Of a stretch of DNA of 64,000 nt, positions 1 to 64,000 are shown piece after piece. The DNA lies in the NCBI GenBank assembly GCA_002786025.1, contig NHNW01000006.1, positions 496,001 to 560,000 of the forward strand. The letters run 5' to 3'. Each line of letters starts with the position of its first letter. Position 1 is the stretch's first letter. This DNA comes from Zasmidium citrigriseum. Its lineage: Eukaryota > Ascomycota > Dothideomycetes > Mycosphaerellales > Mycosphaerellaceae. The translations under genes were made by a program, and so were the position numbers. The notes below the pieces were generated by a model that did not search any database, was not told the origin of the DNA, and was given only the letters and a program-made list of their open reading frames with translations.

Positions 1-306
1 GCTATCGTGGTTTACGTCAACGCTAGCCTCGTTCCTGTCAGAGCAAATCTCCTTGACCTCAGACGCTCGATGTTTTCTCGGCAGAAAATTTCCTGATCCA
101 CTTTGCGTGTCTTATCGGCGACAGCGATGGCCTTTGCGACAAGATAAGGCTCCCTAAACCGAGGTTCGGCTAATGGAACAAGTTGCGATGGCGAAGAAGG
201 CGATGAGAGCATGGACTTTTTCCAGCCAAGTTCTAATAGGTAGGGGATCTTTCCTCTCGCATTCCTTTCTTACAACGTTTCTCTCTGTCTTGATACCCCA
301 GCCAAA

Positions 307-1266
307 ATGTCCAAACCAGGAGACTACACCAGCGTCCGCTCAGACATCGCCGCCCTCCTCAAACAACCCGAATACGACGATGGCTCCGCCGGCCCCGTCC
401 TCGTCCGCCTAGCCTGGCACAGCGCAGGAACCTACGACGCCTCAACAGACACCGGCGGCAGCAACGGCGCCGGCATGCGCTACGAAGCCGAAGGCGGCGA
501 CCCCGCGAACGCAGGCCTCCAACACGCCCGCGTCTTCCTCGAGCCCATCAAAGCAAAGCACACCTGGATCACGTACTCCGACCTCTGGACTCTCGCAGGC
601 GTCGAAGCGATCAAACAGATGGGAGGCCCGGAGATCGAGTGGTTACCCGGCCGGACGGATTTCGTCGATGATAGTAAACTTCCCCCGCGAGGACGGTTGC
701 CTGATGGGGCGCTGGGAGGGGATCATTTGAGACATATTTTCTATCGAATGGGGTTTAATGATCAGGAGATTGTGGCTCTGTCTGGTGCGCATAATCTCGG
801 AAGATGTCATGCGGATCGATCGGGTTTCGATGGTGCTTGGGTGAATAACCCGACGAGGTTCTCGAATATGTATTTCAAACTCCTCCTCACGAGGCAGTGG
901 CGGGAGAAGCATCTCGATTCTGGTGTGCGGCAGTTTGCGTATTATGATGAGGATGCGGAGGAGGAGCTTATGATGCTGCCGACGGATATGGCGCTGATCA
1001 CGGATAAGGCTTTCAGGCCGTGGGTGGAGTTGTATGCGGAGGATAAGGAGAGGTTTTTTGAGGATTTCAGTAAGGTTTTTGCGAAGTTGGTGGAGTTGGG
1101 GATTCGGAGGGATGAGAAGGGTAAGGTGGTGAATACGGATAATATCAAGGGCGGATATCATAGTGCGCCGAAGAAGAGTGCAGTGCCTGGGAAGGAGGGC
1201 GAGGTGGATCGATTTGGAGAGGCTGAGCCCTTGAAGAAGGAGAATGAGATCAGAGCGAGGTTATAG
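307..1266 (+). CDS. Cytochrome c peroxidase-like heme peroxidase (class I), no mitochondrial presequence
   Basis: A single-exon protein of 319 aa. It should reduce hydrogen peroxide using a b-type heme. The distal-site motif [10 protein letters not shown] is at residues 32-41 (Arg34, Trp37, His38). The proximal motif [13 protein letters not shown] has His162, with Asp227 in LPTD as its partner. Trp178 aligns with the radical Trp191 of yeast cytochrome c peroxidase, so cytochrome c as electron donor is plausible. The protein begins almost directly at the catalytic domain. It lacks the N-terminal mitochondrial leader of canonical Ccp1, so it belongs to the shorter 'putative heme-binding peroxidase' group of fungi. 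The ATG follows an AAA-rich context and no intron is needed. It lies tail to tail with the P450, 225 bp apart. Family assignment is very secure; cytosolic location is inferred. Confidence 0.95.
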
Positions 1267-1491
1267 AGAGGAGAGATTGTGATAGAAGGATAGAGGCTAG
1301 ACTGCTAGAATATAGACTGTTCGATACAGATGCTTCATGTGCACCCGTTCTGTGTCCGAGATGTCTGTCATTCTGGGTATCCGCGATTTCGAGCAACAAA
1401 CATTAGCCCTGATCAATCGCTGCCCGCCAACGCCTCGCCGAAAGTGATGACAATCGTGAAAGTCCAGTCTGGTTTTGTGTCCTGCACCATC

Positions 1492-3433
1492 CTACTCCTC
1501 GTACGCTCCTGCAATGGCACCGGCATCGATGTCCATACCCGCATTGATCATGGGATCACTCGAGCTCGCTTCCTTTCTCTCGGTAACAACGAAATTCATG
1601 TTCTCATGCACATAAAACCCAACGACCATCTCGTCAAACGGCTTCGCCAGACTGCAGGGTTGGAGATTGAAACGCAGCAACGTCTGTACCACATGTTAGC
1701 TTCTGGTGAGTGTATTGCCTCAAACGAGTAGGTGTCACAGTCCCAACAACGTGGTTTGGCGAAACGTACCTCGATAATGGCCTTGTTCAACTCCATCGTC
1801 GCAACACCACGGCCCAGGCAGCCGAAACGTCCAGATCCGAAACAGAGCGACACTGTGTCCGTCATCCTTGTGATACGGTCGCGCTCTTTATCGCTGCCGT
1901 CCCGAGGGAGCCAGCGCTCCGGGCGATAGATTTCGACGTCGGGTCCGAAGATGCTCTCGTGACGCATCATGCCCCAGCTGTTCCAGCCTACTTGAGTGCC
2001 GCCAGGAGCGAATTTCTCGACCCCGTCGACTTCGAGCATTGCACCGCCGTCAGGGACTCGCTTGGCCATCAATCCAGTGACGGGCGGATACATCCTCAAG
2101 CCTTCCTTGATGCAAGCTTGGAGGTATGGCAGCTGTCTAGCCTCAGAGTCCTTCATGACAGGACGGCTGATTCTACCAGTCTCGATACCAGCTTTTGCCT
2201 CTGCCAGGACCTTTTCCAAAATTGGCGGACTCGTGGAGATGAAGTGCAGAGTCAGACGCAGCGAAGAAGCCGTACTGTCGGAGCCGGCGGTAATCTGCGT
2301 CAACGTCTCGCTCTCAAGTTCACCCTGGGTAAGTCCCTTGTTAATGAAAGAACCCAACATGTCCCTCCTCACCACAGGCTTGTTGCCGAAGCGTTCGCGG
2401 ACACGGTCAGCTGCAAATCCCATCACCCGACCGAGACCACGCTTATCAGTCGACTTGGGTAGAGCATACTTCAGCAAAGGTATACGGAGAATGTTAGTCA
2501 ATTCCGTATACACGCCAAAGACTATGATTGCCGGGAGGAATGTGGCGAGGTTCTCGATGTAGCCGAATGGGTCTTCATCGTTGTCGAGAAAGCCGAACGC
2601 CTGACCAAAGGCGATCTTGGAGATGACGTCGAGGGTGAAGTAGGAGGTCACGCGGCTGAGGTCCATGATCTTGAAGATGCCTTCTTCGGGCCGGTTGAGA
2701 TACCGCTCGGAGATCAGGCTGTGCATCTGCAGGAGCTTCTCGTCGACATCCTGCTCGAGGAGTGGGTTCTCCTTGCCTGAGTAGCCAGGCGCCATGCGGC
2801 TGCGTATATCGGCATGCTTGCGCTCATCAGTGTAGGATGTGATGTTCTCGCGCTCCGGATGGAGCTTCAAAGCCGCGTACCAAGGTCCTCGAGTGAAAGG
2901 CGACCGAACGGCGCTCATGCGGCGGAGAAGCTCAGGGTCGGAGGTGATAAGCATCCCAGGCGCAATTCTGGCCGTTGACCCTGTGCAACTCGTGAGCCAT
3001 TGTGCTGGAAATCGGGCATCTGAAACAGCGCGTTGTTGGGCAGCATCTTTGAGGTTTAGAGATTGAGACAATTGGTGGAATTCGGAAGATGTGATGGGCA
3101 TGTGAGTGAAATATCAATGCTTCCTGCTCGTCATACGGGAGCACGCATTCTGTACGACCTGATCGACAAATCGGATCTTACACGAGGGTAACTCCAACTT
3201 AAGCCAAGCGAGCTGGGTATGAGAAGATGGATGCACTCACCATACTTGCGGTTGATCTCGGTGAAAGTCTTGTTCATGTACCCGCTGCTCTGGGTCTTCA
3301 GCAGCCACAGGCGTGACCATCCCGCCGACCAATGGCCGCCGAACGCACTCAAGGCATAGTACTGGCGGACGCTTCGTACGACGAAGTAGAGGGCGAGGAA
3401 TGCAGACAGCAGAAGCACCGTCGGGGGCACCAT
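1492..3433 (-). CDS. Cytochrome P450 monooxygenase
   Basis: Three exons, complement(1492..1683, 1770..2980, 3241..3433), give 531 aa. Residues about 3-20 are a hydrophobic membrane anchor. The I-helix AGSDSTAS is near 296-303, the ExxR motif is EGLR near 357-360, PERW is near 417, and the heme loop FGSGRFGCLG has its axial Cys near 452. All core P450 motifs are intact. The first intron is long for this locus (260 nt); its borders are fixed by codon sharing, restoring a KYGSTARI junction typical of fungal P450s. The second intron is 86 nt. The sequence resembles the pisatin demethylase / benzoate hydroxylase-like fungal groups, but the substrate cannot be told. It reads divergently from the methyltransferase at 4746, and both may share the 1.3-kb intergenic region. 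Confidence 0.93.
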
Positions 3434-4745
3434 TGTGGCGGTAATGCTCGGTATAGGCGTGCTGAGTCTGGGGAACCGCGCTGTCGTTTCAAGCGGCGTG
3501 CAGCTGGAGGATGTCCAGCACTGTCAGCTATCCAGACCGCTGGGTCAAGGTTTTCGCTATGATTGCTCGGTTTGATTGTTGCAATTGCTGTGTTGGATGC
3601 GAAGTGCGAAGGTGACTCAAGCGACGTCCTGCGTGATTCTGTTTGCTGTCGACGGTCGTGAATGGTTCCCGCCGGCACACGTGGTTTGCTAGCTGGCTAA
3701 ACACGGCATGCCATCTCGGCTTGTCTAGGTCCGCTTCGGCATATGGAGGTTGTGGGAGCAGCGAGCGTGTACCTCCAAGAGCACATGAAGGGGACATGAC
3801 ATTAAATTCACGTCGAGGCGCGGTCTCCTCTCAGCACCCCACTCCCCCATGCATCGTCAAGTGCACGCGCTGAATCAGAGGCACGAGTCTATTGCGGCCG
3901 GCTCAGGAGCTTCCGCGGTGGCCGACATACGAGACAAGCACTAATTCAGCGCAGCAAGACGGTGAAGCGCCAACGATAACGTGCTCCTCCTGTGGCCTCC
4001 ACACAACCACACGCGAGTGGTGAAGAGGCGTCTGTAGCGTCTGCGATTGAGCCATGGCGAAGTAATCCAGAAAGCGTAGGGTACCCGACCTGGTCTCTGT
4101 TGTAGCGCTCCACAGCGGTTGTGCCGGGGTGAGTTCCTTGCTTCCTCGCGTGCTAGAGCTTGTTCCCGCATGCGCTTACCTGCATCGCTTGCAGCACCTT
4201 GACAACGACCGTCAGTCGTCGTTGCGGTCATGCTCACGTCCCAAGGCTGAGGATGGATGATTGTAGCGAGCCGTGCAGTTAGGCCTCAACGCGTGGCACG
4301 AAGAATGTCTCAGGAACGGTGCCACGCAGTGTGGTGGTGTCCCACGAGGTCGCGGGTACTTTAGCAAGTAGATGGCCACCCCAAGGAAAACCTGGGCACA
4401 CATCCATCCAACGGCGTTCGAAAGTCCATGGTTATCGCCTCGGGCGCGCGCAGGCGTGCAGCTCTTTGACAAGGGTAGACGGTGGAAATCGCAGGGTCAG
4501 TGACGGTCTGTGAAACGCTGCGCACTTCAGCTATTCTCCGGCAGGACGGCGTCGATTGGCAGCGGAGGTGTTTGAAAGCAGCCACGGGCGCAGAGCAAGA
4601 CACGATTCTCACCACAGAGTTGTTATCGCCGGTGTTGTTGGTGTGTTGTTGATGAAGGTCAGACTGAAGACGTGGTCGCAGGAGACTTTCGGCAGCGCCT
4701 TCCAAGCTTCATCAGCCGAACGCCCCACGGGCCGTTCGCTTGACG
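3434..4745. other. Divergent intergenic region between P450 and methyltransferase
   Basis: About 1.3 kb between two divergent start codons. Only short unsupported reading frames are present on either strand. It must hold the promoters of both flanking genes. No motif stands out clearly enough to name. Confidence 0.5.
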
Positions 4746-6353
4746 ATGGCGTCTGAGAACGATGGGCTCGCCGCCATCGAGCGAGAACTGGCAGACAAAC
4801 TGCGAGGACATCGAGATTTCGTTGCGAACATCACGGGGAGCCAACATCGGGAGCATGGTGCAGCGAGACCCGTGAGCCATGCATCCTCAGCGGCCACCTT
4901 CGACAGTGGCATCGTTCCGGACGCAGGAAGTTCTCAGCATGAGCCCAGTGACGAGAACGAATGGACTGGACAAGAGGCAAATGTAGCGATTGGCACAGCG
5001 ACGTCTTCGCAGCCGACTGTGCAACAACACGAGACTGTGAATCTCGACAATCAAAATGCTGAGGAACAGCAGTTAGAACCAGATGTGCGTGGACTTCCGA
5101 CTTCCGAGCATCGTTCGTTGCTGTAAAGAGCTGGTCTGACGAGTTGAATGTGTTGCAGGAGAATGACAGCGATTCTGCTCTGGGAAGTGATGCGTGAGTG
5201 GAGTCGGATGTCCATGTTGCCGAACCAAAGTATTGACTGGATATGCAGAGCGAGCGTAACCACATCCTTGAGCGAATCCATCTGGAACTATCGCAAAGAG
5301 CATGGGCGAACTTACCATGCATACAAGGATGGTAAATACATCTTTCCAAATGAGTTAGAGCAGCACCAGGCTACTCGCTTAAACATACCACTGACCTTTG
5401 ATCTTGCAGTGAGAGAGAAGCCGATCGTCTCGACCTGCAACATCACTTGTTGCGGATAACTTACGCCAATAAGCTGTTCTTTGCGCCTCTGCAGAACCCG
5501 AAGAGATGTCTGGACATTGGTACTGGCACCGGCATATGGGCCATCGATTTCGCGGATCAGTTCCCGGAATGTCAGGTCACCGGTACAGACCTATCGCCGG
5601 GTCAGCCAACTATGATCCCACCCAACGTGAAATTTATGATCGATGACGCTGAAGATCTTTGGCTGTATGATGAAAAGTTCGACTTCATACACGCCAGACT
5701 GATGTCAGGATGTTTCTCGAATTGGCCACAATTCATCCAGCAATCCTTTGAGTAAGTCCAAGCAGGTCTGATTGATCAACCAGCTGTTGACAGGTAGGGC
5801 AGGAACCTCGAACCCGGCGGTTGGCTTGAGCTGCAGGACTATGGCCTTCCAGTAAAGTCATTCGACGGCTCTCATCTTGGGACTGACGTCTTCAAATGGG
5901 GCCAATTGCTCTGCGAGGCCTCTCTCAAGATGGGGAGACCACTAGGATCAGATGCCAGCGAGCAATTTGAGGGCTGGATGAAGGACGCTGGGTTCGTTGA
6001 TATCCAGGAGAAGATGTTCGTGCGTAAATTCAAGGGCAGAAGCCATCCCGAATCATGTCTGAGACATCTACTGACCTTCTGTCCTTCACTTTTAGATGTG
6101 GCCCATCAACACATGGCCAAAGGATCGTTTCATGAAAGAGCTTGGACGATGGAACCAGGTTAATATCACCGAGGGCCTGGAAGGTTTCTGTCTTGCGCTG
6201 TTGACGAGAGCTCTTGGCTGGAAGAAAGAGGAGGTTGACATTCTTGTTGCGAAGACAACGACAGATCTGAGAAACAAGCGGATCCATGCATATTTTCCGA
6301 TGCCGGTGGTATTTGGACGGAAGCCATTCCCAGGAGAGGTCGCCTTTCGATAA
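4746..6353 (+). CDS. LaeA-like SAM-dependent methyltransferase
   Basis: Six exons (4746..5084, 5159..5193, 5249..5353, 5410..5751, 5803..6019, 6096..6353) give 431 aa. The SAM-binding motif I, LDIGTGTGIWAIDFA, starts near residue 194, and the conserved lead-in SIWNYRKEHGRTYHAYKDG precedes it. The post-I acidic strand, PGGWLELQD and a C-terminal ALGWKKEEV block are all typical of the fungal LaeA/methyltransferase-domain family. The first about 120 residues are Gln/Glu-rich and likely disordered. Members range from the secondary-metabolism regulator LaeA to tailoring methyltransferases. Sequence alone does not separate these, and this copy looks like one of the many paralogues rather than LaeA itself. 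The start ATG at 4746 opens MASENDG. The neighbouring divergent P450 suggests joint use, but no backbone synthase is nearby. Confidence 0.9.
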
Positions 6354-7215
6354 AAGGTCACCCGGCGGGCTTCGGTCAAGTCCATCATTAACATATTTCC
6401 CATCGCCGGAATGCAGACATCGCAGACAGCCTTCTAAACATGTGATATTCCATTCTAAGGGTTGAGACCGGCATAGCGCATGTTAAAGCCAGGTACTGAG
6501 GTTGATCCAGGCCAACAGACCAAATCAGCCTAGATCAGCAGGTACCGTTCTCCCCGAGTGAATGCAGCGGCTGGAGTGGCGATCGCGTCCTGGATACGTG
6601 TAGCCTGCCAGCAAAAACGTGGGAGTATAGTATAATGCAGCAGTCACGCCACAAGTACATGGCAGAAAATGTTTTGTGCCTATCGCTCAGAGCTGCCAGT
6701 TGGAGCGTAGCCGCAGTGGTGATTCCGTGGGTTGCCGATTGTAGTCGTGTAGCTTTGACAGCTGCATGCCTCGATAAGCCAGGCGCCGCCGCTTGCAGCT
6801 GAGAGCAGTCTGAGACCATCACAGTCTGATAACAGTCATCAAGGTGCGGTGATTCCAGTGTAGAGGCGAGGTTCGGCCGGTGATGAGGATGGTGAGAATG
6901 CCGGTGAATGTTTGGCGGCGTTCGCTCGTGACGCACGCCTTCTGGCCTTCACAAGGAAACATCGAGAAGCGCGCCTGCTCTGATTGGCTGGATTCTGACA
7001 AACGCTCCTACCCCAGAACCTTCCGTCACTCGTGGCAGGGGTGGCTGTGACGCTAGCCTTCGCCGCTGCCGCCCTTCAAATAGACGTCTGCCTTCCGCCG
7101 ACAACCTGACCTTCTACATTCCACTCACCACACACACACCCGCTTCCGACAACCATCTCAAACACCATCCACATCTCAACAGTCACCACAAACACACCCA
7201 CACACAACCGCCATC
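6354..7215. promoter_or_regulatory. Upstream region and promoter of polyubiquitin
   Basis: No gene is evident. Toward the 3' end there is an inverted CCAAT box (ATTGG, about 6982-6986), a GAA-CC-TTC pair at 7016-7023 resembling a heat-shock element unit, and an AGGGG stress-response-type motif at 7037-7041. A C/A-rich leader covering about 7110-7212 leads into the ATG, as is common for highly expressed fungal genes. The element calls are motif matches only. Stress induction fits what is known of UBI4-type genes. Confidence 0.45.
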
Positions 7216-7985
<770 letters not shown>

Positions 7986-8535
7986 AGGGTGATTCGGGCA
8001 TGCATGGAGTTCACGGGGATATTTGCGGTTCAACCTGACATGATTTGATGAATACGGCATACCGCTGATGAGCGCGGGAGCCGAAGCAGCACGTGCTGAA
8101 TAAACGGCATGACATGAATGCATCAGCCTCGCGAAGGCTTTGGTGATTGCACCGAACTTTCCATTTCCTTTCTTGATTGTTCTTTCAGCTACTCCGTGTC
8201 GCCATTCTGCTCACTGTTGCACCATTCCATTAGCCGATGTCGGAGTCCGGCGATCGTGCCACGTCCAGCACCCTCAAAGCAACACCACACGCAGACCTCG
8301 AAGAGCATGTGAACGCCCAAGAAGTATAGAACGCGCCAGAACGAGGTCTCCAAGCCCAGTGACTAACAGCAGTGGCGAAGAGAAAACGGTATTGTTTGCC
8401 TGCTCCAGTCGCCGCAGCCAAACATCCACCGGCACTGCCCGGGCTTTTGCTCAAAGACTTCCACCTCTTAGAACATGACCATGACCATTCAGACAACATG
8501 CGCGCAGTAGGTCTGCCCCCAGTCACGCTCTTCTA
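7986..8535. other. Intergenic: polyubiquitin 3' end to BRAP2-like 5' region
   Basis: 550 bp with only short reading frames. It should contain the polyubiquitin 3' UTR and the promoter/5' UTR of the BRAP2-like gene. Nothing else is recognised. Confidence 0.5.
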
Positions 8536-10647
8536 ATGCCTTCCTTCTTCTTTCACCTCAAACTCGAGCTCTACTCCTCTGCGGCCACGGGTGCGAGCAA
8601 GCGGCGCAAACTGCATCATCGAACCAGCAACAACCACAGCGTATTCATACCGACACCAGGCACCGACATCTTCAAGACCGCACTCCCCGCACATAGAACG
8701 AGCCAGTGGACGAGCTACAGCTTCAGTAAAAGCACGAACGGCGCCAGCGACTACACCTCAGGCTCCGATCGCTCCGACTCACCCCACCACCACCACACGC
8801 TTTCCCCTCCGACTGAACACACCGAATCGCACGGCGATGCTCTTCTGCTGCCCGAGCGCAGCTTGAGATTGAAGAAAGAGCCACCTGGATCCCCTCGAGC
8901 TTCACCGCCTGTCAAGCATTCAAACCAGGCAGCGGCAAAAGACTGGCGTTACGACGCTGTGGAGATTGAAAGCATAGATATGGAGTCTACAGGCAAGGCA
9001 AAGAGCACAGCAAATGGCGGTCTGCATACCAAGGCGGTATACCTGCCCTCAGATCCAAAGACCACCGATGTGGGATGGGGAGTGGTGCATTTGTACCGAG
9101 ACACTGAGGAAAGCCTGATACTGGACGAGAGGGCTGCGCCTCGGAACAGCCTGGGTCATGAAGAGCAGAATGGATTCAACCAAGAGGACTGCACGACCTT
9201 GTGCATACTCGCCGTGCCCTCTTGGATGATGCCATCAGATCTGCTGGGCTTTGTGGGCGATCAGGCTCGAGAGGATGTCTCACACTTCCGGTTGATCAGG
9301 ACGGGCAGAGCGAACAAGTACATGGTCTTGATGAAGTTCAGATCAGCAAAGAGGGCTCGTGACTGGCAGAAGCTGTACAATGGGAGACTGTTCAGTGCTG
9401 CTGAGCCTGAGAACTGCCATGTTGTCTTCATCAAGAGCGTGGAGTTTCTGAGTCCGGACTCTGATGGCACTGCGGGAATGTTTCCTCGTAACACGAACGA
9501 CCCGTTCACATCTACGGAGAGCACTGGAAAGGGCATTATGAGCAAACCGTTGGCGCCACCTCCACCAAACCTTCTCGAGCTACCGACATGTCCCGTTTGC
9601 CTGGAGCGGATGGACGAGACGACCGGGTTGCTCACAATCCTTTGCCAGCACGTCTTCCACTGTGCATGCTTAGAGAAATGGCGAGGCTCGGGATGCCCTG
9701 TCTGCAGATACACCCACTCGCCATCTTATACATTCCCCTTCCCACGGCCTGATGGCGTAGACGGAGACCAAGACTCTGAACCACTGTGCTCCGTTTGTGA
9801 CAGGACTTCGAGTCTTTGGATCTGCCTAATTTGTGGCAATGTCGGGTGTGGCCGCTACGATGATGCACATGCATACGCGCATTACGAGGCGACAAGTCAT
9901 TGCTATGCCATGGACATCAACACTCAGCACGTATGGGACTACGCAGGGGATGGGTATGTTCATCGACTCATCCAAAGCAAGCCGGCTCCTGAGACAAGTG
10001 GCAAGGCGCTCATCGACCTACCGTCTCGCACACGCCACGAGAACGAAGCTTTCAGAGCAGAGGCTGGTGATAGCGTCCCACGGGAGAAGATGGAGAGCAT
10101 GGCAACGGAATACACGTACCTCCTGACATCGCAGCTGGAAGGACAGCGTCACTACTTCGAGGAGCAGGTTGAGCGAGCAGTCGACAAAGCCGCTCAAGCA
10201 TCAGCGCGAGCCGAAGAAGCAGCCATCTCTGCAAGTAAAGCCCAGGCAGAACTCGAAGAAGCTCGCACCGAACGCCAGAGCATAGCAGACACCCTGTCTC
10301 GCATGGAGAAGGCTCTGGACAAGTCCGAGAAAGCCCGAACCAAATTCGAACAAATGGCTCGTGACATGTCGAAACAGCTCCGCGAGGAGAAGACGATGAA
10401 TGAGGGTCTGATGAGCAAGATCAAAATCGCGGAGGAGAAGACTGAAGCGGCGAAGAAGGAGGCCGAAAAGGCTAAAGAAGAGAAGAAGGATCTGGAGGAG
10501 ATGAACCACGACTTGACCATGTTCATATCCAGCCAGGAGAAAGTCAAGGAGTTGCAGGCGCAGGGCGAAGAGGTGGTTGATGGGAGTGTGAGTATTCCTG
10601 ATCCGCCGGCGTCGAAGAAGGGAAAGGGAAAGGGGAGGAAGAAGTGA
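8536..10647 (+). CDS. ETP1: BRAP2/Etp1-type RING and UBP zinc-finger protein
   Basis: Single exon, 703 aa, with the full BRAP2 order. A BRAP2 (RRM-like) domain lies near 218-305. A RING finger at about 352-390 begins CPVCLERMD and ends GCPVCRY. A ZnF-UBP ubiquitin-binding finger follows at about 418-480 (CSVCDRTSS, CLICGNVGCGRY). A long charged coiled coil runs about 515-675, and the tail is Lys/Gly-rich. The start MPSFFFHLKLELY matches the usual opening of fungal homologues, so no upstream exon is needed. Family knowledge: human BRAP2 is a Ras-responsive E3 ligase that binds nuclear localisation signals, and yeast Etp1 acts in ethanol tolerance and transporter turnover. The neighbouring polyubiquitin gene is probably coincidental. 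Confidence 0.95.
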   Translation: MPSFFFHLKLELYSSAATGASKRRKLHHRTSNNHSVFIPTPGTDIFKTALPAHRTSQWTSYSFSKSTNGASDYTSGSDRSDSPHHHHTLSPPTEHTESHGDALLLPERSLRLKKEPPGSPRASPPVKHSNQAAAKDWRYDAVEIESIDMESTGKAKSTANGGLHTKAVYLPSDPKTTDVGWGVVHLYRDTEESLILDERAAPRNSLGHEEQNGFNQEDCTTLCILAVPSWMMPSDLLGFVGDQAREDVSHFRLIRTGRANKYMVLMKFRSAKRARDWQKLYNGRLFSAAEPENCHVVFIKSVEFLSPDSDGTAGMFPRNTNDPFTSTESTGKGIMSKPLAPPPPNLLELPTCPVCLERMDETTGLLTILCQHVFHCACLEKWRGSGCPVCRYTHSPSYTFPFPRPDGVDGDQDSEPLCSVCDRTSSLWICLICGNVGCGRYDDAHAYAHYEATSHCYAMDINTQHVWDYAGDGYVHRLIQSKPAPETSGKALIDLPSRTRHENEAFRAEAGDSVPREKMESMATEYTYLLTSQLEGQRHYFEEQVERAVDKAAQASARAEEAAISASKAQAELEEARTERQSIADTLSRMEKALDKSEKARTKFEQMARDMSKQLREEKTMNEGLMSKIKIAEEKTEAAKKEAEKAKEEKKDLEEMNHDLTMFISSQEKVKELQAQGEEVVDGSVSIPDPPASKKGKGKGRKK

Positions 10648-11442
10648 GAGGCCATCCATGATTGCTGCGTTCATTTTTGCAGACAGCGTATGATACCCAT
10701 CCAGATGCAATTCATTCACACTCAAACACTCATGCACTCATGTCCAGACACCATCTCATGACCACGCGCTCGGCCTTCACCGCTCGGGATGACCGGCAGA
10801 AGGCGCAAGGTCGCACGGCATTGAATGCTGGACACGTGGACGCGTGTGCTTGAGATTGACGAGTTGGTGTTACGGACATCGTGGGTCACTTGGCGAGAAC
10901 GTGCTTGCGTCCAGTCTGTGCGACTTGGAGTTTTTGTGTTACGATGTGGTTCCCCTCTTTTTGAGGGTGTGGTCTAGGCGGTGAGTTCTCTGAAGGCGAG
11001 TTGTAGCACGGTGGATGGGTCGCGTTCTTTGACCGCTTTGTGGGTGTTGCTGTTGGGATAGTCGTTGGATTGGAGATCCTCGAAGAAGGGAAATGCAGTT
11101 GAGACGTCAGAAGTTGCGACTTCATGTTGTGTTTGACACCTGGTGGCTTCACGGAGGGTGGAAGGTGATGTCTTGCCATGTGCTTTGGCGATGGCTTGAT
11201 CTGCTGGCGTGATCTGTGTTCCTCATGGCTTTCGGAGATGGCGAGAGTTGTGGTCTTTTGATGTTTGAAGATCTTGAGGCTTTGTCTCAGGCACAGATGT
11301 GTTGGCATACGGACTTTGCAGTCGCTCTCTATTTCCCTTGATGTGTATGTACGAATCCCTCAATGTGTATGTACAGATCATTCCAAGTCGTATCCGTGAG
11401 TCTCATGTTCTCGTCGCCTCTTTCATGTCGCGTGACTCGATA
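10648..11442. other. Intergenic region
   Basis: About 0.8 kb between convergent gene ends. A 140-aa frame on the minus strand (10886-11308) has no recognisable domain and biased low-complexity composition, so I do not call it. No other signal was seen. Confidence 0.45.
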
Positions 11443-11804
11443 TCATGCCTCCATGAACATCGTCAACGGTGGGACTTCCACCTTGCCAACGGTCGATTGT
11501 TTCAGCTTCTTATGGGCTTCGCATTCCGAATCGTAGTACTTCATGTCTTCGAGGTCTTTGAACTTCGTCCATGCTACGATGGCGTAGCCTTGATTTCGCT
11601 GGTCGGCCTGGGTTTTGTAGGCTTGTATGTCGAGAATGTATGGCTTGCCGTCCTGTCGCTCGTGAGCTAAATGATCCCATTGGCATCGAAGCTATGATGT
11701 AGCACCTTCTGGTTCTCCGCGGCTAGGACCTTGTACTGGTCCAAGATTGGCTGAACATCAGCATCATTGGGCACTTTGAAGCAGGTTATGCGTTGGATGA
11801 CCAT
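11443..11804 (-). CDS. Dabb-type stress-responsive A/B-barrel small protein
   Basis: Two exons, complement(11443..11652, 11706..11804), give 102 aa, joined by a 53-nt intron whose removal fuses AAENQK to DGKPYILD. The pattern of a beta strand right after the start (MVIQRITCFKVP), the central GKPYIL block, and YYDSECEAHKKLK near the end matches the dimeric alpha/beta-barrel (Dabb) fold of small fungal and plant stress-responsive proteins. The start at 11804 is chosen because strand 1 begins there. The frame is open to another ATG at 11882, which would add 26 residues. Members have varied roles (stress proteins, cyclases), so no reaction can be assigned. It is isolated from other accessory genes. 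Confidence 0.75.
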
Positions 11805-14630
11805 ATTGTCGTTCTTCGGCTTGTTGCCCAGGATGTATTCTTTGCCCGTGGGGGAGGTGCTGAACATCGACTCCTTGCTCATGGAGAAGATATAGACGAG
11901 TGAGATCCTTACCAATCCCTACCTACCGGCATGAAATGACCACGTTCAGTACAGAGGTGTCCGTGGAGGTGGGCGGGACGATTAGACTTCCGGCTACTGC
12001 TGCGATCTCACCGCTGGTGGGAGAGCTCGTGGTGGGAGGTGGATTGCTTCGGCGTGCCCCTCATCATCGTTGCCACCAGGAGATGCCAGGAGGTTCGCGG
12101 ATTGACGACTTGGTGAGACCATCCATCGTTCCATTCTCGTTGCGGTCGATAGGCGAGTCGTTATCCATCTTGTCGGAGATGATGGTGTAGGCGAGGTGGT
12201 GACTGAAACTCGATGTTTCACTTGACGAGGCTGGTCCCGTGACCTTGCGGCAGCTCGGGCCAACTGCCGAACCGGCACTGCACGTAGACGAGAGTTTGGT
12301 CGTCGTCAACACGTCGACTCCCAGCCAACACTCCCCCCAAAAGGACATCAACGCTTCCCTTTTCGACCGCTCCTGGCCCTGGCGACTGCAGACGTGTCCC
12401 TTTCGAAGAGGATCCCCATTCCATTGCGGCCGCGTCGAGGCATTCACCTGCTAATTTTATACTGGCAACAGCTGGCCTGCTGGAGCGGGTCTCACCGCTT
12501 CGACGTGCAGGTACACCAAGGATCCTTCTCTGCAGTCGTTAAGCGCCTTACGCGCAAATGCCTCAGTGCGTGCCAGTCGTCTCCATGGCGATATCGTGCG
12601 TGGTGGTGCACGGCGCCGTCTGTTGAAACGCCCAGCACATGCCTCCACGCGAACGTCGTCTCAGACCCTCTCTCTCAACGTCCGGGCACGATCACGTCCA
12701 CGTTGCATGCCGCCAGAGCCTCGCCAGCGCACACGATGTCCGGAGACTTGCTGTAGTCGAGGCCCGCCCCGTGGACGGGGTACTGTATCGCAGGTAGCGG
12801 ACTACTGCTGTGCGGCCATTTGGACCTTGCCGGGAGCGGGAAGCTTTGGCTCAACTGGCTGCTCCAGCACCGATCGAGCGCTTTGCGTTGACGTGCATAT
12901 CAGACCGTGGCCTTGCAGGTCTGCAGCTGGCCCTCAGCAAATGAGCGCATGCCACAAAGCCGCCCGGTTCATGCAATGCTTCAATGCCAGAGCAGAGCAT
13001 GGGCATCGACGAGCATTGGGCTCCACCCCACCCACCGCCACCGCTGAGAAGTAATGATTGAGAATGCAATTGTCATGCACGGGAGAATGAGGTCGCCAGG
13101 GCCTTCGCTGCTGCCAGCCCGCGCTCAGGCCTCTGGTTTTCGTCGTGGCGGTTTCGGTGCGACGGGGCAGTATGTCGTTGGTACTGCTCATCAAAAACAC
13201 CGCCCGCTGCGCGAACTCTATTGCACGGCAGGTTGCTGCGATTTGGCAGGACGACCGCTCAGAAAACTCCGGGGATTTGCCTCTTGTCTGGTTGGCGGGT
13301 CCTCGCCATGATGCTGGAGCTGCTGGACCCTTTGCTCTGGCATTAATGGCGGCAGTGGCTGCATCGGCCCAAAGTTGTTCAGTTGACAACACATCAACCG
13401 CAACGCCCGTCCACCAACGACTGACTGTCCTCGGTTGCGCACTGCCGCTCCCGGCACTCATCCTCGTGTGGTTTGCTCGAGCTTGTCGCTAGCATTGATG
13501 ATTGATGAGCATGTGCAGTCCTGGCCGCCGCCGCCCTCGCATTGCCTGTGGACCCAGCATCTCGCCATCAGCGCAGAGCACAGCAGAATCCTGTTTATGC
13601 ATTCGTCCCGCGTGCCCACCGCTCACTGCATGGACGTCATGGCCCGTCTGATCGCGCGGCAGTGCGCCCAACACATCCCTTGGTGAGCCAGGTTGGAACG
13701 GACACTGCGTGGATGCCACAAGGATCAGCGTCTTTGACGTGGTCAAGCTCTGCAGTAGCCCCCGGCGTCCGCATTCACTGCTGCAATCCCTAGCGCTCGC
13801 GCGCGCATCTCTCTGGCGCTATCGAATGCGTGGGAACCGTGTTGCGGAGGCCCAACGTCCCCAGGCGCTGGTTAGCATCTTCCCGCAGCAGCAGCACCAG
13901 CACCAGCTGCTCTCGACTTGCCCGAGCCCCCATCAGTTCGAGCATGGAGCGATGCACGACATATTGGTCGGCCAATTGACCTCTGCCCTCCCGTACCTGA
14001 CGCTTTGACAGGCACCTGATCATCGCTCGAAACTTCCGCCGTGGTGTGCGAGCTGGGGCATCTCGATCTGCGCCTAGATATTGTTGTTACCTGCGGAGCT
14101 CATGCTCTCCGCGTCTCGATCATCAACATCCTCTGGCCGAAACGTGCGCCAGCACATCAAGTATGGGGCCTGGCTTCCGGGTAGCCTTCGACAACATTGC
14201 AGCTTCTTTCATTTCGTTCCTTTGGCCATGTCCGCTCTGCTGGGCCTGCAGGTGCGTAAGTACCCTCCTCACCGGTACCCTCTCGGGTGAGAGTTGCTTT
14301 CCTCATTCACGTTTCATGCCCGTGCAAGAGCAATATATACATACATTGCCGACCTCATTATCGTGCCCTGTATGCTTTCGGCCTCTCACATAAAGTCCCT
14401 CCCTATTCGCTCTCCACGACCTCGACAACACACCGCTTAGCTCTTTCGACTACCGTGGCTCACTGGCGTTGGGTGCCCATTCTCGGATCGACGACTGCTG
14501 TGCAACGTCCTCACGACCAGGCGTGAAGACGCTTTAAGCACATTCCCGCAAGCCATCCACTGGAAAGAGTCCACACTAGACACTACCCTTCCGCCCCGTC
14601 GACGCCCCATCTGTCCTGATTGGAGCCAAC
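11805..14630. other. 2.8-kb stretch without a supportable gene
   Basis: Several overlapping 80-175 aa frames exist on both strands, but none shows a domain, consistent codon use or a convincing exon chain. The segment nearest 14.3-14.6 kb is C/T-rich and probably promoter and 5' UTR of the dsRNA-binding-motif gene. Non-coding transcripts cannot be excluded. Confidence 0.4.
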
Positions 14631-15284
14631 ATGTTCTACACAATGTACCTGTCAAGTAAGTCGCTGTCCTCGCCCTCCTGCTTTTGGGTGCCATTGCATG
14701 GTGGATGATATGCTGGGCTTCACGAATCTGGCAATGCTCAAGACTGACCTTGCCTCAACATAGGCGTGTGCCAACGCCGCCAATGGCCCGACCCTCTCTA
14801 CGAACCTTACCGCACTCGGAACGGTCACTACTGCAAAGTCCGCGTCAACAACCGCGAATACAGCACTGAGGTACCCTATGCATCAGAGGCCTTGGCCAAA
14901 GATGGCGCTGCCCAAAAAGCCTACATGATCTGCCGTAACTTCTCCGTCAATGACGGCATGTTCCCAGGCCAAAGGCCAGGACAACGGACAGCTGCTGGTT
15001 CGATTCAAGGATTGCCCGTTGCCATTGGCACAGGCAGGAGAAGCAATCGCAGTTCTGGGGCGAGCTATGATACTGTCAGCACAGATGGCACGAGTAGCGG
15101 AGGGAACAGTCCACGGAGCACTGAAAGTGGTTTCGAACAGCAGATGCAGCAAGTTACGCAGCAGGTTCCCAAGCCTACGCCAAGGAGAGTCAAGGACGAT
15201 GCGTACATGTGTTACTGTCGTCGGGCCCCCGTGCGGGCGTACGGCCGCTGTGGGTGGTGTTTGAGGGAGAGCGGATGGGCATGA
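14631..15284 (+). CDS. Small dsRNA-binding-motif protein with C-terminal Cys cluster
   Basis: Two exons (14631..14655, 14764..15284) give 181 aa. After a short first exon, residues about 15-65 resemble a double-stranded RNA-binding motif: PLYEPYRTRNGHYCKVRVNN, a second strand, then the Ala/Lys-rich helix EALAKDGAAQKAYM. The middle is Ser/Gly/Gln-rich and likely disordered. The last 30 residues hold CYC and CGWC pairs that could bind a metal. The first intron (108 nt) has a consensus GTAAGT donor and TAG acceptor. Family knowledge would suggest RNA binding, but the motif is divergent and short proteins of this type have no assigned role. An upstream exon is possible because a long C/T-rich leader precedes it. 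Confidence 0.65.
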
Positions 15285-15993
15285 AGTTAACGACGACATC
15301 AACGGACGACATACGACAATATCACACTGGAATGACCCCACATGACCACGACTAAAAGCACGAAAAGCCTCAAAGATTAACGACCTCACCTACTTCACGA
15401 GTTACGCATCGCTTGCGACCTGGGATCAGCATTATTTTTTCTCGGCATTTTGCTTGTTGGCTTGTTCTGAGAGGATGCCGCGAGGCATATTTGACGACTA
15501 TAATGAACTACCTGGGACGGCTATACATTGGATTTCATTGCACCACGGCCTATCATACCTGCAAGGGTGTGCTCATTGAATTTTCTATAGCGGACGTTTT
15601 TGCATTTGCTGGATGAACAGTACAGCGGCATTGCGAACGAGATGACGAACGAAACACCTTCTCCGACGATAACAATGAAAGTCTTCTTTGGGATTGTTTT
15701 GAGGACGGACGAGGCTTGTACAGATACTGTCGTTAAATCTGGGTTTGCTTTCTTTCACGACATGACGGATTTCTCATTCATTACCCTATTCCTTCTCGTC
15801 GACATCTTTGCATTTCTTCTCCTCATAAGCCATTAACGTCATTCAAACATATTCTCCGAGCGATCGACATCAACGAACAACCAACAACCCAGAGCTGTCG
15901 TCGAAAGCAGGTGCTGCGCTGGACCAATCGACGCCGCGCACTACCCCTGCATCGCTCTTCCAACCACTTATAGGTTGGAACCCAAAGAGCTGT
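15285..15993. other. Intergenic region between convergent genes
   Basis: About 0.7 kb, locally AT-richer than its surroundings. It contains the 3' ends of the dsRNA-binding-motif gene and the beta-glucosidase gene. No gene is seen. Confidence 0.5.
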
Positions 15994-18935
15994 TTAGACT
16001 CGACGGGGTCTGTAGCCGGGAGCAGCCTCGATGGGGGTGAAAGTCTCCGTGGCCTGGATATCCCTGCTGGAGAAGCCGACGTGGGCGGTGATGGCGCCGG
16101 GGGCGATGGTCCATTGTTGGGTGAAGCTATTGTGGTCACCGCTTGTTAGCCTTTGGATTTGGAGGAAGTGTGACATGTGTGGGTGATTGTGATAGGGCTT
16201 GGACTTACGTATCCCAGTAGGAGATGTCACGGCGCTGGAGTTCGAAGGTGACCTCTTTGGTCTCGCCGGCTTCGAGCTTGATTTTGTCGAAGCCGCGAAG
16301 GGCTTTGACGGGGGTGACGGCTTCGTTGGGGATTTGGGGCAGGCTGAGGTAGAGTTGTGGTACGGCGGCGCCGGCGATGGAGCCAGTGTTGGTTACGGAG
16401 GTGGTGATCTTGTAGACCTTCTCCCAGAGAGCTGGGTTGCCGCCGGGAGCGATGGCTTTGTCTTCGGGAAGGGCAGTGATGCCGTCGGCGACTTGCTCGA
16501 TGGAGATATCGCCAAGGGAGAAGGTCGTGTAGGAGAGACCGAAACCGAATTCGTATTCGACGGAGAGGTTGAAGTGGTCGAAGTGGCCTGCGAAGAGTGT
16601 TAGGAGTGGGATAGGTGGCAAGAACTGGGGGACTTACGGTAGTCGATCAGGAGGCGCTCAGTAAAGTCTTGCTGCCACGCGTTGGGGTCTTCGGTCTCGA
16701 GCAACTCGGTGGAGTTGACGATGTTGGCGAACTCGTAGTCCTCCTCCTTGTGAGCGATGGTGTATGGCAGCTTGCCGCTGGGGTTGACATCTCCCCAAAG
16801 GATATCCACGACGCTGTTTCCAACCTCTTGTCCTGAAAGATGCGCTGCCAGAATAGCAGTGACGTTGGGGTGCTCGGCGAAGGGGAGGACGTTAAGACCG
16901 GAGGAGTGGGTTACGACGATGGTGTTCGGGCAGTTTGCGGCGACCTTCTCGACAACGGCCGTTCCGTTCCAGTCCACGAGAAGAGTCGTGCGGTCGTATG
17001 CTTCTGAGGCCCAAGTGTTCAGGAAGACAAGGCAGACGTCTGGGGGCGTTGGGAGAATGGTGTTCCTGTCATGCCTTATTAGTAGTCTTCTAGATCGAGC
17101 TATACGGGCTGTGACCTACCATCCAGCTCCTTCCGTAACGAAAGTGTTGTTCTGAACATATTGTACAAGAGCATCCTTGCCTGCCTTGGCCTTGATAGCC
17201 TCAAGCGGCGAGACAACGTATGTGAGACGGCCAGTTCCAGAGCCTCCAGCGACTGGCAGAACGCCAAGTTCGAAGCCAGTCGCGGTAGTCAATTCGACGA
17301 AGTAGAGGCCATTCGTGAGGTCACCAGCGTCGTTGCCGAAGATGCCAATGTTCTTGGGCGACTTGAGTGGCAAAGCGTTGTTGGTGTTCTTCAGGAGGAC
17401 AGTTCCAGCTGCGCCAATCTCACGGATGAGCTCGTGGTGGTCAGCCCGGACATCGACGTTTGAAGGACCGTAGGTGAAGTTATAGCGGTAGGTCGATGTG
17501 TTCCACGTCCTTTGAGTGCTTGGTGTGCTTCCGTCGATTGCTGGGAAGTCCTGGTCTTGGCCGAGCCAGAAGTAAGGCGTCATGATGCTGGAGAGAGATA
17601 AAGGTCAGTGAATGGCTCAAATATAGTCTCTCGCTTTTTTAAAGACCATACCGATGGCACATGTCATCAAGACGGCTTTCAGCCAAAGAGGCGTTCTGGA
17701 CCGAGGTGGTGAGGTTGGCACCCCAGAGAGATGGGACCGACTGTGAGAACGAAATGCCACCGGGCATGTTCATGTCCAAACCAGCATCCGCAGCATGGTA
17801 GCCGGCGTGCGTGGCCATCCAGTCGGAGACAACCCATCCTTGGAAGCCAAGTTCCTCCTTAAGCACACCGTTGAGGAGCTTGCTGTTCTGGCAGCCGTAC
17901 GACTCGTTCAGGCGGTTGTATGAGCACTACCATAGTGTCAGAAATTCTGTTTCTCCTCCAGCTCTGACACCCCACATACCATCATCGAAGTAGTTCCAGC
18001 CTTGACAGCATTGGCAAAGGGCCACAGGTAGAGCTCGTGGAGTGTTCGGTCGTCAATGTTCGCAGAGATGGCTTCAATGGTCTGGTTGTTTGGGCTGGTG
18101 GTTGGGTTACGCTGAGTCTCTTGTTCTGGTGGAGAAGTCAGTGTAGCTCAGACTCCTGACCCTTGGGATACTTGCCATTGCCAATGTAATCTGCACAAAA
18201 TTTTAGTAAGTGAATTAGTATACGTAGGTAGATAACTTACGCTTCGAGCAGGCTTGCACACCAGCATCCTGGTGACCCATGATGGTCTCCTCCATGAATA
18301 CGCCGGTCAGGTAAGGGTCTGGGGAAAAGCCCTACACGGCGTTAATTTCCCTCTCCCTAATTGCAATTCTACCTCTGCTTACCTCCCAGTTGCGGCCAGC
18401 GTATCCCGAACGCCCCAATGGGCCTGCCACAGGTCCAAGAACAACGTGTGAGCCCTTTGCCTTATATTCCTCGCCAATTTGCTTTCCTCTGATGTATGCA
18501 AGACTTCTGTCCCAGGCCGCAGCCACTGTGAGGCCAGCTGGGAAGACCGATGCGTATGTTGCTTGTCGGATGGCCAATGGGCCGTCTTGCAAGCAGAGGC
18601 CTGTGAAGTTCAACCTGGGGATCGGGGCGATGTTTCCAACGCATGGTCCCTCTGTTCCGGTGACCAAATGCGCCTTCTCGTCAAGGGTGAGCTGAGCAAC
18701 CCAGGCCTTGGCCTTCTCGAAGGCATCTTCCCAAGCCAGCCCGGTGATGTTCGCTGGTTGCAGGGTCAGCCTCGCGGTCAGAGTTGCATCACCAGCTATA
18801 CATACGGGAAGGATAGACTGGAGGGCTTGTGGTGAAGTCCTCATGGTTCCAAGCTGGACCACTGGAGAAGTTCTGGCCATTGACTGCTGAAAGGCCAGCC
18901 AGAAGCGTTGCTGCCACGCCAAATGTACGTCCCAT
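15994..18935 (-). CDS. Secreted glycoside hydrolase family 3 beta-glucosidase
   Basis: Ten exons, complement(15994..16126, 16209..16587, 16638..17065, 17120..17587, 17652..17926, 17980..18125, 18176..18190, 18241..18331, 18383..18753, 18806..18935), give 811 aa. Residues 1-20 form a signal peptide. The GH3 N-domain follows, with the nucleophile Asp near 286 in GWVVSDW. The C-terminal (alpha/beta)6 domain ([20 protein letters not shown]) and a terminal fibronectin-III-like domain complete the usual architecture. It should cleave terminal beta-glucosyl residues, such as cellobiose, outside the cell. Exon 7 (counted from the start codon end) begins [11 protein letters not shown]. One intron uses a GC donor (GCAAGT at 18175) and exon 4 is only 15 nt; both are required to keep the conserved [12 protein letters not shown] sequence. 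The last acceptor could also lie 15 nt upstream. Confidence 0.94.
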
Positions 18936-21434
18936 GGCGAATGTGAGTGAATTCGACTGGAACACTCTTTTGCAACGAACTCGAGTGACGCACCGCACGC
19001 GAACTTACCTGGAGGGGTCATTGGAAATATATGGCCCAGGCCGTCTCCTCTTTGGCCGTCACATTGGCCCGCAAATGTCACCTACCTGCTCTTTGCAACG
19101 GGAACTCGAAAAACACGAGCCGAAGCAACATGGACCCATCCAAATTGTCATCTGCCTTCCAGACTGGCGGACGTGTCGAACATTTTTCTTCGATCGCGGG
19201 GCAGCTAAGCACGCTATGGTGGTCACCTGCGTTGTACCTGTCGGCGAAGGCACAGTATGAGGAAAGAGGCGTCGAAGTAGCCTCTTGGCGACCGTATGAA
19301 TATGATGGAAAAGGACAAGCGATGAGCTTTGCGGTCCACGGAGTCCACCGGGTTGCGTGGGTACGTTGAAAGGACCAAGCTTAGCGCTCCCGGAGGCTAG
19401 GGCCGAAAAGCCCTCATTGACCAAAGGTGGTGTATTCGGTACCACAAGAACGCCATGCTGTGAGGCTATTCAGACGACAGATCTATTTCATCAGGTGGTA
19501 GGAACAGTACAAAGCGGCCAGAATGGTTCTTGTGGAGGCTCGTAGGAGTTGAAGATATCGCTAAAATCATCGAGTTGGTATCGACGATGCCATTGAATTG
19601 GCAAGGGGAACGCTGCAGTCTCGTGGCTCGCCTCCGCGATCGCATGTTCTCTCCAGTCTCCAGACTCCGCGCTCCACAGCAAAGTGGATCTTTGCAGCTG
19701 GGGCCGAACTTCCACCGATGGTATGGCTCGGTATCGGCACATTGCGTTCCTAGTGCAACGAAGACCTGTTCGGCCAGCGGCAATGGCGCGAACCACCATA
19801 TGCCGATGTTTTCAGCCGCTTCCAGAGTCGTGTTGAACGTACTGTGCAGCCAAGAAGTGTCTCCATTGAGTGGCGTACCTGATGGCCGTTCATTCGCGTG
19901 TGGTCCCGACAATGTGGCCGAATGTGCGGCGATGGCAAGATCTTTCACATGTGCGTACATGTGGCCAAAGAAGACTCGTTTATTAGGAGGTGATTGCGGG
20001 ACTGTTCATCCATCGGCAGTTGACACTGTGACTCGACTGTTCCGACAGAGCAGCGAAGCGATTCGGCATAGCATGCACCGGATCGAGCACCCGTGGTGAT
20101 CCACGCTATGGGCATGGCGCGAGCTACGAGCCTCGTGACGGGCCAGTCGATGCAGCCATTCAATGGCAGCGTGGTATGAAGACTGGTGTAAGCAGAACTT
20201 GATGGAGAGTAGAAGGTTGAAAGCCCACGGTGAGAGGAGGTGCGGTCAAAACGTTGCCCAGGGATTCGGCGCCGGTTCAAACTTTATCCGCGCGCGTGGC
20301 AGGTGCGACTCTCGCTCTGCAACTCTTTCTCAACATCACTCTGTTCCCTATCATCGCCAGCAACATCAACAAGTCCAACGATGACTCGTTCGTCCTCTTG
20401 CCCAGCTCAGGCGAAATTTTGAGCGCTCGGGAAGCAACAGCAAGACTTGAGCACCCCAAGAGCATGTTACACGTGGACACAGTCAGCGCGTCTTGTCTTG
20501 CCAGACATCGACCTCTCAACTTCTTGTTGCTTCAACAATCATCCTGCATCATTCGTATCGTTCGATGGCATCCATCTCCAGAAGACACTCTCTCAAGACT
20601 ACTGACGAGGTAGATGCGGCCAAGCAATCACAGTTCAGGACAACTTCGGAGGACACTGCGACTCGAACGTCTACCCTCGGTGTTCCGGTCAAAGTGGAAG
20701 ATGCCTCCAGTAATCTCCAACTTTCTCGACCAGAGCTAAGAGTTTAAAAAGCCCTCTAATAGCCTAGAGTCGCTTGTTCTTCCAGAGAGAGTTAATCTTC
20801 CAGTTTGAGCGGAAGAAGGAGGGTATGCTCCAAGATCCACCCGTGACCGATTACGATTCCGAGCCCGAATGGTTCTATCCTCTTGGACAATTCGGACGCT
20901 CTTGTGGCCCCGCCAAATTCTTATCAAGCAGCTGAGACGGCAGAGCTTCACCTCGGGTTCTTCGCGCTATCAACGCAGCTGACGTCCGCCTTCGTCAAAA
21001 TTGCGAGGGTTCAGACGCCTTAGTCAGACCTCGCGAGCTGGCGCATCGTGAGCTATGCTGAGGACAATCAGCCGCAGTGGTATCCCAGGAGGTAATACCC
21101 GAGCAGGCTATGTATGTCGCAAGGATTTCCAAGGCTACCCTACGAAGGTGCGAATCAGACAGGAGCACAGGAAGCTTGATGGCCCGCCAGCCAGTAAGTC
21201 GGACCACTGGAGGCGGCTGAACATGGCACTTTCGAAACACTTGGAGTTCAGCAGCTGCAAGATTCCGAGTACAGAAAGCTTGCCATTCGCGTCTTACGCA
21301 GGAGCATACTTCTAAAGGTGGCCAGTTCTCCTTCCTCATCAGCTTTCATTTTCTCAATCTCCTTGGTTGCCGAGCAGAACAATCTCAACTCTCTCACCTC
21401 ATCTAGATCACTGCACATTAACAACTTGATCAGC
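18936..21434. other. 2.5-kb region between divergent beta-glucosidase and acyltransferase
   Basis: Holds both upstream regions. Frames of 160-190 aa overlap on opposite strands at 19.5-20.1 kb without domains or ATG-supported starts, so they are not called. A possible small spliced gene at 20565-20935 is listed separately at low confidence. Confidence 0.4.
20565..20935 (+). CDS. Possible small spliced hypothetical protein
   Basis: A tentative two-exon model (20565..20741, 20804..20935) gives 102 aa. Exon 1 starts MASISRRHSLKTTDEV and splices in phase to FERKKEGMLQDPPV, followed by an acidic TDYDSEPEWFYPLGQ. The acceptor TCTTCCAG is good, but the donor (GTTTAA) is weak. The amino-acid composition looks protein-like, but I recognise no domain. 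It could equally be a degraded gene fragment or part of the acyltransferase upstream region. Confidence 0.28.
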
Positions 21435-22977
21435 ATGGACAAGACGGTCTACTTCGAAGGTGCTGAACCAAACATCGACCTGCAATACAGCGATGTCTGG
21501 CTACCAGGACTCTACTCTCGCCGTGTCATGTGCTTCGAATTACCAGAGGGCTCGACCCACGAGAAAGCGCTAGACGTCGTCGAACGAGGACTCAAAGCTC
21601 TGGTAGCTGGAACACCAGAGCTTGCAGCAGACGCAGTGGTGGTTCAGAACGCTGCTCCCCACGATCCAAAACAACCATGGCGAGCTTTGGTCAAAGGCAA
21701 AGGTCTCAAATTGGTTGTGAAAGACATGAGGAAGAGCTGTCAATCATACAAGCAACTGGAAGCTTCAGGATTTCCACTCTCATTCTTCAAGGATTCGACA
21801 TTCATGCCGATTGACGGAGCGATCCAGCCGGAACCTCAGCCAGAGTCCGTATACCAATTGAGCATGATCGAAGGCGGCGTGCTCATGAGCGTCTGTCTCT
21901 ACCACCGCCTGACCGACGGCAATGGAATGAACAGCATCACTCGTGCCCTGGGGGACGAATGCAAGAAAGCGGCAGGAACCAAAGGCGATCTCCCGCCTCG
22001 AAAGCTCGACATCGATCGATCCGTCATGGCCTCTCTCAACGGCGGAAAGACCGATCTGAATGATCATCCCGCACATTCGATTGTAGACCAAGTCTTCAAC
22101 CCTAATGTCAGCCACGAAGAAGCACCACCAGAAGCCAACGGCGAGCCCGCCCCTCCACCACCTCGTTTCGTCCCTGTCTACTACCGCCTGACCGATGAGA
22201 AAGCCGAAGCACTCAAAGACTATTGTAGTCGAGATATGCCTGTGTCCACACACGATGCCATATCCGCTCTGTACGCAGCCGAAAGCCCCCATATCCTCCT
22301 TCCAAATCCACTCACTAACCTCCCACTCTCAGCCTCTGGCGTAACCTAATCAAAGCTCGAATTGAAACCCATGAACTCAAACCCGACACCTTAAGCACCT
22401 TCACAGTCCCCCACAACGCCCGCAAACACATCGGCCTCCCAAAAGACTGGATCGGCAACTGCGTCTACTTCATCCAAGCCCAAGCCCTGCCCTCCGAAAT
22501 CGTCTCTCCAAACTATCTCGTAAGCACCCCTTCCCCTCCCTCACCTCCCAACTAACAAACCTCCCCATCTAGCCGACCCTCGCAGCAAAAATCCGCACAG
22601 CCCTCAACGTCGTCAATAACGAATACATGACCGGAATCTCAACAATCCGCCGCCGCGACCCCTACTCCCTGCACTGGTGGCCCATAACCTGTGCCAACAA
22701 CCCCGAAATCATCGCCATAACCTCCTTCTACCACTCCGAGCTCCTAGGCCACGACTTCGGACCCGCGTTGGGGAAAGTGAAACATTTCACGAGTACGGAT
22801 ATAGGCGCGTTTGGTAGTGTGTTTCAAAGAGCGCATTTTGCGGGTCCGAGGTTTGTTGGGGGGAGGGGGTGTGATGTGCATGTAGGGCTGTTGGAGGGTG
22901 AGGTTGAGGGGTTTGGGGGCGATGATGAATGGAGGAGGTATTTTACGCTTTTGGAGACGGGGGAGAAGGTTAACTGA
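21435..22977 (+). CDS. HxxxDG acyltransferase (trichothecene 3-O-acetyltransferase / BAHD-like)
   Basis: Three exons (21435..22270, 22333..22519, 22573..22977) give 475 aa. The catalytic motif HRLTDG is at 157-162. The C-terminal structural motif appears as DFGPALG, a variant of the DFGxGxP of this superfamily. These enzymes transfer an acyl group from acyl-CoA to a hydroxyl or amine, usually on small metabolites. Introns of 62 and 53 nt restore the conserved SALLWRN and SPNYLPTLAAKIR junctions. The start ATG at 21435 opens MDKTVYF; the frame extends upstream only with non-ATG codons. The gene stands alone without cluster partners, so the substrate is unknown. It converges on the epsin gene 300 bp away. 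Confidence 0.9.
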
Positions 22978-23278
22978 GATACAGATAGGGGCAAAGAGGG
23001 AGATAGTGAATTTGGATGCAAGACTTTCATTCTGAAGCGCTCCTTCCCATCCCATCCCATATGCCATACCTAAAAGAAACTACCAAAATCTCCACGTCTA
23101 CCTCAAAAGTCAATCCCAGAGAAAGGGTATCCGTACGATAAAAGAAAACAAGCCAAAAGCAAGCAGTTCGTCATGCTGGAATGGGAAGTACAGCGCTTTC
23201 CCCGGAAAGTGAGATTCCTTAGAGCTTCTCAATCTGCCACCAATGCTATGAACCGCATCTCACACTTTGTGCAATGCT

Positions 23279-25183
23279 TTATAGGTCGATCAGACTGCCA
23301 CCCTGGGGTTGATTCTGCTGCTGAGGCGGCCTTGATCCGAATGGGTTGTTCCCTCCAAAACCGACTGCTGGACCAGTTTGCGCGGGGAACTGCTGTGGAG
23401 CTGGAGCCTGAGAGAAGAAGGGGTTGTTTCCAGTCCTGCCAGTGCCCATCGAGTTGATAAAAGTACCGGGAGCGGTGTGCTGGGCTGGGATACGCAGGTC
23501 GCCAACGTTTCCGAAAGTGTCCTGTCCTTCGCCGGTCGCGAGGAGGTTGTTGAGCTTGGCAGCGTATGGATCTTGGGGAGGTCGCTGTTGCTGTGTTTGC
23601 TGTGGCTGGATCGGCGATTGTTGGACAGGTGCTGAGAAGTTCTGGATCGGGTTTGGTCGCGAGTTGAACTGGTTGGCAGCTTGCTGTTCTTGCAGAGTCG
23701 ACAGAGTCGGTTTGCCAAAGCTGGTCTGCTGTGGCTGCTGCGTCCTGGAAGCAAACGGGTTGTTGGATCCAGTTGGTTGAACTCCAATCGGCGACTGCGT
23801 TTGATTGTTGGTTGCCCACGGGTTGTTCGAGCCGGGTTGGGCAGTTGGCTGCTCTTGAATGGGTTGCTGTTGTTGCTGCTGACCAAAACCGTTCATTTGC
23901 TGAGCCCAAGGGTTGTAGGTGTTCTGAGGTTGGATGAATTGCTGCTGCGGTTGTTGCATTTGCTCGAAACCAGTCTGCTGAGGTTGCTGATACCCAAAGC
24001 CTCCGCCATATCCATTCTGGAACGCAGTCTGCTGTGGTTGGATTCCAGTTGGCTGGTTGTAAGCGTTGTCGTAGTATCCGGTAGGCTGTCCTTGCACTGG
24101 GTTACCAAACCAATCCACTTGAGCTTGCTGCTGGTAGCCCTGGTTGAATCCAGTTGGTTGTGGCTGCTGAGCTGGGGTGTCGTCGAAGAGCAGGTTCTCT
24201 TGCTGCTGATCTTCGAGTTGCCTCTTTCGCAGCTCTTCCTCTTCCCTGCTAAGCTTGATTGCTTTCGCAAGGTCGTCGTCGTTGTCCTCAGGACCATGGG
24301 AGCTCTTCGCTCTCCTTGCCGCATCAGCCTCTGCCTCGTTCTTCGACGCTTCAATCGCAAGTCGGTACTCGAGATCGTCGTCGTCGTTGGCGGTTCGGTT
24401 TCGCTGGTCTCGGCGTCGTCGCTGTTCCGGGTTTGGCTCGCCTCCCAGACCGAAGTCCTCGAGTCCAGTAACGCGCGACTTCCATGATCCTCGGTTTTGC
24501 CTCTCGGCGCGCAGACGCTCTTCGTCGAGAATGAGGGAAGTCAGTTCCTTGGCGGAAGCTCGGACTACGCAATATCAGTATGCTAAGCCATGTTGTCATG
24601 TGAACATTCCGTCTTACTGCTTGCACCAACATCTCTCCCATCTTCGTCAATGTGGATAAACTCGCGCAGAGTCTTGATGATGTAGATATTCTTTCTCGCC
24701 CAGGTTACGACCAATTCGGAACCCTCGTGCAGACAGTAATCCAACACCTTCAAGCTCTTGAGTACGTGTCGCCAGTTCTTGCCTTTGTCGTTCAATCGCT
24801 TATCGAGCATGTCCATAACCTCGTAGAAGTCGGTCGAGCTGTTGCCGCGCGCATTCCTATTAGCAAAAGATCTGGCAATCAACCTGTAATGGATATATAT
24901 CGCAGCTGCAATACAGAATCGTAGGATGGTGATCAAGTTGAAGAATGACATAGTAGGCGATTTCATTTACCTGTTGTAGGTGATTTTGGCAATGTCTGCC
25001 ATATCAGTCCCCGTGGGACCCCATGGGTCGTTGCTGGTCGCTGTGGAGCAAAATCAGCTGCCTGTCGCCAATCGCAGGTGCCTCCAAGAGACGTGGACAT
25101 TCAGGCATACCATTTCGGACCTTGACTTGAACAGACGAGTAGCCCTTGGTGACATTCTTGACGCTCCGTAAGACGCTCGACAT
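23279..25183 (-). CDS. Epsin (ENTH-domain endocytic adaptor, Ent1/2 type)
   Basis: Four exons, complement(23279..24564, 24618..24838, 24971..25040, 25111..25183), give 549 aa. The ENTH domain fills about residues 1-145 and includes ATSNDPWGPTGT, DKRLNDKGKNWRHVLKSL and DVGASIRASAKEL. Two ubiquitin-interacting-like helices follow (LEYRLAIEASKNEA and DLAKAIKLSREEE). A long Gln/Pro/Asn-rich tail carries several NPF or NPW motifs for EH-domain partners. The chain ends in LIDL, a C-terminal clathrin box. Epsins bind PI(4,5)P2, ubiquitylated cargo and clathrin at endocytic sites, and are essential in yeast. Intron 2 (132 nt) has two in-frame acceptors 18 nt apart; the downstream one gives the conserved TYNSSTDFYEV. 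It shares a 605-bp divergent promoter region with eL8. Confidence 0.95.
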
Positions 25184-25788
25184 GGCTGCAGCAGGCACCC
25201 GCGAAAAGCGCGCGGATCAATGAGAAAGGACAGTAATCCGGTGAGGGCGGCAGACGACGGTCGCAGGTAGCGTAGGTAGAAGACTCGCGCGAAAAGGAGG
25301 ATTGGACAGGTCGAGATTGTTGCAAGCTCTGGAGCGGGTAGGTCAGGTCAGGTCCAGTCGCCAATATCCGACACTCTGCGGGATGATGCAACGCAGCCGG
25401 GCGGGAAGAGGCAGAGGCGAGGATTGTATGCGCAAGGCAGGACGCTGGGCGCTGGGTCGGCTGTGAGTCAATGAAGGAGAATTGTTGGTGGCAAAGTCGG
25501 TGCCTCGTCGAGTTGCGCGTCTTTTGGTGCAGCGCTGCTTGTCATCTCGCTCTGACAATTGCCTGCCCTTCGCCTTCGTCATCCGCCGAGCAAGCCGGTC
25601 CTCCCGCCGAGATTCGAGCCGAACACGTGATCTCCAATTGCTAGCGCGGCTTGGCGCACTTCGAGATTTGACGAGGAAAGAGCTTCTTGTTGGACTTCGA
25701 ATTGTGCTCGGTGCAGCGAACGTCGACGACGACGACAACCATCTAACCCCCTCCTCCTCATCCCTCGTTCGCCCGACGACTCGACAAC
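25184..25788. promoter_or_regulatory. Shared divergent promoter region of epsin and eL8
   Basis: 605 bp between the two start codons. The eL8 side is pyrimidine-rich just before the ATG, as in many ribosomal protein genes. Separate core elements cannot be resolved by eye. Confidence 0.45.
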
Positions 25789-26934
25789 ATGGTAAGCATC
25801 ACGACAGCCTGAAAATTCTAGCTATCTGCCTCTGCGCGCTGATCGGACATTGTCGCTGCACAGTCTGCACATGCGAGACAGCGGGCATGCAATAGCAATG
25901 ACCCATACATTCCACCATCAATGCTCTGAGGAGCGATGCGTGTGACTTTTGGCTTGAGCTGCTGCAACATGGCTTCACCGCCGAGCACAGTCTCTTTAGA
26001 GAAGCAACAGCGCTGACTGTTCTTCTCAATGATAGCCTCCAAAGACCGGCAGCAAGAAGGCCGCTCCGGCTCCATTCCCGGCCACCAAGGCTGGCGTGAG
26101 CAAGAAGCAGGCCAAGGTATGTTCATTCCCAGACCCTTCAAATCTACGACGATATTGATGTCCTGCTAGAACCCCCTCATCGAGCGCCGCCCACGCAACT
26201 TCGGCATTGGCCAGGACATCCAGCCCAAGCGCAACCTCTCGCGCATGGTGAAGTGGCCCGAGTATGTCCGCCTCCAGCGCCAGCGCAAGATCCTCAACAT
26301 GCGCCTGAAGGTGCCCCCGGCCATCGCCCAGTTCTCCAACACCCTCGACCGCAACACCGCCGCCCAGACCTTCAAGTTCCTCAACAAGTACCGCCCAGAG
26401 ACCAAGCCTGAGAAGAAGGAGCGTCTGCACAAGGAGGCCACCGCCGTCGCTGAGGGCAAGAAGAAGGAGGACGTCAGCAAGAAGCCATACACCGTCAAGT
26501 ACGGCCTCAACCACGTCGTCGCTCTGATCGAGGCCAAGAAGCCCCAGCTCGTCCTCATTCCCAACGATGTCGACCCGATCGAGCTCGTCATCTTCCTGCC
26601 AGCCCTCTGCCGCAAGATGGGTGTCCCATACGCCATCGTGAAGGGCAAGGCCCGTCTCGGCACGGTCGTCCACAAGAAGGTAAGAACCTACATTCGGCTG
26701 TGACTATCGAATTACACTGACTGTTTTCTGTAGACCGCCGCCGCTCTCGCCGTTGTCGACGTCCGCCAGGAGGACAAGAACGAGCTCTCCAAGCTCGTCC
26801 AGGCCATCAAGGAGGGCTACACCGACAAGAACGAGGAGTCCCGCCGTCACTGGGGTGGTGGTATCATGGGCCAGAAGGCTCAGGACAAGCAGCGCAAGCA
26901 GCGACAGCGCGCCGAGCGTGAAATCAAGATCTAA
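25789..26934 (+). CDS. RPL8: 60S ribosomal protein eL8 (L7Ae family)
   Basis: Four exons (25789..25791, 26036..26116, 26170..26679, 26734..26934) give 264 aa, the normal length for eL8. Exon 1 is only the ATG, followed by a 244-nt intron, and exon 2 starts PPKTGSKK. The conserved blocks [33 protein letters not shown], the L7Ae core ([32 protein letters not shown]) and the tail [12 protein letters not shown] are all present. It binds large-subunit rRNA near the exit side of the 60S particle. Codon use is strongly C-ending, as in polyubiquitin. Start and splice sites are secure because every junction keeps the family sequence. Confidence 0.97.
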
Positions 26935-27396
26935 GTGCTTGATACTTCACGAAACGAAAAGAAAGGCGTATGGCGCTCGAGCGAACCGCAGTCGGTCTAC
27001 TGCGTGCTGGGATGGGGACTTTAGTCTGGATGAAATGATACCACAACGTATTTACGCTTTCACCATGGCTGCTCTCCCGCAGCAGGAATATCACTCTGCT
27101 GTCTTCGCCCGTCTGTGTCAGTGCCTCTCAAGATGCCTCCATATCAATGTCGAACTTCTCGACCAAGCTTCCTTCTGGGATCTGCAAATGCCTCTCACGC
27201 CCTAATCCAGTGGCTGCAGCATCCAGTCTTCCAGCCCCGGAAGTAATTCTGTTCTGTAAATCTGTGGCTCGGTCCATCGCGCAGCACTTGCGTGTGATCC
27301 GGCACACTGGTGCTGATTTCGCCAATCTGCCTCATCCTCATCGGCTGGCCGACAATCCATGCCCTTCAATCCATACCCCAACCCTTCCCTTCTCAT
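26935..27396. other. Intergenic: eL8 3' region
   Basis: 462 bp between convergent ends. No coding signal beyond short chance frames. Confidence 0.5.
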
Positions 27397-27699
27397 TCAC
27401 CATAAAGTCGGATCCTTAATCATCGCCACAATCCTCTTCCTCCGACTCTCATGTTCCCCATCACCGGTACCATCGTAAATTCCAGAATGTCGTTTCTTCG
27501 CAGCAGCAGCGGCGGCTTTGACTTTCCGTCGAGGATGTCTCCAAGAAGTCGTTTTATGACTTTTGCCGCCGTGGGAAAGCGAGAAACAGCCTGAATGTTG
27601 TTTGTTGGGTTTTGCGGTTGTGGGATCAAGGTCCTGGAGTTCGATTTCTGAGGGTGTGTGCTTCAACATGCTTCGTGGGGTGGAGTGTGTGTTGCCCAT
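27397..27699 (-). CDS. Small basic protein with putative N-myristoylation signal
   Basis: 100 aa from an ATG at 27699. It begins MGNTHSTP, which fits the MGxxxS N-myristoylation consensus, so membrane attachment is plausible. The middle has an acidic helix-like segment (SEIELQDLD), and the second half is Lys/Arg/Ala-rich (RRKVKAAAAAAKKRHSG) and ends IVAMIKDPTLW. The same frame continues upstream to another ATG at 28011, adding a Gln/His-rich extension. I prefer the inner start because of the MGN signal and the drop in complexity upstream. No known family is recognised. Confidence 0.5.
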   Translation of the reverse strand: MGNTHSTPRSMLKHTPSEIELQDLDPTTAKPNKQHSGCFSLSHGGKSHKTTSWRHPRRKVKAAAAAAKKRHSGIYDGTGDGEHESRRKRIVAMIKDPTLW

Positions 27700-28205
27700 G
27701 GTAATTCTTATCGTGCATGGTTCGGTAAATTGGGTTGCTCGAGTATCCTCTCTGTGGTATTCGAATGTTTGCTGCTGTTGTAATTGGTGTTGATGTTGGG
27801 AAATTATTGTGCTACCAGCGGTGTGTGAGAGAGGTGATGCGTGGTTTTGGTTGTCGCCCCGCGATGTCCGGCCGGAGAGGAAGGGAGAGGTCATGGGTGG
27901 TGCCTGGTTGGATTCACGCGGATATCGTGGCTGAGCTTGCCAGCGATAGGGAAGATCATGGAACCTGGTTCTTGGGGCCGAGTGACAAGAATTTGGGTGA
28001 TGTGATGGCATTGCTCAATAAGCCATTCGTTCATGAAAGGAAATCAACGACTACAATGAACAAGCTATTAAGCTATCGGTTGTGTCTCTTTGTGAAGCTT
28101 CATTAGTTGAAGGTCTAGGCCTTTGTTCGTGAGCATGTGCGTGAGTGCTTGGCATGAGAACACAGTCTTCCAACATCTATCGAAAGGCGGTTGTACCCGT
28201 AGACA
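27700..28205. other. Upstream region of the small basic protein
   Basis: 506 bp. The minus strand is open in the frame of the small protein up to 28011, so an N-terminal extension or 5' UTR is possible. Nothing else is seen. Confidence 0.4.
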
Positions 28206-30298
28206 TTATCCGTCAACGCCTTTCGTCTTTGCTTTCTTCGACGGACCGGTCGGATGCTTCGCCCACTCCTGATCGGCTGGCCGCTTCGGAGGCACATCCG
28301 GATCACGACTCGACAGTGGCCGGCTGCTCTTCTCTCCTCCTTCCACGATGGCGTTCCTCGCTGCTCGGCTGGCCATGAACTCCTGCTCTGCCTTCACGAA
28401 TGCAGCCCCCTCTATCTTGCCGCTTCCAGCCTTGTCATCACTGCTCTCAATGGCGATGACTTCGACCGGCGCCCGAGGCCCACTGGGCTGCATGATCGTG
28501 GTCTGCACGGCTTGCGATGGTGATCTCGGTGCTGCATCCGGGTTTCCAGCTTCGCCCACCTGCTTCTCTTGGGGCCTAGCATCCACCTGTTCCGTCATCA
28601 TCACCAAGACCTATAGATCATGATGTCAGCTATTGCCGAAGTACAGAACCGGAAAGTGCGCCTCACCAAGAAACGCTGACGACGTGTCCACCGCGAAATG
28701 ATAGATCTTCTCCGCGTGTACGGATCCTCCTCCTCCACTTCTCCGTTCTTGTCCTCTGAGTCGAAGTTCTTGCATTCCTGGTCGTCAAGAAACTCCTCTG
28801 GATCAACCAAATCACATAGATTGATATGTTTGCGGCCGTTGTATGGTGCACCGCGGATAAGAGCGATGTCTCTAAGCCGAAATTGGCACTTGAATTGCTC
28901 ATCAAGGCGATGGGTTTTGTTGTGCCTGTCGATGCGATAGCCACCGGGTACTTCCCGTTCCATAATTGCAAGGCTCAGGCCAAGACCTGCGTCCTTGAAC
29001 ACACCATGCAGCGAATCCACGATGAACTCTGTCTTCATTGAGAGTAATCCGAACTCCGGGACCTTTTCTGCACGGCAGCGTTCCAGGGTGAATACGAGTA
29101 TATCTGGCACAGCCCCACATGCGGCTCGTGACATTGGCCATGTGTTCATCACCGCCCAGAGCTTGATTTCGATGCGTTCTGCGGGCGATGCCGCCAAAGT
29201 CTCTGCCTTGGTTGACACGTCCACGTCGTACAGGAGTGTGCAGATATGACCGCTTTGAAGGCCTTCGTCGGGAAAGAATGTAACAGTGGCGCCGGGTCGC
29301 CACATTGAGGTTACTGATTGCAGCTCAGAATCCGATCTCTCGGTGAGACTGTGCCAGTAACTCCCCCATTCCATCAACTTTGAGCTCCCTGTTCGTCGAC
29401 TTGGTAGATCAATGGCAAGGCCAAATTTAGTGGGATGCTGCTTGTGGACCACTTCCGTGGCATCTGTCGTGGCAAAAACCACGTTTACCAAGTCGACGGA
29501 TCGTACTTCGCCATCAGAAAAGTTCATGTGAGCAAGTCGGTCGACAAGATTCTTCGTTATGTGCTTCTGCCAGGCAGGATTGCGAATGTGCACTTCGTCA
29601 GCGGCCAAAAACACGGTGCCTGGTCGCGGGACTGGCTCGCTATCTTCGTTTCCATGACTGGCGCAGATGACGCTGTCGACATCTCGTCTGGAGACTGGAA
29701 GACCTATGGTACCGACGCCCGCGATATCCAGTAGAGGATTCGGGAAGCTGTCAGAGATGGTGTACTCAGCGGTCCTGATGGATCTGAGCAAAGCCCGCAT
29801 ACCCTGCGCAAACGAGAGTTTCAGCCCTGCAAATGAAAATTTGGCAGCGGGAGAGTCCTTGGCCTTGATGGAGCTGTCTTGGATCAATTTCAGGAGCTGA
29901 CGAGGAGACATGTTCGGGTCCCGCGATTGCTTGTGCGTGATGACCTTGGTGTCTGGAGGGTGCTGACTTGTGGTGACGGTCCCGCCGCACGATCTGACGA
30001 AGTCTTTTAGCTCTTCGATACGAGAAGCATCCTCAATTTTGCGGGATATTCTGAAGTTGATGCCACTCAGGGCTGAAGCACTGAGGCTCATACTGGGCAT
30101 ACAGTCCAGAGTGGAGTGGACTTGTTGACTGGAGATCGTGTACGGAAGTTCATTGTGAATCTCAGGGCTCGTCTCCCGGTGAGGAAAGCGCATGTCTTGC
30201 TCATGCGGACGTGCAAGAACGCGAGTGCTCTTTCCGTTCCATACCGTACCTGCGCCCAACCTCAATGTGGGCGTGCTTAGGAGAGACGGGCATGGCAT
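28206..30298 (-). CDS. BRCT-like protein with degenerate fungal 2OG-Fe(II) dioxygenase-like region
   Basis: Two exons, complement(28206..28610, 28667..30298), give 678 aa. Residues about 77-125 (ALSGINFRI, then CGGTVTT and KVITHK) look like a BRCT repeat. Residues about 178-360 follow the large fungal 2OG-dioxygenase family: YTISDSFPNPLLDIAGVGTI, then PAWQKHI, FGLAIDLPS and VTFFPD...HICTLLYDV. In that family the metal site is HxD...H. Here the matching positions read HKQ, and the distal His appears displaced, suggesting loss of iron binding. The 56-nt intron joins RRQRFL to VLVMMTEQ. The C-terminal 130 residues are disordered and basic with PKRP and KKAKTK, nuclear-signal-like. It reads divergently from the Mte1/Dbl2-type gene, 244 bp away. 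Domain calls are from motif reading only. Confidence 0.6.
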
Positions 30299-30542
30299 AT
30301 GACAGGAAGACGCGCTTCATCGTGAAATCGTTTGTTCTGTTCTGCGCTTGGAGTATACGGCCATGTTGGTGATGTGAATCATGCAAAGTGGGAAGGAGCA
30401 GGTGAGGTCGCTGCCGGCCGGTCCCATGATGCCCGTGCCGTAGCGCGAAAGCGAAAGAGAAGAGTCGCGTCTCCACTTCACGTCGTCGCGTCACCTCACC
30501 AAATCATCAACCATGCCACAATGAAAGGGCTGACGAGGGAAC
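30299..30542. promoter_or_regulatory. Compact divergent promoter between BRCT-like and DUF2439 genes
   Basis: Only 244 bp separate the two start codons, so the core promoters must overlap or abut. No TATA box is obvious. Confidence 0.5.
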
Positions 30543-32627
30543 ATGACGGCCGCCGTATACCGAAGCACTCCGTCGCTCTCGGTTCCGCACTCCCAGAACA
30601 CCGCCCCGGTCTTTGAGTTCAACTGCTTGTACACGCACGATGTCAAGAAGAAGCAGAAGAAGTGGCAGGATGGATTCCTCCGATATCACACCTTCAACAA
30701 GCGGATTATGGTCTACGATGTCCCTCGGAACCTCGTTGGAGACTGCCACTGGACGGGAGATGAAGCACTGCAAGAGGGTGACGAGTTGCGACTCGAGAGG
30801 AATGGCGTTATGGTGGAAGTGTGCGACAGCATTGGACAGACCGAGACCGACCTTTCTGAGCTTAGAAAGAGCAGGAAGAAAGACTCGACTACCAATACTC
30901 CAAACGCGCCTGCACCGATGAGGTCTGCTGTTCGGCCTGTAATTGCAACAGCGCCAGCACGAGGGAATGGTCAGCAGAAACATCGATCGTTGGGAGCGCT
31001 CCTGGGTACGCCAAAAGGCCCACTCGGAAAGGCTGCAATGCCCCAGAAGTCGCCATTCGAAGATCGATACGCATCGCCTGGGACGGAGAATGAAGAGTGG
31101 GAAGATGGGAGACCACCAAAGAGACAACGACTTGCGACTGCCCCCGAGTGGAATGTCACAAGGACAGCGAAGGCTGGCAAGCCTACGAAGCAAGCTGAGA
31201 CTCCTCTGTGGGCTCGCAAAGTGGATGCTGTAAGCAAACAGAAGAAGAGAAACGCGGAACCCGGACAACAACGATTGGCAACGAAGGAGGTGATCACTCT
31301 GTCCGATGATGAGGACAACGTTGCGGAGACCAGAGATTCGTTTCTGCCGGGCTTCTCTGACGATGCTCTTGCACCCTCGTCGCCTGTTAGAGACAAGCGC
31401 AAAGATGCGTGCAAAGAGACAGCAAGATCCAGCTCACCTGCATTCCAGACTCAACGCGCTCCTTCTGCAGCACGGCCATCGATTGAACAGCAGAAGAACA
31501 CGAATGCCACTAGCGAAACGGCCTCCAAATCCCGACCACGACCACCAACCAAAAAGCCTACTGATCCGAGTGAAGTGCCTACAAGACCAGAAAGATCTGC
31601 ACATGTATCTTCGGAGAAACCCTATCCAGCTCCTGCGCCTTCCAGGCCAGCAAGCAGCAAGTCTGGTCAGACCCTGCGCTTGGCCGCAAGCGCTCCAAAG
31701 AAGTCAATGTTGCTGTGCCATGCACAAGTGTCGAAGAAGCCCAAGCCGGTGCCTTCGACTAATACAGAGACCCGCCGGAGCAAATCTCCAGATCCTGAAG
31801 GTGAACGAAATGGGAACCGTTCGCTGTCCGCCCGAGAGGCCCTTCAAGCTCGCATGGCCAGGATCGACAAGAAGGGTGGTAGTACGAGCAGTTCGAGATT
31901 CCAGCCAGTCAAAGCAAAAACGCCGCCCATTGAAGTCGAGAGTGATGATGGTACAGCAGAGGGCATGCCACATGATGAGGATTCTGATGGAGATAAGGAG
32001 AATAGAGGACCAGGGCAGTCTTCACACGAAAGATCCGCGATGGAACTTCGACAATTGGACGAGATGATGCTACCACCTGCAGCGCCTAGAGCACGATCTC
32101 CAGTGTCAGCTCCACCGCCAAAGCCTCCCGCACCAGAGGCCCGTCCATTACGAAGAGTTGCCTCTGAGGCAACGGTAGCCCAGCCATCACGTCCTAAACG
32201 AGTACCTGGAGCACCAGTACGATACACGCCCACTCCATCTCCAACGAAGTCTCGACAAGCCACCCCTGTTCCGCCCGCAGTCAGCAAGCAGACAACCACA
32301 ACCAATGTCACCAACAAGCCCGATGCGCCTTCGAAACCATTCAAACCAAAGAAGCCCCTGCAGAAATCCGTGAGCCTCAACATGACTTCCAACGGCACAT
32401 CGGCAGTGATGCTCAGCAGGCCCTTCCAAGCGCCTGGCAAGGCGGCAAAACCCAAGGAACCCGAACCACCCAAAGACGTCGGACCTTGGAGCCGAGAAGC
32501 TTTCGATCTCTTCACCTGGCGGCCGCCGAACTGGGACGAGGAAAAGTGGTGTGTGAAGGAGTCGGATAAAGGTCCTACACCACCAGCCGGCCTGAGCGGA
32601 GGGGCCGCCTTGCCGCGAAACTTATGA
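30543..32627 (+). CDS. DUF2439 (ZGRF1-like) protein, Mte1/Dbl2 type
   Basis: Single exon, 694 aa. The N-terminal DUF2439/ZGRF1-like domain (about residues 22-105) contains VFEFNCLYTHDVKKKQKKW, then FLRYHTFNKRIMVYDVPRN. The rest is a long disordered Pro/Lys/Ser-rich region. A short conserved C-terminal block, PWSREAFDLFTWRPPNWDE, sits near 650-668. In budding and fission yeast, proteins with this domain (Mte1, Dbl2) work with the Mph1/Fml1 helicase in recombination, replication-fork repair and telomere maintenance. The domain match is good; the functional transfer is inference. The divergent neighbour also carries a BRCT-like domain, which may mean shared regulation of genome-maintenance genes. 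Confidence 0.82.
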   Translation: MTAAVYRSTPSLSVPHSQNTAPVFEFNCLYTHDVKKKQKKWQDGFLRYHTFNKRIMVYDVPRNLVGDCHWTGDEALQEGDELRLERNGVMVEVCDSIGQTETDLSELRKSRKKDSTTNTPNAPAPMRSAVRPVIATAPARGNGQQKHRSLGALLGTPKGPLGKAAMPQKSPFEDRYASPGTENEEWEDGRPPKRQRLATAPEWNVTRTAKAGKPTKQAETPLWARKVDAVSKQKKRNAEPGQQRLATKEVITLSDDEDNVAETRDSFLPGFSDDALAPSSPVRDKRKDACKETARSSSPAFQTQRAPSAARPSIEQQKNTNATSETASKSRPRPPTKKPTDPSEVPTRPERSAHVSSEKPYPAPAPSRPASSKSGQTLRLAASAPKKSMLLCHAQVSKKPKPVPSTNTETRRSKSPDPEGERNGNRSLSAREALQARMARIDKKGGSTSSSRFQPVKAKTPPIEVESDDGTAEGMPHDEDSDGDKENRGPGQSSHERSAMELRQLDEMMLPPAAPRARSPVSAPPPKPPAPEARPLRRVASEATVAQPSRPKRVPGAPVRYTPTPSPTKSRQATPVPPAVSKQTTTTNVTNKPDAPSKPFKPKKPLQKSVSLNMTSNGTSAVMLSRPFQAPGKAAKPKEPEPPKDVGPWSREAFDLFTWRPPNWDEEKWCVKESDKGPTPPAGLSGGAALPRNL

Positions 32628-33357
32628 GAACAACGAACATGATACTTGTCTGCATAGCGATGGAGGGTGGGGTTTGCTGGGGAACTGGCGTCTTGATAGA
32701 GATATTGTAGATACCCATAGACGTGCACGAATCGATGGACATATGACAGATGAATGAGAGAACTCCGTGGTTTTCGATAATTATATTCTTTTCTTTACAG
32801 TTCAGTATCTTTTGGATCTGGCATCGCCTCGCCTTCGCAGGTGAGCAGCCCGATCTAGTACGTACATACATTGGTGTGAGGGAGAGCAGCTGCGGCAACA
32901 AGGTATCCGCATCCCTCTCTCCCTCTAAAGCAAACAGGCAATCCATGAATCTTTCCTTTTGGCAGCGATTTTGAAGCAAGCGCTGTAGGCCCATCGCTGA
33001 TCAGTCGTAGTAGTTGAACGCCTATGCACCGCGCTTGATGTAGCAGTGCCAAAGGAAGAAAAGCCGCAGTTGCCTCCTTTTTTTCGTATGAGGAGGTCTT
33101 TCCACAATTCACTCGGCATCTTGAAAGACACCCATTCCTACGCTTCCCTTACGCAGGAGAAGCTCCATCCATTCATTCATCAAACGCCAAAAGAAAGAGA
33201 CACCATCCACAATCCTCCACCTTGCTCTCGTCTGTCGGTTGGTTCGTATCTGCCGTGCTGCTCTGCTCTGCCGTTGCTCGCTCGCTCGTCCGTCGTTCGA
33301 ATGCTCGCCGTCCGCTGCTCGCCGCCGCAAAGGAAAAGGACATCACGTGCACGAAAC
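32628..33357. other. Intergenic region between convergent genes
   Basis: 730 bp holding two 3' ends. AT-rich near 32.75-32.82 kb. No gene is recognised. Confidence 0.5.
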
Positions 33358-36303
33358 TTACCGCCAACGCCCCGCCTCTCGCTCATCATCTCCACCAACT
33401 TCATCCTCGTACTTGTAGCCGATGCGACGCTCCTTGCGTCCCTTCTTCACACGTCCCCGGTCTCCCTTTGGACCCTTTGGTGCGTCAAACACCTCATCCT
33501 CATTTGCGTCTCGGCCGCGCTTTCCCAAGCTCGATGACTGGCGACGCTGGGCTTCTGCTGCTTCGCGGTTTTGTGTCGCGCGAAGGCGCTCTGCGGCGTA
33601 TGGATCAGTCGAGGCAGCGGTGTTGGCTGCTTGTTGCATGCTACCACGACGTGGTGGTGGTGCCATCTTGGCGGAGCGATTGCCCTTGATCTTGAAGCCA
33701 AGTTCGTCAGATGGCGGCTCGATAATGGCGCGTGGACGCTCGGTGCGCTCAGACTCGCGGTGCTCTTCGCGGCGAGACTCGTGCTTGGAAGAGCGATGCG
33801 AACGATCTTTGCGTTCCTCTTCGTACTCGTAGTCGTCCTCACGGCGAGAGTGCTTGCGACTGCCGCGGCGTGAGCTCTTATGGTGGTCGTCATCGTACTC
33901 TGCATCGCGGTCTCGGTCGGTCTTGCTCTTGCGGCGGGAATAGTCGTCCTCATCAGCTTCCTTGCCCGGGGATCTTGAGCGATGGCGACGTCGGTGGCGA
34001 TCCTTGCTACGATCACGGTGAGAACGGGAGGAGCGATGCTCGTCACCCTTGTCTCGATGACGACGACGGGAGCTATCGTCAGTACGCGATTCTGAACGGG
34101 ACCGATACTTCTTGCTCGACTTCTCCTCATCTCTGTCGCGATCCTCCTCACGCTCCTTGCGCTTGCGGCGCTCTCGCTCCTTCTCCTTACGACGAGCATA
34201 GGTCTCATCCGACTCGTAGTCATCGTCATAGTCTCTGCCTCTGCTGTGGCGACGCTTGTAATCGTCTGGCGTTGCTGATCTGCCGCGATCGCCGTTCTGC
34301 TGGTCGTCGTAGTATCGATCATCCTGCTTTGAGGGCTCGACAGATGATGCCTTGACCTCCGGGGCTGGCGTTGGAGTGGGCCTCTGAGTGGTGGCGCGGC
34401 CAGCCCAGCCAGTGTTTGGGAGACCTTGCCGCATTGCCTTTGGTCCAGTCGGTGCGTTGAGTGGTGGTGCAGGAGCAGGAGTGAGCTCTGTAACGTCGCT
34501 GCCCCTGGAGAAGGCGCCTTGACCTCTGAAGCCTCCGCGGCCAGCGAAGTCATTGCCGTAGCCGAACTGCTGCTGGCTCTGCATGCCGCCATCGAATTCG
34601 TGAGACTCCTGCTCGTACTGGACATCTCCAACTCCTGCGCCAGTGCCATTCGGATCTTGGACACATTCAGTAAAGGCTAAGAAAGAAGTGGGAGTGAAAG
34701 AACGCTTACCCTGTGCATCCTGGCCATGTTCACCGACCTGGTTCACGTCTCCGTCTGCATTGTTAGTCTCTGCGGTGTTAGTATCCATGGCATCCGGGTC
34801 CGCGTTGGCCTCGGACTTGGTTTGGTCGTGTGCCTCAGGGCCTTGGCCGGCCTCGTAGGTTGGCGATCCACGCCGCTGGTTTGCCACTTCCATGGTATTG
34901 GCGCCACTCTGTTGCGGACCACCGGGCTGGTACTGTCCGAACTGTTGGTTGTGACCGTACTGATTTTGCTGCTGGTAGCCCCAGCCGCCACGGCCACGGC
35001 CATAGTGATTACCTCGGCCTCTATAACCGCCGCGGCCGTATCCACGACCGTAGCCGCGATCATGATAGAAATTCTGGCGAGGGTTTCCGAAATTTTGAGA
35101 TTGCATATAGTTTCCTTGATTCGGAAAGAAACCAGGACCGCCCATGCCATTGAAGTCCATTCCGTTCATGTTGCCTCCCATGCCGTTCATACCCATGTTC
35201 ATCATAGCACTCATGTCGCCCATGCCGCCGAACATCATCGAGGGGTCCATCATGCCTGACCAGGAGTTTAGACCGGATTGGGTGCGGAGATTGGATGTCG
35301 ACTTACCCATCATGTTAGGCATCCCGAAATTAGACATGGCCATCATCGGATTGAACCCGTTCATGTTCATGCCCATGTTGCCGAAATTGCCGTTACCGAA
35401 ACCATTCATGTTCTGATCGAAGCCGAAACCTTGCTGTTGTCCATCCATTTGCATGTTCTGCTCTGATGCTTCGCCTTCGTTCTCAGTCTGCATATTCTCC
35501 TGCTCTTGTTGGTCTTGTCCTTCATTTGGCTGATCCTCCGTTGGAGGTCGCTCGGTAGTAATCACAACATCGTCATCGTCGTCATCATCTTCCTCTTGGT
35601 CTGCTTCTGCGCCTTGCTCGGTTGCACCTCCAGTCATGATATCTTCTTCGGTCTTTACATGACGAACGTTAGACGACCACATCAATCTAAGAGGTATTAG
35701 TAAGAACTCACAGTTGCTATCGGTACTGCTGCCAGGTCGGAGGCAGGCTCCTGCGATGCCCCAGCATTGCCATCCGCGACTGCTGGAGTCGACTCGGCAT
35801 CTGCAGGAGCAGGCGCACTAGGCGCAGGTGTAGTGGTATCAGCAGCATCTGCCGCTTGAAGGGTGGGCGTCTCAGTTGCGGCCTTTGCACTCGACTTGCT
35901 CTCGGCACTGCGCTTCTTGAGTTCGTTCCGAATGAAGACTTTGGTAGTGGTTTGGAGACTCCTGGCGGGAATGCAGGTGTCAGCGGAGAATGGCGAGTGC
36001 TGGCAGAGCGGGCATTCGCTGGTGTTCAGATTGTCGTAGCCTATGAACGAGTCAGCGCGAACGGCAGTCGAGGCAGTTTTGGTATGTACTCACAGTCGCC
36101 ACAAATGTTGTTGTCGCAGCATGGAAGCTTCATGGCGTGGAAAGCTAGTTTGTCGCAGGTCACACAGCGAAGTCGCTCTGGAATCATATCGACCGGCAAG
36201 GAGCTGTTTGCTGGTCAGCGTCGTCTCCAACATGGACGCCTCTCATCTGCACTTACCGTGCGAACTCCAGAGAAGCCGCGTCGAGCGGCGCGGTGCTCGC
36301 CAT
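33358..36303 (-). CDS. RING-type protein with Met/Gly/Asn-rich, RGG and RS regions (Mpe1/RBBP6-like RING)
   Basis: Best model: complement(33358..34655, 34710..35255, 35307..35652, 35712..36040, 36094..36203, 36257..36303), 891 aa. The RING-like finger spans about residues 25-75 (CVTCDKLAFHAMKLPCCDNNICGDC, shown here only as the paired cysteines C-x2-C, CC, C-x2-C, then CPLC). It resembles the RING of the polyadenylation factor Mpe1/RBBP6, but no DWNN ubiquitin-like domain precedes it. A long acidic then Met/Gly/Asn-rich section follows, then an RGG-like stretch (GRGYGRGGYRGRG). The C-terminal third is a dense Arg/Ser/Asp/Glu (RS-like) region, as in splicing and 3'-processing proteins. Two introns (51 and 54 nt) are multiples of three with no stop, so an unspliced frame also reads through. 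Nuclear RNA processing is the likely setting; this is inferred. Confidence 0.75.
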
Positions 36304-36568
36304 GGTGGCGGGCAATGCTATGCGGTGTGCTGCGATGAAGGTGAAGTGAGATATAGAGCTGCCGCCGGCGGGCAAGAGGGGTCGCCGCAGCTCAGGCGGG
36401 CGATGAAGCTGGAGTCGGTGTCATCGACGGTGCGGTGGCGGATACTCGGAGGTGGTTGCGGTGAAGAATGCGGTCGGCGCGGAGGTTGACGAGGAGGTGG
36501 ATGGTGGTGTCGCGGATGCAGCGCAAGTGAGAAGTCAGCCACGCGACTTCCGTGAAGTCGGGGAGGTA

Positions 36569-36584
36569 TATAATACCTAACTAA
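36569..36584 (+). repeat. Left terminal inverted repeat
   Basis: Sixteen bases, TATAATACCTAACTAA, perfectly inverted at 36924-36939. With one mismatch the match extends to GGT on the outer side. Confidence 0.85.
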
Positions 36585-36662
36585 ACAGTGGGTCCTTTGG
36601 CCCACTTTTCCACCTGCACCGTGCACCTTCAACTTCAACTTGTGTTTCTTTCCCCAAACAAT

Positions 36663-36721
36663 GGGTTAGGGTTAGTAGGTTAGGGTTAGTTGGTTAGGGT
36701 AAGTGTTAGGGAAGGGTTAGG
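36663..36721 (+). repeat. Interstitial telomere-like TTAGGG tract
   Basis: TTAGGG occurs at 36666, 36680, 36694 and 36706, and TTAGG at 36717. Shorter TTAG or GGTT fragments lie between them, giving 11-14 bp spacing. The units are G-rich on the plus strand, like a chromosome end, but degenerate. It lies inside the TIR element. Confidence 0.8.
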
Positions 36722-36923
36722 TGGGCTCGAGTGGGTGCGTCGGACTTGTTCGACTTGATTGCACCCCGAAGAGTCCTGCGGATTGTGTATGAAATTTTAA
36801 GTTCCACGCTATCTCGACTAGCTTTGTTATGGACCCACTTTGGATTCATTGGCCCGGGTACGCCCTTCCGCCCGCTTTCGACCCGCTTTTCGCTCTATCT
36901 ACGCTTATCTATTGGTATTCAAG

Positions 36924-36939
36924 TTAGTTAGGTATTATA
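36924..36939 (-). repeat. Right terminal inverted repeat
   Basis: Reverse complement of 36569-36584 with no mismatch in 16 bases. Confidence 0.85.
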
Positions 36940-37286
36940 CACCACTCCGTGAAGTCTGCGCAAAGCTCGAGCCGGCGTCGGGAGCAGCCGCATGCTCTAA
37001 CCGAGAAGCTTAATTCAGATCACGTGGTTTGGTCCATCTATCTTCTGTGCGACTCTGCTTTCCAAAGCTCAATACACTTTGTAGTGGCAGTGACTCGCGG
37101 CCGCGCAATCACTTTTCAAGTCTTGAGAACCAGATTCGACTACTTGCCAACCCTGAGCAACGCCTTCCATGTCTCGGATTAATCGAAGCACTGGCCCTCG
37201 GATCCGCTTAATAAGCTTTCTTTGAGCCATCACCAACGTCACCTCTTCCTCTAACTCCATCTCGTCTCTCCCATGTCGTCGCTGCG

Positions 37287-38633
37287 ATGATTCTTGGTCA
37301 GATTGCATGGGTGGACTGCTTTGTCTTTCTGTTCTTCCTTGCTCCTCAATTGATCATCCACGTCGGCTTTTTCAGAACGGCAATATGTGGTCTTACGGCA
37401 TTGCCCTTTCTCTGTTCGTCATCATGCTGAACCAATGCTTGAACCCTAATGGACTGACAGATTTGACCCAGTAGTTCGAATGCCCTATCAGCTCATACGT
37501 GAGCGATACTTCAGAAAGAAAGCGCAGCGATCGCCGTTTGTGCAACGAGCGACTCTCTTCCAGGACATTGTGATCCGATGCGTTCGATATGCATTCTCGG
37601 ACATACCAGCAACCATTGGAAAAGTCTTCTTTTCAAAATGGGTGGCGCTTCCATTCATGAAGTTCCGGATGTTACGACATGGCATCTGGAAGAGTCCCAT
37701 CTACTGGCGCGAGGTCAACAGAGTGCGAGACCCGCAAGTTCTTCATTTGCATTGCATCGACGCTGACGACGTGTAGGAGGGAGTTAAAGGTGTCTATGCG
37801 ATTGACGACAGTTCTCGAAGACCAGACATTGTACTGTACTACTGCCATGGTATCGCTTACGGACTTCATACTGCATCTTAAGGTGGCTGACCATTACAGG
37901 CGGCGGTTTCTCAATGGGCTCATCATACTTCTACCTGGAATTCTTGATGGTGTGGCTGACGCTTCTCAAAGAAGCTGGCTACGAAAACCCAGCACTCTTC
38001 GGGCTGGAGTACACCCTCGTACCGGAGGCCACTTACCCAACCCAAGTCCAGGAAGCACTTGCTGGCTACAAGTACGTCCTCTCTCTGGTTGACGACCCCT
38101 CTCAGATCGTTGTGAGCGGTGACTCAGCTGGCGCTACACTCATTCTCAGTCTAATGCTGTGTGTCTCCGGATACTCTTCATTAAAGAACAAGATGCCTGG
38201 CCTGGCCGTGATCATCTCACCCTGGGCAACCATCATTTCATCCAAGAACAAGAACACACCTTCCGACTATCTCAACGCTGAAAGTCTACATCTCTACGGA
38301 TCTCAATACATCGGCGACCATGGCTCGCCAGACAACGCCCTCGTCTCGCCGGGACGATGCAACGATCTCAGCTGGTGGCGAAGAGCATCCCCAAGCCAAG
38401 GCTGGTACTTCATTTACGGGTCTGAAGAAGTCTTTGCGCCCGAGACCAAGGACCTCATCACGCAGTTGAAGAAAGCCGACCTCCAAGTGAGCGAGTACGA
38501 AGAGGAAGGCTGGATCCATGCATGGCCCGTCGTCAAGCTCTTCTTGTGCAACAAACAGGAAGAAAGACAGAGTGGATTGAGACGAATGGTGAAGGTAATT
38601 TCGCAGAGGATCGAACGCCGTAAGGCCAACTAA
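37287..38633 (+). CDS. Alpha/beta-hydrolase of the HSL/steryl acetyl hydrolase type, N-terminally anchored
   Basis: Four exons (37287..37413, 37475..37722, 37777..37849, 37900..38633) give 393 aa. A hydrophobic segment at about residues 8-29 should anchor it in the ER membrane. The oxyanion-hole motif HGGGFSMG begins at His149, the nucleophile elbow GDSAG has Ser225, and the likely catalytic His is His356 in EGWIHAWP. These define the hormone-sensitive-lipase family. Anchored fungal members include the sterol deacetylase Say1, so acetyl-ester hydrolysis of sterols or lipids is plausible. The first intron uses a weak GTTCGT donor; its acceptor (CAGTAG) was chosen because it yields LPFLFRMPYQLIRERY, as in related proteins. 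Other junctions are well supported. Confidence 0.88.
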
Positions 38634-40395
38634 AGTTATACAAATACATCACTGAATGGCATGGCCAGTACATCTGCCGGTTTGCCAGATCCCCGTTACA
38701 ACGTCTTGCACTCCACTCTGCTAACATTCACAGACTCAAGTTGAACGCAAGGTTGGATTGGGCGACAGGTTTGGCGTGGTGGTCGATTGCCAGGCTGGTG
38801 CGCGTCGCGAAAGTGTGTCGGTCGTTCTGGCCGAGGACCCTCAATGTTACGAAATCGGCGAGCAAGATCGATGGTCACGATTTCTTGCAGTCCGCTCGCA
38901 ATGCGGCTTCGATGTCAGCTGCGAGAGGATCGTTGACAACGAGTCGGTCCCAGTCAACTGCGTTTCTTCCGCGGAAGGTCCATTCGTCGTTGCTCGAACG
39001 CCAAAGAGCCATGGGAGAGTCGAGCGACGCATGGGCCTGGTCGTGAGCCGCAAGGTTGGCTTCGGTCAAGTTGGATCCTGATGGAGCAATCGAAGATTCG
39101 TCCCTTTGGCCTTGAGTGGGTGCATGCGGCTGATCACAACCACAGTTGGCTTTGATGCTACGAGTTGTCAGCGATCTGGATCCATCATGGTCGATGGGAT
39201 GGGATGTCCTACGAGGAAGGCATGATGAATGCTTCTGCTTTCTTGCTTCTTATCGCTGTCGTAGCAAGCAGTGGGCGGAGGAGTCGACGAGCTCGTTGCA
39301 GAACAATGCAGGCCGGACTAGTAAACAGATTCCTGCGGGGATACTCGGTCGAGACGACAGTAAGGCTCAAGTGTGGTAGGATTATGGATCTGAAAAAGAG
39401 CAGGATGTCGCAGACCGCGCAGATGGTGAGGCCATTATGTATGCGTGGAAATGCGCAGTGCAAGTCTTCGAGGAGCCTCTGACGCCCTGTCGTGTCGGTA
39501 ACAGGCGGTCGAGTGGCCGTGAGCGATGGACGGCCAACACCGTGCAAGAAGTGTGCAAAATACCATCCTTTCGATTTTCCCTTTAACAGCCGTGGCGAGG
39601 ACGAAACGATCGCGTTGTACCGGCCAACAGGGATGGATCGCGGGAATTTTGCACTGTGCAAATACGCTACGTTCAGGCTTGGGTGATTGTTCCTGAATCA
39701 TTCTACAAGGGCGTCGGCTTGCAGATTGGGTCCAGCCGAGTGTGAGATTGGAACTACGAAAGTGCACAGTGCAAGACGACCAAGGTGGCACGACCAAGTT
39801 GTGCGCCTATCCAGCACTTGCCCCATGCGGACCCTTCCTGGGAGCGTTGGCCAACTTAGGAGCAGCGAACGAACGTCATCGTCTTCCAGAAATGCACTGT
39901 GCAAAAAGCCGTGGCCGATCATGCTATTGGCTGTCTAGCGCACGGCATACAGCTCTGCCACACTGCAGCCAGTTCTAGTGCAAGGCGTCTTAGATAGCGG
40001 GGCTCCCACATGCAGCTCGCGCCATCCCGACCGACCAGCACCAGGACCCAAGAGCTCCTCGCAGCAACACTGCCCAATTCAAAAGTTGCACTGTGCACTT
40101 CTTGGGCACTTGCTTGCTGTGCATCCGCGAATAGTCGAGATCGACCTCCTGGATCTCAGACTGCCAACTGCCAACTGCAAGACGGCTGGGTCGCAGACCT
40201 CGCGGCCGCCGGCGGCCTCTCGTGGCTCGAGCAAGATCTAGGCAGGCTGCACTATTACGCGCCGCTCACGACAGCTCTCTTCACTGTGACTAAACCTCTC
40301 TGCCAGCTTCTCGTCGCCCATCATGCTCTAGCATTCACCGTTGTCGAGTACTCAGACCCTGGAGACGTTGACCTCCTTCAGCAAGGCTCTTGGAA
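38634..40395. other. 1.8-kb non-coding stretch with dispersed 11-bp motif
   Basis: No supportable gene. Between 39.45 and 40.10 kb it carries five copies of a TGCACTGTGCA-type near-palindrome, listed separately. Frames here are short and overlap on both strands. Confidence 0.45.
39452..40097. repeat. Dispersed near-palindromic motif TGCACTGTGCA (five copies)
   Basis: Exact copies are at 39650-39660, 39763-39773 (minus orientation), 39893-39903 and 40087-40097. A one-mismatch copy is at 39452-39462. Spacing is about 198, 113, 130 and 194 bp. Three of the exact copies are preceded by T on the motif strand (TTGCAC), and two are followed by CTT. Flanks otherwise differ, so this is not a simple tandem repeat. 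Confidence 0.75.
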
Positions 40396-42332
40396 ATGAC
40401 AAAGACATGGGATGAGGTTCGCGAGGAGATCTGCAAGCTGTACGGCGAAGGCAGATCTCTGGAATACATCAGAAAGACTCTTCAGAGACAGCGACACTTT
40501 GAGGCCTCGTAAGCTGACTCGATTGCCTTGAAAGAGCTGGACTGACTGTGTCCAGAACCAGGGCTTTTCGTCTCAAACTCAAAGCCTGGAAGATCAAGCG
40601 TTCGGATATCGCGACTACGCCAGACCAGGATCGTCATTCGAGCGGCGAGCAATCAGCCATTTCCACTTCCGCGGGGCAGAACCCTTCTGCGAATACGTCG
40701 GCTCTGCCAGACCCGGAGCACTTGCTCTTTCATGACGGTGCCGTTTCGGTGTTGCAACTATCCAAAGCAAACAACCAACCTACCGGTCATTGTCATATGG
40801 GACGGCACCTTGGCGAATCTCTAGAAGACCTATATCTACGGATCAGGTACTGCGACTCCAAGACCTCTGCAGGTGACCTTGAGAAAATCCTGAGACCTGG
40901 TGACTTCGTTGAAGGTCGAACGAACATATTGCATTTCATAGCTAAGGAGCCGGCTTCCGAGCGCAATATCGAGCTGATCGATCGTCTCTTCGCATACATG
41001 CGGCTGCACTCCATTGATATGGACATTAGAGATCGCGAAGGACGGACAGCCCTTGGAATAGCTGCTCGGGCTGATTCTTTGTCGCTGGCTGAACGCTTCC
41101 TCTCCAATGGTGCATCGCCAAAGCAACGCGACGGCCGCGGATATTCACCGCTGCATCTGGCGCTAATTGCAGGAGCCTCGCCCTCTATGTTTCGTCTCCT
41201 TCTCAAGAACAGGGCGGACCCGAGCTCCTATCTACCAGCTCATGAACCATGCCGGACACCCCTATCCTGGATCGGCAAGGCCTTACGATCGATACGCAAG
41301 GTCGGACAAAGCGACCATGTCAAATGGTTCGAAATTGCAAGCTTGTTGCTAGAGTATGGCACTGGCTGGAGCTTACACGAGGCCAAGAACATACTCAGCT
41401 CATTCGTCTATTACTGGTCACTGTCATTAGGCTCAGACCAATTGTTCGACGTGGCCGAGCCATTGCTGAGAACCTATCTGGACGCGGAACACAGTCCTTT
41501 GGACATTGAGTGCCTCGAAGCGGACAACTCACCCCACTGCAACAACATTACTCTCGTACATGCGGCAGTGAATCACTCAAGGTCTCCATACTTGGCGCAC
41601 CTCATTGCGCGACTGTGTGCGAGACACCATCTAAGCTCGATAATACGCGAGGTTCTGAGGCCCAGCTCCTGCACACTATCGGAAGCTTCGTTAGCGGATA
41701 TGGGAATCGTCCTCAGCTCCGCTTTAAGATATAAGGAAGCCATCGACTCATATTCTGACACGCTCAACAAGATCGACCTCCTCATGCTGGCCCTTCAGCA
41801 CACTCCCGATCAATTTGTCGTCCAATACGCTCGAGCCATTGCCTCAGTAATGTACAATGGCGTTGCTGTTTGTGACCACACGACACGAAAACACCTCGTC
41901 CATTTACTCGTGCGCCGCAGTCCAGACGTTCGGTACGCCCTGGCTGAAATCATCCTAGAATGGAAAAGCTACATTTACGATATTAACGTTTCTCCACTGG
42001 TCACCTCCTCGGAAGATCCTCGATCCTTAGGCTTCCAACACATGATGAAACAAATCCACTACCTTCCTTCAAATCGCAACCTCGTCCAAGAAATTGAACT
42101 TAGGATCCGCATTCTATTACAAGCAGGTTCTTGCGAGGAGGAAGATTTGCTCCGCTTTATCGATTGTGTGCTGCACGTCAGGACCAAGGAGTCCGTCAAT
42201 GACATGTCTCCGACAACCGTCAACACGAAAGAATGGCTGATCGGGATCATTCGAATGCGACAGGCTCGTGGACTGCCGGACTTGCACATTCCTCAACAGC
42301 TTCTTTACAGTTGCTTTTGTCGCCAGGACTGA
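40396..42332 (+). CDS. Clr5-domain ankyrin-repeat protein
   Basis: Two exons (40396..40508, 40556..42332) give 629 aa. Residues about 1-55 form a Clr5 domain (TWDEVREEICKLYGEGRS, then FEASTRAFRLKLKAWKIKR), completed only by removing a 47-nt intron. Ankyrin-type repeats lie near 150-265 (DREGRTALGIAARADS, DGRGYSPLHLALIAGA). The rest is helical with no named domain. Clr5 was named from a fission-yeast silencing factor; in filamentous fungi the domain often heads ankyrin or TPR proteins of unknown role, probably DNA-binding or regulatory. It converges on a HET gene 339 bp away, a pairing typical of accessory regions. Confidence 0.87.
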
Positions 42333-42671
42333 AGGAACGCTTGGAAGGAGCATGCGGTGGCCGAGGGATTTTCTCTGTTGTAACACGCTCCAAACGGCAC
42401 CTATCCTATGGCTGATAGACGCCGTCTCCTCACTTTCTCAAGAACGCTTAAGGGGCAGCGTCTTCACGAACATGAAAGACTCTCACAACTTCCAGACTGC
42501 ACAAGCTGAGAAGGCTAAATGCCCATCTCGTCTGCGTACCTAATCACAACCCATCACACAACAATTGGAATTTCATGATTCATTATCGCACGAATGAGAC
42601 CAACAAAGTCTGCTGATGCATAAGAATGTAGACATAGCAGTGTCACGCAACGGCCGTATTTCTACTTCCAC
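42333..42671. other. Intergenic region between convergent Clr5-ankyrin and HET genes
   Basis: 339 bp; 3' flanks only. No feature seen. Confidence 0.5.
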
Positions 42672-44495
42672 CTAGATCGCCAAACGCCATGGATTATTTT
42701 CAAAATCGTCCACCACTTCGAGATCGAAGACCCATACTGTATACCTCCCCATCGTTGCGGCCATGTATTCGGGCCGCAGAAGACAGTGTAGATACCAGTA
42801 ACGCTCATCACAGCCCAGGTCCAGCTGAAAATAAGCATCCAGACCATTTTGTCTATCAACTTCTACATTCAACGTGTGGCGTTGGTGTTCGTAGTCAGGG
42901 CTGACTTCTCCCTTAGATCTGTCAAAGTACCAGTGTACTTGTCCAACCGAGACCTTGCAAACCGGATTGTAGTGATCATCGAAGTACACGCCGGCGCTTT
43001 TCCAGCCGCGTTTTAGCCACTCAGGAAGCCGACTACCAGAAGCAGATGATACGAGTCTTTCACACTGTCTCTCAAACAGAGTGATTTCGAGATAGGGCAC
43101 CTGCCCCGGTGTGAAGCTCAAAGTGCTCTGGCGTGCGTCCCACTCGGAATGATTAGGTTTCTTCCACCAGGGACTGGATTCTGGAAAGCCTGCTTTAAGT
43201 AGATTTGGACCAATATTGATGCCGTTGACGGGCCGTGAGGAATATATTCCTGTATTGATGTACCAAGGATAGGGACTCCGTTGAATGTAGACCAATGAGA
43301 CAGGAAGCCGTTTTGATAGAGTCTCTACGGGATGGTCAGTGGTGAAAGTAATGCGATTCGGAAGCAAGAATTTCTCACCAGGCTGAAGCTCATGAATGCC
43401 GTGATCATCGGAGGCGCTTGAGGTGATTCTGTTATACTTGCCCTTCTCATCTTTCCTTCTCAAGAACAGTGCCAATTGACATTGATTTCGCTGACAGTTG
43501 ATGGGAGCTGTGTAGGATTCCACGGTCCAGGGAATTAGTTCCAGTTGCATGGCAATGCCTCTATTGCTCACCTGGTATGGGTAGTTGTCGTTGAGGCCGA
43601 AATGACGTGTAATGTCGCCACTATCTTGGAATGCATCAGGTGAGCGGGCTAACAGCGAAGAGTTCCGTGGGTCTTTCAGCATCGACCACGCGAACAGCGA
43701 ATGGTCGTCTGAGGTCTTGATGATCTCTTCCTGCAGACGGATGAAGGCTTTTTCTCCTTCGCCGTAGAGCATGGGCATGTTCACGCCGAAGATGCCCAAT
43801 AAGGAGTATGCTCTGTCCTCTAGCCTCCTCGTCTTGCGTCCGGCTGCCCAAGACATACGTTGCGCGACGCCGCAGGTTTGCATTATCCAACCATCTCCCA
43901 GGACCTTTCGATCGATTCGAGTTGCATCTGAGATGGTGTTGCAGAGGTCTCTTCGTGATCCTAGAAAGTTCCAGTTCTTGTCGTAGAACAAGAGCTCAGG
44001 CGGTGCTAGCAATTCCTGCAGTGTCCATCCTCGCTTGAACCATCTGGAATTGATGAAATCTGTCCGGACCACCTGCATGTCTACAGCATCGGGCTGCTTT
44101 GGATTCAGATCCTTCAATGTCAAGCCATGTCCATCAACATCAGACAAATGCGTAAAGCAGATCTTCGCCTTCTCATAATAGCTATACATCGCATTGATCG
44201 CCTCACTCTTATCTGAGCTGCTGTTCTGATCGATACAAATCGTGTCTATCCAGGCGTACGATAACGGTGGCGTCCGGGCTTGCGCGAGCTTGCAGGTCTC
44301 ATGAATCTTGGTCGTCGATTGAAAGAGCTTGGCTTTGACGAAGTCACTCTCTATACCGCGGACATCTTGAAGTTCAATTTCCTTGTCTGGCTTCATGACC
44401 CAGGTGTGGGAGAGTATAGCGTATCCTGGCTCGGGCACATCGCTGGGGTCGTCGAACTTCTCGATAAGGTATGTGCTCGTGTTGATGAGACGCAT
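42672..44495 (-). CDS. HET-domain (heterokaryon incompatibility) protein
   Basis: Single exon, 607 aa. The three HET signature blocks are clear: YAILSHTW near residue 25; the YAWIDTICIDQNSSSDKSEA block near 80-100; and RWFKRGWTLQELLAP near 150. The downstream RRLEDRAYSLLGIFGVNMPMLYGEG segment is also characteristic. HET proteins trigger growth arrest or death when incompatible hyphae fuse, and many are plain HET proteins with unknown partners. The C-terminal 330 residues carry no recognised repeat or NACHT domain, so this is the short HET class. The ATG at 44495 directly precedes the conserved MRLINTSTYLIEKF start. Confidence 0.93.
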   Translation of the reverse strand: MRLINTSTYLIEKFDDPSDVPEPGYAILSHTWVMKPDKEIELQDVRGIESDFVKAKLFQSTTKIHETCKLAQARTPPLSYAWIDTICIDQNSSSDKSEAINAMYSYYEKAKICFTHLSDVDGHGLTLKDLNPKQPDAVDMQVVRTDFINSRWFKRGWTLQELLAPPELLFYDKNWNFLGSRRDLCNTISDATRIDRKVLGDGWIMQTCGVAQRMSWAAGRKTRRLEDRAYSLLGIFGVNMPMLYGEGEKAFIRLQEEIIKTSDDHSLFAWSMLKDPRNSSLLARSPDAFQDSGDITRHFGLNDNYPYQVSNRGIAMQLELIPWTVESYTAPINCQRNQCQLALFLRRKDEKGKYNRITSSASDDHGIHELQPGEKFLLPNRITFTTDHPVETLSKRLPVSLVYIQRSPYPWYINTGIYSSRPVNGINIGPNLLKAGFPESSPWWKKPNHSEWDARQSTLSFTPGQVPYLEITLFERQCERLVSSASGSRLPEWLKRGWKSAGVYFDDHYNPVCKVSVGQVHWYFDRSKGEVSPDYEHQRHTLNVEVDRQNGLDAYFQLDLGCDERYWYLHCLLRPEYMAATMGRYTVWVFDLEVVDDFENNPWRLAI

Positions 44496-44836
44496 GATGC
44501 TTGATAGAGATTAACAGTCATCATAAAGAAGCGTGAAGCATTACGACGTTGATCCAAGCCTGACTGGAGCTGAGGTCGCGGAGCTTTGGTGCATTAGTGT
44601 GGTTCTACAACGTGAGAGACTCGGAATGATGGCCAATGAGAATCGATCCCTATGGCATGAGTTAGCGAATGACCGTTACCATGTTCATAGGGACCTCCGT
44701 GATCAAAAGTCAGCCAAGGTGAAAAAAAACAGAATGGTTTTCAAATAAGACATGCCCATAACCTTACTTATTGTAAAATGTCTTGCTTTTGGGAGCCACA
44801 GAGTCGTCGAGTCCACTTCAACTGAGCTTCAATGCA
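44496..44836. other. Intergenic: HET promoter side
   Basis: 341 bp between the HET start and the next minus-strand gene's end. AT-rich near 44.70-44.78 kb. No gene seen. Confidence 0.5.
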
Positions 44837-46284
44837 TCATCGCTTTCCCTTGCTGCCACGCTCTTCTTTCTTCTCCTTAGCAACCTTCTTGAAGCCCTCC
44901 TTCCGTATGATGTATCGGGGCTGAGTGGGCAACTCGCTGAATGGCATGGGATGCAATTCCACAGTCGTCTCGAGGGCCAGATTGCGATCATCGTCAAGTG
45001 TGTCTTTGAAGAAGACACAAGCTTGCCAAGGTCGGACTGTGTGATCCTCTTCTGGCTTCTTCGATGCGTCAGATTTCGGTGGCTCTGGATCCGACTTGAT
45101 TTTGGTGTCTTCGTCGCTTCCCTCTGGGTCCGTGGTTTGTGTCTGCTCGTTACGTGGATCAGCCCTGGAACTCGCTCCGGCCCTCGTTGACCTCGAAGAC
45201 CTTTCGTTCTGTCGTCCTGGCTTGGTTTTGCTTGAATTGCTCAACCTTGTGGCTCTAGCCTTTTCAGCGGTCTGCTTCTTCTTTGCATCATCGGCTCGCT
45301 TCTTCTCGGCCCTGTTCTTCTCGAGTATCTCCTCGAGTGTTTCCGTTTCTGTCATGCCTTGAACTTCCCAGTTATCCGTCTCCACTGCTTCGTCCTTGTC
45401 CTTTGGAACTTTGTCTCCCACACAAAACATGACGCAAGGAGCAATCAGACTTTGAAACGCTCTCACGACTCGCTCGTCCGAGATTGTACGAACGTAATAG
45501 GGATCTCCAAGCTTTTGTTCCATCCTGCAGCGTGTCTCGCCTGTGGACTTGTCTTCTTCCACTACTTCGGACTCCTCGGTTTCAGCGGGATCATAGAAGG
45601 TCGAGTAGGCCTCGGCTTTGGACCGAAGACAGTCGAGCAGCAACACAAGCTGGGCGTCGCCGATAGCATAGAGAATTTTGCAGCGATTCTCGGATCGAAT
45701 CTTTCTCTCCGCGACCGTCTGTCTCCAGAGGGCCTGTGCTATCTCGTAATGAAGGACCTGGCGGGAGTAAACCTCGTCAAAACTTGGTGTCTTGAAGTGG
45801 ACGAGATCGTATTCGACGAAGATGTCCACGCCATTCTGGTGTCTCTCAGATATCGTGGGATCACGCTGGACTGGTTGCTGCGTCAGGAAGGCAATGACCT
45901 TGAAGCAGTCCATGTCGAGAGCTTTCTGAACGAACGACGACAGTTCGAAATATGGGAAGTTAGGCCAGCCGAATTCCGCACGTGCAAGCTTTTTGAGTTC
46001 GGCGACTTTGGCGGCATCTCGCTTGAGGGAGTCCTCGGCCTCTTGCCTCACGTCATCGAAAGGCTCGAAGAGGCCTTCGTCGCAGGAAAAGTCGAGGCCA
46101 TCGATGAACAAGTTGTCATCCGCGCGTATGCATTCGTCACCAACCAAGAAGTTGCAGGCATCGCTCATAGATTGTTCTGGAGTCGTCAGTGGAGGTTTCT
46201 AGTGCTCGATGCCGTGGACTTACCGGGAGTGTTGGGATACTGGAGTATAGCGTCAGCTGCAAGGTCGACCTCTTCGAGTGTCAT
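44837..46284 (-). CDS. Unrecognised protein with charged coiled-coil C-terminal half
   Basis: Two exons, complement(44837..46176, 46224..46284), give 466 aa; the 47-nt intron joins ILQYPNTP to EQSMSDACNFLV. The first about 260 residues look globular, with a mixed aromatic/acidic make-up (DGLDFSCDEGLFEPFDD, FGWPNFPYFELSSFV). The section from about 275 to 400 is Lys/Glu/Arg/Ser-rich and probably coiled or disordered. A short ordered block near the end reads WQACVFFKDTLDDDRN. The tail is Lys-rich (EKKEERGSKGKR). I recognise no family. Codon use and the clean intron support a real gene. It reads divergently from the 2EXR/TPR gene, with 656 bp between them. Confidence 0.75.
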
Positions 46285-46940
46285 GGTGTTTGGTTGACTT
46301 TCAGCGATGCGCCTCTGTACGTTGAGATATCGCAAAGACTCGTCAGTGGCTCAAAAGGATGAAGGTTAGTGGTTGATGTTGGAGCGGTCAAGAGAGGAAG
46401 AAGAGTTTGAATGGCTTCGAGTGATGGCAAAGTGAGAGCGAAGCCGCACGGACTTTCGCGACATGTGATCACATTTGCATCTGAAAACTTGCGTTCTGCA
46501 TGTGAGTAAAAGCAGTCTCACTTTCAAACCTCAAGCAGTCCTCAATGAGAAGGTCGACCACTTTTGGGGCAATGTGAGACCCTTTGCCTCCACGGCTCGG
46601 GAGCAGGCCAAATTCTCATCTCGTAGACCGTCATGGGACGAACGAGGAGCAATCATGCTGTCCATCTGAATCATCATCGCCGCCTAGGTGGATGCCGAGA
46701 TTCGAGGATCAATGTTAGTTGAATAGATGTGAGATACATGTTGTTGTAGCTCGACGCCTTCAGGTGAAGTGAAGTCAACACAAAATTCACGCTAGCCCCA
46801 ATTCGTGCTGCGGAACCGGCGCAAAGGTTTGGAGCCGATGCCGATGCAACTTACCGAGTGAATGGGCACGAGCACCAGCATCCTCGGTGGCACACCGCAT
46901 CCCATCCAAACCTCTGGCAACGAAAGTACATGTACAGATC
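46285..46940. promoter_or_regulatory. Divergent promoter region
   Basis: 656 bp between two divergent starts. No separate gene or distinctive element is visible. Confidence 0.4.
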
Positions 46941-48161
46941 ATGACTGAAGAAGAGCCATGTCCGCATCTCCTGAACCTACCTCCGGAGCTTCGCGAGGAG
47001 ATCTACCGCCTCATCCTCCATCCGAACGCAAACCGCCGATATCATGAAGACGAGTACACTTCGTACAACTTCAAGCCCGCTCTCGTCCTCTTCCAGATCA
47101 ATCGTCAGATCTACCACGAATCGCGCAAGATCTTCAGAGAGCTCAACACCTTCGTTCGCATCGAGACACCATGGGCCGAGACACAGCAGCACGTACAGAT
47201 GGAGGGACATGTGCCAGTGGTTGTGACGAAGGACAAAGCCTACAACTTCCAGCAGCATTCGATGAATGTTTTGATCGATGCACCGCTGCATATGTCGTTG
47301 GATATGGACATTCAGCGCTTCATCATACTGGTCGATGATCTTGAGAAGTTTACGAGAATGTGGCATTACGCGGATCTGACATACCCCACTCTAAATGAAC
47401 ATCTACGCCTCGAGCTACAACTGCGAGATCCATGGGCACCTGCATGGGAAGAGAAGCGAATGTCCAAGGCACTGCAGCGCAAGCTTCTGCTGCCTTTCGG
47501 GGAGGTCAAGAATGTCAATGAGACGGTGATCGGTGGGGATCTGAAGCCATACCAATCGATTGAGAAGGAGATGCGCGAGAACCAGGCCAAGCCACACCTA
47601 TCACCGGAGCACTGCTTGCGCGAGGCCACCAAGTACAAATTTGAAGGCAATGCTAGACTAAAAGAGGGAAAGTACCGCGAAGCGCTGGAACTGTACACCC
47701 AAGCATGGCATGCGATCCACGTCGTGATCAAAGGACGGAAGAGGCACATCCATGGAGATGCCTTCTTTGGCCGAGAATTGCGAGAAGAGCCCTTCATTGG
47801 CAAGAACGGTCAGGCAGAGCGCTTACTCCTGCGAGTTCAGCTCGTTGCCAACACCTGTCTGGCCTACCTCAAACTTGAGGAGTGGGATCAATGCCGCTTC
47901 TGGGGTCAGAGGAGTATCAACATGCTCAGAGAGGCCATGGGAGCTGACGAAAGGGTTGCCATCATACCTGAAGAGGAGGCTGTACTCGGCTTTCCAGCCG
48001 CGGATCAAATGGGAAAGATCTACTACCGCACTGCCGTCGCTTGCAAGATGCTGGACGATGAGAGTGAAGCACGAAAGCTGCTGAGGGTTGCCGCCGTCTA
48101 TCTTCCTCGGGACGAGAACATCAAGAAAGAGATCGCTGCCACGGCGTTGAGACTTGGATGA
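46941..48161 (+). CDS. 2EXR/F-box-like protein with TPR-like C-terminus
   Basis: Single exon, 406 aa, from ATG at 46941 (MTEEEPCP). The N-terminus holds LLNLPPELREEIYRLIL, the 2EXR/F-box-like signature of fungal proteins, followed by ALVLFQINRQIYHESRKIF. From about residue 215, helices with TPR character appear (ATKYKFEGNARLKEGKYREALELYTQAW, split here as two helices of one repeat; then RVQLVANTCLAYLKLEEWDQC, ending with MLDDESEARKLL). Such proteins may be substrate adaptors, but the role is unproven. The frame opens upstream only through non-ATG codons, so 46941 is the best start. Confidence 0.8.
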   Translation: MTEEEPCPHLLNLPPELREEIYRLILHPNANRRYHEDEYTSYNFKPALVLFQINRQIYHESRKIFRELNTFVRIETPWAETQQHVQMEGHVPVVVTKDKAYNFQQHSMNVLIDAPLHMSLDMDIQRFIILVDDLEKFTRMWHYADLTYPTLNEHLRLELQLRDPWAPAWEEKRMSKALQRKLLLPFGEVKNVNETVIGGDLKPYQSIEKEMRENQAKPHLSPEHCLREATKYKFEGNARLKEGKYREALELYTQAWHAIHVVIKGRKRHIHGDAFFGRELREEPFIGKNGQAERLLLRVQLVANTCLAYLKLEEWDQCRFWGQRSINMLREAMGADERVAIIPEEEAVLGFPAADQMGKIYYRTAVACKMLDDESEARKLLRVAAVYLPRDENIKKEIAATALRLG

Positions 48162-48538
48162 ACGAAATATCACGTATATACGACAGTCACAGCTATGTAC
48201 ATGGACACGAAAAGATATGATATCAGCATTCTCGAGCATTACGCCAATATTCCTGGAGTCTTCGGGGACTGAAGGTAGAAATGCACGATACGAAACCATA
48301 TGCACAATCACGGAGATCCTTGACTGTCATTTGCTCGGATCACTTATTCAAGGGCATTATTCACACTCGCCCTCTCCGTGCTCAGTGTTTAGTCACCTTC
48401 TGGAATTCTGCTTGCTCCAACCGCTCCTCGTATCTTCATCGTCCTCGCTGGACGAACAGATTCCGAGCGACCAGGGCCCGCATCAGAACGCAGAAGCCAC
48501 ACTCATTCACATTCGGTCAAAGTGGACCACTCTCTCCA
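48162..48538. other. Intergenic region between convergent genes
   Basis: 377 bp; no coding feature seen. Confidence 0.5.
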
Positions 48539-51517
48539 TCAAGATCCACAGGACACCTTCGCACTCCAAGCACTTCCCACCCAATCGCCCGGCGTCTGAG
48601 TACACCTCAACTCCGGGATGTAAAGGGGAAGAGAATTCTCGCAGTCGCAGCAACCTTGCTGAAGCCAGAAGTCGCATCCGTGCAACTGGGCAACAACTCG
48701 AACTTCTCTTGTCATCGGCCCCTGATCCGCGCACGCTTCAGTCCATCCTTCACCGAACGTGCCGCTGAAGATGGTGAGGGGGTCTGCGTCGCGAGTGCAT
48801 TCGATGCCGTATGTTACCCAGAATTCGACGTAGCGTGGGTCCGCGGAGTATTCAGACATAGAGGTGTCGCCGCGCTTGGAGATCGATGATGGATGCTCTC
48901 GACTGGACTTGCCTGCATCGCAAAACACCAGCAGACTCTGGCCAGTCGGCTCTCCAACGCCCAAGAACGGCTGCGTACATCCATTCCACCCAGCAAGAGG
49001 TCTCTGCTTTCCACCAGCCGCGCAGCTACCTCCCTGGATGAATGCATGACACCCGAGATAGACATGTGTGTACAACGACCGAACGGAGCCAGCGTCGAAG
49101 TCGTGACACTTAGTGAATGTCGGTGCTCCGTAATCGCCACCTACGAATTCCCAGACTGCCGAATGGTTTGAGTGGTCAACTGGACAGATCTCCAGTTCCG
49201 AGCCATAGACGACGAGAGCCCGCTTGTCGACTGGAATGGGTGGTGGTGGAGGCCATGTGCTGGCGGGACTCAGAGGATTGCCGGCAACACTGTCAGCAGC
49301 CCGGCGGGTCTTGGTCATGGATCTGTCTCGGGCGCTATCACCACAGAAGATGACAAAACTCTGCGAAGTCGGTTCACCGGGTTCCAAGAACGGCTCACCA
49401 CATCCCTCCCGCAACAAGAATCGCTTGTGAGCTGGGTTCACATCACAGATGCTGTCCTGAAAGTACATGACGCAGCCAGATGATTCAATGATGCCGAATG
49501 AACGCCACATCGAGGTGTCGAAGTTGACGCAGGCTTCGAGATCGTCGTCTCCGTATTTCCCGCCGTCGAAGTACTGGTGCTTGGCCTCGCTCTCTGCGCA
49601 ATCGTCCGAGGCGTACGACAGGTCAAGAAATCGGCGATCAGTCGAAGTTGGTGGGTCTTGTCTGGCGGAGACTTTGGTGGCCTTCTCTGCTAGCGCGATG
49701 GTCGTCGTTGGAACAATAGACCCCGACCCTGAATTCCGGCCCGAAGAGGCATCACCGCATTGCACCTGCAACGTCCATCCTGCCGGATTGTCAAGCGAGT
49801 AGCATTCTCCAGGATTGAGCAGAGCGGACGCTGGCAATGCCGGTGTGCAGAAATGGCCTGGTTGGAGAAACGCCTGACAATCGCCGACAGTCTCGATCAT
49901 GATGGAGAAGTCGCCATTGTATTCGTAACGCAAGCAGTCTCCGTCTCGAGCTTTGTCAATGTGGGCAGCAGTGCCATAGGCGATTGGGCAGGAGTAGGCC
50001 AGCGATGCCACAACCATCGGCTCCTCAGTCTTTGTGAGTTCAGGGTACGCCATTGCTCCCTGGACCGTGGCGGTCGCCTGGATGCTCTTGCTGCTCGTTG
50101 TTGATTCTTTTGGGCAATGGTTGTCTTCGGTGCTCTCATTGCAATGGACGACAAGGCTCTGCCATTCCGGAGATCCAGCTTCCAGGAATGCTGGGGTGCA
50201 GCGATTTTTGCATGCATGCACCTGTTTGCGAGCGGCGCCCTTCTCGCCGCAACGACCTTTCTGGATATAAGCGGTACAGCCCGCTACCTCCATGGTGAGG
50301 GCAGGCCAGGCGTCGGTGTTGAAGTTGACGCACTTCTTGACCTCGCGGTCTCCGTAATCACCGCCGTCGAATTGCTCGATATGGGTACTTCCGAATGCGC
50401 ACTCGTCTTTATTTGTCAAGTAGGCATGAACGTATCGGCCGGTTGGACTTGGTGGCGGCGTGAACGACCATGGTGTGGTGACGGTGCTGGAGGGTTTCTC
50501 ATCAATCGAGCTCGTTGGCCTCAGTGAAGTCGAGCCAGTGTCCTTCGTCGCTCGCTGCACAACAGGCTCGTCCCTCTCCACCCCCTCAACCGATCGCCCC
50601 TCGTCACAGCGCACGTTGAAGGCCCACCACCCATCGTCAATCTCCGGGAGCACAACCGCGGGGAGCACATGGCACCGGTCCATCTCAATCCGAGACTTTG
50701 GATCATGCATATCGCACAGCTCATCGTCCCAATAGTCCCCTTTGTTGAGGTACACTTTGCAGTTGGCGTCCGATTTGACCTGTGTATACAGCGGGCCGTA
50801 GTAGGTCGTGTTCAGGAGAAAGCATGCACTGCTGTAGGTGGCGTTCATGGTTTTGAAGTCGGTTGTGTTGATTTTGCACTCTGCGGATTTGTCGTGGATG
50901 GGCGAGTAGAGAAGGGTGATGTTGGGGTAATCTGGGGCCGCGGTGTTGGTTTGGGTGTAGATTGATGGGATGATTTTGGCTTCTTTGGAGTAGGATGCAA
51001 CGACGTCGTCCTTCGTTGCTCGCCGCCCAACAGGCACATCCCTCTCCACCTCCTCAACCGATGGCTCTTCCAAGCCGTCCTCCTTACAAAAGATCTTAAC
51101 AGCCCAAAGATGCCCGACCTTCGGAATCGTAAGACACTTGCCGATCTCCAACTCAGAGCCCAGATGCTTGTTGCCGCACTCGTCCATATCACCCTTGTTG
51201 AGGTAGACCTGGCAGTTGCTCTTCGACCCGAACAAAACGTGCTTGGCCGTCTCTCTGGTGTCGACGAGGAAACATGCCTCACGACCGAGGATCGCGAACT
51301 GGAAATCTGAGCTTTCGTTCAATTTGCAGGCTGCGGATGGGGAGGTGACGTTGTGGGAGAAGAAGGTGATGTTGGGTCTGGGTTTCGTGGCGTCCTCTTG
51401 CAGCTCAACGCTGCTGTGGGTGACGAAGTCTGCCTTCGATGTGTCTTTCTTGGTGGGTGAGGCTGCTGCAGTGATGAGCACTGCTGCCAGAGCCAGCAAG
51501 AAGGCGAGAGTCCGCAT
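48539..51517 (-). CDS. Secreted protein with seven six-cysteine modules
   Basis: Single exon, 992 aa, from ATG at 51517. Residues 1-19 are a signal peptide (MRTLAFLLALAAVLITAAA). Seven modules of about 90-105 residues each contain six ordered cysteines: C64-C144, C214-C304, C373-C459, C510-C587, C640-C725, C778-C866, C907-C990. Typical spacing is C-x(17-25)-C-x(17-20)-C-x(8-14)-C-x(13-16)-C-x(14-21)-C; modules 5 and 6 share 18-8-14-18 exactly. Aromatic/Gly landmarks recur (FDGGDYGD, YIQKGRC, FLEPGEP). Linkers are Ser/Thr/Pro-rich, with dibasic sites at GRR, DRR, TRR, DKR and SKR. I recognise no named family. Extracellular or wall-associated binding is plausible but unproven. The frame extends upstream only by non-ATG codons. 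Confidence 0.85.
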   Translation of the reverse strand: MRTLAFLLALAAVLITAAASPTKKDTSKADFVTHSSVELQEDATKPRPNITFFSHNVTSPSAACKLNESSDFQFAILGREACFLVDTRETAKHVLFGSKSNCQVYLNKGDMDECGNKHLGSELEIGKCLTIPKVGHLWAVKIFCKEDGLEEPSVEEVERDVPVGRRATKDDVVASYSKEAKIIPSIYTQTNTAAPDYPNITLLYSPIHDKSAECKINTTDFKTMNATYSSACFLLNTTYYGPLYTQVKSDANCKVYLNKGDYWDDELCDMHDPKSRIEMDRCHVLPAVVLPEIDDGWWAFNVRCDEGRSVEGVERDEPVVQRATKDTGSTSLRPTSSIDEKPSSTVTTPWSFTPPPSPTGRYVHAYLTNKDECAFGSTHIEQFDGGDYGDREVKKCVNFNTDAWPALTMEVAGCTAYIQKGRCGEKGAARKQVHACKNRCTPAFLEAGSPEWQSLVVHCNESTEDNHCPKESTTSSKSIQATATVQGAMAYPELTKTEEPMVVASLAYSCPIAYGTAAHIDKARDGDCLRYEYNGDFSIMIETVGDCQAFLQPGHFCTPALPASALLNPGECYSLDNPAGWTLQVQCGDASSGRNSGSGSIVPTTTIALAEKATKVSARQDPPTSTDRRFLDLSYASDDCAESEAKHQYFDGGKYGDDDLEACVNFDTSMWRSFGIIESSGCVMYFQDSICDVNPAHKRFLLREGCGEPFLEPGEPTSQSFVIFCGDSARDRSMTKTRRAADSVAGNPLSPASTWPPPPPIPVDKRALVVYGSELEICPVDHSNHSAVWEFVGGDYGAPTFTKCHDFDAGSVRSLYTHVYLGCHAFIQGGSCAAGGKQRPLAGWNGCTQPFLGVGEPTGQSLLVFCDAGKSSREHPSSISKRGDTSMSEYSADPRYVEFWVTYGIECTRDADPLTIFSGTFGEGWTEACADQGPMTREVRVVAQLHGCDFWLQQGCCDCENSLPLYIPELRCTQTPGDWVGSAWSAKVSCGS

Positions 51518-52032
51518 TTTGGGCTTGCTTGCGGATTGACCGCTGGAAGTGAGCCCGATGAAGCTGGAGGTTGCTACGGCTGTTATGGTCTGTTGCTGAT
51601 GGTGTGGTGTTTCCGCTTGTTGGTGTTGTTGTCTGAAGAAGTGATTAGCTGAACTTAAGTCATGAGAAAGTGTGTCGAAGAGGTGGATGTGTTGTGGATT
51701 TCGTTGATGTTGCAAAGGAGAGGTGATATGTGGGAAGCCAACGCACGGATCATTTCACATGAAGGCTTACTGCTGCTCTGGCTCACTTCACTTGGGTAGC
51801 ACTTAGGTCAACTCACCTTCGATTTGGCATGCTCTCATGAGAAAACACAGATTAATTTCAGCCTTCTCGATAGCATTCAATTATCTAGAGACTGAAGACA
51901 TCGCATTTGCACTTGGAATTCACTTCCCGTGCCGGTGAACACTCAAACTCGCATCGTACCCAGCAACTCCACCGAGCTATTGGAACAATCAAAGCCATCG
52001 CCTAGAGTCTCAAAGCATCATAGGTGGCTCCC
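51518..52032. promoter_or_regulatory. Upstream region of the seven-module gene
   Basis: 515 bp between the two co-oriented repeat-protein genes. It is open on the minus strand for 66 codons before the ATG but has no in-frame ATG, so it is likely 5' UTR and promoter. Confidence 0.45.
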
Positions 52033-53505
52033 TCAACCGTCGCATCTATACCACAACATAGTGCCCGTCCTCTGAGGGAGATCGATGTTCTTGCAAATTC
52101 CCGGGGTCTCCCAATGGTCGAAACCGATCGGGATATCGCAAACGCCGCTGACAAGAGTAGAGACGCAACCATCAATGGCTTTAAGATAGAAGGTGTTGCT
52201 CTCGTCTCTGACGGGCCAACAGCCTGTTAAGGCGGGAGTGCCAAATGCTCCTGCGTCGACTTCCCAACGGTTTCCCCACCCGTCGCAATCGGGTTCGTCT
52301 GTGAATTCGAAGAATGTGAAGAAGCGGTGACCAGGTACAATGCGTCCGGAAGCATCGGCGTCGATGGACACGTTTTGAGATGAGAAGCGTCTGGCTTCTG
52401 TTTGGGTGCTTCTGGGGGCTGGAGAGGCGTTGGTTGCATCAGAATTGATGCTCTTGGTTGGCACATCATTACCTTGGGAGTCTCGCTTGACATCGGTGAC
52501 GGCGTTCTCGGATGAGATGCTGAAGTCCACAGCTGGTTCCGGGATGGTGTAGTGATCGTTCGAAGTTGGAATGCTGGTCGGCAAAGTGCCTGCGTCTGAA
52601 GCGCGGGCTTTGATGCTGCTGCTCAGGGGAGCATCCTCGACTACAGAGCCGTTGCCAGACATTCGGTCGACGTCGCAGTGGCGGTAGAGCATTAATTCCG
52701 TCCCATAGTACTCTCTTATCCAGTCGAGATGCCAACAGTCCCCTTCCACAGTAGGGAATTTGTCATCATTTGCACAGGGTCCCCCCGTTGATAGGATTCC
52801 GAGATCACATCCCAACACTTCATCGATGTAGAGTGCATTGACATCGTTCGAGAGCGTGTAGCATGCTTCGATTTGTGGGCCGCCGAGCGCTGTGCGGGTT
52901 CCCGTGCTCTCCTGGCAGGCGATGTGCTCGTTGCCATCATGAAATTGATAGAAGACGACACCGGGAGTTGGTACGGCGCTGTCGCTAGAAATCGCTGGAT
53001 TCGCAGTGGCCATAGACACGTCGCGAGTCGGGGAATGACCGATGGCCTCAGAGCGCTCACACATTTCACCAAATCCTTCCTCATCACGAGCCTCAACACC
53101 CTCACACTTCCGATAAAGACTCAACCCCTCCCTCTCAAACTCCCCCAGCTGCACACAGTGCTGCACCTGAACCTCGAAATCCTCTGAACCAGGATACTCA
53201 TCCCCATCATTCGTGTGCACCACCCAAACCTTACATCCCACAGTCTCTGCGACGTACAGGGTGTTGTACTGCGGGTCGGTGAGGTCGAACCAGCCCTCGG
53301 ATTGAGGGTCGTCGAGAACCCATTTGTTGCCGTGGGTCGTGCCGTTGTTGAAGGTGCAGTCGGTGCTGGTGAATTGCCAGAGTTCGACGTAGAGGTAGGG
53401 GTCGGTGGTGAGGGATGGGTTTGGCGGGGAGCGGTTCTTGATGATGGAGCGGGCGGTGGCGAAGGTGGCCGCCGTTAGGAGGGTGATGGCTGAGAAGAGC
53501 CTCAT
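52033..53505 (-). CDS. Secreted protein with three six-cysteine modules
   Basis: Single exon, 490 aa. Residues 1-18 form a signal peptide (MRLFSAITLLTAATFATA). Three modules share the cysteine plan of the downstream gene: module A at about 35-135 (C50, C91, C117, C134, lacking cysteines 2 and 4), module B at about 183-277 (C197, C215, C233, C244, C257, C277), and module C at about 394-488 (C407, C429, C447, C456, C471, C488). Linkers are Ser/Thr/Asp-rich and include DVKR and EARR basic sites. It lies 515 bp upstream of the seven-module gene on the same strand, suggesting local duplication and module gain or loss. No known family is recognised. The product should be secreted and disulfide-stabilised. 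Confidence 0.85.
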   Translation of the reverse strand: MRLFSAITLLTAATFATARSIIKNRSPPNPSLTTDPYLYVELWQFTSTDCTFNNGTTHGNKWVLDDPQSEGWFDLTDPQYNTLYVAETVGCKVWVVHTNDGDEYPGSEDFEVQVQHCVQLGEFEREGLSLYRKCEGVEARDEEGFGEMCERSEAIGHSPTRDVSMATANPAISSDSAVPTPGVVFYQFHDGNEHIACQESTGTRTALGGPQIEACYTLSNDVNALYIDEVLGCDLGILSTGGPCANDDKFPTVEGDCWHLDWIREYYGTELMLYRHCDVDRMSGNGSVVEDAPLSSSIKARASDAGTLPTSIPTSNDHYTIPEPAVDFSISSENAVTDVKRDSQGNDVPTKSINSDATNASPAPRSTQTEARRFSSQNVSIDADASGRIVPGHRFFTFFEFTDEPDCDGWGNRWEVDAGAFGTPALTGCWPVRDESNTFYLKAIDGCVSTLVSGVCDIPIGFDHWETPGICKNIDLPQRTGTMLWYRCDG

Positions 53506-53842
53506 GTTGATAGTGAGCGAGGTAGTGGATGTTGTGTCGCTATGATGTTGGTGATTCTGTTGCTTGAGGAATGGATGTTGGTGTTGTTGGAGGAAGAGAG
53601 GATGAAGCCAGGTGAGGGGCTTATAAAGGCGCTGTCACATGCAAATGCACTAGCCGGATTAAGCCGAAGGGGAGCTGTGAAGTGAGTAGCAAACAAACTT
53701 AGCGAGCATGTGCAGGAGTGTCAGACCATGCCATTACTTCATTCAGTTGAACAGCTGTCCGGCACTAAATCTACACACAATCATCAGCCACGACTCAAAG
53801 AAAGCATGGGAGAAGTCACAGAGCTTACATTCAGTCTCCAAT
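53506..53842. other. Intergenic: upstream of the three-module gene
   Basis: 337 bp; promoter of the three-module gene and 3' flank of the next minus-strand gene. No distinct element. Confidence 0.4.
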
Positions 53843-54648
53843 CTACTCATACTGCTGCCACTCACCAGCGCCCTGCCACAACGATGCCTGCTCGTATTGC
53901 CCCTGCCTCTGAATCTGCTTCTCCAACCTCCGATTATGCCTCGCCGCATCCCTCTCATACTCCCTCCACCTCTGCGTCTCCCTATAAGCCCTGGCCTCAG
54001 CATCATCATCCGTGGGTACCTGCGCCTGCAGCTCGGGCTCCTTCAACGAATCCAAAATCCTCCGCAACTCCGCAGAAGTCTCTCGCTTCTTCCGCTGTTC
54101 CTCCTGCGAGTCCTTAAACATATTACGAAAACCCGTCAACTCGCCCTGCGTGAGGAAGAAATCGCTGCTATCACGAGTGGCTTTGAGTTTATTGTACTCC
54201 ATGCGGACTGCCGCAGGAAGGTCTGCTTGGATCGGACGGCGGGTGCCGCGGACTTTGCGGTTGATCCAGTGGGGTTCGTGGACTTCGGGGTCGAGGTACC
54301 AGCCTATGTAGACGAGTTAGCATCTGGGGCTTGAAGGGCTTCTAGTGTACTTACCAACGACGGTGCCTTTGGCTGTGAATCTTCCATTGAGCCACAGCTC
54401 GTCGAGTCGCTCTGCGATTAACTTTCTCCCTACGACAGAATTAGCACTTCCATACTCAATTTGCTCCAATGGTCTGTACACTTACGTCTAGAACCCTCAG
54501 GCTCCTCATGATCATCCGCTCCATAGCGTCGCCTGGACACATACCTCCTGGAGACAGGATCATACTCTTTCCTAAATGCGGTACGCTTCTTCTCCACTCT
54601 GCCGCATTGGACAGCGTTATCACCATTGACCTCGGCCTTGATATTCAT
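53843..54648 (-). CDS. Unrecognised small basic protein
   Basis: Three exons, complement(53843..54303, 54355..54429, 54486..54648), give 232 aa. Introns of 56 and 51 nt have good donors (GTAAGT, GTAAGT) and join SRRRKLIAERLDELW and TVVGWYLDPEVHEPHW. The N-terminal 60 residues are basic (VEKKRTAFRKEYDPVSRRYV). The centre holds an aromatic segment, and the last 110 residues are a charged, likely helical region (QEEQRKKRETSAELRRIL, REYERDAARHNRRLEKQ). I recognise no family. The exon structure and codon use make it a convincing gene. Confidence 0.72.
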
Positions 54649-55113
54649 ATCTAGTGGTTTTCCTTTTTCTTTTTTCTTTCTGGTGATGAATGCTGAAAAT
54701 GAAGGTTTCTGGGAACGTCAAACTCAAGTCAGTTGAGTATCTGCGGTAGAAGAGAAGTATGGAAGGAAAGAAGATGACTGACAACAGGGAACCTCGAAGA
54801 TGCTGGCTGGTGAAGAAGATGCTTCATGCAATATCGTCAAAGACAAAGACATGTCTTTATGTCAAGCGCGGATGATCATGTCTCAGTTCTGACATCCGTA
54901 GAACAAAGGTTGGCAATCTCCAGAAATAGGTCGCCATTGTCTTGTCCTTCTGCCACTGATTTCTTTTCGGTGGACATTCGAGTATTGCGTCGTCGCCTGG
55001 GAGCTCCAAAGATAGCGAGTACAATGGGAAGTATGATGTGGTAGTATACATGGCGGTTGTCAGTGCTACAAAATGTACATGTCTTGGGCTTACAGACTCC
55101 AGAGACTCGAGTC
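54649..55113. other. Intergenic region
   Basis: 465 bp; promoter of the basic protein and 3' flank of mL46. Nothing further recognised. Confidence 0.45.
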
Positions 55114-56360
55114 TCACCGCTCTGTGAGCATGTTCCGTACTTGACTCCAGTATCCAGGCTCCACCTGTTTCTCAATCTCCTCCTTGGCCAGCCACGAAAA
55201 GTTCTTGTCTCCGTACTCATTTTTCGAGAGATCAGCCTGGCCAGCCATAATGCGAGACTTGAGGAAGAAAACTTTCTCTCCATACTCCTCTCGCTCGATT
55301 TCTTCTTTTGAAGTGCTGACCAGTCGGTTCGGAGGGATCTTCGAAACGATCGGCGATGCGAAGGCCTTCATGTAGTGTCCAATGGGGTGATTGCCGACTA
55401 CCCAAGTGTTCATGTTGATTCCGCCCGCTTGTATGAGGATACGTTCAGCGGCCTATATCATCATTAGTGTCATGTTCAGCGTCTTGGCAGAGATTTGCTC
55501 ACCTGATGGAGATTCTCCCGTCCATAGACTCTGTCCTCAGGGAACCGCCACTGGCCGTCCTTGTTCTGTATTAGGAGGTATAGACTCCGGTCCAGCTTTC
55601 TGTTCAGACTCCGGACATCATTCTGCTCGTCCGCTTCTGTGATACGCGGCATCGGTCTTTCCACAGCCACCTCTCCAACAGGTTTTCGCTGTCCTTCTCC
55701 AGCTTTCGCATCTCCGCTCACGGCCTCACCGCCAGCCTCTGCATCTCCTTGTGGCTCTCCCTCAATGATGTCCTTGCCCTCCGCATCCCGTATCAGCTTT
55801 TCCACGATGTCTTCAGGCTCACCCAGCTTGCTCCCAACCATGACTTCATCGTTCCAATTCTCGTCATCGTAAGCATTATAGGCGCCAATATCTCTTGCGG
55901 CAGTGCCTCTCCGTGCCGGGATCTTTCGTTTCCATTCGACATCTGCAGGAGTCTCCTTTTTCGTGTAGAAGTATCGTGTGAATGGCAACGCTAATCGCTC
56001 GTTCAGGCGCTTCTGGTAGAGGAAGAAGGCCTTCTCGAACGATGTCAATTCGCGTGTTATTAACGGCGGCCGGGAGAGGACGGGGCTGCATTTGAGGCGG
56101 AATGCCTTCTTGGGTCCTGATGCTGTGACGGGAGGATTCGGTGGGTTGGTTTGTGTTCGCGGTGGCTCTTCTACCACTGCTGCTGTTGCGGCCGATGCAT
56201 GTCGTCTCGACGAATGGCCAGCGAGTCGATGTCGACAGGAGACGCAGACGTTGTCGCGTGAGAGAGCTGGCAAGGCGTTAGACCTGCGTTTTCATTGAGA
56301 TTCATTAAGCAAACCATTTTTGGAGGCTATCCGCCTGGCGCTCTTTTGACTGGCATTCAT
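55114..56360 (-). CDS. MRPL17: Mitochondrial ribosomal protein mL46
   Basis: Three exons, complement(55114..55452, 55503..56266, 56315..56360), give 382 aa. The mL46 signature is clear: SRPPLITRELTSFEKAFFLY, QKRLNERLALPFTRYFY, then the C-terminal MNTWVVGNHPIGHY. The N-terminus MNASQKSARRIASK is a basic, Ser/Arg-rich leader suited to mitochondrial import. Without splicing, this exon meets an in-frame TGA. A 48-nt intron (GTTTGC...GCCAG, with TCTAAC near its 3' end) removes it and joins to ALSRDNVCVSC. That first junction is a deduction. It is a large-subunit component of the mitochondrial ribosome. The middle section contains a Gly/Glu-rich insert. Confidence 0.9.
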
Positions 56361-56883
56361 GATTCAATACAATGGATACAGTGTCTTCACCGTCCAGCAT
56401 TGGGAGACGTCTTGAGGTCCGGGTCAAATTTCGCCGCGGAGGACGGAACTTGCCGACGGGCAATTTGAAGCATCAAACTTCAGCTCGGCCTCTGCTTCTT
56501 CTTCTTCTCCTTCCACATGGCACTATTCCTTATCATGAGTTGGCCATTCGCTTGATGGCTTTCTGATCATTTACATGTGCCCAGACCGAAGGCATCTATT
56601 TCGCTAGCGGCCGCTTCATCCTTCAAGGCGAGCAGTTAGATAGACACTGCCGACATACCCACCATCAGGACGTACGCGCTCCCATTATCGATCGGCAGAC
56701 TATCGATTCGAGTTGGAGATCATTGCGATTCTCGCATATGCCGGGTGAGAACATGCGGGAAGGGCGACAAAAGTTCAGTGCGGCCGAGGGCACGTCCCGG
56801 CAGCGCCTATGCTCCCTGCTTGGTAAACCCGTCTGGTCATCCTGCTCGAAAAGATAGGTATGAAATCAAGACTCTTTCTGAGA
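56361..56883. other. Intergenic: upstream of mL46
   Basis: 523 bp between the mL46 start and the 3' end of the next minus-strand gene. No gene recognised. Confidence 0.45.
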
Positions 56884-57300
56884 TCACGTATCAGGTCCTT
56901 GCGGATATTGCTTCAGCTCCTCATATCTTCTTCGCCGTTCCTCATCCGCCCTCTCCATGGCTTCTGCAGTCCTCTCATCCTCCAGCTTCTTCTCCGACCC
57001 ACCATGGCTATGCCAATACTCTGGGAAGTCTGAATTCTGCGACAGCCATCTTTGCAACGCAATAGGCCTCTTCGGCGCATCTTGCGATTCGGACACCTGA
57101 GATTTCGCACGGCGGACTTTAGACTCGAGCAGCAACAGCGAACTTGAACCCATTGGATCAGAATACGGTGCCCGCTGATTTCCAATCGACCGAGGGATGC
57201 TTTCGGGTGCTTTCTCGTCATCATCGCCGCCACTGGCAGAACTCTTGGGCTTGAATCGGTCTCCTGTGCCAGCGACGACACGCTGCGACCTATCGCCCAT
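56884..57300 (-). CDS. Small charged hypothetical protein
   Basis: 138 aa from ATG at 57300 (MGDRSQRVVAGTGDRFKP), single exon. The first half is Ser/Asp/Pro-rich. A conserved-looking central block follows (LQRWLSQNSDFPEYWHSHGG). The C-terminus is a charged helix (ERTAEAMERADEERRRRYEEL). This layout resembles many small fungal proteins of unknown role, and I recognise no named family. The neighbouring mL46 is on the same strand. Confidence 0.62.
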   Translation of the reverse strand: MGDRSQRVVAGTGDRFKPKSSASGGDDDEKAPESIPRSIGNQRAPYSDPMGSSSLLLLESKVRRAKSQVSESQDAPKRPIALQRWLSQNSDFPEYWHSHGGSEKKLEDERTAEAMERADEERRRRYEELKQYPQGPDT

Positions 57301-60300
57301 GTCAGCTTCGACCTACGACTCTGCAGGTCGTTTCAGCCAACATACCTTTGCTGTCGATCTTGTCCAGCCGACTGCGAGTTTCCCTTGGTCACCATACTCG
57401 ATCACGCCTGTGTGTCTATCACCTATGCTCCCAAGGGATCGTCTCGCGACCTGCAGAGTAATCGGCTGTCTATATTGCAAGGAGGGACAAGCCTTCACCA
57501 ACACACACGTGGATTAGAAGAGCCCTACTTCCTCTGGCCAATCCTCAGCGAACCACCAAATCGGAGGGATCGTTACTCGGGCCGCGGACCAGCCTACTGC
57601 ATCGGCACGCCCAGGATCATTGAGCGAGTCTCGCCTACAGCATTCTTCAAGACGAAGATCGCGATGCACTGCACATATCTCGCGGGCTCTTTCAAAACAT
57701 TCACTCCGAGCCCCATTCATAGGCATTCCAATCCTGAAGGATTCTTGGCCGGCCACCCGATGCAGGGTTCAACTTACTTAGGGCTCGGTTGGCGCCGTCG
57801 ATGGTTTCGGATAGGTCGAAATGGGGAATTCGGTCCACTGGACCAGTGAGCCCTCTGTCGACCGGGCAAGTCAACAGTGGACGTACACACCTTCTTGGAG
57901 AGACTGGTCGGACTTATTCGATAATGGCCAGCACGGGGCGGCATCACGCTGACAAAGGATACAGACGACCTCGTGTTGGTCCCAAAGAACCAGTCGCTTT
58001 CGACATCGAATGTATCGAAATCATGCCTTCTGCTGGTATCAACGCACCACCGCAGGATCCTAACACCCGACGTGTCCGGACCTCATTCCACTGGCCTCCT
58101 GCTCCCAGCAATCCAACCGCCCGTTGACATGCGTACAGTCCCTCTCAATCGCAATGGCAGAGCCGCACCATCACAAGACCACATACATGCCCTCGTTGGG
58201 CAGATTCACACTTGTTTGGAGGAGTCCTCCTGAGGATGTCCACTACGACACGCTTTCTTGCATCAACCGAATTCATTCATTGCGGGCTGCAGCTTCCTGA
58301 AGCTATCCCTCGGTGCCTCCAGATACTTGTTCAGGAACTTCTGGTCGCTGTGCAGAGACATCGGAAACACCTGGGGTTGACGCCGCCGACGCCGACGCGA
58401 TACGTTGCCGGTTGCACGACATGCCCAGCTCGGCCCGTTACGGCGATTGTCGTTTTAATCGGCACTGCGCACCACTTGCGCGCTCGTCTCGTCAGGCGCA
58501 TGTTTCTTCGGCTAAAAAGAGGCATGGAACAGGATTATCGCTCCTCTTCATACTGGGTCAGCTCGCCAGTCCTGCATCCGGCGGCTTTCGTGATGCTTAC
58601 CAAGTGTCTAGGAAACAACGACGGCATGAGATCTACTACGAAAAGACTTGTCGATGCTTCGACTTACATCAGACGCTTGAACGACGAAAATAGCCTCCGG
58701 CTGCCATCTCAATCAAAAATGAGGGAAAGCACGTCACACGACCACAGTATCTTCGAATTCAGCAACGCCATCACAGCTCCCACGGCCTATGCCTCGATCG
58801 TACACTTGGCTTCTCGCCGCCAAAATTGAGCCAGAACACCAGATGGTCTTCTCTCTGCCGGAGCCATCGCCTTATCGCTGTGCCGCTTCGAGGTACCTGC
58901 AAAACAAAAGTCAACATGGACGCAGCTGACATTGATGTAGACGTCAGTGTACTTACCGCCGACTTGCCCCAACAACTCAACGTCGCCGTTGCATCTCGTT
59001 CTCGAACAGGAGCATGCCAACTCGCCAGCGACATTCCGACTTTGATCCTTCGATGCGACAGGAGATTGTCGTCGATTTCAGAGATTTGCGTTCCGACTGA
59101 AGATAGAAGGTGTATTTCTTCGCTGTCGAAGTTGTCAGCCCGTCGATACGAGCAGTATGCCAGGATCTGAACACAGGCTTCATACTTCGCTTTGCTCCAA
59201 TGGCCAAAGACATCGTTCTCGAACAACAATGCCTCCATGACGAGTTCTTTGCCAAGGCTCAGCCAGACACACAATGCTCACAGAAGAGTCCGTAAGCAGC
59301 CGCGGGCAGTTATCCAGCACTGGTTCTCGCCTGGCAACGTCGAATGCGGAAATAGCCGGCTTTCGATGAAAGACGAGAACGGAAGGCAGCACTCGCAAGC
59401 AGCGCATAGCGGTCGGATTCATTCACTCACAAGCCAGCGTCGGTTGCCTAGCAACGAGAAGAAGAGGAACAAGTCAGCTCCAGTAAATTTCTCCTGACAT
59501 GGCGATCCACTACCTCCCCTTCCCACCCCACCATCGTGCCTTGCAGCAAGAACCTGGAAGCGGTGACTCGAGAAGTGTATAGAGAGCAATACAGAGCGGT
59601 CTTCTCTATAGCGCCGACAGCGGCACTGCCATCTTCCTCCCTCGAAAAGGGAAAGCGGCATAGGAAAGAACGAATCAAGTCAATTCCCCTGTGTCCGGAT
59701 GCACCCTTCTCAAAGCTTGAAATTACGACGCAAAAGTCGAAGTTCTCCTTCCCATCGTGCGAATCGGAATGCAACGATTGCACTTGGAAAATGGGATGGC
59801 GGGAGCTCTGGTTTCACATGCCGGCGGGAATATAGAGGAGCTGACAGAAGTGAATGTTCGGATGGAGGGCGTTGGTATGGTATTCCGTAGACTGTCATGT
59901 GATTGCGGGCGCTAAAATGCTGGAGACAGAAGTCGTGGAGAATGGAGCTGGCTCCGCTTGAGTGAATGATGGCGGGTCGTCTGAAAGTGGGACTGGGACT
60001 GGGCTGTTGTCATGGTGTGTCATTTGTGCTACATATAGAGAGATTCTAAGCCTCAGGCTGCAATGTGCTGCGATTGGAGAGTGATCGTCGTTGCCAATGC
60101 TCGTTTGCTCTTCGAAGCATGTGCAGTCGACTGGACTGCAATGCCGCTGATCTCTGGCTATCTCTGATCTTTGGAATTACTCTTTCAGGCAGACGGTTCG
60201 CTTTTCAATTCCAATTTCTCTGAATTCCATATTTCCGGAGAGAGACTAAGCCGAGCGTACAAGATGGGCACAATCTCATTGCCTCGCCGGCTGAAGCAGA

Positions 60301-63300
60301 TAGCGCCAGATTTGTACGCCGCCAGAACAATCGTATGGGGCTGTTGGTGTAAGGAAAGCCGCTGCGGTGGTGTTGATGAAGGTGATATAAGCGGACACGC
60401 CGACGCACGTGCAGTGTGGTTGACAGTTGTCTGTACCGTGGAGATCACGCTGCGGCGGCTCGGTGCATCAATCTGTCGGCATTATTTGGAAGGCTTACCT
60501 CGGGCATGGCACAGGCATGTGGAAGTCAATGCAGAGCAGTTCGTCAGATAGATTGATGTAGCTATCAAACGAGCGCATTTTCTCCACCGGGGAGGTATTC
60601 GTCATTGAGGCCGTCATTCGAGATCATTGTGTGTACCGTTCTGTGATCCGCCAAAGTCACCTACAAAGGAGCAGGCGAATGTATCTGAGCTCCTGCCAGG
60701 CCGTATATATCTAAATCAGATTCAGTGACGGAAGTTCCAATTGACTGAGTCACTTACCGCAGCAGTCCGCCTATTTGTGCTTTGGAGGCTTGACCCCAGT
60801 GTCCTTTTTGCCTGAAGCAGAGGATGTTTGACGTCCATGTAGATCGGACTCCTTGAGTCGCTTCACTGGAGACGTTCGCTGCCCTTCGAATACTCCACCG
60901 ATGCCTCGAGTCCTAGGCTGTGCTCAGTAGATGCAAATAACACCACAGAGACGCTTTGGCTCACTGGCTTTGAAAGAGTTCCTCAGCTCGCCTCCTCTCT
61001 TCAATGGATTGTGTGTTCGACATGGTGGTTACTGAATGATGATGTCTGGTTTGAAGAGCGTTGAATTGACGACTGACTCCTAAAGCTTGCAGTGCGAAGT
61101 GTGCAGATAGGAGATTGCTGAGACCGCTGGTGATCCAAATCATGACCAGAAGGGCGTCGACGGCCACGGTATTTATACACTCTGACATCGTTATCGGAAG
61201 CATGGTAGGGAGAAAGGATAAACGCTGGCCATCCCATGCTCAAACGCATCTGGCCAGCCGCTGGCCGCCGAGGAAGCGATGGGCGCTGGTATCGTGATTG
61301 CCCTCAGGATGGTACGTTTCTGTGCTCGGCATTCGGCTCTCTCTGAGTGGTCAGTCGGACTCAGAGAATTAGAGAGCCGGGTGCACTGATACACAACTCA
61401 ACAGCAGCGCTCAATGTGGTGTTGGATGGCCGGGCTGAGAGAGCGCTTGGCACTCATGAGAGCGTTCGCCATACGAGCACCTAAGACACCATGAGCCAAG
61501 GAGCGCCACGAAAAGGAATGACCAAGCGCCTGTGGCTTAATTTTGTGTAGCTTGATGGTGCCAACGGGCCCTCTGGTGAGGACGGAAGACTTTGAACCAA
61601 TGGATTAGAGCACGCAGGCTCGGAGCCGTCAACGAACGTGGATAAGCCTGCCTCCTGGTGGCGTTTTCAGGAGGTCTGCATGGAGCGTACGAGGAGAAGG
61701 GCGCATAAGCGACTGTCGCTGACAAAAGGCTCACAGTGCATTGAGTCGGGATCTCAGCACGGATTTGTCCTGCCGCTATGGGTACTTCGTGAACGTCTGC
61801 GAGATAAGATATTCCGAACAGAAGTGATCATGGCCAAATGGAGGTAATGGTCGGCGGTCATTCTCGTCAGCTATGATGAGAGTTGGGACACTCGGCCTTA
61901 AGTGCCGAGTAAGTACTGGTAGTGGGAGGCGATGGCAGATCCAGGTGTCCCGGGACCTCAAGGGCCGTCCCTGTGGCCGTCAAGCAATGCTTGCGCTAGA
62001 GGTATGTGTGCAATGGGCCGATTCCGACGGTCTGGAAGCCGTAGAGGCTGCAGTCTGTGGAATGACATGAGACCGCTGCGACAGACACTGTACTCGGCGA
62101 ATTATGCCGATTGGTTAGATGGGAGCCATGGAATAGGACCTCGCTCGCTGCCGAGCTCGCTGGCGACTGAACCGCTTTTAGCATTCTGGTCCCTCCTATT
62201 GCGCCAAACACTGCATAACATTCATGCATTACGGCCCAACGGCTGTATGACACGATACATAATGCATGGCGCCGGGTAACCAGTCATGTGGGTGTCGTGA
62301 AGGCATCTGTCTCACCCCAGAGTGTGCCAAGCAGCAAGAGGGAGTATCGATGGCTTTTGGTACGTCGCTTCAGACCGAGGAGACCCGACTCAGCAAATGA
62401 GCGTTCGAGTGAAAGATGCCGAGGATTTGGACGGTGCAATGATCAGTTCCGACGTCACAAAAAGCGCTGTTCCGGCCACATGAAGTCAGGATAAGCTCGC
62501 ATGCTTTCCGGATATTAGGATCCATCGCTTGACCACTGCCACCAAGTGGGTTCTGGTGGATCTCCCGCTTGATTATATTTAGCCAGGCCCTGTAGTATGG
62601 CAATCATCATGCTGCGTTGACCGTTTTCGTGAAAAGTTCGCTTTCCAAGCACAGACAGTGGATGCCATCTCAGCCCTGGCCCAGTCAGGAAGCCGGCCCT
62701 GCGTCTTCCAACGACAGGAAGACGGGCGCTTTTGCCACAAGCCACACTCGACTACTGCGCATGTGCTACCGGAACGGAAACGGCAGACCAGATTTCTGCG
62801 GGGAGATTGACTGTCGCGAGGATCCAATGTGGCTCGGGAGGCTCGTGAATGGGCTCGACCCGGGACACTGGCTCCAAGCGAAGCCATTTATCAAGGATTA
62901 TGCAACCCTCTCGCCAGGGGCTGGAGTGATCCGCCGTTCCCGGGGGCATGCCAGGACCAAAGCTGATGCCCACTCACGATCGTCAGGGCCGGTTTCTCTG
63001 CTTGATACACCGGCGATACCGTAGTGGGAGCATAAAGGCGGGATCTGCCTCGTTCAGGGCGATTACTTGGCCCTCATTGGCGGCGGAAGGTGTCGAGTTG
63101 TGTGTGACGGGACGGAGGATCCGCGCCCTGGAGGTACCAGTGTTCGCAATGTTGTCGTCGCCTTGTTAGGTGCACCCTCGATCTGTGAGTTGACCACAAG
63201 AATCCAAGGCACATGTCCATCATGACGTCTGCCAGCGCTCGTTATGATACGTCCTCCGCACGTGAATGCCGTCCATGTTGGAGTAGCCATGCCTCCTGTG

Positions 63301-63645
63301 CTCAGGCGCGTTTCAGCTTGGACCTGCGTCGCTTTCGATCGTTCCAGTTGGGAATACGAGCGCTCGGGCTTGCTCGGGAATACGATGATTGCTGATATGT
63401 GTTGATGGGCTTGGAAGAGCCCTTCACGTGTTGGCGAGACAGCCAGGTCAGCCAGGTGAAGTCAGGCACAGAAAGCGCGACAGGGTTTCAGGGTTTCCCG
63501 TCGTGCCGCGGGCCGAACCTTCTTGTCATGGCCCGTGCGCCGCAGCGTCAGAAGGTCGTACATGACGAAGCGGCGACCTTTGATCTTCAATGTTCTCTCA
63601 CTCTCCATTGATTGACGCCTCCAACAAGACTGCGACCGCTACATC
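57301..63645. other. 6.3-kb gene-poor region
   Basis: Only short or overlapping frames on both strands. None shows a domain. A tentative spliced model on the minus strand at 58771-59238 is listed separately. No transposase or reverse-transcriptase remnants, tRNA genes or long simple repeats were seen. Confidence 0.4.
58771..59238 (-). CDS. Possible spliced hypothetical protein
   Basis: Tentative model complement(58771..58896, 58957..59238), about 135 aa. A 60-nt segment (58897-58956) has a perfect GTAAGT donor, a TTGAC-type branch and a TTTTGCAG acceptor. It is a multiple of three, so the frame is open with or without splicing. The protein starts MEALLFENDVFGHW and contains FDSEEIHLLSSVG. 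No domain is recognised. The good intron is the main reason to list it. Confidence 0.3.
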   Translation of the reverse strand: MEALLFENDVFGHWSKAKYEACVQILAYCSYRRADNFDSEEIHLLSSVGTQISEIDDNLLSHRRIKVGMSLASWHAPVRERDATATLSCWGKSAVSTLTSTSMSAASMLTFVLQVPRSGTAIRRWLRQREDHLVFWLNFGGEKPSVRSRHRPWEL

Positions 63646-64000
63646 ATGGGCACCCTCACTGTGGGTCAGCCACGGCTGCCCAACTACTGCGACCACAAAC
63701 TGCCAACCTCTTGTCGGCTGTCATCGATTGGCGAGTGCTGTGCGTGTTACGATAACAGGGCCCACGCAGCATCCTACAGCACTTACATCGATGGCGTTGG
63801 ATTCGTGCCCAGAGGCACCCGGTGGCAACGATACTGCTGGTTTTGCAAGGAATTCTGGGAGAACCGAGTGGAAGCATCTGGATTGAGGCCGGCCCAAACC
63901 AGGATTCCCGAGGTTCCCGATCAGAGCGAGTTCTTAGCGCGATGGTATGAGTTCCATCAGGGCTATCGGATAGTGGAGCGGGATGATGGAAGTCAAGAGA
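63646..64000 (+). CDS. Conserved fungal cysteine-containing protein (5' part, runs off the window)
   Basis: Open from ATG at 63646 (MGTLTVGQPRLPNYCDH) to the window end, 118 codons, no stop. The segment RYCWFCKEFWENRVEASGLR, followed by QTRIPEVPDQSEFLARWYEF and HQGYRIV, matches a pattern I recall from a widespread fungal family whose members often carry a RING-like domain further on. Cysteine pairs (CCAC, CWFC) near residues 31-75 could bind zinc. The function cannot be assigned from this fragment. The start is plausible, but an upstream exon is possible. Confidence 0.65.
   Translation, partial: MGTLTVGQPRLPNYCDHKLPTSCRLSSIGECCACYDNRAHAASYSTYIDGVGFVPRGTRWQRYCWFCKEFWENRVEASGLRPAQTRIPEVPDQSEFLARWYEFHQGYRIVERDDGSQE

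Follow-up and report, generated by a model that had tools for sequence, protein, structure and literature searches.

Two neighbouring secreted-type fungal genes carry ten diverged copies of a six-cysteine module with a possible beta-gamma-crystallin-like fold

Two neighbouring genes encode multi-module proteins within the window (the whole stretch of 64,000 nucleotides that was analysed, C105:496001-560000 of a host genome of 44.4 Mb in 148 contigs):

48539-51517, minus strand, gene A: intronless frame, 992 aa, secreted-type, seven modules
52033-53505, minus strand, gene B: intronless frame, 490 aa, secreted-type, three modules

Two co-oriented intronless genes had been described at this site in an earlier note, and the reading frames bear this out, as both lie on the minus strand, which that note had left unstated, and neither contains an in-frame stop. 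The frame of gene A opens with an ATG at 51517 (preceded by AAA) and closes with a stop codon at 48539-48541, that of gene B opens with an ATG at 53505 (preceded by AAC), and the codon usage of both, read in their own frames, is within the range of adjacent genes. An AT-rich island as the setting was rejected, as G+C stays at 0.51-0.57 throughout sixteen 4-kb steps. Each protein had also been credited with a signal peptide: both N-termini are signal-like by eye, and hydropathy (best 19-residue stretch) supports this clearly for gene A (2.07 vs 1.19 elsewhere in the protein) but hardly for gene B, where it discriminates little (1.41 vs 1.35). From these N-termini, judged by eye, we infer that both proteins would be secreted. 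The chains, of approximately 106 kDa (A) and 52 kDa (B) before glycosylation, both stop two residues beyond the final cysteine, and a C-terminal hydrophobic (GPI-type) tail was found in neither.

The modules, each approximately 100 aa long, are all on the minus strand and are given here with the spacing of their cysteines where all six are present:

51074-51385, minus strand, module A1: three N-glycosylation sequons; spacing 17-19-11-13-15
50594-50932, minus strand, module A2: four N-glycosylation sequons; spacing 17-20-14-13-21
50126-50443, minus strand, module A3: GGDYG; spacing 22-17-8-16-18
49742-50023, minus strand, module A4: poorest match to the remaining modules; spacing 17-18-9-14-14
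49322-49639, minus strand, module A5: GGKYG, FLEPGEP; structure model 1; spacing 22-18-8-14-18
48902-49228, minus strand, module A6: GGDYG; spacing 25-18-8-14-18
48542-48847, minus strand, module A7: two additional cysteines, CCDC; spacing 21-18-7-15-17
53095-53400, minus strand, module B1: C2 and C4 jointly absent
52666-52965, minus strand, module B2: spacing 17-17-10-12-19
52036-52329, minus strand, module B3: structure model 2; spacing 21-17-8-14-16

Six ordered cysteines had been claimed for all ten modules, and nine are indeed complete (in all, 58 of the 60 canonical cysteines), but B1 retains four of six, with W at the C2 position and no C4. The nine measured modules fit the spacing of about 20-18-8-14-17 that had been called typical, and A5 and A6 do share 18-8-14-18 between cysteines 2 and 6. 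A3 carries one further cysteine, as A7 carries two. The landmarks said to recur do so only in part: GGDYG occurs twice, in A3 and A6, but otherwise the variants are loose, with GGKYG in A5 and FLEPGEP exact just once, in A5, next to FLEAGSP in A3 and FLGVGEP in A6. The net charge of the modules ranges from +1 to -13 and is negative in nine of ten. We infer that the module cysteines form disulfides, and their joint loss in B1, a single case, hints that C2 and C4 may be bonded to each other.

The earlier interpretation is supported in part: the proposal that one module was amplified within and between the two genes holds, as leave-one-out profiles, the gene-A profile and a tree agree on it. When each module was scored with a profile of the remaining ones, all ten outscored all 500 free and all 500 cysteine-fixed shuffles, the margin being narrow for A4 (13.2 vs 12.8 for the best shuffle). 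Scored with a profile of the gene-A modules, B1 was equalled by none of 1000 free and none of 1000 cysteine-fixed shuffles, B2 by 1 and 2, and B3 by 2 and 6, respectively, and profile-profile alignment of the two genes gave P 1.6e-5 (prob 79, 62 columns), or, if made to span both profiles in full, P 6.8e-5 (prob 35). The reverse test with the gene-B profile was weaker: no shuffle of 1000 scored as high as A6 or A7, whereas 6 free and 10 cysteine-fixed shuffles did so for A5, 15 and 33 for A3, 40 and 56 for A2, 45 and 50 for A4, and 169 and 248 for A1, which does not stand out. Pairwise BLAST forms groups that stay within each gene (A1/A2; A3/A5/A6; B1/B2/B3; A4 and A7 each alone), and it is the profiles that connect the two genes. 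In the ten-module tree, the modules of each gene group together with 82/88 support (80% of bootstrap trees), on very long branches that the program flags as unsafe. Judged from these comparisons, the modules are homologous beyond their cysteine spacing. For the pairs measured, module identity is 13-41%, and a third-position identity of 0.26-0.47 across eight pairs points to an old amplification and makes recent whole-module duplication unlikely, although an excess of identical codons for the same residue remains for A1/A2 (24 of 38 vs 16.6 expected) and A3/A5 (23 of 34 vs 15.3 expected).

No named family with this pattern was known to the earlier note, and Pfam, NCBIfam, PDB sequences and a 5.8-billion-protein set gave nothing significant. 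In the Pfam search that had been suggested for the ten modules, neither they nor the two proteins matched a described domain significantly (listing to E <= 10): the best match of the two proteins is SpaA_4 with E 0.28 for gene A, below the curated cut-off, and four families are weakly matched at E <= 10 by one module each. NCBIfam returned nothing significant for A or B. The module profile found ten PDB sequences at E <= 10, the best at 0.12 (adenylyl cyclase-associated protein) and none of them a crystallin; the best PDB match of gene A was leiomodin (E 0.63), and PHROGs gave nothing for the modules at E <= 0.1. From the 5.8-billion-protein set, which need not include fungal proteomes, gene A and gene B drew 6305 and 7882 candidates, none at E <= 1, and the module alignment drew 93, none at E <= 10. 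Among the matches listed from open-licence literature without preprints (titles and abstract starts), no paper was recognisable as dealing with secreted fungal proteins that carry crystallin-like modules in tandem.

The host's own genome, queried with A, B and seven single modules (A1, A5, A6, A7, B1, B2 and B3), revealed no further convincing copy beyond A and B; this search scores the best candidates only, so distant copies may escape it. Pfam killer-toxin or crystallin matches were not found in the genome either. A profile scan of 214.5 kb in 22 loci, covering the 100 kb that flank the window on either side, a 9.5-kb region at C105:662614 (of which 2 kb overlap) and 5 kb at a kexin gene on another contig, uncovered no additional copy (best E 0.63), and two cysteine-pattern matches in it appear to be chance frames. 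Several genomic candidates were set aside: at C116:313134 (E 1.48) there is no cysteine-module gene; C2:18023 (E 0.29) lies within a frame of 710 aa resembling a transcription factor; C105:662614 (a match to module A1, E 0.042) falls within the catalytic part of a subtilase and looks like chance; and C62:624530 (E 0.012), where a brief segment interrupted by a stop lies opposite a longer frame, is probably a chance match. The subtilase gene on C105 near 662614 is located approximately 115 kb from the gene pair.

Structure models were obtained for two of the ten modules, A5 and B3, both from the same ten-row alignment (pLDDT 77 and 81). Their main strands run in the same order, and unrelated folds for different modules, which the earlier note had set against its own reading, were not seen in these two of ten, modelled from a shared alignment. 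Crystallins head the VIA-align lists of both models, occupying 48 of 50 rows among the matches listed for A5 and tying with polyhedrin for B3, and fungal members of the fold are also present (APP for both models, WmKT for B3), every Z being below 5, under the tool's stated background. In the Foldseek comparison proposed earlier, E never reached 0.001 for either model, and with B3 there was no crystallin among the best 50 of 67. Sequence similarity to gamma-D-crystallin was not significant (scores reached by 21 and 59 of 500 shuffles; prob < 1 with hhalign), and the signal for an internal two-motif repeat was only weak (scores reached by 57 and 10 of 300 shuffles; P 0.013 with hhalign). Microbial beta-gamma-crystallins have the calcium motif [ND][ND]xx[ST]S, which occurs in none of the ten modules. 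The Pfam Crystall profile PF00030 matched neither the two proteins nor the ten modules at E <= 10, nor anything in the genome, and the WmKT family profile PF09207 had no match in proteins, modules or genome. On the strength of the two models, we conclude with moderate confidence that the module may adopt a beta-gamma-crystallin-like double Greek key.

The linkers between the modules have a high content of S (15.8%), T (10.3%) and P (10.1%) and contain little C, L, F, Y or W. Seven dibasic sites lie between cysteine cores:

51020-51025, minus strand, RR in linker A1-A2
49631-49636, minus strand, RR immediately before module A5
49301-49306, minus strand, RR in linker A5-A6
49220-49225, minus strand, KR immediately before module A6
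48872-48877, minus strand, KR in linker A6-A7
52483-52488, minus strand, KR in linker B2-B3
52387-52392, minus strand, RR in linker B2-B3

The only other KR or RR of the eight in A and B is a KR inside A5. Five of the eight inter-module linkers thus have a dibasic site, and A2-A3, A3-A4 and B1-B2 do not. The excess between cysteine cores gave shuffle P values of 0.016 (number) and 0.042 (linkers covered); two of the seven sites fall on a modelled domain edge, and once the linkers are delimited by the models, the excess loses significance (five in linkers vs three in modules, P 0.086 and 0.13). The broader Kex2 motif aliphatic-x-x-R (PMC8528282) occurs 11 times in 449 linker residues and 12 times in 994 module residues and, being present in both, settles little. 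Contig C61 of the genome carries a gene of kexin type, with a subtilase and a P domain (locus positions 1586-4210), and kexin probably cuts at least some of the linkers. If every dibasic site were cut, A1, A6, A7 and B3 are predicted to emerge as single-module pieces and A5 to be split at its internal KR, with A2-A4 and B1-B2 staying joined.

One stretch of linker is repeated far more faithfully than the modules beside it:

51008-51070, minus strand, linker tract after module A1, contains PVGRR|ATK
50540-50602, minus strand, linker tract after module A2, contains PVVQR|ATK

These two 63-nt tracts are 86% identical in DNA, and their third-position identity is 0.86, compared to 0.47 for modules A1 and A2. 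Same-residue codons are identical in 12 of 14 cases vs 5.0 expected (P 9.4e-5, for a stretch picked after the repeat had been seen). The edges are sharp upon ungapped extension (30 nt to the left, 2-5 of 10 bases identical; to the right, 1-5 of 10), and the tract spans the putative cutting site (PVGRR|ATK after A1, PVVQR|ATK after A2). No other linker pair of A or B harbours a comparable repeat, so that this is one pair only. Since a disordered linker is expected to drift at least as much as a folded domain, the tract, as read from its sequence, is either younger than its flanks, through conversion or a module exchange ending in the linker, or kept by selection. What the present analysis adds to the earlier note is a likely fold class, the dibasic linker sites and this better-conserved linker tract.

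Parts of this anatomy are familiar from other systems. According to PMC10462633, a beta-gamma-crystallin/WmKT-like group is found among the orphan candidate effectors of many filamentous ascomycetes, in a survey that excluded proteins of > 300 aa, and PMC8146201 notes a gamma-crystallin/killer-toxin-like candidate in Parastagonospora nodorum. A and B resemble these orphan effectors (PMC10462633) in being of secreted type, in lacking a Pfam match (that of E 0.28 being sub-cut-off) and, tentatively, in their predicted double Greek key; compared by description, those are single proteins of mature size < 300 aa, whereas here 7 + 3 modules are joined in chains of 992 and 490 aa. With Kex2-processed repeat proteins (KEPs; PMC6339444), they share a signal-like N-terminus, repeats and dibasic sites between several of these, but in KEPs the repeated motifs are identical or almost so and yield small peptides, not diverged domains of approximately 100 residues, and here not all linkers have a dibasic site. 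The FOLD effectors of Fusarium oxysporum (PMC10942635) are also cysteine-rich secreted proteins with two domains per chain and Kex2 processing of a pro-domain, yet their two domains are distinct, in contrast to a repeated single module. Relative to the lens and microbial beta-gamma-crystallins (PF00030, including Neurospora APP), likeness lies in the top of both VIA-align lists, whereas A and B have neither a significant sequence match nor the calcium motif and instead have six cysteines per module in a secreted-type tandem array; from the yeast killer toxin WmKT (PDB 1wkt; PF09207) they differ by the absent profile match, the mostly negative charge and the multi-module build.

Tentatively, we consider it quite possible that A and B encode secreted multi-module precursors of crystallin-like, cysteine-rich mini-proteins that are at least partly cut by kexin. 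Both would be soluble secreted precursors, strings of small cysteine-stabilised beta domains (most likely the beta-gamma-crystallin-like double Greek key, in tandem rather than one per gene) connected by S/T/P-rich, glycosylation-prone linkers; kexin (Kex2) would probably cut some of these in the Golgi, namely A1-A2, A4-A5, A5-A6, A6-A7 and B2-B3, and the cell would then export diverged, mostly acidic mini-proteins, each free for its own extracellular target. We suggest an extracellular role of the effector or competition type. Basic antifungal proteins attack membranes, and the negative charge of nine modules in ten argues somewhat against such a role here. A bolder version, in which A and B form a modular effector polyprotein from which Golgi kexin would release as many as ten crystallin-like mini-proteins, the linkers serving both as cutting sites and as stretches of DNA homology for swapping or copying modules, would account for a tract conserved beyond the flanking domains, third codon positions included, and is in our estimate rather unlikely.

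There is an appreciable chance that the fold call is wrong and that the module is a different small disulfide-rich beta-sandwich, possibly undescribed, which is crystallin-like only as two-sheet proteins are; this could be true along with any of the other alternatives, and against it speak the crystallins that head both VIA-align lists (48 of 50 rows listed for A5) and the fungal fold members in them (APP for both models, WmKT for B3). Somewhat less probable, and on balance unlikely, is an intact beads-on-a-string protein whose joined modules, kept apart by glycosylated linkers, would bind multivalently, the protein being either secreted or associated with the wall (adhesin-like, matrix or wall protein). 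Many adhesin repeats stay alike, unlike the modules here, which differ at approximately 59-87% of positions in the pairs measured; the absence of a GPI-type tail, with both chains ending two residues past the last cysteine, and the location of most dibasic sites between cysteine cores also count against an intact binder. It would fit the S/T/P-rich linkers, the three linkers of eight that have no dibasic site and the aliphatic-x-x-R motifs within modules (12, vs 11 in linkers), and multi-domain secreted fungal proteins with S/T-rich spacers do exist, such as the Candida glabrata Awp adhesins (PMC8746771). Least probable, and in our view improbable, is a multi-domain secreted inhibitor in which each module blocks a hydrolase and several per chain broaden the target range: A and B match no inhibitor family in Pfam or NCBIfam, no reactive-site loop can be named, and the FLxxGxP loop is constant in A3, A5 and A6 rather than varied. 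Multi-domain protease inhibitors typically consist of tandem diverged cysteine-rich domains with intervening basic residues, as seen here, and SMPI is a metalloproteinase inhibitor with a beta-gamma-crystallin-like fold. Small secreted proteins of tomato pathogens can also block a plant protease (PMC10533508).

Should both the fold and the cutting of the proposed precursors be true, effector surveys restricted to small secreted proteins would miss a second format of the fold, that of long precursors delivering many diverged domains together, and the gene pair would be a place to watch the birth and swapping of domains within one gene. If the anatomy alone stands, A and B are a sharply defined secreted-type family, with no relative found here and a testable module.

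As to the surroundings, a frame with a weak, sub-Pfam-cut-off TPR match (46887-48161, plus strand) lies past the 3' end of gene A and is convergent with it, and a HET-domain (heterokaryon incompatibility) gene (42672-44495, minus strand; Pfam E 2.6e-15) is situated approximately 4 kb from the gene pair, with a gene for a 594-aa ankyrin-repeat protein at 40548-42332 (plus strand). Judged by its gene content, of which the HET-domain gene is an example, the genome is probably that of a fungus. Farther away, the window contains a cytochrome P450 (1596-3101, minus strand) adjoining a cytochrome c/ascorbate-type peroxidase (307-1266, plus strand), an acyltransferase frame whose N-terminal domain is trichothecene 3-O-acetyltransferase-like (21318-22349, plus strand) and head-to-tail ubiquitin units in a single frame (7317-7985, plus strand), which we take to be polyubiquitin.
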